DNA of 50,231 bases from Candidatus Aminicenantota bacterium (lineage in GTDB: Bacteria; Acidobacteriota; Aminicenantia; JAMOAD01), in contig JALVQI010000022.1 in NCBI GenBank assembly GCA_027031485.1, forward strand, positions 1 to 50,231. The letters are read 5' to 3'. This document shows, piece after piece, positions 1 to 50,231 of this stretch. The notes beneath the pieces are model-generated. The model was not told the origin of the DNA, ran no database searches, and saw nothing but the letters and a program-made list of their open reading frames with translations. Numbering within the stretch: the first letter of the stretch is position 1; each line of letters starts with the position of its first letter. Made by a program: the position numbers and the translations under genes.

Positions 1-378
1 GAATCCGGATGTGTGGCATGGATGTTTCATAGAAAAGGATTTCTGGTTTTCGAAAAGGATAAAATTGATGAAGAAAAACTCATGGAAGTAGCAATAAATG
101 CCGGGGCAGAGGACATACAGGAGGAAGAATCAACACTTACAGTTTATACCGCTCCGGAAGATTTTGAGAATGTGTTTAATGCGATAAAGGAATCAGGTAT
201 TCCCTATGAAGAAGCAAAGATAGGGCTTATTCCTCAAACATATGTCAAATTAAGTGGAAAACAGGCCACCCAGATGTTAAAATTAATGGAGGTCTTAGAA
301 GAGCATGATGATATTCAAAATGTATGGGCGAATTTTGACATAAGTGATGAGGAGATAGAAAAATTTGCCGGCAATTAG
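1..378 (+). CDS. yebC: YebC/PmpR family transcriptional regulator, 3' part (truncated by window start)
   Basis: Frame is open from base 1 (ESGCVAWMFHRKG...); YebC C-terminal motifs AWMFHRKG, YEEAKIGLIPQTYV, LEEHDDIQNVWANFDI. Confidence 0.93.
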   Translation, partial: ESGCVAWMFHRKGFLVFEKDKIDEEKLMEVAINAGAEDIQEEESTLTVYTAPEDFENVFNAIKESGIPYEEAKIGLIPQTYVKLSGKQATQMLKLMEVLEEHDDIQNVWANFDISDEEIEKFAGN

Positions 379-838
379 TGTTTTAGGCATAGATCCCGGA
401 TTAAACAAAACCGGCTATGCAATAGTAAGAAAAGAGGGGGAAGGAGAATATATCTTAGTGAAAAGCGGAGTTTTTCATTCAAAAAGCAAAAACTTTGAAG
501 ACAAGATTTTTGAAATAAGCGGTAAAATAGAAAAATTAATAGAGGAAAATTTTTTGTCGCTTTTGGTGATAGAGGACATCTTTAGAGGATTAAATATAAA
601 AAGCGCTTTAAAATCAGCCCATCTTAAGGGAGCAATTATCTTTCTTTCAAAGAAATATGGATTGGATGTTAAGGTTGTTGCTCCCACGGAAGTTAAAATA
701 ACAATAACCGGTTATGGCAGAGCAGATAAAGAACAAATAAAAAGAAATCTCCGAAACTTCATCGGGAATTTACCGGAAGACCTTAAAGAGGATGAATCCG
801 ATGCCATAGCGATAGCAATATCCTCGTTTTTTTTGTAA
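365..838 (+). CDS. ruvC: Crossover junction endodeoxyribonuclease RuvC (TTG start, overlaps yebC by 14 bp)
   Basis: LGIDPGLNKTGYAI and LVIEDIF...KSALKSAHLKGAI, VKVVAPTEVKITITGYGRADKEQI, DESDAIAIAI are classic RuvC motifs. Confidence 0.93.
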   Translation: MPAISVLGIDPGLNKTGYAIVRKEGEGEYILVKSGVFHSKSKNFEDKIFEISGKIEKLIEENFLSLLVIEDIFRGLNIKSALKSAHLKGAIIFLSKKYGLDVKVVAPTEVKITITGYGRADKEQIKRNLRNFIGNLPEDLKEDESDAIAIAISSFFL

Positions 839-1110
839 ACAAATTATCCGTACAGTTCTGGAAAAATTGGATATGAAATAGCAAAGGATATCAATAAAAT
901 CCGGGAAACAGGGAAGAAAGAAATTTAATCTTTTCCAATACATCAAAACCGCATAATCCAGATATTCTTGCGAAAGTGACACAGAGTTGAAATTTGTAGG
1001 GTGGATGAAAGCTGATATTATTGTCAGGGTTTTACCGATTTTATCTCTCCGTGGAGAGCATGCAAAAGACAGCAAAATCCCTCTTATGATGTGAAGGAAT
1101 ATGGAGTTGG
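839..1110 (+). pseudogene. Probable decayed coaBC (phosphopantothenoylcysteine synthetase domain) remnant
   Basis: Collinear pieces in three frames: TNYPYSSGKIGYEIAK (839-), NPDILAKV (955-), DTELKFVGWMKAD (about 978-), resembling CoaB motifs ITNxSSGKMGYEIA, TPDILA and FVGFAAET; interrupted by stops and frameshifts. Confidence 0.4.
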
Positions 1111-1132
1111 TTTAACCTTTATATTCTTTTAA

Positions 1133-1915
1133 TCAAAATTCTATGTCCAGAACTATTGGACAGTGATCAGACCCGTAAACATCAGAAAGGATATATGAAT
1201 CTTTCACATTATCTATTAAATCCTCGGAAACAAAAAAATAATCTATTCTCCATCCGATGTTTTTTTCCCTTGCTTTAAATCTGTATGTCCACCATGTATA
1301 TTGTTCTGGTTCCTTATGGAAATACCTGAATGTATCAATATAGCCATGGCTGATAAATTTATCAATCCATTCCCTTTCAATCGGTAAAAAACCTGACCTG
1401 TTTTCATTTGCTTTCGGATTTGCCAGATCAATCTCTTTGTGAGCTGTATTATAATCACCTGTTATTATTAATTTTTTACCCTTTGAGCGAAGAAAATCAA
1501 AATACTCAAGGGCGGCATCATAAAAGTCTAATTTGTACTTTAGCCTTTCTTCACTCATCTGTCCGTTCGGAAAATAGATGTTAAAAAAGGTAAACTCCCT
1601 GTATTCAAGCTCAATAACCCTTCCCTCTTTTGATAGGATTTCACTCTCGAATTTCTTTTTTGAGGATATTGGTTCAAACCCTTTTTTAACAAAAACAGCT
1701 GTTCCGCTGTATCCTTTTCTTTCGGCAAAATTCCAGATTGTCGAATAGTCTTTTTCCAACAATATTAGTTCTCCGGGAATTTGGTTTTCCTGAAGCTTAA
1801 TTTCCTGAATCCCCAGAACATCAGGCTTATATTCATTCATAAAATCAATAAATCCGTTTCTTATCGCAGCTCGCAATCCGTTTACATTCCAGCTAAATAA
1901 AAGATATCTTTTCAT
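1133..1915 (-). CDS. xth: Exodeoxyribonuclease III (AP endonuclease family)
   Basis: SWNVNGLRAAIRNGF, LGIQEIKLQ, GDYNTAHKEIDLANPK, GSDHCPIVLDI motifs. Confidence 0.95.
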   Translation of the reverse strand: MKRYLLFSWNVNGLRAAIRNGFIDFMNEYKPDVLGIQEIKLQENQIPGELILLEKDYSTIWNFAERKGYSGTAVFVKKGFEPISSKKKFESEILSKEGRVIELEYREFTFFNIYFPNGQMSEERLKYKLDFYDAALEYFDFLRSKGKKLIITGDYNTAHKEIDLANPKANENRSGFLPIEREWIDKFISHGYIDTFRYFHKEPEQYTWWTYRFKAREKNIGWRIDYFFVSEDLIDNVKDSYILSDVYGSDHCPIVLDIEF

Positions 1916-2650
1916 TTAAATACTATACATTAAACCAAACATAACTTTAAAGGATTGTAAGGGGACAATAAAATTATCTCTTTCCTCCTTCTCGATTTTA
2001 AAATTCCCGTAAACATATTTTAAAACCAACCCCAGTTTCAACCCTTTGTAAATCTTTTTGTACAAATCCATCCCGGCATTAATACCAACCGTATGAAAAT
2101 GTTTATCAAAAAAATAGGTGCTTTTAAGCTTTACAAACTTATGATTTTTTGTCTCAAAAACTGTAATATCTTTTAAAAAGGTAGGAGTTCCATGAAAAAC
2201 AGTTATTCCTATGAATGTTTCTCCGACTATTTGTTTGTTGTTCACATATTTGTGTTTAAATCCGATTGAGGTTTCAAATATATTGAATCTGATATTATCT
2301 TCAACTTCAAGTGTTCTCAAAATATTCGGGGATTTTGGATTGGGGTATTTACCCACATACCTGGCGCTATAATCCTTATTGGTAGTGTCGTAAGAAATAT
2401 AGATTCCTGATTTATTAAAAAAATAGTATCCGATTCTCATCCCGTAAGTCGTTGATATGGTATCATGATACTTATTTTCAATTGTGTAAAGATACGGCAT
2501 TTTTAAATAAGGTTCGCTCCAGGTATCACTCAAGTTTGGTTGAAAAGGTAAAAACATCCCTCCGTATACACTCAAAGACAAACCTTTTACGTTAGCGAGC
2601 ACAGAAGAACTCAAACAAAAACCCAAAACCAATATAAAAACTTTTTTCAT
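1916..2650 (-). CDS. Hypothetical exported outer-membrane beta-barrel-like protein
   Basis: N-terminal signal peptide MKKVFILVLGFCLSSSVLA; alternating aromatic/beta-rich sequence; terminal aromatic-rich strand. Confidence 0.6.
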   Translation of the reverse strand: MKKVFILVLGFCLSSSVLANVKGLSLSVYGGMFLPFQPNLSDTWSEPYLKMPYLYTIENKYHDTISTTYGMRIGYYFFNKSGIYISYDTTNKDYSARYVGKYPNPKSPNILRTLEVEDNIRFNIFETSIGFKHKYVNNKQIVGETFIGITVFHGTPTFLKDITVFETKNHKFVKLKSTYFFDKHFHTVGINAGMDLYKKIYKGLKLGLVLKYVYGNFKIEKEERDNFIVPLQSFKVMFGLMYSI

Positions 2651-2662
2651 ACTTTCTCCTTT

Positions 2663-4093
2663 TTAAATAGCTCTCTTCTTACTATCCTGTGTTAATAAAG
2701 ATACGATTGTAGCAAGCCCTATCGCAACAAAAAAAGTCACAGCTCTTGCAGTTATTGTTTTTTCAAGCCCGGAGACAATCCATATTACGGTGGTCAAAAG
2801 TCCGGCTACAAGTGATGTAATAACTCCCTTTGAATTAAATTTGTCCCAGTAAAATGACAGTAAAATGGCAGGTGCAAAGGAACATCCGATTCCTGCCCAT
2901 GCATAACTTACTATTGTATAAATCAGTTTCGAAGTTGTTAAAGACAGAATCAGAGCCAAAATTCCTATGCTTAAAGTTGCAATTCTTGAAATTGTGAGCA
3001 ATTTTTTATCACTCACCTCTCCTTTTTTGATTATCCCGCTATATACATCCTGACTTACAGATGATGCTGCAACAAGAAGCATGCTTTCTGCAGTTGAAAT
3101 CATTGCTGCTACAGCACCGGCAAGTAAAATCGCCGCTAACCATCCGGGGAATAAATGGGTAAGAACATGGGGTAAAATCATTTCACTATCGGGAACAGCT
3201 TTGGGGCCAAACAAAATCAGAGCCCCTACGCCAATTATAAATGCTCCCGTGTAAGCTAAAACCGTCCAGGTAACAGCGATATTTCTTCCCAATTTGACAT
3301 TTTTATCATCTTTCATTCCCATAAATCTCGCATTTAATTGTGGTTGTCCTCCCAGATATCCGAAAAACCATGCTAAATTGTTAAAAATCAAAACCCCTGC
3401 TGCAAAGCCTGTTGCGGCACCCGTTAATGATGTATAACCGGGAGGAGCTGCGGCAAAGGCCTGTGATAAATTTATATGGCTTGAAAAGATTTTAATTAAA
3501 ATAATTATTGGTGTAATAACAAGCGTCATAATCATTAATATTGATTGGAAGGTATCAACGGCAACAACGCTGACAAATCCTCCGACAGTTGCATAAATAA
3601 GGATAACTACAGCTGCAATTATTTGACCTTTGACAGGATCAAGCCCGAAGGTTTGAAATATGGTCTTACCGGCGCCTGCAAATTGAGCTCCTACATAAAA
3701 GATAAAAAAGAAAACAATTATCAATGTAGAAAGAACTCTTATAGTGTTTGCTTTTTCCGGGAATTTTGCCGAAAAATATTCAGGCATTGTCAGTGCATTG
3801 TACTTTTCAGCTTCTGCTCTGAATTTTTTTGCAAGAACCACCCAGGCTGTTGTTATTCCGGAAAGACATCCTATGGCTATCCATATTCCTGAAAATCCAT
3901 TTGCATAAATAAAGCCTGTTAATCCTAAAAGAAGCCAGGCTGATTCTCCCGTGGCTCTTTCGGAAAGAGCTAACATCCACCCGGGAAGCTTTGAGCCTCC
4001 TAAAACAAAATCCGATTGTGTTTTTGTTTTTTGAGCCTGCCAGAGGCCAAGTCCGATAGTGAATATAAGATACCCTACAAAAACTGTTATCAT
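2663..4093 (-). CDS. putP: Sodium:solute symporter, PutP-like (SSS family)
   Basis: GGSKLPGWMLALSERATGESAWLLLGLTG, PEYFSAKFP, GGFVSVVAVDTFQ, NARFMGMKDD, AESMLLVAASSVSQDVY. Confidence 0.85.
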   Translation of the reverse strand: MITVFVGYLIFTIGLGLWQAQKTKTQSDFVLGGSKLPGWMLALSERATGESAWLLLGLTGFIYANGFSGIWIAIGCLSGITTAWVVLAKKFRAEAEKYNALTMPEYFSAKFPEKANTIRVLSTLIIVFFFIFYVGAQFAGAGKTIFQTFGLDPVKGQIIAAVVILIYATVGGFVSVVAVDTFQSILMIMTLVITPIIILIKIFSSHINLSQAFAAAPPGYTSLTGAATGFAAGVLIFNNLAWFFGYLGGQPQLNARFMGMKDDKNVKLGRNIAVTWTVLAYTGAFIIGVGALILFGPKAVPDSEMILPHVLTHLFPGWLAAILLAGAVAAMISTAESMLLVAASSVSQDVYSGIIKKGEVSDKKLLTISRIATLSIGILALILSLTTSKLIYTIVSYAWAGIGCSFAPAILLSFYWDKFNSKGVITSLVAGLLTTVIWIVSGLEKTITARAVTFFVAIGLATIVSLLTQDSKKRAI

Positions 4094-4194
4094 CTCTCAA
4101 CCTCCTATCTTTATAAATTATTTTAATAAAAAAGTGTGTGACATGCAAGAAACTTAAAGTTATTAAGCATTTAAAAAACAGAAACATTAAATTT

Positions 4195-6201
4195 TTAGTT
4201 ATTAAGCTTTTTTATTAACCTTTTTAAAAACGGCTGGTGAGGATTAATTTTTAAAGATTTTCTAAAGTAAAATAGTGCTTTGTCCATTTGAACCAATTTA
4301 TTTAAATAAAAGACTCCAATCGCTTTTAATATAATGTAATTATTTCTATTGTTTTCATATATCTTTTTTATAATGCTCTCACCTTTCTCCTTTTCCTCTC
4401 CTCTGAAATAAATCTCTGCGATGGAAAAAAGTTCTGAAATTGAATATTCTTTATCTTTATGATTTTCAATCAGATTAATTGCTTTTTTATAATTTCCGCA
4501 TTTTGAATAATATTTTATCAGTTCTATTTCAGGTTGTGCATCTAATTTTTCCCTTAATAGCATTAGATTGTATATATTTATATTTTCCCTTTTTGCTAAT
4601 GTTTCAGCTTCCTTCCATTTATCAAAGCATATGTAGAGATTATAAAGTTTGTTTAAAAAATAACCTTTTTCGGAAAAAATACTTAGAGCTTTTTTAGCAA
4701 TTTTTTCCGCTTTTAAAAAATTACCTCTATACTTTGCTATATTAAATTTTATAGTGTAAATATCTTTTAAGCTTGGAAGTTCAACTCTTAATTTCTTCAC
4801 ACTGTCCAACCATTTCAATGCTTTATCATAATTGCATCTTTTCAACTCAATATTGGCATAAAGGATCCCTGTAAGCACCGCTGTAAATTCTTCCATTTTC
4901 AATTTCAAAGTCCTTTTTAAATAGGTTTCAGCCTCAATGTAGTTTGATTTAAGCAAAAGAGCTCTTGAATACTCTGCGTTTACAAAAGCTACGTTTGGCT
5001 GTTTTTTAACAATCTTCCCCCAGAATAAAACTTCGCTTTTATAAAAATATGAATTAAATATCACTGAAATACTGAAAATAATTACTATAAAAAGTACTAT
5101 CCACCCCCATGTCTTCTTTCTTAGTTTAAAGATAAAGAGAATAAGAATCCATAATATTCCTAAAAAAGGAATAATCATATATCTGGTTGATAGTGAGTAA
5201 GGGAAAAGATTGGAGAAAACAAAAACAAGATAGAGGGGGAAAAACACCAGTAAGAAAAGCAAAGGGACCATAAACTCTCTCTTTGATCTAATGGATAAAA
5301 GGATAAGAAAAGAAAAAAGGATAAGGAAAAGTATCCCCCATATAAAATAACCGACTTTTAGAACGCTCTCCGCTGAAACAAACATAATAAAATTCAGGGG
5401 TAAAATCATTGATTTAAAATAATAACCTATGGAACCCAGTAATAAGAGCAAATTTTTTACAAACGGATGAAATAAAGAAAATTTTACTCCTCCGACTCCA
5501 TTGACTTTAAATTTAACAAAAAAGAAAAAAAGTGTTGAAAGTATTATGGAGGATAAATAAAAAAAATGAATTTTCCTTTTTCTAACATAATTATACAAAA
5601 TAAAAAAGGGTAAGAAAAAAACAAAAGCTTCCTTTGAAAAAAGACCTGAAATAAAAAAAAGTATGGAAAAAACCGCATCCCTTTTTCTATTATTTTTTAT
5701 ATAGTATTCGAAGAATAGTAAGGAAAGAAAACCCCATAATAACATCAGAAGATCACAGCGCCCGACAATCCAGACAATATTATCTATATGCAAAGGATAA
5801 ACTGCAAAAAGCAATACAAATATTTCGGCGAAGAAGTCGTCTTTTCTGTGTTCCTTTAAGAAAAGAAAGAGAGGGATTAAAGAGAGATAAAATATTATAA
5901 GATTAACAATTCTAAAAGAAGAAGGATTTTCTCCAAAGAATTTTTTATTCAAAGCCAAAGTCATTATCGTAAATGGTCTGTAATAATCGTTTGCGCCTTT
6001 GTTAAAACCTGCACTCTGCCAATAACCATATTCAAAAGCTTTAAATGGGGATATCTTCTTATTGAGAAAAATATTGTTTGAAATCTGAATTTTTGAATCC
6101 CATATATAATCATAATTAAAAGTCCTGAAGTATAATGAGAAAAGAATAACAAACAGAATTAAGAAAAATAATATTAATCTTTTTTTCGCCACCTTATTCA
6201 T
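4195..6201 (-). CDS. Multi-pass membrane glycosyltransferase (GT-C/TMTC-like) with C-terminal TPR repeats
   Basis: NYDYIWDSKIQISNN...YYRPFTIMTLALN resembles the TMTC-type N-terminus (DD/YRP motifs); many TM helices then TPR-like helices. Confidence 0.65.
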   Translation of the reverse strand: MNKVAKKRLILFFLILFVILFSLYFRTFNYDYIWDSKIQISNNIFLNKKISPFKAFEYGYWQSAGFNKGANDYYRPFTIMTLALNKKFFGENPSSFRIVNLIIFYLSLIPLFLFLKEHRKDDFFAEIFVLLFAVYPLHIDNIVWIVGRCDLLMLLWGFLSLLFFEYYIKNNRKRDAVFSILFFISGLFSKEAFVFFLPFFILYNYVRKRKIHFFYLSSIILSTLFFFFVKFKVNGVGGVKFSLFHPFVKNLLLLLGSIGYYFKSMILPLNFIMFVSAESVLKVGYFIWGILFLILFSFLILLSIRSKREFMVPLLFLLVFFPLYLVFVFSNLFPYSLSTRYMIIPFLGILWILILFIFKLRKKTWGWIVLFIVIIFSISVIFNSYFYKSEVLFWGKIVKKQPNVAFVNAEYSRALLLKSNYIEAETYLKRTLKLKMEEFTAVLTGILYANIELKRCNYDKALKWLDSVKKLRVELPSLKDIYTIKFNIAKYRGNFLKAEKIAKKALSIFSEKGYFLNKLYNLYICFDKWKEAETLAKRENINIYNLMLLREKLDAQPEIELIKYYSKCGNYKKAINLIENHKDKEYSISELFSIAEIYFRGEEKEKGESIIKKIYENNRNNYIILKAIGVFYLNKLVQMDKALFYFRKSLKINPHQPFLKRLIKKLNN

Positions 6202-7951
6202 TAAATTTACCTATGATTATTTTTTCATATAAAGAACTGCTTTTAAATTTATAGTTAATTCTTTCCACTGAAATTTTCTTAATAACCTTAGCTATTAAAC
6301 TACTTTTATGGTATCTTTTCTCAAGAAAATAAACAACCTTTAAATTCATAAGTGCATCCATGTAAAAGGGTTCAATTGAGAGGGCTTCTAATATTTTAAA
6401 TCGAGCTTCATTAATTCTATTTGATTTCAGATATACTTTTCCCAAATGCAAAATCGCGATTGGATTTGCCGGATCTATCTTAACCCATTTCTTAGCATAA
6501 TAGATGGCTTTTTCATTTATAAATTTATTTTCACCGGTCTGATTATTTAAAAAATTATAAAAAGAAAAGGCTAAAATGGAATAAACCTCTTTCAATCTTT
6601 TATTTTGAATAAGAGCATTTTTCCCTATAATTTCAAGATAGTACAAATTTTTAATTGTAGGCTCTTCTTTCAGTTTTTCAAATGTTCTATTGAATTCAAT
6701 ATAGTTAACTCTATAATCAAAGGGTATGACTTTTTTCGCTGTATTTAACTTACCGGAATGTATGAGAATATCATTCAGATAAACAGGGATTGAAAAAAAA
6801 ATGAAATAAATCAAAAGAAAGGAGGTTATTAAATCTTTTCTTAAATACCTTTTTTCTGTGTGTTTTTTATAATCTTTTATTACTATTAAAGCCGGCAGGA
6901 GAAAAACATAGCTCAATGAAAAATTTTGAATTAATGAAAAAACGAAAAAAACAAGTAAAAGGTACCTGTTTTCATAATCCCTCTTTTTAAATGTTTTATA
7001 TAGAAAGAATAATAAATATAAGGAGACAATTAAGCCGATGATTCCGTATTCCGTAAAAAGCTTTATGAAAAGATTGTGTTCAAACCTGACTCTTTTAAAA
7101 TTATATACATTCAATTTTATCTTATTATTAAGATATTCTCCATAAAATTCAAGATTATCATTAATTTTTATCTTTTTTACGATTTTATATTGATCCGAAT
7201 AAAAGTTAAAATTAAATCCTCCCACTCCGAATGGCAAATTTTTTATCCCTGTCAATAAGGCGGTTTTCCAGATTTTAATTCTACTGCCGAAAAATGGTTC
7301 GTTTTTTACTGATTTATAAAAAAGCGGACTGAATATTAAGATTATCACAAAAATTATAGTGAAGGTATTTTTTTTATTCAGTTTGGTTTCGGAAAATAAA
7401 AAGTAAGTAATAAAGATAATAGCTGCAACAAAAGCTGTTTTGGAAAAGGTCAAAATAATTGAAAATAGGAAAATAAGAAAAAGAGCTCTGTTTTTTCTAA
7501 AAAATATAAGTCCCGAGATAAAAAGTAAGCCTAAGATTGAATTGTTTTTATATATAAAGGATAATTCTTTTTGATGTTTTATTAGTGAATAAGGAATAGC
7601 AATGAATGGCAGAATCAAAATAAGAAGTTTCAAAGATTTTAACTCAACAGAAGCAATATTGAAAAGAATTAAAAAGAGAATGAGTGATAAAAAAAGAAAA
7701 GGAGGGAATTTGGGATTGTAAAAAAACAGGAGTATGGAAAAAAGTGTAAAAATTGTTAATAAAAACAAATGAGTTTTATAATTAATGGCTCTTTCTTCTC
7801 TGCTTAATATTTGACCGACTGTTTTTATCCCTAAAATCATATCTATGAGAAAAATATAGTGATAGGAAGGTAAAAAATATAAGAATATCACTGTAAACCA
7901 AAGAAGAAGATCAAGATAATCTTTTTTCTTGAAGTTAGCTATTTCAATCAT
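6194..7951 (-). CDS. O-antigen ligase/polymerase (Wzy_C-like) membrane protein with TPR C-terminus
   Basis: About 12 hydrophobic segments; GVGGFNFNFY and FEHNLFIKLFTEYGIIGLIV motifs; TPR-like tail LHLGKVYLKSNRINEARFKILEALSIEP; 8-bp overlap with the next gene. Confidence 0.7.
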   Translation of the reverse strand: MIEIANFKKKDYLDLLLWFTVIFLYFLPSYHYIFLIDMILGIKTVGQILSREERAINYKTHLFLLTIFTLFSILLFFYNPKFPPFLFLSLILFLILFNIASVELKSLKLLILILPFIAIPYSLIKHQKELSFIYKNNSILGLLFISGLIFFRKNRALFLIFLFSIILTFSKTAFVAAIIFITYFLFSETKLNKKNTFTIIFVIILIFSPLFYKSVKNEPFFGSRIKIWKTALLTGIKNLPFGVGGFNFNFYSDQYKIVKKIKINDNLEFYGEYLNNKIKLNVYNFKRVRFEHNLFIKLFTEYGIIGLIVSLYLLFFLYKTFKKRDYENRYLLLVFFVFSLIQNFSLSYVFLLPALIVIKDYKKHTEKRYLRKDLITSFLLIYFIFFSIPVYLNDILIHSGKLNTAKKVIPFDYRVNYIEFNRTFEKLKEEPTIKNLYYLEIIGKNALIQNKRLKEVYSILAFSFYNFLNNQTGENKFINEKAIYYAKKWVKIDPANPIAILHLGKVYLKSNRINEARFKILEALSIEPFYMDALMNLKVVYFLEKRYHKSSLIAKVIKKISVERINYKFKSSSLYEKIIIGKFNE

Positions 7952-9545
7952 CTTTTCTCTGTTTTTTCTTCATATTTTACAAAGTAATGATTATTTTTAT
8001 ACTTAATTTTAACATAATTAATTGTTGAAAGAATTTCATAAATATCTCCCTTTTGCTCTGCTATTACCAATCTTAATTTGTGTGTCGTTAATGATATGGG
8101 ATCCATACTTTCAAGTTCCTTAAAAGCAGCTTCGGCTTTTTTTCTTTTCCCTTTGCTTAAATAATAGGAAATGATAATTGTTTTCGCAGTCGGGTTAAAT
8201 GAAATTATTTCTGATGCTTTTAAGGCATAGTTAAAGCTCTTTTCCTTATCAACATTCCAGAAAAGTTTGGCATTTCGTGCTTTATAATCAGAATAAAACA
8301 CAGGGATGGAAAGCAACAGAATAACAGCTATCATTAGTTTACCTTTTTTATTCAGCTCCTTTTTACTTATTCCGGAATTTTTAACAAGAAATCCCATTAT
8401 AAAGGAAAAAAGTATACCAATAGAAGGAAAATACACTCCTATGTCTATCAAATTGTAAGATATCAACACGAAAAGGGATGAGATCAAGGCAATATTCAAA
8501 GGTGTTTTTTCTATTTTCTTTAAAAGTTTGATAAGAGATATCGTTAAAATAATTAAAAATAAAATCCCTACGGACCCCAACTCTGCTATCACCTGCAATA
8601 TAAAGTTGTGTGCATATTTGGAATGCGGTTCTGAATAAAGGGAGAAAAAATTTGAATATGGTCCGAAATTACCCGGCCCCACTCCATAAAAAGGGGAACT
8701 CAGAAATTCTTTAATAGCTACTATCCAGTGAAAACTCCTGAGACGAAGAGGAGTTAAACTCAATAAATCCTGACCTCTAAAAAAAGAAATTAAGGAGCCA
8801 ATTGAAAGTACTATGAAAAAGAGTGAGACACTGATGATCTCCCTGATTTTTTTATCCATTGGAAGATATAAAAAAAGTGCAATGAAAATGGCTGTGAAAC
8901 CTATCAAAATTCCGAATGATTTGCTCAAAATTAAAGCAAGTAAAACGATAATTGTCAAGGGAACAGAAATACTGTATTTTACTTTCTTTTTGTAGATAAA
9001 ATAAATGAAAACGGGAAATATCGCCAGAACAAAGAAAGAAAACTCTGTTGGTAGAGGAAAAAAGGATTTCAGCCTGTGGTATTTAACTTGATTCCAGAAA
9101 ACCGAGCCAAAATTAATATCCTTTTCTGCCAATTTTTTTAGGTATTTAACATTTTTTGGAAAAATAAAAAACATATGAAAAAGAGAGAAAAATATGTGAA
9201 AAAATAGGACAGAAAGCAGTGATTTTAGTAAAAAATCCTCATTTATGTCAAAAGATATGAAAATAATTGACAATATGAAAATAAGAATAAAATAAAAGAG
9301 AAAATAAATCGGTTGAAATACGGGTTTATATATGAATATAAAAGGAATTAATGGGATAAAAAAAAAATAGTGCCTGATTCAGGAATTTTGATCTCTTTTT
9401 TATAAAACAAGAAAAGAATTAAAATTAAAACAGTTGAGATTAACAATTCCTCATATAATTCCAGTGTGAAAAAAAGAGGAAAGATATAAAGACTAAAAAA
9501 AAAGAGGGAAAGGATAAACCTTTCCCTCTTCATATTTTTCAGCAT
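7948..9545 (-). CDS. O-antigen ligase/polymerase (Wzy_C-like), N-terminal 65 codons (9348-9545) separated from the rest (7948-9273 ORF) by a frame change at a 10-nt homopolymer
   Basis: ORF MLKNMKRERFILSLFFF...PESGTIFFLSH* stops just after poly-T; the -1 frame continues without a stop (..FFFIPLIPFIFIYKPVFQPIYFLFYF..) into the 441-aa ORF with GVGPGNFGPYSN...HNFILQVIAELGSVGIL motifs. Confidence 0.7.
9358..9367. repeat. Homopolymer A10 (T10 in coding strand) inside the O-antigen ligase gene
   Basis: Counted directly: GGGAT-AAAAAAAAAA-TAG. Confidence 0.95.
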
Positions 9546-9548
9546 AGA

Positions 9549-10001
9549 TTAATGTTGTCTTGGTGCGTATGTGAATGATCCACTTGAATAAACAAGGTCT
9601 CTTCTGAAATCGTCTTTGGATGTGGGAGGATCATAAAGAGTTCCCTGTCCATCATGCCAATCAAAGACAGTGTCTTTACCAGAAGAACCAACTGAATACT
9701 CATCTGCGGTTGCTTTGTAATGATAAGCATGGTTCCATTGATCTGTTTCAGCATATTTCTTTGTGTAAAAAGGCTGTAAATAGGTTCTAATTGCAGTCGC
9801 ACTGGATCCCTGAACAGCGATACCCCAGTCACTCATATAATTATCAACTGCCATTCCGATGTTTCTCATATCTTCCATTGTTGATTTAAGTTTTGCTTTC
9901 TGAATTGCAGTTAATAGGTTGGGGGTCATAATCATGGCAAGAATAGCAATGATAGCGACAACGATCATCAACTCAATAAGTGAAAATCCTTTTTTTCTCA
10001 T
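9549..10001 (-). CDS. Type IV pilin / GspG-like major pilin
   Basis: Prepilin leader MRKKG|FSLIELMIVVAIIAILAMIMTPNL with Glu5; C-terminal DQWNHAYHYKAT..EYSVGSSGKD pseudopilin-like region. Confidence 0.9.
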   Translation of the reverse strand: MRKKGFSLIELMIVVAIIAILAMIMTPNLLTAIQKAKLKSTMEDMRNIGMAVDNYMSDWGIAVQGSSATAIRTYLQPFYTKKYAETDQWNHAYHYKATADEYSVGSSGKDTVFDWHDGQGTLYDPPTSKDDFRRDLVYSSGSFTYAPRQH

Positions 10002-10039
10002 AAAATACCTCCTTAAATATTTTTTAGATAAAAATATAC

Positions 10040-10056
10040 ATCAAATTTTGTTCCAA
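10040..10056 (-). promoter_or_regulatory. Candidate sigma-54-like -24/-12 element upstream of pilin
   Basis: Minus strand TTGGAACAAAATTTGAT; GG-N10-GA spacing as in TTGGCACGNNNNTTGCW with C->A changes. Confidence 0.5.
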
Positions 10057-10117
10057 CTCAATTCTTTGCAAAATAAAAAACCTTTTTTTTGGATGACAAA
10101 TTTTGATTTAACATGTG

Positions 10118-10132
10118 TGACAATTTTTGTCA
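10118..10132. repeat. Palindrome TGACAA-TTT-TTGTCA between purL stop and pilin promoter
   Basis: Perfect 6-bp arms; an additional TGACAA half-site at 10094-10099. Confidence 0.6.
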
Positions 10133-12337
10133 TTTTTCTATTTTAATTTTCTTTGTTATAGCTTCTTTTAAAACACTCTTTACATTGACTACAGAATTGT
10201 TGTATATGATTTCAGAGTTTTGCAATATTTCTATTTCATTTGATTTCACTTTTCCCGCTTTTATAAATTCCAAAGAATAATTCCCCAATACTTCCTCTAT
10301 CTCCCTTTCAAGACTTTTTGAAACAGTTATTAATATAAATCCCGGAGCCTCCCCAAAAAGAAAAAGTTCGGGGATATAAGATTCGGGTATATTAATTGAA
10401 AAACCAAGTGAATCAGTCATTGAATCTATTAGACTTACAAATAATCCTCCCTGCGAAACATCATTTGCGGAATTAATTAATTTTCTGTTTTTCCTTAAAA
10501 ATTCTCCTATTTTTTTGCTTGTTTCAAGAGGAGTTTTACCCAAAGTTCCCTCAACTTTTCCAAAGAATTTCTTTAAATAGTATGAAGCCGAAAAATCCGG
10601 ATTTATGTTTCCAATTAAATAAATACTATCTCCGTCATTTTTAAAATCCAGTGTTAAAATATTTTCCTTACCGTCAATTAATCCTACCAATCCGTATACG
10701 GGCGTCGGTTTTATCGCAACTCCATTTGTTTCATTGTAAAAGCTTACATTCCCTCCTGTAATGGGAATTTCAAAAAACCTTGATGCATCTCCCATCCCCT
10801 CAACGGAAAATTTAAATTCCCCCATTATTTCCTCTTTTTCAGGGTTTCCGAAGTTAAGGCAATTTGTCGCTCCTATCGGTTCAGCTCCTGTCACCGCAAT
10901 ATTCAAATAAGCCTCAGAAACTATTCTTTTGGTTCCTTCGTAAGGATTCAAATAAACATAATCAGGATTTCCATCCACCGTTAGAGCCAAAAACTTATCT
11001 GTTCCCTTTATTCTTATAACGGAAGCACCTTTTCCCGGTAACACAACTGTATTTGTCTGAACCATGTGATCATACTGCTCAAAAACCCAGTTCTTTTTCC
11101 CGATGTTGGGATCATCCAGAAAGCTATCAATCTTCTCTTTTAAATTTAATCTTCCTACAAAATTTTCGTTTTTTAATTCCTTTTCTCTGCTCCCCACCAT
11201 ATTTAAATAAGGTCTGTCATACTCTGGAGCTTCCGATGTAAGTGAACTGACAGGTATTTGTGCAACAATCTTTCCATTTTCAATAACCGTAAAATTTCCT
11301 GAGTCTGTGATTTTACCGATTTCGACAATATCAAGATCCCATTTCCTAAAGATTTCTTTTAGCTCTTGCTCTTTTCCGGGTTCTGCCACTATAAGCATTC
11401 TCTCCTGAGATTCTGACAACAGTATTTCATAAGGAGTCATCCCCTCTTCTCGCTGGGGGACCTTTGATACATCTATCTCAATTCCTTTACCACCTCTATC
11501 AGCCATTTCCACAGAGGAAGAGGTAAGACCGGCTGCACCCATATCCTGAATTGAAGAAACAACTCCTTTGTCCATTGCCTCAAGACAGGCCTCTATCAAT
11601 AATTTTTCCTTAAAAGGATCTCCAACCTGAACATTCGGTCTCTTTTCTTCAAGAGAATCATCGAACTCTGCTGATGCCATGGTGGCTCCGTGAATACCAT
11701 CCCTACCGGTTTTTGCTCCCGCATAGAAAACCTTTGCTCCCACATGCTTTGCCCTTGCATAAAAAACTTTATCTCTTTTAGTGATACCGAGACAAAAGAC
11801 ATTTACCAACGGGTTGAAAGTATAGGTATCGTCAAAACAGGTTTCTCCTCCGACTGTCGGGACGCCCACTGAGTTTCCGTACCCGGAAATACCAGCAACA
11901 ACTCCTTTAAAAGTTCTTCTATTTAAAGGATTTTCCAGACCTCCGAATCTCAGTGAATCCATTACTGCCACAGGCCTTGCTCCCATTGTAAAGATATCTC
12001 TCAGTATTCCACCCACACCTGTGGCAGCTCCCTGATAGGGCTCAATGAAAGAGGGATGATTATGGGATTCAATTTTAAAAACAGCTACATATCCGTCTCC
12101 TATATCAACAACCCCGGCATTTTCCCCCGGCCCCTGAACAACTCTCTTGCCTTCGGTGGGAAGCTTTTTAAGGTGAATTCTGGAGCTTTTATAACTGCAG
12201 TGTTCAGACCACATAACAGAATAAACACCTAATTCGGTAAGATTCGGTTCTCTGCCAAGTATTTCTACAATTCTATCGTATTCACCTTTGGTAAGGTTGT
12301 GCTCTTCCAATAATTTATCTAAATTTTCAAAAGCCAT
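10130..12337 (-). CDS. purL: Phosphoribosylformylglycinamidine synthase subunit PurL
   Basis: [65 protein letters not shown]. Confidence 0.97.
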
Positions 12338-12339
12338 CT

Positions 12340-13038
12340 CTATCTCCTGTTTTTAAGATAATTTAAAATTGAATCAAAAATAAATTTTCCGTCTTCCGAA
12401 CCCAATATCTTCTCCGAAGCTCTTTCCGGATGGGGCATCATCCCTAAAACATTTCCCTTTTCATTTATAATTCCAGCTATATTTAAAAGTGAGCCATTGG
12501 GATTTACATCTTCATTTATATTGCCCTTTTCATCCGAATATTGAAAGACTATTTGATTGTTCAAGTTTATAATTTTAAGATCTTCTTCCGCGGTAAAATA
12601 ATTGCCATCAGCATGGGCGATTGGGATTCTCAATACAGTTCCCTCTTTCAGAGCATTCGTAAACGGGGTGTTTGCATTTTTAACTTTTATATGGACATGC
12701 TTACATATAAAGTGAAGATTTTTATTCCTTAACATTGCACCCTTTAACAAGCCTGATTCCAAAAGAACCTGAAATCCGTTACAGATTCCTAAAACAAGGC
12801 CTCCTTTCTCAGCATACTCCTTTACTGCATTCATAACGGGAGAAAATCTTGCAATCGCACCGGACCTGAGATAATCCCCATAAGAAAATCCTCCCGGAAG
12901 AACAATCAGATCATAATCACTCAGAGCAGTATCCTTATGCCAGATAAAATCTGTTTTAACTCCGACTATATTGTTTAATACATGGAAAGTGTCATAATCA
13001 CAGTTGGAACCGGGAAAGACAACCACTCCGAATCTCAT
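12340..13038 (-). CDS. purQ: Phosphoribosylformylglycinamidine synthase subunit PurQ
   Basis: [50 protein letters not shown]. Confidence 0.97.
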
Positions 13039-13277
13039 TTTATTATCTCAACTTCGTAATTTTCAATTACAGGATTGGATAGGACTTTGTGAGCTATTTC
13101 TTTTAACAATTTTTCCGCTTTCTTTTCATCGTTTTCCATCAATTCAATAAAAAAAACTTTCCCCTGTCTGACTTTAGTAATACTCTCATATCCCATCTCA
13201 TTCAGAGAATGTAAAATTGTTTCTCCCTGAGGATCTAAAACGATGTCCTTTAATTTTACTGTGATTTTCGCTTTCAT
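13035..13277 (-). CDS. purS: Phosphoribosylformylglycinamidine synthase subunit PurS
   Basis: 80-aa protein [27 protein letters not shown], directly upstream of purQ with 4-bp overlap. Confidence 0.95.
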
Positions 13278-13301
13278 TGTTCCCTCTCTTTAAAGTGATA
13301 A

Positions 13302-13330
13302 ATTATAACAAAAGGAGTAAAAAAGGACAA
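13302..13330 (-). promoter_or_regulatory. Sigma-70-like promoter for purSQL
   Basis: Minus strand TTGTCC-17 nt-TATAAT upstream of purS. Confidence 0.6.
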
Positions 13331-13346
13331 ATATTGCAAATTAAGG

Positions 13347-15704
13347 TTAATACAATTCTTTAAGCGCTTTAACCAGTGTCTGAATGTTAATCGGTTTTAA
13401 TAAAACTCTCTTAATATTATACTTTTTTGTCATTTCTTCACTTATTTCCCGCTTATAACCGGTCAGTAAAATGATTGGTATATCTGGTTTTATCCTCTTT
13501 ATTTCTTCGGAAAACTCCATACCTGTAAGTTTGGGCATGGTAAGATCCGTAATAACAAAATTGTATTTTTCAACATTATTTCTAAAATGTTTTAAAGCCT
13601 TTCTGCTATCATTAAATGCTTTAACTTTAAATCCATTTAAGGTTAAGGCTTCCTGAAGCATCTCAGTGATTGTTTTTTCATCATCAACTACCAATACATT
13701 GTTTTTCTTTTTCCCGATTACTTTTTCTTCTATGACTTTACTTAATTTTTTATCTTTCTTCTTTTCTTTTTCGGCAAGTTCTTTTTTTGAAAAAACCGGT
13801 AGATAGATAACAACTTCTGTTCCTTTTCCCTTTATGCTTTTAATAATAATGTCACCATTGTATGCTTCAACCACAGAACTAACTATAAACATTCCAAGAC
13901 CAGTTCCTTTTTCGCGGGTGGTGTAAAATGGTTCAAAAATATTTTTAAGGGTTTCTTCGTCCATTCCAATCCCATTATCCCTTATAACTATTTTTGCAAA
14001 GAATGAGCCTTTAAGATATCCCATCTTCTCAGGAAGATTTTTTCTTGTTATTTCCTTTAATATAATCTCTAAATCTCCTCCTTTCTCTTCCATAGCTTTA
14101 AAAGAATTTGTACACAAATTCATAATAAGCTGTTGTATCTGTGTGGGATTTGCATAAAGAGGTTTACATCTTTTGTCAATTTTTTTTCTTATATTAATTG
14201 TTGAGGGAATACTCTCTTTTAATAAATCAAGAACTTTTTCAATTTCATCCTGAATATACACTATTTTCATTTCAGTTTGATAATCTTTGCTATAGGATAA
14301 AATATTCTGAACTAATTTTTTAGCTCTCGTTGATGATTCCATAATAAGGTTTATATATTTTTTTATCTTTTTATCTTTGTTAATTTTTTGAATTATTTCA
14401 GCATAGCCCATAATTGGAGTAAGAAGATTGTTAAAATCATGGGCTATTCCTCCGGCAAGTGTTCCCAGACTCTTTAATTTTTGTGATTTTTGTATTCTAC
14501 GGTTCATTAACTCTCTCTCTTCCTGCATTTTTTTCTTTTCTGTTATATCCTGAGCAACTGCAATCACTACATCCTCTCCAAAGTAGGTTCCCTTATACAA
14601 TCTGACATTCTTTGGGAAAAATGTTCCATCTTTCCTCTTTCCCCAGAACTCAAGCTCCTGAGGAATGCCTTTGTTCAATGTTGTTAAAAATTTTTTTAAA
14701 ACTTCATCCATATCATTATATCCGGGAGCTCCCACATCAGACGGATTTTTACCTATGAGTTCCTCCTTTGAAAAACCATACATTTTATCAGCTCCCTTAT
14801 TCACATCTAAGAAAACACCATTCTTATCCTGAACATATATGGCCTCTTCTATGCTGTCTATAATACCTCTATAGGTTTTCTCACTTTCTTCAAGTTTTTT
14901 TTCAGCAAGAAACCGATCCGTTATATCTATTAGAACACCTGACAATATCTTTTTCTCTCCGAACTCCACTGTGCTTCCAAATACTTCATGGAATCTGATC
15001 TCATTGTTTCTTTTTTGTCGTATTATATAATGACTGAACTTCTCTTCTTTTTTAACTCTTTTTTCAATTTCAAGTTTGGCTTTTTCAATATCCTCAGGAT
15101 GTATGAATTCGTAAACACTTCTTCCTATGACATCTTTGCAAGACCTTTCACCAAGAATTTCCGCATATTTTTCATTACAAAACACGATTTTTTCATCCTC
15201 TATCAGGTAAATACCGACCAGAGAGTTTTCAGCAAGAGATTTAAATTTCATCTCATTTTCGTAAAGTTTTTTTTGATATCTTACCTCTTCAGATCTATCT
15301 ACAATTAAAATAAGCGCTGAATTTTTTCCATTAAAAAGAATAGGGATAATGGATGCTTCCACATAGACAATTTCATCGTTCGAATCAAGGAATTCCTCTT
15401 TTACTCTTTTCACAGGGATCTTTTTTATTGCTTTTTCCACCATTTTTTTAAATTCTTCCACCTTATTTTCGGGAATGAATTTAAGAAAATTTTTTCCTAC
15501 TATATTCTCTTCTTTTATTTTTAGAATTTCATGAAACACATTGTTTGCATATTCAATCTTATATTCATTTATAACAACTATTCCTATGGGAGCTAAATTT
15601 AGTATTGCCTCCGCTATAAAATTTTCGCTTTCAAGCTCTTTAATTTTCCTTTCAAGTGATGATATCTCTTTTTCCAAAACTTCTTTACTTTTTTCTTCTT
15701 TCAT
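13347..15704 (-). CDS. Hybrid sensor histidine kinase: multiple PAS domains, HisKA/HATPase, C-terminal REC
   Basis: PAS repeats (VQDKNGVFLDVNKGADKMYGFSKEELIG), [64 protein letters not shown]...VITDLTMPKLTG. Confidence 0.92.
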   Translation of the reverse strand: MKEEKSKEVLEKEISSLERKIKELESENFIAEAILNLAPIGIVVINEYKIEYANNVFHEILKIKEENIVGKNFLKFIPENKVEEFKKMVEKAIKKIPVKRVKEEFLDSNDEIVYVEASIIPILFNGKNSALILIVDRSEEVRYQKKLYENEMKFKSLAENSLVGIYLIEDEKIVFCNEKYAEILGERSCKDVIGRSVYEFIHPEDIEKAKLEIEKRVKKEEKFSHYIIRQKRNNEIRFHEVFGSTVEFGEKKILSGVLIDITDRFLAEKKLEESEKTYRGIIDSIEEAIYVQDKNGVFLDVNKGADKMYGFSKEELIGKNPSDVGAPGYNDMDEVLKKFLTTLNKGIPQELEFWGKRKDGTFFPKNVRLYKGTYFGEDVVIAVAQDITEKKKMQEERELMNRRIQKSQKLKSLGTLAGGIAHDFNNLLTPIMGYAEIIQKINKDKKIKKYINLIMESSTRAKKLVQNILSYSKDYQTEMKIVYIQDEIEKVLDLLKESIPSTINIRKKIDKRCKPLYANPTQIQQLIMNLCTNSFKAMEEKGGDLEIILKEITRKNLPEKMGYLKGSFFAKIVIRDNGIGMDEETLKNIFEPFYTTREKGTGLGMFIVSSVVEAYNGDIIIKSIKGKGTEVVIYLPVFSKKELAEKEKKKDKKLSKVIEEKVIGKKKNNVLVVDDEKTITEMLQEALTLNGFKVKAFNDSRKALKHFRNNVEKYNFVITDLTMPKLTGMEFSEEIKRIKPDIPIILLTGYKREISEEMTKKYNIKRVLLKPINIQTLVKALKELY

Positions 15705-15758
15705 CTTTTCTTTTCCATTCTATAATATTAAGTCCCTGATTACAAGATAAACAAAAAC

Positions 15759-18700
15759 TTACTCTCTCTTCCTTGTTTTAATTTCGTAAACATAGACACC
15801 ATACCTGGGCCAGATATCTTTTATTACATCAGGCCCCACTTTCATATCTCCTTTTAAATTGAAAAGTTTTTTAACCTTAAAATTTTTAATATTTAACTTT
15901 AATGTAGCCCTCTGAGGTATCTCGGAACTATTTGCGGTAATCAGATAAATTTTTCCATTCCACTTTTTTACCATAAAGTTTATTTTTGAATCAAAAGGAA
16001 ATAACTCAACCTTAGTATTAGCATCTTCGGATAAAAATATCGGCCACATATAATTCAATTCACTGTAATATCCTCTGAGTCGCTGAATATCTCTCTTTTG
16101 AGCACAAACCCAGTTGTAAACACCATCCGCTCCATTGATAACAGCCTGATAGGTTTCATTTTTAAGTCCTCTCCAATCATCTCCTCTTAGAGATGCAAGC
16201 CCTCCTCCAAAGTAATTTTCCGAAACAATTTCATCTCCATGAAAAGAAACATAATAGTTAACCTCCGCAAGTAGGAAAATATCCGGATGTAATATTCTTT
16301 CCGTAAGAGTTAAAAACGGAGCATTTCTCCATACAGGCCCCGGTCTTCCCATGATCTTCACATAACAGTAACCTACATCAGGGTTTTTGAACTTCCATTC
16401 GGGGCCTCTTAAATCATATAGAAAGCTTGAATCATGGTGACCCCATATTATCAATCTATTCAATCCTCTTCTCTCAGTCTCCCTTTCAACCTCTTTTCTG
16501 TAATTAATCAATCTCCCGGAAAGTTTCCAGAAATAAAACTGTTTTCCGTACATGGAAAAGAAACCGGGATGCTTTATAAGATTTTCTCCCTCTTTTGATT
16601 CAAACATTTTAAGCTGTTTTCTATCAAAACCAGGGCCTATGGTTAAAGTGTAAGCATTCTTTTTCCATGCTCTGTCTCTCTGAAAGAATGTTTTTTTATT
16701 AAACCATGCCCTGAAAATGTTTGCTCCCATTTTTATAGCCTCATCCCAATTATCATCCATTAATTTATCAACCGATGGTACGATGGGAAAATATTTGAAA
16801 TTACCATTAATGACAGCATGTCCATTCTTGTCCACACTAACTTTCTTGATCGGGGGAAGTTTTCTTTTCTCAGGTAAATAAATCCTCCCGAATGGTTTTT
16901 CAGCCTTTCCCAATGTCTGACCTTTACCATTCTTAAGTATTACTTCAAACTTATAATCCTGAATGGGGAGCTTATTGATTCTCAAATTTTTTATCGGAAA
17001 ATATATTACCTTCTTCTTACTGTTTATGTAAACTCTCTTTCTTAAAATCACTCTTTTTCTTTTTAAATCTACAATCTTAATATATACTACATCCCCTTTC
17101 GAAATAGGTCTGTATCTATCGTATATTCTTAACTCCGCTCTGCTTTCCGAAGGATAGTAAAAATCCTTATCAGTGTTAATCTCTATGGATGGTGGGATTA
17201 TAATAGGGAAAGATGAGTTAAAAATTTCCTTACCTTCCTCATATATTCTTAATACGAACTCTGTATTTCTCTTTAATCCGACATTGTACTTTAAATCAAT
17301 AAAACTGTTTTTCAAAGGGGGTAAGATTATTTCCTTTTTATTTAATTTTAGATCCTTCATTCCATAAACTATAATTATCTTCTTTGACAACTGATTTTTA
17401 TTGCTTAGAACGAGCCTCCCTCTGTTTTCTCCCGCATAGATCTGAGGATAGGAGATAAAATCATCCGACTGATCCCTGTCATTATAATAAGCATCTCCAA
17501 ATTCAAGTGAAACAAAGCTAATTGGCTTTCTCTTTGCCAAAATCAATCTTCCCATTTCTCTGTTGTTTATCCTTCTACCTGTCCACAATGTTTTCTTTCC
17601 ATCTTTACCAATCCACATAAAATTAACTCCGAAAGGTTCAAATGAGGGTCTATTCATTTTTATGGCTTTAAAAGGGATTTTAATTTCAACAAACTCTTTA
17701 TCCCTTTTCACTGAAATTCCGAAAGATTTAGCGGGCTCAAAAAGACCTTCAGCTGTGTATCCCTGTTTTTCAGTTACCAAACCCCATTGAGCACTTTTTT
17801 CCTTATGAATTTTTAATACATGATAAAGATATCTTCTATGATTAATACCTGTTATTCTAATCAGAGGATTGAGATAGAGCTTTACCTCTTTCTGATTATT
17901 TTTAAAAGGGATTTTCATATAAATATTATCATTATCATTTGAAACAAAAAGTCCATTATCATTCAATTCTTTTCCCCGGTTGGAAATTATCTTTTTGGGA
18001 GGAAGAAAAACATTTCTTTCTCTTAGCTCTTTCTCTCCTGAATTATATTCAAAAAACCTGACATCATCAATCCACAAAGATGTGGTTGGTTCGGAACCAA
18101 GAACTATGAATCTTAATGAAACCTCTTCTATCGGTTTTTTAGCCATGATTCCAAAAACCTTTTTTCTCCAATCATGGTCAGTGATTCCTAAAATAAAGGT
18201 AGGGGACACTTCTACCATTGTCCCGTCCGTATAATAAACATGAACATTTAAGTTTGCTAAATTGTCAGGGCCATTGTAATGGGGAGGAGAATTACCGATA
18301 CTATTATCTAATTTAGTCCACAAGGAAATTATGATAGGTTTTGTTTTTTTCTGATTGATTCTAATTCTCTGAGAAAGGCTGGAAATATCTCCGTAAACCA
18401 CACTCTCCCTTAATGAGAATTTTCCGTTTTTAGTAACAGATGAATCTAAAACTGGCTTTCTATAATTTTCTCCAACCCAGCTAACCCATTGGTCCTCTTT
18501 GGCAATGTCCCAGTATTTCGGCCATATACCCGAATTATCCGATATTTCAAAATCACCATTCCTGACAAGATTAACTCCTTTGTCCTGAGAAGGTTGAATA
18601 ATCCTGACATCATCAATCCAGATTTTTCTATTTTCTCCGCCTTTTTTACCCTTTAAAATAAATTCAATGTTTGCACCCAGTAGAAACTCCTGAAATTTGT

Positions 18701-19217
18701 ATTTTTTCTCTACTTTTGTCCAGGTGGACGAAGGAATAAGATCTATATTTTTTATAATCAAAGCTTTTTCTTTTCCATAATGCTCCTGGTCAACTCCGAA
18801 CTCAAGGATTGCTCTTACCTCTCCCTTTTTAACCTCTTTACTTGTCTTATAAAAAAAGGAGACTATAACCGTTTTTTCGGGGAAAACAGGAACCCCGAAT
18901 TTTATCTCGGGATCCACGGAATGCCACATATTACTCTCTATTCTTGCAGTGCTATCCTTATCATTTCCAATTAAAAGGACACTATATTTACCGCCCTTCT
19001 TTTCCTTTGAACACAATTTTGCAGAGTTGGAAAATTTCCAGTAAGACAACATCCCTCTTCCGTCAGGAAAAATTTCCGTTGTATAATCTCTTTTAAACTT
19101 AATGTCATTTAAAATAATCTCTTCAGCGCCACCATTGGTCAGTATTTTGTATTCAGCTGAAAGCAACATAAAGCTGGAAATAAAGAAATGAAGGAAAATC
19201 GTTAAAACTCTTTTCAT
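15759..19217 (-). CDS. Large secreted glycoside-hydrolase-like protein with carbohydrate-binding-like modules
   Basis: Likely start MKRVLTIFLHFFISSFMLLSAEY after AGGAGG (ORF track opens at 19274); CBM-like repeats NLVRNGDFEISDNSG..WPKYWD and WIDDVR(I/F); C-terminal TIM-barrel-like region (IIWGHHDSSF, LLAEVNYYVSFHGDEI). Confidence 0.55.
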   Translation of the reverse strand: MKRVLTIFLHFFISSFMLLSAEYKILTNGGAEEIILNDIKFKRDYTTEIFPDGRGMLSYWKFSNSAKLCSKEKKGGKYSVLLIGNDKDSTARIESNMWHSVDPEIKFGVPVFPEKTVIVSFFYKTSKEVKKGEVRAILEFGVDQEHYGKEKALIIKNIDLIPSSTWTKVEKKYKFQEFLLGANIEFILKGKKGGENRKIWIDDVRIIQPSQDKGVNLVRNGDFEISDNSGIWPKYWDIAKEDQWVSWVGENYRKPVLDSSVTKNGKFSLRESVVYGDISSLSQRIRINQKKTKPIIISLWTKLDNSIGNSPPHYNGPDNLANLNVHVYYTDGTMVEVSPTFILGITDHDWRKKVFGIMAKKPIEEVSLRFIVLGSEPTTSLWIDDVRFFEYNSGEKELRERNVFLPPKKIISNRGKELNDNGLFVSNDNDNIYMKIPFKNNQKEVKLYLNPLIRITGINHRRYLYHVLKIHKEKSAQWGLVTEKQGYTAEGLFEPAKSFGISVKRDKEFVEIKIPFKAIKMNRPSFEPFGVNFMWIGKDGKKTLWTGRRINNREMGRLILAKRKPISFVSLEFGDAYYNDRDQSDDFISYPQIYAGENRGRLVLSNKNQLSKKIIIVYGMKDLKLNKKEIILPPLKNSFIDLKYNVGLKRNTEFVLRIYEEGKEIFNSSFPIIIPPSIEINTDKDFYYPSESRAELRIYDRYRPISKGDVVYIKIVDLKRKRVILRKRVYINSKKKVIYFPIKNLRINKLPIQDYKFEVILKNGKGQTLGKAEKPFGRIYLPEKRKLPPIKKVSVDKNGHAVINGNFKYFPIVPSVDKLMDDNWDEAIKMGANIFRAWFNKKTFFQRDRAWKKNAYTLTIGPGFDRKQLKMFESKEGENLIKHPGFFSMYGKQFYFWKLSGRLINYRKEVERETERRGLNRLIIWGHHDSSFLYDLRGPEWKFKNPDVGYCYVKIMGRPGPVWRNAPFLTLTERILHPDIFLLAEVNYYVSFHGDEIVSENYFGGGLASLRGDDWRGLKNETYQAVINGADGVYNWVCAQKRDIQRLRGYYSELNYMWPIFLSEDANTKVELFPFDSKINFMVKKWNGKIYLITANSSEIPQRATLKLNIKNFKVKKLFNLKGDMKVGPDVIKDIWPRYGVYVYEIKTRKRE

Positions 19218-19359
19218 TAAAGCCTCCTGTTTTTTATAATGAAATAGTATTTTATTAAATCGTTTTTTTGTCAATACCCCTCACTCTTTATCTCTAACAA
19301 TATTACCGAACTCATTTATTTGAATCAGAAAAGATATTACTGTGAAAATTTGAATTCAA

Positions 19360-19388
19360 TTGACTTTCAACCCTTATTCTGGTAATAA
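19360..19388 (+). promoter_or_regulatory. Sigma-70-like promoter for porin gene
   Basis: TTGACT-17 nt-TAATAA followed by AAAGGAGG RBS and ATG at 19421. Confidence 0.55.
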
Positions 19389-19420
19389 ATAAATATATTA
19401 CAGATTTAAAGGAGGAATAA

Positions 19421-20440
19421 ATGAAAAAAAATAGTTTGTTTATTATTTTACTTATCTTGATCTTCTCTTTCTCTTCATTATATGCAGTGGAAATTAAATT
19501 TAAAGGCTTGGTTCAAAACTGGTTTTCTTATGCACAGGATAATTCCAATGATTATTCCTTTGGATTTACCGCAAGAAGAGTCAGATTAAAGGTGGTTACA
19601 AAGTTTTCAAAAAAGGTAGTAGGCGTGATTCAGGGATCATGGGATAAGCAAACAACAGGTTTAATAGATGCTTATTTAGATCTTAAATTCAAACCTGAAT
19701 TAAACCTGAGATTTGGAAAATTCACTGTTCCGGCTTCTGTCTCCACTTCTTTGACATCTTCAGGAAAACTGGACTTTGTTGAAAGATCTATGTTCGTGCT
19801 CCAGTGGGCAAAGTTAAACGGATTAGCTGGCTTCAGAACCTTTGGTGTACAACTCAGTGGAAAATTATACGATAAAAAAATTTACTATGCCTTTATGATT
19901 GGAAATCCCGAAACAGCTTTACTCTTTACTCCGTCGGTTAAATCTTCGACATACTCCGGGCAGAAAGATATATTTGCAGGAGGGAGAATAGAGATTTTTC
20001 CGGCTGATGGATTTAGAGTAGGCTCTTATGCAACTCAGTCAAAAATAACCACGACGGATATTAAAAATACAACTTACGGAGCCCATCTTTTTTATGTGAA
20101 AAATGGAATTAACTTTAAATTAGAGTTTATGAGGGGAGAAAAAAATTTCTTAAGCCTTGAAAAAATTCAGAAATACAGTGGATTTTTCTTAAAATTAGGA
20201 TATAAGATAAGCAAAAAGGTGGAATCTCTTGTCAGGTATGATGTCTTTACTCCCAATGATGGTGGTTTTGATAGATTCGGAGTAAAAAAATATAATAATT
20301 ATACGGCAGGAATTAATTATTTCTTCTGCAAACATGTTAAATTTCAGGTTAATTATGTAATAAGAAAAGAGAATATGGAGGAAGGTTTTACAAAATTAAA
20401 TAATGATATCTTTTATGTAAATATTCAATACAGCTTTTAA
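19421..20440 (+). CDS. Porin (phosphate-selective porin O/P-like)
   Basis: Signal peptide; KFKGLVQNWFSYAQDNS..FTARRVRLKVVTKFSKKVVGVIQGSWD...IDAYLDLKFKPELNLRFGKFTVPAS; terminal aromatic residue QYSF. Confidence 0.8.
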   Translation: MKKNSLFIILLILIFSFSSLYAVEIKFKGLVQNWFSYAQDNSNDYSFGFTARRVRLKVVTKFSKKVVGVIQGSWDKQTTGLIDAYLDLKFKPELNLRFGKFTVPASVSTSLTSSGKLDFVERSMFVLQWAKLNGLAGFRTFGVQLSGKLYDKKIYYAFMIGNPETALLFTPSVKSSTYSGQKDIFAGGRIEIFPADGFRVGSYATQSKITTTDIKNTTYGAHLFYVKNGINFKLEFMRGEKNFLSLEKIQKYSGFFLKLGYKISKKVESLVRYDVFTPNDGGFDRFGVKKYNNYTAGINYFFCKHVKFQVNYVIRKENMEEGFTKLNNDIFYVNIQYSF

Positions 20441-20442
20441 TT

Positions 20443-22131
20443 TTAAAAATTCTTCAGATAAACAAAGGATAATAAATAAAGATAAGAGGTAATAAGTATA
20501 ATTGATATTATATTAAGGAGAATTCCGGCTTTTATCATATCTTTCATCTTAATATAACCTGAACCGAAAATCAGAGCATTCGGAGGCGTTGCAACGGGAA
20601 GCATAAAAGCCATGGAGGCTCCTATTGCTCCCGCTATCATTAAAACCAACGGATTTGTTGAAGTTGTTATTCCTATTGAAAAAAGTATTGGCAGCATCAT
20701 ATTGGTGGAGGCAGTGTTTGAAGTGATTTCAGTTAGAAATACCATTAATAAGACGGTTAAAAAAAGTATTATTATTAAAGGAATATTTTTAAAAATGGTT
20801 AATGAGCCTGCCAAATATGAAGCAGCTCCCGTTTTATCAAGAGCTGTCCCAAGGGAAAGCCCTCCACCGAAAAGCAGTAATGTTCCCCACGGCAGTTTTT
20901 TGTTTGTTTCCCAGTTCAAGGTAAATTCCCATTTTTTTAAGTTAACAGGGATAATATAAAAAAGAACAATAGCAAAAACACCAACAACAGCATCATTTAC
21001 CCAGTTCAGGTGAAAAATGGCTTTGATTTTTTTCTCAAAAATCCATAGAAAGGCGGTTATCAGGAAAATTATTAATGTGTTTTTCTCTCCGACAGTAAGT
21101 TTTCCCATTTTTTTCAAATCTTCTTCGATTACCTTTTTTGAATCCTTGATATTAACTTCATTCAAAGGAAATACCTTTATTAAAACTAAAAAAGCCAAAG
21201 GGAGCATGAATATTGTTAAAGGAAGCCCTATTAGAATCCAATTCCCAAAAGTTATCTTTATTCCAAGGAGGTTGTCAACAAATCCTGCTAAAACAACATT
21301 GGGAGGTGTCCCGATTAAAGTTCCGATACCCCCAATAGAAGATGCATAAGCAATTCCAAGCATAAGAACCTTACCGAAATTATTTTTACCTTCGCCCTTT
21401 GTTGAGGCGGCAATAATTCCCAATCCAATGGGGAGCATCATGGCTGTGGTAGCAGTATTTGAAATAAACATTGATAAAAATGCGGTGATTATCATAAAAG
21501 CAAAAATAACCTTTTTAGGAGAAAAAGAGATCTTTGATAGAAAGTAAAGAGAAATTCTTCTGTGCAAATTCCATCTTTTCATTGCTTCGGCAATAGTAAA
21601 TCCTGCTAAAAAGAGAACTATCAGATAGTGCATATAGGGATAGAAAGGATTAAAAAATCCTGGAAAGGAAACAGACTTTGGATTACCTATTGATAAGAGC
21701 GGGAATAATAGTAATGGTAGCATTGAAGTTATCGGAATCGGAATTGCTTCGGTTATCCACCATATTGCCATAAGAAGAGCTATTGCAAGGGTTGCCTTTA
21801 ATGCATTTGCCTGTATATTAAAAATTTCGGAAAGAGTCTTTCCAGTTTTATTATCAATCTTTATTCCTCTGGTTCCGGATTTTGAAAAATTTTTAGGTAT
21901 CTTTACCTTAATGTTTTCCGCTTTTTTAAGGATTTCATCAAATTCCGAATATTTCAAATTTTTTTCGGAAGAAGGATGCCCTATTTTTTTCAATATCTCC
22001 TTTTCAGAATGGGAAAGAACTGTTTTTGCTCCATAAAATAGCATTGCTCCGGAAGGAGGTAAAAGCAATACTGTAAAAAATGTAAAAAGCCCCAGAACCA
22101 AGCCTGTTAGCTTAAATTTAATAGCTCTCAT
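20443..22131 (-). CDS. DASS/SLC13 family sodium:dicarboxylate/sulfate symporter
   Basis: WWITEAIPIPITSMLPLLLFPLL, SNTATTAMMLPIGLGI, IGGIGTLIGTPPNVVLAGF, TEITSNTASTNMMLPI, ATPPNALIFGSGYIKMKDM. Confidence 0.9.
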   Translation of the reverse strand: MRAIKFKLTGLVLGLFTFFTVLLLPPSGAMLFYGAKTVLSHSEKEILKKIGHPSSEKNLKYSEFDEILKKAENIKVKIPKNFSKSGTRGIKIDNKTGKTLSEIFNIQANALKATLAIALLMAIWWITEAIPIPITSMLPLLLFPLLSIGNPKSVSFPGFFNPFYPYMHYLIVLFLAGFTIAEAMKRWNLHRRISLYFLSKISFSPKKVIFAFMIITAFLSMFISNTATTAMMLPIGLGIIAASTKGEGKNNFGKVLMLGIAYASSIGGIGTLIGTPPNVVLAGFVDNLLGIKITFGNWILIGLPLTIFMLPLAFLVLIKVFPLNEVNIKDSKKVIEEDLKKMGKLTVGEKNTLIIFLITAFLWIFEKKIKAIFHLNWVNDAVVGVFAIVLFYIIPVNLKKWEFTLNWETNKKLPWGTLLLFGGGLSLGTALDKTGAASYLAGSLTIFKNIPLIIILFLTVLLMVFLTEITSNTASTNMMLPILFSIGITTSTNPLVLMIAGAIGASMAFMLPVATPPNALIFGSGYIKMKDMIKAGILLNIISIILITSYLYLLSFVYLKNF

Positions 22132-22176
22132 GAAAAAGATTATTCCAAAAAGAAGAAAAAGTCAACCATGTTAGCT

Positions 22177-22204
22177 TTGAGCATTGAGCCATGAGCATTG
22201 AGCT
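22177..22204. repeat. Heptanucleotide tandem repeat (TTGAGCA/TTGAGCC/ATGAGCA/TTGAGCT)
   Basis: Four adjacent 7-mers with consensus WTGAGCN, read directly. Confidence 0.8.
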
Positions 22205-22267
22205 GATTTTGAATGTTATTGGTTTATTGCTATTTGTTATTCTTTAAATTGAATTTAATTAACCGCA

Positions 22268-22287
22268 GGGCAATTCGTGAATTGCCC
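22268..22287. repeat. Palindrome GGGCAATTC-GT-GAATTGCCC
   Basis: Perfect 9-bp arms, 2-nt loop, flanked by CTACA. Confidence 0.85.
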
Positions 22288-22321
22288 CTACAGTACATAT
22301 TACTCCGATTCACAATTCCCC

Positions 22322-22361
22322 ACTATTCCACTTCTCTACTCTTCCACTCTTCTACTATTCT
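22322..22361. repeat. Degenerate octanucleotide tandem repeat
   Basis: ACTATTCC|ACTTCTCT|ACTCTTCC|ACTCTTCT|ACTATTCT, five units. Confidence 0.75.
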
Positions 22362-22397
22362 AATTTCCCGATTCACCATTCACGATTTAAAAGTGTT

Positions 22398-23825
22398 TCA
22401 ACTCTCCACTCTATTTCTTCCCTTTTCTTTAGCTTTATAAAGAGCTTCGTCCGCTTTTTTAAGAAGGTCTGTGGAAGTTTTCATACCATCTTCCAGGCTT
22501 GCAACTCCGAAACTTATTGTTATTTTTAGAGGAGGAGATACAATATTAAATCCGGTATTTTCAATCTTCTTTCTGATTCTCTCAGCAACATTTATGGCTC
22601 CCTTTTTTGGGGTTTCAGGTAAAATAATCAAAAATTCCTCTCCTCCGTACCTTCCCACATAATCAATATCTCTAACACTTTCAAGCAGAATTGAGGATGT
22701 TTTTTCAAGAACAAAGTCCCCGGATAAATGACCCAGATTATCGTTGATACTCTTAAATTTATCAATATCCCCCATTATTATTGAGAGTGGTTCATCATAT
22801 CTATCAGCGACTTTAAAGGTTCTTTCCAGTGTTTTTATTATATAACCGTGATTATATAAACCGGTTAGAGAGTCTCTTATTGAAAGATCCTTGACACGCT
22901 GGTAAAGAATTCCGCTATAGATTATTAAAAATGTATAATTTGATATTGCACCAAGGAGGGATTTTTCTCCCGTTGAAAATTTCTTATTTTTTAAAGACAA
23001 AAAAGCAATAAGTCCCTCATTCTGGCCTTTGGTTTTTATTTTCTCTATTATGATTTCTTTATATGAGTTTAAATCTTTTCTTCTTAAATTTTCCTCCCCG
23101 TAAATTTTTTCTTTTATAAGAAATGTCTTTCTGTCAAACTTTTTTGCAAGATTGGTTAATGCTTCCTTTTTAACTTTATCATATTCATCAAGAGAAAACT
23201 CTCTGGAAATATTGGATATAATTTCAACGGAATTTTCTTCTTTTATTATTACAAGGATTGCTGAATATTCCAAAATTTTGGATAAAAAGCTCATAACTTT
23301 TTCAACAATCATATCCAGATCAGCAATATCTCCCACGAATTTTCCGATTTCATTTAAAATTGTCAACTCATAAAGTTTTTTATCCAAAAGTTCATTTACT
23401 TTTGCCACTATATCAAGGGGTGAATAATCTTTTTTAGAAAATTGTTTCTTATCTCCTGGTGTTATGGAAGAAACTATTTTTAAAAGATGTTCCATCAAAA
23501 TTTCAATATTTTCATCTTTTACCACATAATAATCAGCTCCCACCTGATGTCCCCAGAATTTATCGGCAGCATCAGATTTAGATGTTAATAGGACGATTGG
23601 AATTTCCTTTGTTAATTTTTCTGACTTTAGCATTCTTGCTACCTGATATCCTGTCATGAAAGGCATCATAACATCCAGGATAACAACATCAGGATGAAAA
23701 TTGAAAGCTTTTTGTATTGCCTCTATCCCATTCTCAGCTGTTTCTATTTCAAAACCATTCGATTTAAAAAATTCAGACAAAACAGACAGAATAAAAGGAG
23801 AATCATCTGCTATTAAAATCTTCAT
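22398..23825 (-). CDS. Response regulator diguanylate cyclase (REC - GAF-like - GGDEF)
   Basis: REC VVILDVMMPFMTG; RDIDYVGRYGGEEFLIILPET gives an active-site GGEEF and RxxD I-site at canonical 5-residue spacing. Confidence 0.92.
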   Translation of the reverse strand: MKILIADDSPFILSVLSEFFKSNGFEIETAENGIEAIQKAFNFHPDVVILDVMMPFMTGYQVARMLKSEKLTKEIPIVLLTSKSDAADKFWGHQVGADYYVVKDENIEILMEHLLKIVSSITPGDKKQFSKKDYSPLDIVAKVNELLDKKLYELTILNEIGKFVGDIADLDMIVEKVMSFLSKILEYSAILVIIKEENSVEIISNISREFSLDEYDKVKKEALTNLAKKFDRKTFLIKEKIYGEENLRRKDLNSYKEIIIEKIKTKGQNEGLIAFLSLKNKKFSTGEKSLLGAISNYTFLIIYSGILYQRVKDLSIRDSLTGLYNHGYIIKTLERTFKVADRYDEPLSIIMGDIDKFKSINDNLGHLSGDFVLEKTSSILLESVRDIDYVGRYGGEEFLIILPETPKKGAINVAERIRKKIENTGFNIVSPPLKITISFGVASLEDGMKTSTDLLKKADEALYKAKEKGRNRVES

Positions 23826-23830
23826 GTTTT

Positions 23831-24439
23831 TTACCTCAAATTAGATAGAAATTTTGCAATTTCTTCAGGAGACAGGTTGTATTTAATATGTCCCGAATTG
23901 ATAGCTTCTTGAGGCATGCTTTTTAAAAAGGCAGTATCCGGTTTTTGGGCAACAGTAATTCCTCCTTTTTTAAAAATATCAACTATTCCTTCAGAACCAT
24001 CCTTTCCCATCCCTGTTAAAATAACTCCTACTGAATTTTTACCATAGGATTCAGCGATGCTTTTCAGTAAAAGATTGCCGGAAGGTCTTATTCCATTAAT
24101 GGGAGGACTGTTTAATAGTTTTATCCTATGCCTATCAAGTTTAATATGATATCCGTCAGGCGGTAAATAGATAAAGCCTTTTTTTATATTTTCTCCGTTT
24201 TTGGCAATTTTTATTTTTTTGGATGTTTCGCTCTTTAACCAAACAGCAAAGTTTTTCATAAATCCTTCTGAAATGTGTTGAGCTATGATAATGGATATTT
24301 TAATATTATTTTTTAGTTTGCGAATAATCCTTTTTAAAACAGAGGGGCCTCCTGCGGAAGAAACCATACCCACTACAATTTCAGGAGTAAGATTATGCTC
24401 TCTTTTTACCATCTCTGAATTCTCTTTCCTTTTATCCAT
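23831..24439 (-). CDS. cheB: CheB methylesterase catalytic domain protein (no receiver domain)
   Basis: VGMVSSAGGPSVLKRII, IIAQHISEGFMKNFAVWL, LPPDGYHIKL, GVILTGMGKDGSEGI. Confidence 0.9.
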   Translation of the reverse strand: MDKRKENSEMVKREHNLTPEIVVGMVSSAGGPSVLKRIIRKLKNNIKISIIIAQHISEGFMKNFAVWLKSETSKKIKIAKNGENIKKGFIYLPPDGYHIKLDRHRIKLLNSPPINGIRPSGNLLLKSIAESYGKNSVGVILTGMGKDGSEGIVDIFKKGGITVAQKPDTAFLKSMPQEAINSGHIKYNLSPEEIAKFLSNLR

Positions 24440-26435
24440 TGAAAATCTCTTTTTTTATCAAAGCGCTTGCATATTCAGGAGAAAATTCACTCTTCTTTAG
24501 AAAAGCTGAAGCTCCGATACTCTTTACATATTTTATCTTATCCTCCTCTTCATGGGAAGAAAGAAAAATAACAGGGATATTCAGTCCTCTCGATTTTAAG
24601 TTTTTGAAGAGTTGGATCCCATCCATTTTTGGCATATCTATATCTGATAATATTATATCAGGTTTAAAATACTCTATTTTTTCAAGTGCTTCAATTCCGT
24701 TTGAGGCTTGCTCAATTTCATAATTGAATTGAATAAGACTATCGTAAATTATTTCCCGGGTAAGCTCTGAGTCTTCAACTATTAATATCTTGATTCTTTT
24801 AAAGGAGAATTCTTCCATGGAAACCGTTTTAGCATCAGAAAATTTAATAAGATTAACAGGGTCTAACACAGTGATTATTTCTCCTACTTCTGAAAAAGAT
24901 GTCCCTAAAATATGATAATATTTTTCAAGCATTTTTCCCTTTTCACTTAGGATTAATTCTTCTAATCTGATAATTTGATCCACTAAAATTCCATATTTTT
25001 CTTCCCCTTCGCTAACTATTATTAAAAATTCTGATTGGGAAGATTCTATGTTTAAAATTCGATTAATGCTAATCACAGGAATTATTCCATCGAAAAAATA
25101 CATATAAGCATTATTATTTTTATTTAAGATTTTAACCTTGTCCTTTCTTAAAATTTTCTCAATATTACTAACAGGAATTGCAAAGTACTTTCCTCCCAGA
25201 TTAAATATAAGAGACTCTACAAGAGACAATATTTGAGGAAATGAAAGTATAACTGTTGTACCTTTGCCATCCTTTGATGTTATCTCAATATTTCCGTTAA
25301 GTTTTTTTACTATATCATAGACAACATCAAGACCCACTCCTCTACCGGAAATCTCCGTAATATCATCCTTTGTGGAAAATCCTGAATAAAAGAGAAAACT
25401 TTTCAAATCCTCTTTTGAGACCTTTTTGCCCTTTTCTATGATTCCCATTTTTACGGCTCTTTCTTTTAATTTCTTCCAGTTTATTCCTCTTCCATCATCT
25501 GAAATTTCAATAAAAATTTTCCCCTTTTTCAGGTAGGCCTCAATTTTAATCTTACCTTTCTTTTCTTTTCCTTTTTCCAGCCTTTCTTTCGGGTTTTCTA
25601 TCCCATGGTCTACGGAATTTCTTAAAATGTGAATAAGTATGGATGAAAGGGAATCAAATACTTTTTTCTCAACCTTTATATTCCCTCCATTAATTTTTAA
25701 AATAACCTCTTTTTTAAGCTCTATTGACAAATTTCTCACTGTCTTGGGTAAAATGTCAAATATTAGGGATAATGGAATAAGTTGATAATTTCTTAAATTC
25801 GCCAGAAAAATTGCTATATTTGATTTAATCCTTTCTACGATTTCCTTTGCAGTTTCAGTATTATCATTTTTTTCCAGAAGACTTAACAGGGCCGAAGCAT
25901 TATAAAAAGAATCCTCCATTAAAGTCGAAAACTCCACTATATCACTGTATTTTATCCTCACATAGTTTAAAATCGGAGATAGAGAACTTTGTTTTTGAAC
26001 TGTTTTTTTTGTTTTTTGAAGTTCTTTTTTCTTTTCATCTATTTTAACCTTTTTTCTCTTTATTTCTTTTGGTTGAGTTTTTTTCTGTTTCTTATTTTCT
26101 TCTTCATCATCATCTTCTTCTTTTCCAAAAATAATTCCTTTAATGGTTTCAATTTTATGTAAAAGTTCGGTTATTTTTTCTCCCTCTATTTCCACTCTTT
26201 CACTAAAAACATCGGCCAAAAAAGATTCAACCTCATGAACAATTTTTGAGGCTTCCTCATATCCCATCATTTTCAAAGAACCTTTAAGCGTATGGGCAAC
26301 TCTGTTTAATTCTTTAAGGAGATCACTGTTATAAGGTTCGGATTCTAAAAGTATAATTCCATTGGTAAGAGTTTCTATGTTTTCTCCCGCTTCTTCTAAA
26401 AATCTTTTTTTAAATAATTCCAAATTAAAGCCCAT
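24432..26435 (-). CDS. cheA: CheA-type hybrid histidine kinase (Hpt - HATPase - CheW - REC)
   Basis: Hpt AHTLKGSLKMMG, HILRNSVDHGIENPKERLEKGK, ISDDGRGINW, SGRGVGLDVV, C-terminal REC ILIVEDSELTRE..DIILSDIDMPKMDG. Confidence 0.92.
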   Translation of the reverse strand: MGFNLELFKKRFLEEAGENIETLTNGIILLESEPYNSDLLKELNRVAHTLKGSLKMMGYEEASKIVHEVESFLADVFSERVEIEGEKITELLHKIETIKGIIFGKEEDDDEEENKKQKKTQPKEIKRKKVKIDEKKKELQKTKKTVQKQSSLSPILNYVRIKYSDIVEFSTLMEDSFYNASALLSLLEKNDNTETAKEIVERIKSNIAIFLANLRNYQLIPLSLIFDILPKTVRNLSIELKKEVILKINGGNIKVEKKVFDSLSSILIHILRNSVDHGIENPKERLEKGKEKKGKIKIEAYLKKGKIFIEISDDGRGINWKKLKERAVKMGIIEKGKKVSKEDLKSFLFYSGFSTKDDITEISGRGVGLDVVYDIVKKLNGNIEITSKDGKGTTVILSFPQILSLVESLIFNLGGKYFAIPVSNIEKILRKDKVKILNKNNNAYMYFFDGIIPVISINRILNIESSQSEFLIIVSEGEEKYGILVDQIIRLEELILSEKGKMLEKYYHILGTSFSEVGEIITVLDPVNLIKFSDAKTVSMEEFSFKRIKILIVEDSELTREIIYDSLIQFNYEIEQASNGIEALEKIEYFKPDIILSDIDMPKMDGIQLFKNLKSRGLNIPVIFLSSHEEEDKIKYVKSIGASAFLKKSEFSPEYASALIKKEIFNG

Positions 26436-28386
26436 GGGAAACTTCCTGCACCCATTTTTTATAATTTATGTCAAATGCCACAACTCCTCGAAATTCTTTC
26501 CCTTTATATATTGGAATAGTGAAGGTGATAGTAAGTTCATTGGATATTAAGGAGATATAGGGTTTTGTTACCGTAAAACTTTTCTCCTCTACTGCAATTT
26601 TATACCACTCTCTGTCAGAAACATCTTTATACAAATACTGTTCAAAATTAAAGTTATTATCTTCTCTTGAGTAAACCAGATGTCTGAGAAACCCCTGATT
26701 ATCAGCGACAAACACAGCTTCAATAAAAGAGTTTTTTTGGATTATTCGTTCCAGCTCCTCATCAAGCTTCGCATCCTCTCTCTTTGCGATATCCAATAAT
26801 TCTTCCATTATTTCCCTTATCAAATTGAAATTCTTAGAAAATTTAAAAGTATTGAGAATAGAACCTATCAAAAGTGAAACGTCCATTATTTTCTTTAAAT
26901 TGTGTTTAATCATGGTTATTTCATTCGCAGAAATATTTATAACATCTGAAATTTCTCTCATAACAACCACAATTTGTTCGGAAGCAATTTTTTGCTGAGC
27001 CGTGGCATTTGAAATATTAATGGAGTAGGCATCCGTTTGTTCCACTCTGGAGATTAATTGGTCAAAACTCTTTTCTGTTTCTGAAATTTTTAAAAGAACA
27101 TCCTCAACAATATATGAACTTTTTTCTATCTGCATGGCTGAACTATTCAGAGAGTTGTGAAAGCCTGATATTGTTTTTTTTATCTTCTCAATGGATTCTC
27201 TGGAATGGTCTGCAAGATCCTTGATTTCCTGAGCTATAACTCCAAACCTTTTTCCGTACTCGCCGGCTCCTGCTGATTCAATGGAGGCATTAAGAGCAAG
27301 GAGATGAATCTCTGATACTATTTCTTCCATAATATTTAAGATATGATCTATTTCTTTTGATTTTTTGACAATATTGAGATTTATTTCAGCCAGATCCAAA
27401 AAGCTCCCTTTAAACTTATTGGATATTTCAATAAGTTCCTTAACTACCTCTTTCCCATGTTCAGCTTCATCTTTACCTTCGTTTGCCGCTTTTTTTATAT
27501 CTTCCGCCAGATCTGCAATTTCTCTTGCTGTTATGCTGTATTCTTCTATTGAAGCTGTCACCTGATTCATGGAGGAGGCTTGCTGGCTTATGATAGAGGA
27601 TTGTTGATCCATGGAATTATCAATATTAGAAAGTGCCAGAGATAATTTATTAGATGCAAAGTGTAATTTTTCTATTATGCTTTTCACTGTTTTCAAATTA
27701 ATTAAAAGCAAGGAAAAAAGATTCCCGAAATCCTTGTTTTTATTAACAGTTTCCTCTTCTATAGACCTGATATCATCATCATAACTTATATCCTTTTGTG
27801 CAAACCTAATTAAAAGCTTTTTTATGGAATTTATGATTCTTGAAAAATAAAATTCATAAAAATAAAAGAGAATGAACAAAAATAAGAATATTAGGAAAAC
27901 AAAAAAATATTTAAACTTTCTATCCTTTTCCAATAACTTAAAAACAAAGTCTTTTGGATTGTTTTTATCCCTTAAATACTCTTTAATTTTGCTTTCGTAC
28001 AATTTCCTGTATTCTTTAACATGTGTTAAGACCTCACTGACAGATCCTCCTGTTTTGATTTTCTGAACTATTTTTTCAAGATGCTCAGGTGAATACAAAG
28101 GATAATCATAACCGCTCTTTTTTAGTTTATCAATAATTTCAAAAACAGCTTTGTTTTCACTGACTTTTTTATTACTGTCATAAGTACTTAATATTAATTC
28201 AAGTTTTGTTAACATATTTGTTATGTTTATAATATTGTACAGGGAGGATTCTCTTTCTTTGACCAAAATTTCTGCTTTATGTATTTGGGAATTAAACCAG
28301 ACAGTGTAAAATAGGATTAAAAAGGCAAGAAATATAAGAACAACAAATACTATTTTTTCTTTCTTAAGCATTGTTTCTAACCTCAA
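26425..28386 (-). CDS. Methyl-accepting chemotaxis protein with C-terminal Cache-like domain
   Basis: Two TMs, MCP hairpin LLALNASIESAGAGEYGKRFGVIAQEIKDLADHS; after it FIEAVFVADNQGFLRHLVYSRED..DVSDREWYKIAVEEKSFTVTKPYISLISNELTITFTIPIYKGKEFRGVVAFDIN. Confidence 0.88.
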   Translation of the reverse strand: MRLETMLKKEKIVFVVLIFLAFLILFYTVWFNSQIHKAEILVKERESSLYNIINITNMLTKLELILSTYDSNKKVSENKAVFEIIDKLKKSGYDYPLYSPEHLEKIVQKIKTGGSVSEVLTHVKEYRKLYESKIKEYLRDKNNPKDFVFKLLEKDRKFKYFFVFLIFLFLFILFYFYEFYFSRIINSIKKLLIRFAQKDISYDDDIRSIEEETVNKNKDFGNLFSLLLINLKTVKSIIEKLHFASNKLSLALSNIDNSMDQQSSIISQQASSMNQVTASIEEYSITAREIADLAEDIKKAANEGKDEAEHGKEVVKELIEISNKFKGSFLDLAEINLNIVKKSKEIDHILNIMEEIVSEIHLLALNASIESAGAGEYGKRFGVIAQEIKDLADHSRESIEKIKKTISGFHNSLNSSAMQIEKSSYIVEDVLLKISETEKSFDQLISRVEQTDAYSINISNATAQQKIASEQIVVVMREISDVINISANEITMIKHNLKKIMDVSLLIGSILNTFKFSKNFNLIREIMEELLDIAKREDAKLDEELERIIQKNSFIEAVFVADNQGFLRHLVYSREDNNFNFEQYLYKDVSDREWYKIAVEEKSFTVTKPYISLISNELTITFTIPIYKGKEFRGVVAFDINYKKWVQEVSHGL

Positions 28387-29860
28387 CCAGTTTTATTTCG
28401 ATCTTTGATAGCATTGAAAATAGTTTCTTATTAAACTCTTTTAATTTATCAAGTCTATCAACAAGCACTTTTGCAGAAAATTCCATATCACTCATCATTT
28501 CTTTGCCCCCCCTCAGATCCATAAACAGATTTTCTATTAAACTCTTTGATTCTCTTATGTTTAAGTATGCTTGCTTTAGATCCGATTCTGTCTTACTTCT
28601 TTCCTCCTCTGCAAAATCCAATAATTCTTTAAAATTTTTCTTATTTTTGATAAAAGCAGAGTTTATTATTAATTTTTCCTTTTCCAATGACTTTTTAACA
28701 AGATCAAAGGAATTTATTAAAACAACAGATGCTGATTTGATATCACCTGATAGTTTTCTCATCTCCTTAGCAACAACGGAAAATCTTTTGTTACCTTCTT
28801 CTCCGCTCGCTTCAATTGCCGCATTTATTGATATAAGATGAGTTTGTTCCGCAATTTCCAGTATGTTTTCAATTGCACTCTTTGATTTTTCCATCAGATT
28901 ATCAATTTCCAGAGCCATCTCCTCTATCTTTTTCATATCTCCTTCCAACTCTTCCAAAAATTTTCCGCTTTTTTCAAATTTATCTTTAAAACTTTGATTC
29001 ATGTGAGTCTTTATTATCTCAATACTTCTTTCTATCTTTGACATAATTTCCTTGCTATTGTTAAGTATCTTTTCTGTTTCCGATATTACTTCCTTATCAC
29101 TATCGAAAATTTTACCGGACAATTCGAAGGCTTCATTAATATCAGCTTCGCAATCTTCTTTATTCATAAACTCAAAAAAGGTTTCTAATAAATCAACTAT
29201 TTCACCAATCTTTGAAATAAACGCTGAAAATCTTCTGAAAGATTCTGAAACTTTGATACTCTTTATGTTTATACTTTTGAATGAAACTGAATTTTCAACT
29301 TGCTCGAATATTTTAAATTTTTCCTCTCCTCTTTTGAAAATAAAATAAAAGCTGAGCATAGACAAAAGAGTGAACATTAAAGATAAAACAAAGGAGGTTA
29401 AGATCGGAACTCTAATTTTCCTGGCAAAATTCAGGAGAAGGAAGTATTTTTTCCCCTCTTTAAAGGGGAAAAGTTTTGAACTATCACTAATTTTGATTTC
29501 TTTTTTAGAATTTTTTATTGGAATAAGACCTCTCATAAAGACCAGAAAATATTGTTTTCCTCTCTTCTCAACCAAAAGAATATCATCTCTTTTGATTCTG
29601 AAATGATTCTCAAAGAATTTGAAAGAATTATTTAATTCCTTGATAAGATATCCCTCTTCTTGTTGATTAATAATCCTGTCTATATCATTGTGCGAAAACA
29701 TATTTGTAATGATTTTGGCTGAAACTTTCAACTTTCCTGTTATTTTTGCTTTCTCTTGATGAAAACCGTATAGAAGGAATAAAACAAAACCCAGAATAAA
29801 AATAATCAGGGATGATAATAAAATGAATTTCCTCAAATTATCTAAAATATATTTTTTCAC
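28364..29860 (-). CDS. Methyl-accepting chemotaxis protein-like receptor (divergent hairpin)
   Basis: Two TMs flanking a ~110-aa periplasmic loop; hairpin ISINAAIEASGEEGNKRFSVVAKEMRKLS. Confidence 0.8.
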   Translation of the reverse strand: MKKYILDNLRKFILLSSLIIFILGFVLFLLYGFHQEKAKITGKLKVSAKIITNMFSHNDIDRIINQQEEGYLIKELNNSFKFFENHFRIKRDDILLVEKRGKQYFLVFMRGLIPIKNSKKEIKISDSSKLFPFKEGKKYFLLLNFARKIRVPILTSFVLSLMFTLLSMLSFYFIFKRGEEKFKIFEQVENSVSFKSINIKSIKVSESFRRFSAFISKIGEIVDLLETFFEFMNKEDCEADINEAFELSGKIFDSDKEVISETEKILNNSKEIMSKIERSIEIIKTHMNQSFKDKFEKSGKFLEELEGDMKKIEEMALEIDNLMEKSKSAIENILEIAEQTHLISINAAIEASGEEGNKRFSVVAKEMRKLSGDIKSASVVLINSFDLVKKSLEKEKLIINSAFIKNKKNFKELLDFAEEERSKTESDLKQAYLNIRESKSLIENLFMDLRGGKEMMSDMEFSAKVLVDRLDKLKEFNKKLFSMLSKIEIKLVEVRNNA

Positions 29861-29869
29861 AATAACACC

Positions 29870-30334
29870 TCACCTGATAATTTCTTCAAAATCTATTTGC
29901 GAAAGTCTGTCGAGGTCAGTATCAAGGAAGTTTGAAAAACTTATAATAGGTATGATTCTGTTATTGTAATAAACCTGACCTGTGAAAAATTGATTGGCTT
30001 CTTCATTATCAGTTTCAATCTTCTGTATTTCTCCGGGTATGACTTCTAATATATCTATTATTTCATCACATTGAAAAGCTACTTTATTATCACCCTTTGA
30101 AAGAAGATAGTATTTTTTTGATGAAGAATTACTGGATTTTTTGAGAAGGATTTTTTCCAGATCCAATAAAACCCAAACAGTCCCTCTGATGTTTATATTC
30201 CCTAAAATGTATTCTGAGACTCTGGGAATCGGGTATACTTTTGAAGATGTTGAGACTTCCTTAATCTCTTTTATGTTAACCGCTAAAATTTCTTTGCCCA
30301 CCCTAAAAACAATTAATTCAATGTTTGTTTTCAT
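29870..30334 (-). CDS. cheW: CheW-like scaffold protein
   Basis: IVFRVGKEILAVNIKEIKEV...IPRVSEYILGNINIRGTVWVLLDL. Confidence 0.9.
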   Translation of the reverse strand: MKTNIELIVFRVGKEILAVNIKEIKEVSTSSKVYPIPRVSEYILGNINIRGTVWVLLDLEKILLKKSSNSSSKKYYLLSKGDNKVAFQCDEIIDILEVIPGEIQKIETDNEEANQFFTGQVYYNNRIIPIISFSNFLDTDLDRLSQIDFEEIIR

Positions 30335-30339
30335 GAAAA

Positions 30340-30368
30340 ATTATACTTTTAATAATTGAACAAATCAA
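30340..30368 (-). promoter_or_regulatory. Sigma-70-like promoter for the cheW operon
   Basis: Minus strand TTGATT-17 nt-TATAAT; only 5 nt from -10 to ATG. Confidence 0.55.
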
Positions 30369-30384
30369 GTCTCTGTGTTAATAT
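30356..30384 (+). promoter_or_regulatory. Sigma-70-like promoter for ntrY-like gene
   Basis: TTGAAC-17 nt-TAATAT; 8 nt to ATG at 30393. Confidence 0.45.
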
Positions 30385-30392
30385 TTTTGGTT

Positions 30393-32543
30393 ATGAACAG
30401 GCGTAATAGAATAATCATTCTCTTGGGTTTTGCAGTATTACTTGTTTTAATAATATTTTGGTTTGCAATAAATGAAAGTATCAGCCTTTCACCTCTTATA
30501 ATAGGAGATACTGTAATACTTTTTTCCATTCTTATTTTTATCCTTATTATATTCATTATCACTTTTTTAATATTGGGGAGAAATATTGTCAAATTAATAC
30601 TTGAAAGAAAGAAAAAAATAATAGGAGCTCACTTTAAAAGCAAGTTGGTTATGTTTTTTGTGGGATTCTCGATAATTCCCGCTATTTTGCTTTTTCTGTT
30701 TGCTGCCGGAATAATTTCAAAAAGCATAGAGCAATGGTATAAGGGGCCTGTAAAATCTGTTATGAAAGGAGCTGAAGACATAAAGACTGCTATTTTTGAT
30801 GAATACAGGGAAACCACACTTCATTTTTCGGATAGAATATTAAACACGATAATTCAGAGAAATCTTTTTAAACCTGAATCAAAACAGGAGTTAAATAAAC
30901 TTCTTATTCAGAAGATGAAGGAGTACGGTCTTGATCTCATTAGCCTCTACATTAACAATAAAGAAGAAATTACCATATTAAACCCTGAAATCCCTTTATA
31001 TGAATACAAGAATATTCCCGATAACCTCATTTTAAAAGGGATTATTAATGGAGAAATTTTCAGATCCGATAAATTGGGAACAGGTGAAATTTTAAGGGGG
31101 GGAAAATCCGTAACATACAATGGAATATCAATATTGGTGGTTTCCGGCAAATACCTTTATGAAAAGAGATTTGCTCCTTTAAGAAAAATTATTTATAGCC
31201 TGAGAAGATATAAACAGCTGGAACATCTGAAAAATCCTATTAAAATAACATACATTTCAATTTTTTTACTTATAACACTTCTTATAATTTTTTCCGCATC
31301 ATGGTTAGGCATTCATCTTGCGAAGGAAATAACAACACCGGTGGAAAAACTTGTTTCCGCAACAGAAGAGATATCAAAGGGTAGATTAAATGTTTACATT
31401 GATTATGAAAGCAGCGATGAATTCGGTTTTCTAATAGAATCATTTAATAAAATGGTCAGAGAGATAAATAATACGAGAGAAATCGCCGAAAAACAGAAGT
31501 CTGAGATGAAAAAAGGAAAAGAATTTCAGGAGAGTATATTACACAATATTAGAGCGGGAATTGTTGTCCTTGATGAGCAAGAAAATGTCCTGGAGTTAAA
31601 CTCAACTGCGAAAGATCTTCTTAAGATAGGAAAATCTAAAAATACGAAAGGGAAAAATATATTTTCATTGATAAAAGACGAGGCATTTATAGAAATTTTT
31701 GAAAAAATTTTAAGAGTTAAAAGAATGGGGCTGAGATACAATGAATTTCAAACCACCGTAAGTTCGGAAAGAGGTTTAAAAAGAGAGATAGCAATCAAGA
31801 TAACCTATCTGAAAGAAATTGATAAAGGGGCAGGTGAGTTAATTGTTGTTCTTGATGATCTAACTGATATTATAAGGGCGAAAAGATTATCCGACTGGAA
31901 AATGATTGCGGAAAAAGTGGCGCACGAGCTAAAAAACCCTCTTACTCCTGTCCAACTCTCTGCACAGAGAATAATAAAAAACATTGAAAAGGATGAGGAA
32001 AGTTTCAAAAAGATAGCTAAAGACTCTGCTGTTTCCATCCTCTCTGAAGTTTCCGGGATAAAGACTCTCTTGGATAATTTCATGGCTTTTGCAAGAATGC
32101 CTGATCCCAAATTCAAACCTACAGATCTCAATTCCTTAATAGAGGAAACCGTTTCTGTATTTCGGGAGGTGAACAATAAGATTGAGGTGGAATTGGAACT
32201 GTCTCCAAATCTACCGAACATCCTGCTTGATCCCCAGCAAATAAAGAGAGTTATTGTAAATCTTTTAAACAATGCTTCCGAGGCCATGAATGGAACCGGA
32301 AAGATTAAGATTTCAACAAGAATAGAGGGGGATAAGATAATAGTTGAGTTTTCGGATACAGGGCCCGGTGTTCCTGAGGAAATACAGGATAGTATATTTA
32401 CTCCGTATTTTTCAACAAAAGAAAAGGGAACGGGTTTGGGTCTGTCAATAATACAGCAAATTGTAAATGAGCATAGAGGTGAGCTTTACCTTGACAAAAC
32501 ATATAAAAAAGGTGCAAAATTTGTAGTGGAGTTTAATAAATGA
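30393..32543 (+). CDS. NtrY-like sensor histidine kinase (TMs, HAMP, PAS, HisKA, HATPase)
   Basis: [104 protein letters not shown] at 30393 preferred over the GTG at 30375. Confidence 0.85.
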   Translation: MNRRNRIIILLGFAVLLVLIIFWFAINESISLSPLIIGDTVILFSILIFILIIFIITFLILGRNIVKLILERKKKIIGAHFKSKLVMFFVGFSIIPAILLFLFAAGIISKSIEQWYKGPVKSVMKGAEDIKTAIFDEYRETTLHFSDRILNTIIQRNLFKPESKQELNKLLIQKMKEYGLDLISLYINNKEEITILNPEIPLYEYKNIPDNLILKGIINGEIFRSDKLGTGEILRGGKSVTYNGISILVVSGKYLYEKRFAPLRKIIYSLRRYKQLEHLKNPIKITYISIFLLITLLIIFSASWLGIHLAKEITTPVEKLVSATEEISKGRLNVYIDYESSDEFGFLIESFNKMVREINNTREIAEKQKSEMKKGKEFQESILHNIRAGIVVLDEQENVLELNSTAKDLLKIGKSKNTKGKNIFSLIKDEAFIEIFEKILRVKRMGLRYNEFQTTVSSERGLKREIAIKITYLKEIDKGAGELIVVLDDLTDIIRAKRLSDWKMIAEKVAHELKNPLTPVQLSAQRIIKNIEKDEESFKKIAKDSAVSILSEVSGIKTLLDNFMAFARMPDPKFKPTDLNSLIEETVSVFREVNNKIEVELELSPNLPNILLDPQQIKRVIVNLLNNASEAMNGTGKIKISTRIEGDKIIVEFSDTGPGVPEEIQDSIFTPYFSTKEKGTGLGLSIIQQIVNEHRGELYLDKTYKKGAKFVVEFNK

Positions 32544-33910
32544 GCAGAAGAAAGATATTAATTGTAGATGATGAATCGGGAGTAAGGAGATCATTAAAGC
32601 AGATAGTTGAAGATGAAGGCTGGATAGGGGAAACTGCGATTACGGGGGAAGAAGCTCTTGAAAAGCTTGAAAAAACACCTTTTGACATAATAATTCTTGA
32701 TGTGCTTTTACCGGGAAAGGATGGTATTCAAATACTAAAAACGATTAAACAAAAATATAGAAACATTGAAATCATAATGATTTCAGGACATTCCACAATA
32801 GAGATGGCGGTAAATGCCACACGAGCAGGTGCTTTTGATTTCCTCGAAAAACCACTTTCCCTTGAAAAGGTGGTGCTGACAATAAAAAACGCAATAAACA
32901 GACTTGAGCTTCTTGAAGAAAACAGAATTTTGAGAATGAACTCAAAGGTAAGAACCATACTAATCGGTGAAAGCCCTGCTATCAGAAGGTTAAAAGAGGA
33001 TATAGAACAGGTGGTTCAAACGGACAGAATGGTTTTGATTTCAGGAGAAAAGGGAACCGGCAAGGAGCTTGTGGCAAGGGTAATACACGAAAACTCGAAA
33101 AGAGGAGAAAGAAACTTTATTAAGGTCAATTTGGCCGCCATACCTGAAGAGGAGTTTGAATTGGAGCTTTTGGGGTATGAAAAAGGAGCGGTGCCCTATG
33201 CTGTAAGTAGCCGCAAGGGAAAGTTCGCTCTTGCTGACGGGGGGACACTCTTTCTTGAAGCAGTTGAAACTTTATCCTTCAGAAATCAGACAACATTATT
33301 AAGAGTGCTTGAAGAAGGGAAAATAACTCCCATAGGAAGTTCGGAAGGAACTTCGGTTGATGTGAGGATTATAAGTTCTACTACCAAAAATCTGAGCATT
33401 GAGGTGAAAAGAGGAAATTTCAGAGAAGATCTTTTTGAAATCCTGAACTTTGTTCCGATATATATTCCTCCGCTAAGGGAAAGAAGGGAGGATATTCCTT
33501 TGCTTGCCGAACACTTCCTTGAATTATTTACCGAAGAGTACGGAGGAGAAAAAAAATATTTCAGTGATAATGCTATGAGAGCATTGGTAAAGTATCCGTG
33601 GTACGGAAATGTAAGAGAATTAAAAAATCTTGTGGAAAGGATTGCGATCCTGGTTAAAAAAGAAGAGATAACGGAAAAAGATATTGAAAAATTCTTAATG
33701 CTGTCTTCTCCCTCTAATACAAATATTTTAACTGCGCCCTATCAAAATTATGAAGAAGCTTTAAGGACATTCAAAAGGGAGTTCCTTTTTTACAGGTTGA
33801 GTAAAAACAACTTTAATATTGATAAAACAGCCTCTGAATTAAAAGTTTCAAAGGAATTTCTATTAACAAAGATAAGAGAATTAAATATTAAGATTGAGAA
33901 ATCTTTATGA
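32540..33910 (+). CDS. NtrX/NtrC-family response regulator with degenerate AAA+ motifs
   Basis: REC ILDVLLPGKDG; Walker A SGEKGTGKE; GYEKGAVPYA in place of GAFTGA; GGTLFLEAVE in place of GGTLFLDEI; C-terminal Fis-type HTH. Confidence 0.85.
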   Translation: MSRRKILIVDDESGVRRSLKQIVEDEGWIGETAITGEEALEKLEKTPFDIIILDVLLPGKDGIQILKTIKQKYRNIEIIMISGHSTIEMAVNATRAGAFDFLEKPLSLEKVVLTIKNAINRLELLEENRILRMNSKVRTILIGESPAIRRLKEDIEQVVQTDRMVLISGEKGTGKELVARVIHENSKRGERNFIKVNLAAIPEEEFELELLGYEKGAVPYAVSSRKGKFALADGGTLFLEAVETLSFRNQTTLLRVLEEGKITPIGSSEGTSVDVRIISSTTKNLSIEVKRGNFREDLFEILNFVPIYIPPLRERREDIPLLAEHFLELFTEEYGGEKKYFSDNAMRALVKYPWYGNVRELKNLVERIAILVKKEEITEKDIEKFLMLSSPSNTNILTAPYQNYEEALRTFKREFLFYRLSKNNFNIDKTASELKVSKEFLLTKIRELNIKIEKSL

Positions 33911-34440
33911 TAATATCCAGAGAGGGAATAAATCTTTTTGTTAAATCAGCACCGTGGTTACTATTAAAATTTACTTTTAATATTATTTTATTTGGAATAT
34001 TGATTTTGGCCCTCTTAAAGTATAATAATTTTCACATTTTGCAACTGACTGCAATTCTATTTTACATGATTATTGTTTTTATTTTCAATGCTCTGATGAA
34101 TAAAAGTATGTTGAAGAAGGTATTGGACGAAAAAAGTGATAGATTTTACTTTTTCAGAAAATCCCTTTTAAAGAAAAAGTTTGGAAAAGCTTTTGATCAA
34201 AACTCTTATCAAAAGGACAATTTAGTGATTTTTATATTTGCCGTTTTCTTTTTTATTATAATGATTGCAGTATCCATTCCATTTTACCTTCTATTTAAAA
34301 ATCGAAATTTTGTATACCTTGACCTTATTATTGTTTTCTTCTTTACATTCTTTTTTACATTAAATATAATAAGTCCTCTTTTCTTTTTTTTGGAATATCA
34401 AAAATTGAGGGCGAAAAAAGATAATGAAAAAAATACCTAA
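33907..34440 (+). CDS. Hypothetical membrane protein
   Basis: 177 aa, about 4 hydrophobic segments; overlaps ntrX-like and der. Confidence 0.6.
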   Translation: MIISREGINLFVKSAPWLLLKFTFNIILFGILILALLKYNNFHILQLTAILFYMIIVFIFNALMNKSMLKKVLDEKSDRFYFFRKSLLKKKFGKAFDQNSYQKDNLVIFIFAVFFFIIMIAVSIPFYLLFKNRNFVYLDLIIVFFFTFFFTLNIISPLFFFLEYQKLRAKKDNEKNT

Positions 34441-35734
34441 GGTAGTAATGGCCGGGATACCCAATGTCGGTAAATCAACTCTTTTTAACAAACTTATCAG
34501 AAGGAAAAAATCGATAGTTCACCGAAAAGCGGGGATGACGAGGGATTTTGTTAAAGACATGGTAAATTATAATGATAGAATTTTCGAACTGTATGATACG
34601 GGAGGCTTTTTTGAGGAGGACGGGGAAATTTTTTCAAAAGTTAAAGATAGTGCTCTAAATCTTGCGAAAGAGAGTGATTTAATACTTTTTCTTCTGGATT
34701 CAAGAAGAGAGCTATTACCAATAGAGCGTGAATTATACAGGATCTTGAAAAAAACCGGGGTTAGGATAATAATGGTAATAAACAAAGTTGATACAGAGAA
34801 TAGTATGAAGATACAGGAAGCAGAAGCAAGTTTTATGGAATTCGGAGAAGAGCTAATAACTATATCATCCGAACACAATCATAGAATTGATGAACTCCTC
34901 GAACTTATTTTGAAAAATATTCCCGAAGCTTATCAAAAACAGGAAAGCAAAGGTTTGAAAATAGCAATAGTGGGGAAAACCAATGTTGGAAAATCTTCTC
35001 TTTTAAACAGAATATTAAATCAGGAAAGAGCCATTGTGAGCCCAACTCCCCACACAACAAGAGATATTCTGGATGAGGAAATCAAATACAATGGAAAGAA
35101 CTTTATTTTAATGGATACAGCTGGTATAAGGAAATTAAACAAATTAAAAGATTCCAGGGAGAAAGCGGCCATAATCAAAGCTGAAAAAAGCATTCCCGGC
35201 GCCGATGTGATAATTTTTGTTCTTGATCTTTCGGAAAACTTTACAAAACAGGATATGAGAATTGCGGGGCTTATTAAGGATAACATGAAACCGGTGGTAA
35301 TGGCTTTAAATAAATGGGATCTGCTCAAAGATAAAAATAGGGGAGATAAAATAATAAAAGAGATAGATTCGAAATTCCACTTTTTAAAATTTGCGCCCAA
35401 GGCTTTTGTATCTGCAAAAACAGGTAAAAATATACTAAAGCTTCTTGATTTAAGTCTGGTGGTTTACGAAAACTATAAAAGGAAAATTCCCACTTCAGAA
35501 CTAAATGACTTTTTTGAAAGAATAAATAATAAGAGTCCGATTTTAACGGTTGATTCAAACCCTATAAAAATAAAGTATTTGACCCAAATAAAATGCGGTC
35601 CCCCTGTTTTTGCTCTTTTTGCATCTTCAGCTAAAAAATTAATGCCTTCTGCCGAATCCTTTCTGGAAAAACAGTTCAGAGCAGCTTTTGACTTCGAAGG
35701 CACGCCGATTAAATTTATAGTAAGAAAAAAATAG
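34424..35734 (+). CDS. der: Ribosome biogenesis GTPase Der (EngA), two GTPase domains
   Basis: GIPNVGKSTLFNKLIRRKKSIVHRKAGMTRD and VGKTNVGKSSLLNRILNQERAIVSPTPHTTRD; KH-like C-terminus. Confidence 0.96.
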   Translation: MKKIPKVVMAGIPNVGKSTLFNKLIRRKKSIVHRKAGMTRDFVKDMVNYNDRIFELYDTGGFFEEDGEIFSKVKDSALNLAKESDLILFLLDSRRELLPIERELYRILKKTGVRIIMVINKVDTENSMKIQEAEASFMEFGEELITISSEHNHRIDELLELILKNIPEAYQKQESKGLKIAIVGKTNVGKSSLLNRILNQERAIVSPTPHTTRDILDEEIKYNGKNFILMDTAGIRKLNKLKDSREKAAIIKAEKSIPGADVIIFVLDLSENFTKQDMRIAGLIKDNMKPVVMALNKWDLLKDKNRGDKIIKEIDSKFHFLKFAPKAFVSAKTGKNILKLLDLSLVVYENYKRKIPTSELNDFFERINNKSPILTVDSNPIKIKYLTQIKCGPPVFALFASSAKKLMPSAESFLEKQFRAAFDFEGTPIKFIVRKK

Positions 35735-36883
35735 ATGGATAGTATAAAAGTTCTTCATATAATAACAGAGCTTGAATTGGGTGGTGCTCAGCTTTTCACT
35801 TTGAAAACAGTCAAAAAGCTTGACCCTCAACTTTTTGACACCTATTTAATTGCAAATTGTAAGGGAATGTTAAATGATAAAGTTTCCCTTTATACAAAAA
35901 ATTTCGATTGTATTCCCTCCTTAATAAGAGAAATTTCTCCTTTAAAAGATTTAATCACATTTTTTAAGCTTTACAAAAGAATAAAGAAGATCAAACCGTC
36001 TATTGTTCATACTCACAGTTCGAAAGCGGGTATTTTAGGAAGATGGGCAGCCTTTTTTGCAAGGGTTCCTATTATTATTCATACTGTTCACGGTTTTGCA
36101 TTCAGTCCGTATCATTCCATAGTCAGAAGAAAATTCTATATTTTTCTTGAAAAATTAACGGGTAAAATAACAGATTTTCATATCTTTGTTTCCGATGATA
36201 ATAAAGAAGAGGCAATAAAACTGAATATCTCAAAAGGAGAAAAGTCGGGAGTCATAAGGAGCATAGTTTCCCTTGAAAAATTCTTTAACAATAGGGATAA
36301 GAAAATAATTCTCAGGGAAAGATGGAAATTTCCCGAAAATAAATTTATTGTAGGAGGGGTTTTCTGTTTCAAACCTCAAAAGGATCCTGTCGGTTTTGTT
36401 GAAATAGCAAATCTTGTCTTAAAAAGGAATAAAAATTTTGAATTCATTATCGCCGGAGACGGCTATGTGAAAAGTGCAATGCTGGAGAAAATCAAAGAGT
36501 ACGGGATTGAAGATAAAGTAAAATTTTTAGGTTGGATAAATAATCCGGAAGAGTTAATTCCTGCATTTGATCTCCTGCTTCTTCCCTCTCTGTGGGAAGG
36601 TCTTCCTCAGGTGATAGTCCAGGCGATTGTAAGTAAAGTCCCTGTTATCGCAACCTCTGTTAATGGGACAAGAGAGATAATAAAGAATGGAGAAAATGGT
36701 TTCACCTTTTCCCCTAAAAACTACGAAAGAGCTGCTGAGTTAATAATCAATCTCTTTGAGAACAGATTTTCAGACAAAGAACTTGAAAGCGAATCATTGA
36801 GAATTTTTAATGAGTTTAATCCGGATAAAATGGTGGAAAAACAGAAGGAACTTTACCTTAAGCTCTTAAAAAATGTTAAATAG
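35735..36883 (+). CDS. Glycosyltransferase, GT4/GT1 family
   Basis: ITELELGGAQLFTLKTVKKL, VHTHSSKAGILGRWAA, HTVHGFAF, LLPSLWEGLPQVIVQAIVSKVPVIATSVNGTREII. Confidence 0.88.
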   Translation: MDSIKVLHIITELELGGAQLFTLKTVKKLDPQLFDTYLIANCKGMLNDKVSLYTKNFDCIPSLIREISPLKDLITFFKLYKRIKKIKPSIVHTHSSKAGILGRWAAFFARVPIIIHTVHGFAFSPYHSIVRRKFYIFLEKLTGKITDFHIFVSDDNKEEAIKLNISKGEKSGVIRSIVSLEKFFNNRDKKIILRERWKFPENKFIVGGVFCFKPQKDPVGFVEIANLVLKRNKNFEFIIAGDGYVKSAMLEKIKEYGIEDKVKFLGWINNPEELIPAFDLLLLPSLWEGLPQVIVQAIVSKVPVIATSVNGTREIIKNGENGFTFSPKNYERAAELIINLFENRFSDKELESESLRIFNEFNPDKMVEKQKELYLKLLKNVK

Positions 36884-37718
36884 TTTTTTGGAAATCAACG
36901 GAAGTTTCTCAAAGTTAGCAAAGAAAAGATTTTCCTGCAGAACCTTTGACGGAAAGGGGATAGAAGAAAAAAAGCTTAATGATGTAAAGAATATTTTAAA
37001 CAAAGGAAACAAAAAATTTGATTTTTTCAGAGCTGGTGTTGTGGATAAAAAAAATCTCAAACAAAATAGGTTTTTCACGACAGGTACCTATGGAATGTTC
37101 AAAGGTGATAGATACTATGTCGTTGGAATTTTGAAATACAAAAAAACTTTTGATTGGGTGAGATACGGATATTTAATGGAAAATTTAATAATATTTCTTA
37201 CTGAAGAAGGATTTAACACCTGCTGGATCGGGGGAGTGTTTGACAGAAGAGGATTTGGAAGTGAGATAGGAATTAAGGATGATGAGAGAGTTCCTGCTGT
37301 TATTCCCTTCGGATACTGCGGAGAAAAAAGAACTTTAAGGGATAAAATCGTGCGCTGGAGCGCCAAGGGAGATAAAAGAAAACCGTTTGAAAAACTATTT
37401 TTTATTGAAAAAGAGGGGCATTCAATCGATGAAAATTTGATAAAATCAATCCTTGAAAATGTAAGAATCGCTCCTTCCGCTTCAAACAAACAGCCCTGGA
37501 GAATTTTCTATAAGAGCAGAAGGTTTGACCTTTATCTTAAAAGGGACAAGATTTACGGCAAACTAATTCCCTCTTCGGATCTTCAAATGATTGACATGGG
37601 AATTGCAGCATATCATCTGGAACAATCAGCTCTGGAAAAAGGAATTAAAGGATATTGGAAAAAAGAAAAAAAATTAAGAAAAGAAAATCTTACTTATATA
37701 ATATCTTTTTACCTTTAA
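36873..37718 (+). CDS. Nitroreductase-like family protein
   Basis: KKRFSCRTFDGKGI, YGYLMENLIIFLTEEGFNTCWIGG, VRIAPSASNKQPWRIFY. Confidence 0.75.
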   Translation: MLNSFLEINGSFSKLAKKRFSCRTFDGKGIEEKKLNDVKNILNKGNKKFDFFRAGVVDKKNLKQNRFFTTGTYGMFKGDRYYVVGILKYKKTFDWVRYGYLMENLIIFLTEEGFNTCWIGGVFDRRGFGSEIGIKDDERVPAVIPFGYCGEKRTLRDKIVRWSAKGDKRKPFEKLFFIEKEGHSIDENLIKSILENVRIAPSASNKQPWRIFYKSRRFDLYLKRDKIYGKLIPSSDLQMIDMGIAAYHLEQSALEKGIKGYWKKEKKLRKENLTYIISFYL

Positions 37719-37721
37719 GAA

Positions 37722-37967
37722 TTACTGTTCTTCAATCTTACTGTTTTTAATTAATTTTTTGAAAAGATCGAGTGAATTTGTATTTATCTGGGCTGCTTTT
37801 ATGTTAAGATCTTTTACCTTTTCAAGAAGCTCCTCTCTGACTATGCTTATCTCTTTCGGAGCTTCAATCCCCAATTCAACTCCGGAAGATCCAATGGAAA
37901 GTACTTTTATTTTTATTTTATCTCCTATGTATATTGACTGCCCTGATTTTCTTGTGAGAACTAACAC
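37722..37967 (-). CDS. csrA: Carbon storage regulator CsrA
   Basis: MLVLTRKSGQSIYIGDKIKIKVLSIGSSGVELGIEAPKEISIVREEL. Confidence 0.97.
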   Translation of the reverse strand: MLVLTRKSGQSIYIGDKIKIKVLSIGSSGVELGIEAPKEISIVREELLEKVKDLNIKAAQINTNSLDLFKKLIKNSKIEEQ

Positions 37968-38437
37968 TAAATATACTCCTTCTCTTTTTTCATTTTAAGA
38001 ATTTCCCTGGAGAAAAGAGGTTCTTCCACATCATAATCATCATTTAAAAGAATTATCTGCCTACCTCTCTTTTCCTTAAGATTTATCAAAATAGGAGCCT
38101 TTAAATTCACTATACTTTTTTCTATCTCTTTGTCTGCAACAATTACACATAGAGTAAGCCACTGCTCCCTCTTTTCGAGATTTTTCAATCCGATTTTCCA
38201 GTGTTCCTCTGCGGGAATCACCATTTTGTAATTTGCTCGAATTAGATGGGGGTCAATAACCATTAAGGCGATATCGGGATTATCCACAGACTGAAGCCAT
38301 TTGAATGGCTGCATATCGGGGTTCTCAATTATTACCCATCTCTTTAGGTCATAAAACCCTATAATCCCCTCTTCAAAATCAATAATCGCTTCTTCGGGGA
38401 ACTCCAACTCTCCAAAGTTTTTAGTTTTTATTTTCAT
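37967..38437 (-). CDS. fliW: Flagellar assembly factor FliW
   Basis: FGELEFPEEAIIDFEEGIIGFYDLKRWVII...PFKWLQSVDNPDIALMVIDP. Confidence 0.95.
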   Translation of the reverse strand: MKIKTKNFGELEFPEEAIIDFEEGIIGFYDLKRWVIIENPDMQPFKWLQSVDNPDIALMVIDPHLIRANYKMVIPAEEHWKIGLKNLEKREQWLTLCVIVADKEIEKSIVNLKAPILINLKEKRGRQIILLNDDYDVEEPLFSREILKMKKEKEYI

Positions 38438-38443
38438 TCCTTA

Positions 38444-39331
38444 TTATCCCAGATAATCAAATAAAGTCAATCTCTGAATTCTTGACATACTTTGAAGAGT
38501 CACCCTTAAACCTGTTTCCTCCTTTGTTAAGTTTGATATGGCCTCAGCCATATCGGCGTCTTCAAGACCGGAGATTTTTTCCTGTATATTTGTTGAAAAC
38601 TCTTTTAAACTGTTTCTCATAATATCCATTTCACTCATTCTGTTTCCTAAAATACTCCTTTGATATGCTATATTATCAACCACAGCACCCAAATCCTCTA
38701 TATCGTTCGCGACAGCATTACTGTTTCCGGCATTCAGATGATCTCTTATATTTGCAAGGACTTCAAAAACATTAGCTCCCGGAGCTGTAAACACCTGATC
38801 TCCGGTTAAATTGGTACTTATCCTTATGGAATATCCTATCTGAGCATCAATTGTATTCGAATTGCCATTGTAAACAACAGTTCCCGCGACCTCTGTAAAT
38901 GGTGTTGTATCAGTTAGGGTGCCGGAAAAGAGATATCTGTTCATCACTCTTGTATTTGCAAGATCCATTATCTGCTCTCTTATCTGATCTATATCATTGG
39001 CGATCAATCTTTTCTGGTTAATGTCCATTGTATCCGTAGCACCCTGGCTTGCATCGGTTATGGCTTTGTTTAACACAGTTTGTACTTTGTTTAAAACATC
39101 TTCGGCATTGGAAAGATAGACTCTTGCTGTATCAAGATTTCTGATGAATTGCTCTATTTGCCCCTTTCTGTCCTTTAAACCTAAAGCAAAGGATGCTCCG
39201 GAAGGATCATCGGAAATCTTATTTATCTTTTTCCCCGATGTTGTTTGTTTTATAGCTTCATCATATCTTAATTTTGTTAAATTAATGTAAAAGAGGGAAT
39301 CCCTATACCAGATACTTTCATTTGCTCTCAT
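38444..39331 (-). CDS. flgL: Flagellar hook-associated protein FlgL
   Basis: Flagellin-like N-terminus (TTSGKKINKISDDPSGASFALGL), ANTRVMNRYLFSGT, C-terminal helix; adjacent to flgK. Confidence 0.93.
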   Translation of the reverse strand: MRANESIWYRDSLFYINLTKLRYDEAIKQTTSGKKINKISDDPSGASFALGLKDRKGQIEQFIRNLDTARVYLSNAEDVLNKVQTVLNKAITDASQGATDTMDINQKRLIANDIDQIREQIMDLANTRVMNRYLFSGTLTDTTPFTEVAGTVVYNGNSNTIDAQIGYSIRISTNLTGDQVFTAPGANVFEVLANIRDHLNAGNSNAVANDIEDLGAVVDNIAYQRSILGNRMSEMDIMRNSLKEFSTNIQEKISGLEDADMAEAISNLTKEETGLRVTLQSMSRIQRLTLFDYLG

Positions 39332-39334
39332 TTA

Positions 39335-40774
39335 TCACCTCCCTAAATTGACCATTATATCAGCCATCTTGTCAACAACACCCATAAATCTGGCCATAAC
39401 CTGATAAGCCTTTTCAAATTGAATCAATGTGGCGCTCTCCTCATCAAGTGAAACAGATGACACCTCACTTCTTCTGTCCTTCAGGCTTAATAAAACCTCC
39501 TCCTGAGCGGTCTCTCTTGTATAAGCATCCTTGGCTTCCGCTCCGACAAGTGTTACGAGTTGATGGTAATAGTCATGAAAGGTTCCGTAATCAAAGGTTC
39601 CGTCATTATCACTATCAACAGTATTGTAAGCCCTTTCAAGATCAGCTATGCTCAAGGCAATCTCATTGTTGCCTACCTCACCAAGAGCCGAAGAGGCCGC
39701 TACAGCTTCAGGGTCGTCTGCAATCGCAGGATTAACTTCCATGTGCGCCGCTGCTCCTGTATAATCTCCCGGTGCCACAGGCGTAAATGGAGTGAAAAAG
39801 TTTACCCCTGTGTTTCCATTTAAATCAAAACCTGTGCTGTGAAGGTTATTAACATTTGTTATTATTCCGTAAGCAAGATTATCAAGTCTCTTTATATATT
39901 CGGGAATATTTGTGTCTCTCATTTCTATCAGACCATTGAGCTCTCCTCCGCTTATCTGATATGTAATATCAACGAGATGATCTGCTTCATTTATATAAAC
40001 ATCATAATAATTATAATTTGTTGCATCCTTTTGAATCTCAAGGTGGTTCGCCTGATTTCCGACAACAAAAGGCCTTCCACCAACCTCCACTGTCACCTGT
40101 CCCATCTCATTTTCATAAACATTTATTCCGACCTTTTCCCCAAGATCCTGAAGAAGTTTGTTCCTTCTATCTCTGAGGTCGTTCATTTCAGCGCCTCCCA
40201 CTTCTCCTTCTGTTATTTGCTGATTCAATGAAGCAATTTCATCCCCAAGTTGATTTATATCCTCAACCATCAAAGCAACATCATTATTTTGAACAGCCTG
40301 CTGTTCCCTTAATCTTCTGTAAGTTTCTTTAATCTTATCGGCAAGAACTTTTGCATTGTTTAAAACAGTGGTTCTTTCCGGCATACCTGTAGGATTGTTT
40401 GCAAGATCATTCCATGAATTAAAAAATTTTTCCATTATTTTGGAAATTCCCGTATCTGTCTGTTCCTGAAAAATAGCTTCTATAATCTTAAAGGCACCTC
40501 CTAAATAGGAAGCTTTACCTTTTGTCTGTATCTCTTTCTGTATTTGATATTCAAGATATTTATCCCTTATTCCGTGAACTTTGATAATATCAACTCCGAC
40601 ACCAACTGATCTGAAACCCAATTTAAAAGGTTTTACGACTCCCAATTCAACCCTCTGTCTTGAATATTCGGGAGTATTTACATTTGCTATATTATGTCCG
40701 ATTACATGAAATACAAATTGATGGGTTAAAAGACTTTTTTTTGCCAGCTCAAGTGAGCTAAAAAGGTCAACCAT
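39335..40774 (-). CDS. flgK: Flagellar hook-associated protein FlgK
   Basis: VIGHNIANVNTPEYSRQRVEL, LRDRRNKLLQDLGEKVGI, C-terminal EESATLIQFEKAYQVMARFMGVVDKM. Confidence 0.96.
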   Translation of the reverse strand: MVDLFSSLELAKKSLLTHQFVFHVIGHNIANVNTPEYSRQRVELGVVKPFKLGFRSVGVGVDIIKVHGIRDKYLEYQIQKEIQTKGKASYLGGAFKIIEAIFQEQTDTGISKIMEKFFNSWNDLANNPTGMPERTTVLNNAKVLADKIKETYRRLREQQAVQNNDVALMVEDINQLGDEIASLNQQITEGEVGGAEMNDLRDRRNKLLQDLGEKVGINVYENEMGQVTVEVGGRPFVVGNQANHLEIQKDATNYNYYDVYINEADHLVDITYQISGGELNGLIEMRDTNIPEYIKRLDNLAYGIITNVNNLHSTGFDLNGNTGVNFFTPFTPVAPGDYTGAAAHMEVNPAIADDPEAVAASSALGEVGNNEIALSIADLERAYNTVDSDNDGTFDYGTFHDYYHQLVTLVGAEAKDAYTRETAQEEVLLSLKDRRSEVSSVSLDEESATLIQFEKAYQVMARFMGVVDKMADIMVNLGR

Positions 40775-40775
40775 T

Positions 40776-41261
40776 TCAGACCTCCCCTAACAAAGATGAT
40801 TCACTGACGGTTATATCTCCCTGCTTATTATACAGATATTCATCCCTATTGCTTGAAATAATCTTTCTCATTGAGATATTAAATAAAATAAGTTTTTCTA
40901 TGACAAGTTTGTTAATAATATTTATATCTATAAGTTTTTTTAAATTTTCCTCAATAATTCTTCCCAATTCGGAAATCTCTTTCCCTCCGTATTTTTCTAT
41001 CAACTCCCAGCTAATTTCAGTTCTCCTTATTCCCAGAACTTTTGCAAGTTTTATGAGAATTCTCTCTCTCGTTTCTTCTAATATTTTTATCTTTATTTCA
41101 AGATTCTCCACCTTTGAAATCCTTTTTTCAATTGCTTCCATTTTGTTTTTTCTTAAAGCATTTCTCAATTCAATGCTTTCATTAAAAGCTTCCATTAAGA
41201 TTTTAAGATAATCTTTCATAAAAAGATAAAATTCTTTAAAAATTTTGTCTCTTTCTCCCAT
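40776..41261 (-). CDS. flgN: FlgN-like flagellar chaperone
   Basis: 161-aa helical protein directly upstream of flgK, LGIRRTEISWELIEKYGG..LGRIIEENLKKLIDINIINKLVIEKLILFN. Confidence 0.65.
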   Translation of the reverse strand: MGERDKIFKEFYLFMKDYLKILMEAFNESIELRNALRKNKMEAIEKRISKVENLEIKIKILEETRERILIKLAKVLGIRRTEISWELIEKYGGKEISELGRIIEENLKKLIDINIINKLVIEKLILFNISMRKIISSNRDEYLYNKQGDITVSESSLLGEV

Positions 41262-41262
41262 T

Positions 41263-41577
41263 TTAGACCTCTACATCTATTATTTTTCCTTCCTCTTCCT
41301 CTTCATCTTCTTCATCAACCTTTTCATCTTCCTCTTTTTCCTTGCTCTCTCTTTTTTCCTCTTTTAACCTTAATCTTTTTCTTCTTTCATCATCTCTGAT
41401 AATTGAACCTTCGGTTTCTGCAGTACCCTGAACTTCTTTCCTGCTCACTTCATCGGTCTCGGCAAGATATTGAGAAAACTCCACCTCTCCTGTTTCCGGT
41501 TTTAATGGATCATTTGATTTTCTTATCACAGGAAATGGTTTGGGAGTATTTCTGCTTATCTTACCTATCTCTGCCAT
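41263..41577 (-). CDS. Hypothetical protein with poly-acidic C-terminus, between flgM and flgN
   Basis: 104 aa; KEKEEDEKVDEEDEEEEEGKIIDVEV tail; tightly packed in operon. Confidence 0.6.
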   Translation of the reverse strand: MAEIGKISRNTPKPFPVIRKSNDPLKPETGEVEFSQYLAETDEVSRKEVQGTAETEGSIIRDDERRKRLRLKEEKRESKEKEEDEKVDEEDEEEEEGKIIDVEV

Positions 41578-41580
41578 TTT

Positions 41581-41889
41581 TTACACCAATTTGTCAATGA
41601 GGTTTTCTTCTAAAATTTTATCAGCTACTTTCCCTTCATCCACTTTGTATTCATTTTTTTCCAGTTTATTTTTAATTGCTTCAACCTTTTTCATTCTGAT
41701 ATCAGGCAATTTTTCAATCTCTTTTTTTGCCTTATACAAGATTTCGCTTTCCTTTGAAATATCAACAACATCAACATTTGTATTCACATCCTTGCTATCA
41801 GAAGAGGTTTTTGAGTCCTTTGTTTTTTCAATCTTGTTCTTCAAAATTTCCGAGCTCTTTTCAATATCATTTGTTTTGATAATCTTCAT
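41581..41889 (-). CDS. flgM: Anti-sigma-28 factor FlgM
   Basis: VDISKESEILYKAKKEIEKLPDIRMKKVEAIKNKLEKNEYKVDEGKVADKILEENL. Confidence 0.85.
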   Translation of the reverse strand: MKIIKTNDIEKSSEILKNKIEKTKDSKTSSDSKDVNTNVDVVDISKESEILYKAKKEIEKLPDIRMKKVEAIKNKLEKNEYKVDEGKVADKILEENLIDKLV

Positions 41890-42761
41890 AGAATCCTCCT
41901 CTTATCATAATTATCCACTCTTTTATTCGGAATATTTTCATAAAACTTGAAAATACTTAACTCTTGAAGAGGATTGTAAACTTTATCTCCCCGTCTCAAC
42001 TCAAAATGCAAATGCGGACCGGTGGATCTTCCCGTGCTGCCAACATTACCTATGACCATTCCTTTGCCAACCTCTTCTCCTGTTTTAACTTTAATATCTT
42101 TTAAATGTGCATAATAGCTTTTAATTCCATTTTTGTGTTCAAGTATGATAAGGTTTCCGTAACCTCCCTTTCTTCCCGCAAAAACAACTTTTCCTGATTC
42201 TGCGGAGTGAACAGGAGTTCCTTCGGGAGATTTTATGTCAATTCCTTTATGAAACGCTTTTTTCCCGGTGAAAGGATCTATTCTCCATCCGAACGGAGAA
42301 CTAATTCTTCCTTTCACAGGAGGAGTAAATTTCAGATGAAAATTCAGCTCTGTTTTTATATCTCTTGTATGTTTCAGAATTTGCTTTTTCTCTTTGAGAG
42401 GATTATCCGAATTTTGAGTAAGATTGAGTTTGTCCATTAGTTGTTCGACTATTAAATCCTGAAGGCCGAGGCCTCCGATAGCTACAATACTCTGGCTTAA
42501 ATAATAATCCTGCATCTCTCTGTAAAAACCTAAATTAAGTCCATAATTATCTTCATCTTTTTTTATTATCTTCTCAGCTTCCCTTGCTGTTTTAAGAAGG
42601 GTTTCTATAAAAACTTCCTCAAACTGCCCGGCAATTTCTTTTAGTTTTGCCTTTTTTTCCTCAGGAGTTAACTTTGATAAATCAGAGGTATTAAGCTTTT
42701 CTCCTGATCTTAATAAAACAAATGGATCTACTACAGGAATATTACCGAAACCTCCGCTCAT
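41886..42761 (-). CDS. flgJ: FlgJ rod-binding domain fused to M23 (LytM) peptidase
   Basis: N-terminal QFEEVFIETLLKTARE..YREMQDYYLSQSIVAIGGLGLQDLIVEQL; C-terminal SSPFGWRIDPFTGKKAFHKGIDI...STGPHLHFELRRGDKVYNP. Confidence 0.9.
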   Translation of the reverse strand: MSGGFGNIPVVDPFVLLRSGEKLNTSDLSKLTPEEKKAKLKEIAGQFEEVFIETLLKTAREAEKIIKKDEDNYGLNLGFYREMQDYYLSQSIVAIGGLGLQDLIVEQLMDKLNLTQNSDNPLKEKKQILKHTRDIKTELNFHLKFTPPVKGRISSPFGWRIDPFTGKKAFHKGIDIKSPEGTPVHSAESGKVVFAGRKGGYGNLIILEHKNGIKSYYAHLKDIKVKTGEEVGKGMVIGNVGSTGRSTGPHLHFELRRGDKVYNPLQELSIFKFYENIPNKRVDNYDKRRIL

Positions 42762-42762
42762 C

Positions 42763-43860
42763 TTACATCACCTTAACCTCTGCGTCTATTGCGCCGGCTT
42801 TTTTTATAGCTTCCAAAATAGCGATTATATCTCTTGGTGTAGCCCCTATACTGTTAAGTGCTTTCACCAGATCCCCCACTGTAGGTCCTTCCATCATTAA
42901 AAATGATGCTTTTTCCTCCTCAACTGTTGTTTTGGTAACATTGGCGGTTGTTGTTTGCCCCTGAGAAAATGGGGTAGGCTGAGAGACAAGAGGCTGAGTC
43001 TGAATGGAAACAGTAAGATTTCCATGGGCAATTGCAACCTTTCCAATCTTTACATTTTCACCGAAAACAATTGTACCGGTTCTTTCATTGATAACAATTA
43101 CTGCTTTACTATCCGGGGATAATGTTATATTTTCAAGAAGTGAAGCAAAATTTACAATTTTACCCTTATATTCAGCAGGTATATTTACCTTTATTGTAGC
43201 AGAGTCAAGGGGGGTTGCCGTGTTTTTACCTATGAGAGAATTAATCTTTTCAGCAACTCTTGTTGATGTTGTAAAATCAGGGTTATACAGCACAATATTT
43301 AGATAATTTTCCCTATTGAAAACAAAAGGCACTTCCTTTTCAACTGTGGCTCCGTTTGGTATCACTCCAACGGTGGGATGATTTTTCCTTACATTTCCTC
43401 CTCCTCTTCCAGCATTATAACCACCTATAGAAACAGGACCCTGAGCCACAGCATAAACCTGTCCGTCGGGAGCTTTAAGTGGTGTTAATAACAAAACTCC
43501 TCCCTGGATACTTTTGGCACTTCCTATGGAAGATACTGTCACATCAACTTTACTACCGGACCTTGCAAAGGGAGGAAGCTTGGCTGTTACCATCACAGAA
43601 GCCACATTTCTAAGCTGAAACTCTTTCGGATTAACCGTTATCCCCATTTTTGCAAGCATATTTGCAATCGCCTGAAAGGTGAACTTATTTTGCGTGGTAT
43701 CACCTGTACCATTCAGACCGACTACAAGTCCGTATCCTATAAGTACATTGTCTCTTACACCCTCAAAAGTTGATATATCCTTTAATCTTACGGTCGAAGA
43801 GTATAATAATCCAATTAGAAAAATAATAATAATAAATACGAAACATATTTTCTTTTTCAT
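42763..43860 (-). CDS. flgI: Flagellar P-ring protein FlgI
   Basis: VRLKDISTFEGVRDNVLIGYGLVVGLNGTGDTTQ, GGVLLLTPLKAPDGQVYAVAQGPVSIGG. Confidence 0.97.
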   Translation of the reverse strand: MKKKICFVFIIIIFLIGLLYSSTVRLKDISTFEGVRDNVLIGYGLVVGLNGTGDTTQNKFTFQAIANMLAKMGITVNPKEFQLRNVASVMVTAKLPPFARSGSKVDVTVSSIGSAKSIQGGVLLLTPLKAPDGQVYAVAQGPVSIGGYNAGRGGGNVRKNHPTVGVIPNGATVEKEVPFVFNRENYLNIVLYNPDFTTSTRVAEKINSLIGKNTATPLDSATIKVNIPAEYKGKIVNFASLLENITLSPDSKAVIVINERTGTIVFGENVKIGKVAIAHGNLTVSIQTQPLVSQPTPFSQGQTTTANVTKTTVEEEKASFLMMEGPTVGDLVKALNSIGATPRDIIAILEAIKKAGAIDAEVKVM

Positions 43861-43869
43861 TTCAAACCT

Positions 43870-44502
43870 CTAAAATGGCCAGATTAAACTTAAAAGCCAT
43901 GATAACCATCCTCTTCTCTGTTGTTCAGCTATCGGTCCCTTTCCCTTGATTAAAATCTGAACATCAGCAACCGCATTGGAAGAAACTATATTGTTATAAT
44001 CAACATCTCGCGGTCTTACCATACCCCTCAGGATCATAGTCTGTTTTTCACTATTTATAATTATCTCTTTTTTTGCCTCTATAATCAGATTCCCATTTGG
44101 TAAAACTTCAACAACCTTTGCCGCTATATAGCTTTGAATCTTTGTTGTCGCCTGTGTTGAACCCGAACCTTCATCCTTTTTTGAGGAGGAGCCACCGAAT
44201 AAGCTTGTGGGATCAAAGCTTGAATTGATTTTTCCCGCCAGAGTTGTCTCAAATCCCAAGAATTTGCTTATTCCCATTGAACTTGATGCTGATTTTTTAG
44301 TCTTTGTATTCGCAGAATTTTCGGCCTTTGTGCTCTCTTCCACCTTTATGATAACTATATCATTTATTTGACTTGCTTTGGGATCATTGTAAAGAGATTT
44401 AGAGCCTTTATTCCATAGTGAAGCTCTGTGCCCCGGAGTATCCTGAGCCTTTGAAAACATAGCTGAAACAAAAATAACCAATATTAAAAATATTTTCTTC
44501 AT
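43870..44502 (-). CDS. flgH: Flagellar L-ring protein FlgH
   Basis: SLWNKGSKSLYNDPKASQINDIVIIKVEESTKAENSANTKTKK...NGNLIIEAKKEIIINSEKQTMILRGMVRPRDV. Confidence 0.95.
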   Translation of the reverse strand: MKKIFLILVIFVSAMFSKAQDTPGHRASLWNKGSKSLYNDPKASQINDIVIIKVEESTKAENSANTKTKKSASSSMGISKFLGFETTLAGKINSSFDPTSLFGGSSSKKDEGSGSTQATTKIQSYIAAKVVEVLPNGNLIIEAKKEIIINSEKQTMILRGMVRPRDVDYNNIVSSNAVADVQILIKGKGPIAEQQRRGWLSWLLSLIWPF

Positions 44503-45428
44503 AATACCGAAACCTCCACTATATCATCTCCTATAACCTTTCCCATTAAAATCTTCTTTGATTTTATATTCAAAACTCTGACATTTTTCCCCAACTCTCC
44601 TCCTGTTATCGCTTTTCCTAAAGAAACCACTTTTATATACTTATAATTTAAGATTATTTTAACAATATCACCTCTTTTGACAATTACCTTATTCATGAGA
44701 AGATTTTTTGTAATAACATTATTCGGGTTTATTGAATATTTTGCTTTTTTACCGATAAGTTCATTTGGGTCCTTGACAAATTTGTGGTTTGAATAATTAA
44801 TTTCCCGGATTTCCCACTTTATATCAGAAAGATTAATTATTTTTCCCCTCGGTATAAAGCTCTTTGCAACAGGCACCTTTGCCCAGATTTTCACAAAAAC
44901 CTGAGCAAAATCCTGAGATAAAATCTTACCATTTTTTATTTTGTATATTTTCAAAAGGAATGAATTGGAAAAACCTTTTCCGTATCTGACTATTTTAATA
45001 ACTCCATCCTTATTCTTAATTTCAGGTATTTTCTGGTAGGTTATTTTATATGTAATAGCATAGGGGAATTGCTCTTTAACATAGTTTTCTATCTTTTTTT
45101 TCAAATAAAGGTTATTGGTTTTCGCTCTCTCCTTTAAAATCAGTACCTGATTGGGTCCTGTGACATTAAAGTTGTTGATACCATAATTTATAAGTTTTTT
45201 ATAAACAGTTTTCTTTTCTATTTTATCGGGTAATTTCCCCTTTGAAATTAAGATATTCTCAACCTTTTCCTTCAAACTTTCATAATTACTGTAAACAGAT
45301 GCAATGTCCTTGAGATAGAGCACATTGCCATCAGGTACGGTATTATATTTGAGCTGCACTAAAACATTCGCACTTAAAAATCCAAGAAATAATAAAAATA
45401 TGGTTGAAAATAATATAAATTTCCTCAT
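44499..45428 (-). CDS. flgA: Flagella basal body P-ring formation protein FlgA
   Basis: Signal peptide; SAF-like VPVAKSFIPRGKIINLSDIKWE...NVITKNLLMNKVIVKRGDIVKI. Confidence 0.9.
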   Translation of the reverse strand: MRKFILFSTIFLLFLGFLSANVLVQLKYNTVPDGNVLYLKDIASVYSNYESLKEKVENILISKGKLPDKIEKKTVYKKLINYGINNFNVTGPNQVLILKERAKTNNLYLKKKIENYVKEQFPYAITYKITYQKIPEIKNKDGVIKIVRYGKGFSNSFLLKIYKIKNGKILSQDFAQVFVKIWAKVPVAKSFIPRGKIINLSDIKWEIREINYSNHKFVKDPNELIGKKAKYSINPNNVITKNLLMNKVIVKRGDIVKIILNYKYIKVVSLGKAITGGELGKNVRVLNIKSKKILMGKVIGDDIVEVSVL

Positions 45429-45432
45429 TTTA

Positions 45433-46221
45433 TCATCTACCTAAATTAATTGCTCTGTTTAACATTTCATCCGCTGTTCTTACTGACCTTGCGTTGGTTT
45501 CATAGGCTCTTTGTGCAATAATCATCTCAACAAGCTCTTCCACAATATCAACATTTGATAATTCCTGAAAACCTTGCGCTATTGTTCCGAAACCATCAAG
45601 ACCAGGAGTTCCTAAAATCGGATCTCCCGATGATGTTGTTTGAATAAAGAGATTTTTTCCTATACTCTTTAAACCGGCGGGATTGATAAATTTTGCGAGC
45701 TGAATTGAGCCTATCTGAGTAGCTGTTGTTGAACCGGGGCTTATTACGGATACTGTGCCATCATTACCTATGGTAACACTTATTGCATCAGCGGGGATGT
45801 TCAGGGGCGGTTCGAGAGGATAACCCTCAGGCGTTACAACTCTACCCGTGGAATCCTTTGAAAAGCTACCGCTTCTTGTATATGCTATGCTTCCGTCCGG
45901 AAGGGTTACCTGAAAGAATCCGTCTCCTTCAATTACAAGATCAAGAGGGTTTCCCGTATGCTTGAAATTTCCCTGAGAAAATATTTTATTAATGCCTATA
46001 ACCCTCGCTCCTAATCCAACCTGGATTCCGGTGGGAATCTCAGTGTTTATCGTGGATTTCGCTCCCGGTTCTCTCACAGTATTATAGAGAAGATCCTCAA
46101 ACTCTGTTCTTGACTTTTTAAACCCAACAGTGTTCACATTTGCAAGATTATGAGAAATAACATCAATATTTAAAGCCTGAGCCTGCATCCCCGAGGCTGC
46201 TGAAAACAAACTTCTTAACAT
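45433..46221 (-). CDS. flgG: Flagellar basal-body rod protein FlgG
   Basis: [38 protein letters not shown]...[26 protein letters not shown]. Confidence 0.97.
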
Positions 46222-46233
46222 ATTATCCTCCTT

Positions 46234-46992
46234 TTATGGTCTTCCAACCTCATCGGTTGTTTTCTTTGCTATATCAGTTAAAATTGTGTCCATGACCCTT
46301 TGCTGAAACTCATACATTCGTGTTATTTTAATCATGTCAACCATTGCATCAGCGATTGAAATATTAGACCTTTCAAGAGCTCCCGATCTGACCTGCGGAT
46401 CCTGAATGGTAATCTCCTTTTGTGTCGGATCTGACATATAAAACATGGAGTTTCCCTCTTTCACAAGCTTTGTTTTATCATTAAAATCAACAATTTTTAT
46501 TGTAGCCAACAATACCTGATCAACATATACATCCCCGTTTTCACTGAATCCCAAATCGGATTCTCCTTTATCTCCGGGAATGATTATGGGCCGATTTGAT
46601 TTTGACATAACCTCAAAACCATTTTTATTAACAAGAACACCCTTTGAATTTAGAAAAAATTCCCCGTCTCTTGTATATCTTATGCCATTTGGTGTTTTTA
46701 TCGTAAAAAAACCCGAGGGGTTCAATATTGCAAGGTCTAATTTCCTTGAAGTTGTTTTTATGGAACCCGGCTCAAAATCAATAGATATTCCACCTACCTT
46801 GGCCTGTCTGTTTAGAATTGTTTCAAAGCTTTCAGCATCAGCCCCGGGGCTCTTAAAATTTACGGTTTCAATCCTTACCTTATCCTTTTTATAAGAGGAA
46901 GTTGTAATATTCGCAAGATTATTAGAGACAATATCCAGCATTCTTATTGTCGATAACATTCCCGATGCTGCAGTATAATATCCGTTCCACAT
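46234..46992 (-). CDS. flgF: Flagellar basal-body rod protein FlgF
   Basis: MWNGYYTAASGMLSTIRMLDIVSNNLANITTSSYKKD; start at 46992 preferred (CCGGAGG RBS) over the ORF-track start at 47031. Confidence 0.9.
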   Translation of the reverse strand: MWNGYYTAASGMLSTIRMLDIVSNNLANITTSSYKKDKVRIETVNFKSPGADAESFETILNRQAKVGGISIDFEPGSIKTTSRKLDLAILNPSGFFTIKTPNGIRYTRDGEFFLNSKGVLVNKNGFEVMSKSNRPIIIPGDKGESDLGFSENGDVYVDQVLLATIKIVDFNDKTKLVKEGNSMFYMSDPTQKEITIQDPQVRSGALERSNISIADAMVDMIKITRMYEFQQRVMDTILTDIAKKTTDEVGRP

Positions 46993-47014
46993 ATCAAACC
47001 TCCGGAAAATTGTA

Positions 47015-47031
47015 ATCAAAAAGTGTTCCAA
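47015..47031 (-). promoter_or_regulatory. Candidate sigma-54-like -24/-12 element upstream of flgF operon
   Basis: Minus strand TTGGAACACTTTTTGAT; same GG-N10-GA architecture as upstream of the pilin. Confidence 0.5.
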
Positions 47032-47159
47032 TTTAAAATGGTTTAAATAAAAGAAAGATTAACCTTTTATGATGTCAAAACAATGGCAATAAATGTCAAT
47101 TCACGGAATTTTTTTCCTTATGCGGTAATCTTAAAAAGGATGAATGTTTATGTTTTCTG

Positions 47160-50033
47160 TTAACTTTTTTTATTAAGAACTTTTCTAATTAAAAGAGCCA
47201 ATTTTTCTGATGTTATAGGTTTTATGACAAACTCCTTAAATCCCAAATCTTTAGCCTTTTCATAATCAACTGTGTCAGTATAACCTGTGCAAAGTATCAT
47301 TGGTATGTTTTTCCTTATTTTTAATATTTCTCTTCCCAATTCTGTTCCAAGAAGACCTGGCATAGTTTGATCTGTAATTATAATGTCAAATTTCTTCGGA
47401 TTACTTTTAAAAATATTTAAAGCAACATAGCTATTATCAACTCCTATAACCTTGTATCCGAAATCTTTCAGACTTTCTCCTATTGATTCAACAATCGCTT
47501 TTTCATCGTCAACAAAAAGTATGGTTTCGCTGCCCTTCAAATCCTCATATCCGACAGTTTTTTTTGTTTCTCTACTTTCTTCAATATCAGGAGTGGCAGG
47601 TAGTATAATCTCAAAGGTCGTTCCTTTTCCCACTTCACTTTTTACCTCAATAAACCCATCAAGATTAGTGATAATCCTGTAAACCGTTGAGAGTCCTAAT
47701 CCTGTACCTTTTTCTCTTCCCTTTGTAGTAAAGAATGGTTCAAAAATCCTATCTTTTATCTCTTCTGGAATGCCTTTTCCATTATCGGTAACAGATATTT
47801 TCACATAAGTTCTATTACCCGGGTTCTTTATTTTATACTGTTGTATTATATCCGGCTCTATATCCTCAACTTCAACGATTATACTCCCTTTTCCTTTTCC
47901 TATTGAGTCACGGGAATTAATAAATAAATTTACCATTACTTGATACAGACTTGTTTCACTTGCAAACACATATTTGTTTCTTGCTTTAAAATTATAAGCT
48001 ATGATGATAGAAGACGGAATGATTTCTCGGGCAAATTTAATGCTCTTTTCTATACTCTCAGATAGATCAACAATCTCTTTGCTCTTTTGATACGGATTAT
48101 GTTTACTAAAAGTTAAAATCTGTTTAATAAGGTTGCTTGCTCGTGTTAACCCTTCATTAATGGAATCAAAATACTTTTTCAGAGAATCGTTAGCTTCCGT
48201 TTTTCTGTAAAGCAGGTTTACATAACCACTGATTCCATACAAAATATTGTTCATATCATGGGCAATCCCACCCGCTAAGGTTCCAAGAGACTCTAACTTT
48301 TGCATACTATAAAAATGTTCCATCATCTTTTTTAGTTCCGTAATATCTTCTTTTACGGCTATATAATTTATTATTCTTCCTTTTTCATCAAAAACCGGCC
48401 CAATTATAGCTTTTTCCCAGTAAAAATCACCATTTTTCTTTTTATTATAAAACTCACCATTCCAAATCTCTCCAGAGGTTATTGTGTCCCATAATTTTTT
48501 ATAAAAGGCTTCATCATGTTTACCACTTTTAAGTATACGAGGATTTTTCCCAATTGATTCTTCAAAAGAATAGCCAGTAAAATTTGAAAAAAATGGATTT
48601 ACATATTCAATATAACCTTCTGGATCAGTGATAACTATTGAAACAGGAGCTTGTTCAATAGCAAATTGCATCTTTTTGATCTGTTTCACTCTTTCTATTT
48701 TATCCGTTATGTCAGCTCCCACACTAATAATATATTTTATCTCCCCATTTTTATCTTTTATAATTGAATTATACCACCTTATAGTTTTTTTGTTTCCTTT
48801 TCTTGTAATAATATAATTATCATTTGTTCTAACTTCTTCGAAATCCTTTGCTTTAAGCTTTAAAAAGACATTTCTTGTTTTTTCTCTGACATCTTCCGGA
48901 AGAAAGTTATCAAACCAATTCTTCCCGATAATATCTTCCTCTTTCTCTTCTTCAAGAATTTTGATACCTTTTTTATTGATGTAAACTATGTCCCCGTTCT
49001 TATCTAAAACAATGAAAATTTCGGGAGACAAATCAAGATATGTATTTAATAATTCCTTTTCTTCTTCTTTTTCTTCGATATAGTTTCTTATTTCATTTAA
49101 AAACTTTTTTTGACGAATTAAGATGAAGATATAAACAATAACATCAAACAGTGAAAGAGAGAAGAGTACGGAAATCAAAATTGCAAAAAGTTCCGGTAAA
49201 AGACTTCCGAATAATGTATTTAGCTCTGAAATGCTTAGAAGATATAGCTTTTTAATATTTATGCTTGTAACATAACAGATATATGTTTTACCCTTTTTCT
49301 TTATTATTCTCTCTTCTCCGATTTTAAAATTTGTTTTATTCAGGATTATATCCTGAAAGGGTTTGAAAAGCGATTTAAAATTATTTCCATCCTTTATCAA
49401 TAGATCCGTTTTACCATTATGCCACTTTGAATAATTAAGTATTAATCTTTTAATCCTTTCAAGATTATATACAATGGTATCTGTTCCGATTCTTTCATTC
49501 TTTCTATTAAATATGGGAGAAACAACTGGCAGATAAAATCTGCCTTTTTTTGAAAGAATATTTAAAAATCGAGCTTTTGAAGTTTTGAATACTTTATAAT
49601 CTATTTGAGGAAAAATATTTCCTATTGAAAGAACAGGGCTATTTCTTATATCGTATCTTTTAAAGGCTACTATTGAAGTGTCAGCGATGAAAGAATCTTT
49701 TAGTTTGGAGATTGATAAAGCCTGAAACTCTTTTAAGTTTATTTTACCATTATTATAACTTTCAAGAATTTGATAAAGTTCCGTCCTGTTGGAAATGAGC
49801 TTTGAAGCTGTTATTTTCGAATTTAAAATTAAAATTATCTTACTCTCTATTTTATAATGCTTTTCCTTAAATTTTGTAATTCTCTCCCTTTTCAGTCTAC
49901 TGCATGAAAATATCCCCACTAATATTAGTATGGCTAAATTAAGAATGATTAAAGCTACCCAGAAGGTTGATCTGACTTTCTTGTAAAGTTTGTGAAAATA
50001 ACTTTCCGAGCTTTGATTTCTTTTTTTCTTCAT
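47160..50033 (-). CDS. Membrane hybrid sensor histidine kinase (extracytoplasmic sensor, PAS domains, HATPase, REC)
   Basis: TM helices flanking a ~220-aa loop; PAS ([41 protein letters not shown]); [53 protein letters not shown]. Confidence 0.92.
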
Positions 50034-50063
50034 AGGAATTTCTCCTTATTAAAAGGTAAATAG

Positions 50064-50091
50064 AATATAATCTTTTCATGTGTTTTGTCAA
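50064..50091 (-). promoter_or_regulatory. Sigma-70-like promoter upstream of hybrid kinase
   Basis: Minus strand TTGACA-16 nt-TATATT. Confidence 0.5.
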
Positions 50092-50172
50092 CAAGCGAAG
50101 TGATACCCTAAAAATCGGATAAGGGCGGTAAATAGAGTGGAAGAAAGGCGGAGAATATAGTAAAATATAGTA

Positions 50173-50220
50173 TCTTCACCCACCGGGTACCTGAATTGGG
50201 TTTCACCCAGTAGGTGAAGA
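50173..50220. repeat. Large imperfect inverted repeat
   Basis: TCTTCACCCACCGGGT (50173-50188) and ACCCAGTAGGTGAAGA (50205-50220): 16-nt arms, 14/16 complementary, 16-nt loop. Confidence 0.75.
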
Positions 50221-50231
50221 AATCTAATTCC

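Follow-up and report, generated by a model that had tools for sequence, protein, structure and literature searches.

A conserved one-base break at a T10 tract in a transferase gene behind a pilin gene of Candidatus Aminicenantota, probably bridged by RNA polymerase slippage

The window, a stretch of 50,231 nucleotides from Candidatus Aminicenantota bacterium (JALVQI010000022.1), carries on its minus strand a pilin gene followed by the gene of a Wzy_C membrane enzyme that is split by a homopolymer. The pilin (9549..10001, minus strand) is T2SSG-like and has the N-methylation motif, and is the probable acceptor and partner of the enzyme. Its stop codon (9549-9551) is followed by TCT and then by the ATG, at 9545 on the minus strand, of a 65-aa reading frame (ORF1, 9348..9545, minus strand; the 0 frame), which contains the N-terminal part of the enzyme with TM1, TM2 and the start of TM3. 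ORF1 runs through ten consecutive T (T10 at 9358..9367 on the minus strand, A10 on the plus strand; our proposed slippage site), reading ..GGC ACT ATT TTT TTT TTA TCC CAT TAA, and stops three codons past the tract; the heptamer U UUU UUA lies inside the tract in the ORF1 frame. The -1 frame (FFF-IPLIPFIFIYKP..) is open from just upstream of T10 into a 441-aa Wzy_C ORF, and this ORF2 (7948..9357, minus strand) encodes the remainder of the Wzy_C/WaaL-like enzyme. The original prediction that T10 splits a ligase/polymerase gene with an open -1 frame was borne out, with its coordinates and frame arithmetic right, and the restored protein that it had put at ~530 aa comes to 532 aa when ORF1 and ORF2 are joined. 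What it had missed is that the ORF1 start sits within the intrinsic terminator of the pilin gene, which has a T9 of its own. ORF2 contains no ATG, GTG or TTG from T10 down to a TTG at 9273. At its other end it overlaps by 4 nt the gene of a second Wzy_C protein with TPRs (6194..7951, minus strand), which is in turn overlapped by the gene of a membrane protein with C-terminal TPRs (4195..6201, minus strand). Runs of at least ten T or A are rare in this genome (2.97 Mb), with 19 distinct places against 141 runs of exactly nine.

ORF2 matches PF04932 (Wzy_C) with an E-value of 9e-14 and 51.9 bits against a gathering score of 31.7, which makes the predicted 'O-antigen ligase/polymerase' correct at the superfamily level. 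No match to PglL_A (PF15864) was found in the ORF2 product at E 0.1, NCBIfam gave no match for ORF2, and a sequence search of solved structures returned TPR-type matches only among the 60 matches listed. The product appears to be a functional transferase of the WaaL/PglL superfamily and probably a pilin O-oligosaccharyltransferase, a role suggested by the fact that the gene adjoins the pilin gene. The PglL/TfpO pilin O-oligosaccharyltransferases are likewise Wzy_C membrane enzymes encoded directly 3' of a pilin gene, and 21 of 31 pglL homologues adjoin pilin genes or lie in their vicinity (PMC3643930). Unlike these, the gene described here lacks the PglL-specific Pfam domain, has a C-terminal extension (TPR in the homologue at locus L004) and combines a nested terminator with a T10 break. 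Since the PglL_A domain was not found, the pilin is a putative glycan acceptor only.

In other families of the class, too, a pilin gene precedes the Wzy_C gene, which there is one ORF, with the pilin directly upstream at loci L004, L005, L010 and L011. The joined proteins of the window genome and of two relatives, G002 and G004, align end to end with the single-ORF homologues and show no discontinuity at the tract (KKEIKIPESG-TIFFF/IPLIPF at the junction, against KKEILIPKFS-EAFLF/FSLIIF in a single-ORF homologue), and ORF1 of the window aligns to the N-terminus of the intact homologue at L004. The predicted structure of this homologue has a mean pLDDT of 76.8, with low confidence for the first 80 residues, and puts the junction close to the beginning of helix three. 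Among PDB entries the model matches WaaL (7tpg) best, with an E-value of 2.3e-4 and a probability of 1.00 but a TM-score of 0.37 by query and 0.48 by target. Judged from the model, ORF2 alone would be without TM1, TM2 and a proper start.

A protein similarity search of 40 relatives, in which relatives of this gene (wzy) were found by protein and not by tract, identified close orthologues in G002 (same genus, 60% amino acid identity) and G004 (same family but another genus, 50%). Their records, JAMOVU010000036.1 and JAMOUT010000046.1, are both labelled 'Candidatus Aminicenantes bacterium' and both come from sample PIR-30. In both genomes the pilin is the same and an ATG follows it at the same short distance; both have an ORF1 of 64 or 66 codons with the N-terminus MLKN(M/I)KRERIILSLFFF, exactly T10 (L002:1404-1413 and L003:2896-2905) and ORF2 at -1; identity to ORF1 of the window is 72% in G002 and 60% in G004. 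As the identical break is found in two other species, it is more than chance. The wzy comparison covers these three species; the wzy/pilin region of a third and close relative, G001, is an assembly gap, and the contigs of a fourth, G003, end inside the pilin. In G003, the ends of contigs C182 and C288 (L046 and L050) carry an identical pilin N-terminus, and this genome has several copies of the pilin, each lying opposite the gene of a membrane protein.

Purifying selection acts on both sides of the break in the three species, with pN/pS values of 0.40-0.48 for ORF1 and 0.33-0.45 for the whole of ORF2, fairly close to the 0.24-0.33 of the neighbouring pilin. Synonymous divergence of ORF2 among the three species is strong, at or near saturation, and the break is therefore old. 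These values for ORF2 and the pilin, together with synonymous sites that are strongly diverged to saturated, speak against a recent pseudogene, and the same T10 with the same -1 offset in three diverged species disfavours the sequence error that had been offered as one explanation of the split. There is no ORF2 start codon common to the three: the possible starts are the TTG at 9273 in the window, an ATG 60 codons past the tract as the first in G002, and a TTG before the tract in G004. The stretch from the tract to the start is conserved in the ORF2 frame, with a pN/pS of 0.29-0.38 (alignment LIPF.F.YKP.F....YF).

The pilin intrinsic terminator is predicted at 9495..9531 (minus strand), with a 13-bp stem and T9, and it is nested in the downstream gene such that codons 5-17 of ORF1 are its 5' arm, loop, 3' arm and T9. 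The minimum free energy of the surrounding 76-nt stretch is -27.2 kcal/mol (z -6.5), and the corresponding values are -27.8 in G002 and -24.8 in G004. In other families, nine or ten loci (L005-L009, L013, L015-L017, L019) have the pilin terminator within the opening codons of the Wzy_C ORF, as in AAGCGGCTGGAA...TTCCAGCCGCTTTTTTTTT, which corresponds to KSGWKLIPAAFFLL; at L011 and L012 the pilin terminator stands just before the Wzy_C ORF, and the Wzy_C start showed no terminator of this kind with a T run at L004, L010, L014 and L018. A pilin terminator nested in frame in the downstream gene is a feature that recurs across several families of the class, and partial termination at this site may set the ratio of pilin to enzyme. 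At L015 and L016, no ATG, GTG or TTG is present upstream of the nested terminator in the Wzy_C frame.

Four of the 19 places with runs of at least ten in the window genome are broken genes, namely wzy, lolA, a TPR gene and a GT4 gene. The lolA gene (LolA family, PF03548, E 2e-10) lies behind a response regulator, the TPR gene, whose product is a secreted protein reading MKHKKKVFF/FILILSFTSLFAQQ across the break, lies behind a histidine kinase, and the GT4 glycosyltransferase gene is broken at A10 both here and in G001. A lolA gene was identified in four genomes, each time with T10; the tract puts the gene out of frame in the window genome and G002, while it is in frame in G003 and G004. For the TPR gene, the break falls at T10 in the window genome, G001 and G004 and at A9, with no T10, in G002. 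G003 has the TPR gene without a tract, as one continuous frame whose ATG is again the one that overlaps the stop of the kinase gene, and the start codon is supported because this unbroken orthologue uses it. Stop-codon read-through from the in-frame upstream kinase was considered for the TPR gene and rejected, as the orthologue in G003 begins at this overlapping ATG. The window genome and G001, which are 86-87% identical in DNA over the aligned stretches, have the same T10 and A10 in two genes; between them pN/pS is 0.09 downstream of the break in the TPR gene, and 0.19 upstream and 0.24 downstream of the break in the GT4 gene.

G003 has 57% GC in the fetched stretches and three T10 runs in its whole genome, one in lolA, one in frame in an ftsE-like gene and one in the broken gene of a membrane-anchored protein, which needs +1 (L152 501-510, plus strand; MKRPSKPLLLAAFFF/ILVVALIGWQKFF). 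In this last gene the break comes directly after the start of the N-terminal anchor, and the protein has no Pfam or NCBIfam match. For lolA of G003, the probability that T10 would arise at the site by synonymous choice is ~0.001 (G003 codon usage, a small sample), so that what is kept there seems to be the run itself. Among lolA matches in other families (143 genomes of the class), none showed a tract of at least nine at the beginning of the gene, insofar as its start could be located, and the lolA tract therefore looks specific to the family of the window genome. The T10 of the ftsE-like gene (L154 1501-1510, minus strand) is in frame even though the preferred Phe codon in this genome is TTC. 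We also observed that lolA of G003, which lies behind a response regulator in this 57% GC genome, has a terminator-like hairpin followed by T10 nested in frame in its start (ATGAACCCCCCAAGGGGGC-T10; L150 1501-1510, minus strand).

Could the two halves be made separately? ORF2 might re-initiate at a rare AUU or AUC overlapping the ORF1 stop UAA and the parts assemble into a two-polypeptide enzyme, and the ORF2 codon over the ORF1 stop is indeed ATT, ATT and ATC in the three species. However, AUU and AUC are very weak start codons, the homologues elsewhere are one chain, and the same solution would strip the signal peptide from the TPR and lolA products and deprive the GT4 product of the start of its first domain; we give this arrangement hardly any credence.

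The relation between tract length and breakage was surveyed in the stretches around tracts in five genomes (that of the window and G001-G004), all of them draft assemblies. The ratio of broken to intact genes is 0:134 for tracts of eight, 1:25 for tracts of nine and 11:18 for tracts of ten in the curated list (Fisher p 2e-9). A strict automatic filter gives 6 broken against 18 intact at ten bases (p 3e-6), the curated list adding cases with a nearby start codon that the filter missed. The 11 broken tracts belong to wzy (window genome, G002, G004), lolA (window genome, G002), the TPR gene (window genome, G001, G004), the GT4 gene (window genome, G001) and the anchored protein of G003, and the same T10/A10 rule appears to hold in at least four genes of this bacterial family besides wzy. 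The A9 break in the TPR gene of G002 also needs +1. All 11 need +1 and never -1 (p 0.001 when counted singly, 0.06 by gene family), a direction that matches the prevalence of insertions among transcription indels at A/T runs, which rises with length (PMC5574713). In the flanking stretches of the window genome, runs of 7, 8 and 9 number 182, 73 and 9, declining by a factor of ~0.4-0.5 per base up to 8 and then dropping eight-fold from 8 to 9, with coding and non-coding sequence pooled; Baranov et al. took a fall of this kind, measured in coding sequence, to indicate selection against slippage (PMC1088944).

The same fusion could be obtained from an unaltered mRNA by programmed -1 ribosomal frameshifting, with a slip on U UUU UUA or U UUU UUC within U10. 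All 11 broken tracts need exactly this -1 shift, and a canonical heptamer (U UUU UUA, U UUU UUC, U UUU UUU or A AAA AAA) is present at every site. The heptamer takes up only seven bases, though, and yet the breaks cluster at ten (1/26 at nine, 0/134 at eight); moreover, neither a structure downstream nor a Shine-Dalgarno-like stimulator upstream was found to be conserved, the hairpins being weak and different among the species. A stimulator can be missing in frameshifting of low efficiency, and we consider the ribosomal explanation unlikely. A hairpin upstream of T10 (CCTG-AAT-CAGG) was examined as a stimulator and rejected, as it occurs in the window genome only.

It is also apparent that one more T or A would mend every broken tract, as expected if the true tract were T11 with one T lost in sequencing or assembly and the genes were ordinary and intact; all the compared genomes are draft assemblies, and G002 and G004 come from the one sample PIR-30. 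Against such an artefact stand the eighteen intact tracts of ten and the in-frame runs of 12, 13 and 19 in the same genome set, the TPR gene of G002, which is broken with only A9, and the agreement of the window genome and G001 on T10 and A10 in two genes in spite of a DNA identity of 86-87%. We judge it improbable. In G004, two similar sequences at contig ends differ in their run, one having A11 at the end of its contig and the other A10 (L082, end of C22, and L093, start of C96), either as a variant or as an assembly effect.

A surface-glycan gene with a long homopolymer close to its 5' end suggested phase variation to the original prediction, and A/T tracts at gene 5' ends are known switches (PMC2831843); the tract would then be a contingency switch seen in its OFF state. 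The length of ten in 3/3 wzy and 4/4 lolA orthologues, which were found by protein similarity, and the constant +1 direction in 11 of 11 broken tracts tell against this, and neither a T8 nor a T11 variant occurs among the three wzy orthologues. On/off switching would also make little sense for LolA, a housekeeping-type lipoprotein carrier, and phase variation is in our estimate very improbable.

Transcriptional slippage, which the original prediction had listed last, is the best supported of its options, given the conserved T10, the two-sided selection, the length rule and the uniform +1. We propose, with a probability of roughly two in three, that a functional transferase is kept one base out of frame at T10 and is bridged by slippage of RNA polymerase. 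Transcription from the pilin promoter would mostly stop at the terminator nested in ORF1, leaving pilin in excess. In polymerases that read through and reach T10, the all rU:dA hybrid would slip backward and one U would be added in a fraction of the transcripts; only these +1 transcripts would encode the 532-aa enzyme, the others giving the 65-aa stub. A run of ten is about the length of the RNA:DNA hybrid in RNA polymerase, which fits backward slippage. In keeping with productive transcriptional slippage, an A/T run of at least ~9 joins two overlapping ORFs, the downstream ORF has single-ORF homologues and evolves under purifying selection, and the same ORF organisation and tract occur in non-identical homologues, the last being a criterion taken from PMC1088944. 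Two observations count against the proposal in other genes: the lolA tract is in frame in G003 and G004, where slippage is not needed, and the TPR gene of G002 is broken at A9 without any T10.

In the insect endosymbionts Buchnera and Blochmannia, genes that show no decay are known to carry conserved one-base breaks in long A/T runs, some of these breaks being conserved between species; the frameshifts are rescued by slippage (PMC5009743, PMC3017870), and RNA polymerase slippage corrects 12-50% of transcripts (PMC5009743). The genomes studied here differ from these in being 2.2-3.0 Mb in size, with one relative at 57% GC in the fetched stretches, and in having tracts of length ten, always requiring +1 and placed early in mostly envelope-related genes, all known from DNA alone. 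In Shigella mxiE/spa13, Thermus dnaX and IS elements, an A/T run of ~9-10 likewise joins two ORFs in an organisation conserved among homologues (PMC1088944, PMC5009743), and of seven conserved slippage cases in a 2005 survey six were IS elements (PMC1088944), whereas here several chromosomal, apparently non-mobile genes of one bacterial family are concerned. G001 has, at a contig end, a dnaX-like gene, assigned by sequence, with A10 at about codon 400 (L162 1502-1511, plus strand; compare the slippage in Thermus dnaX). The switches at 5' homopolymeric tracts share with our genes a 5'-end A/T tract whose length sets the frame (PMC2831843), but in wzy and lolA there is no length variation between species and the +1 offset is constant. 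Among the papers searched, none mentions both transcriptional slippage and Aminicenantes. What is new here is the occurrence in several chromosomal, mostly envelope-related genes, within one family of a candidate phylum, at length ten and with a constant direction.

Taken further, the pilin transferase, lolA, the secreted TPR protein, the GT4 glycosyltransferase and the membrane-anchored protein may form a group of mostly envelope genes held at a fixed T10 or A10, in which slippage, and not promoter strength, would set a constant low fraction of full-length product; we offer this as a tentative and rather doubtful extension. If true, such a group would exist in a lineage that is not known to be endosymbiotic. 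The lolA gene, with its T10 in frame in some genomes and out of frame in others at the same site, provides a natural series for the effect of slippage on expression. Annotation pipelines will label genes of this kind as pseudogenes. Most conserved genes known to depend on slippage belong to insertion elements, a virulence plasmid or the shrunken genomes of endosymbionts, and a conserved set in an uncultured phylum with larger genomes, one of them at 57% GC, suggests that genes can be stably kept functional while out of frame at a poly-T tract.
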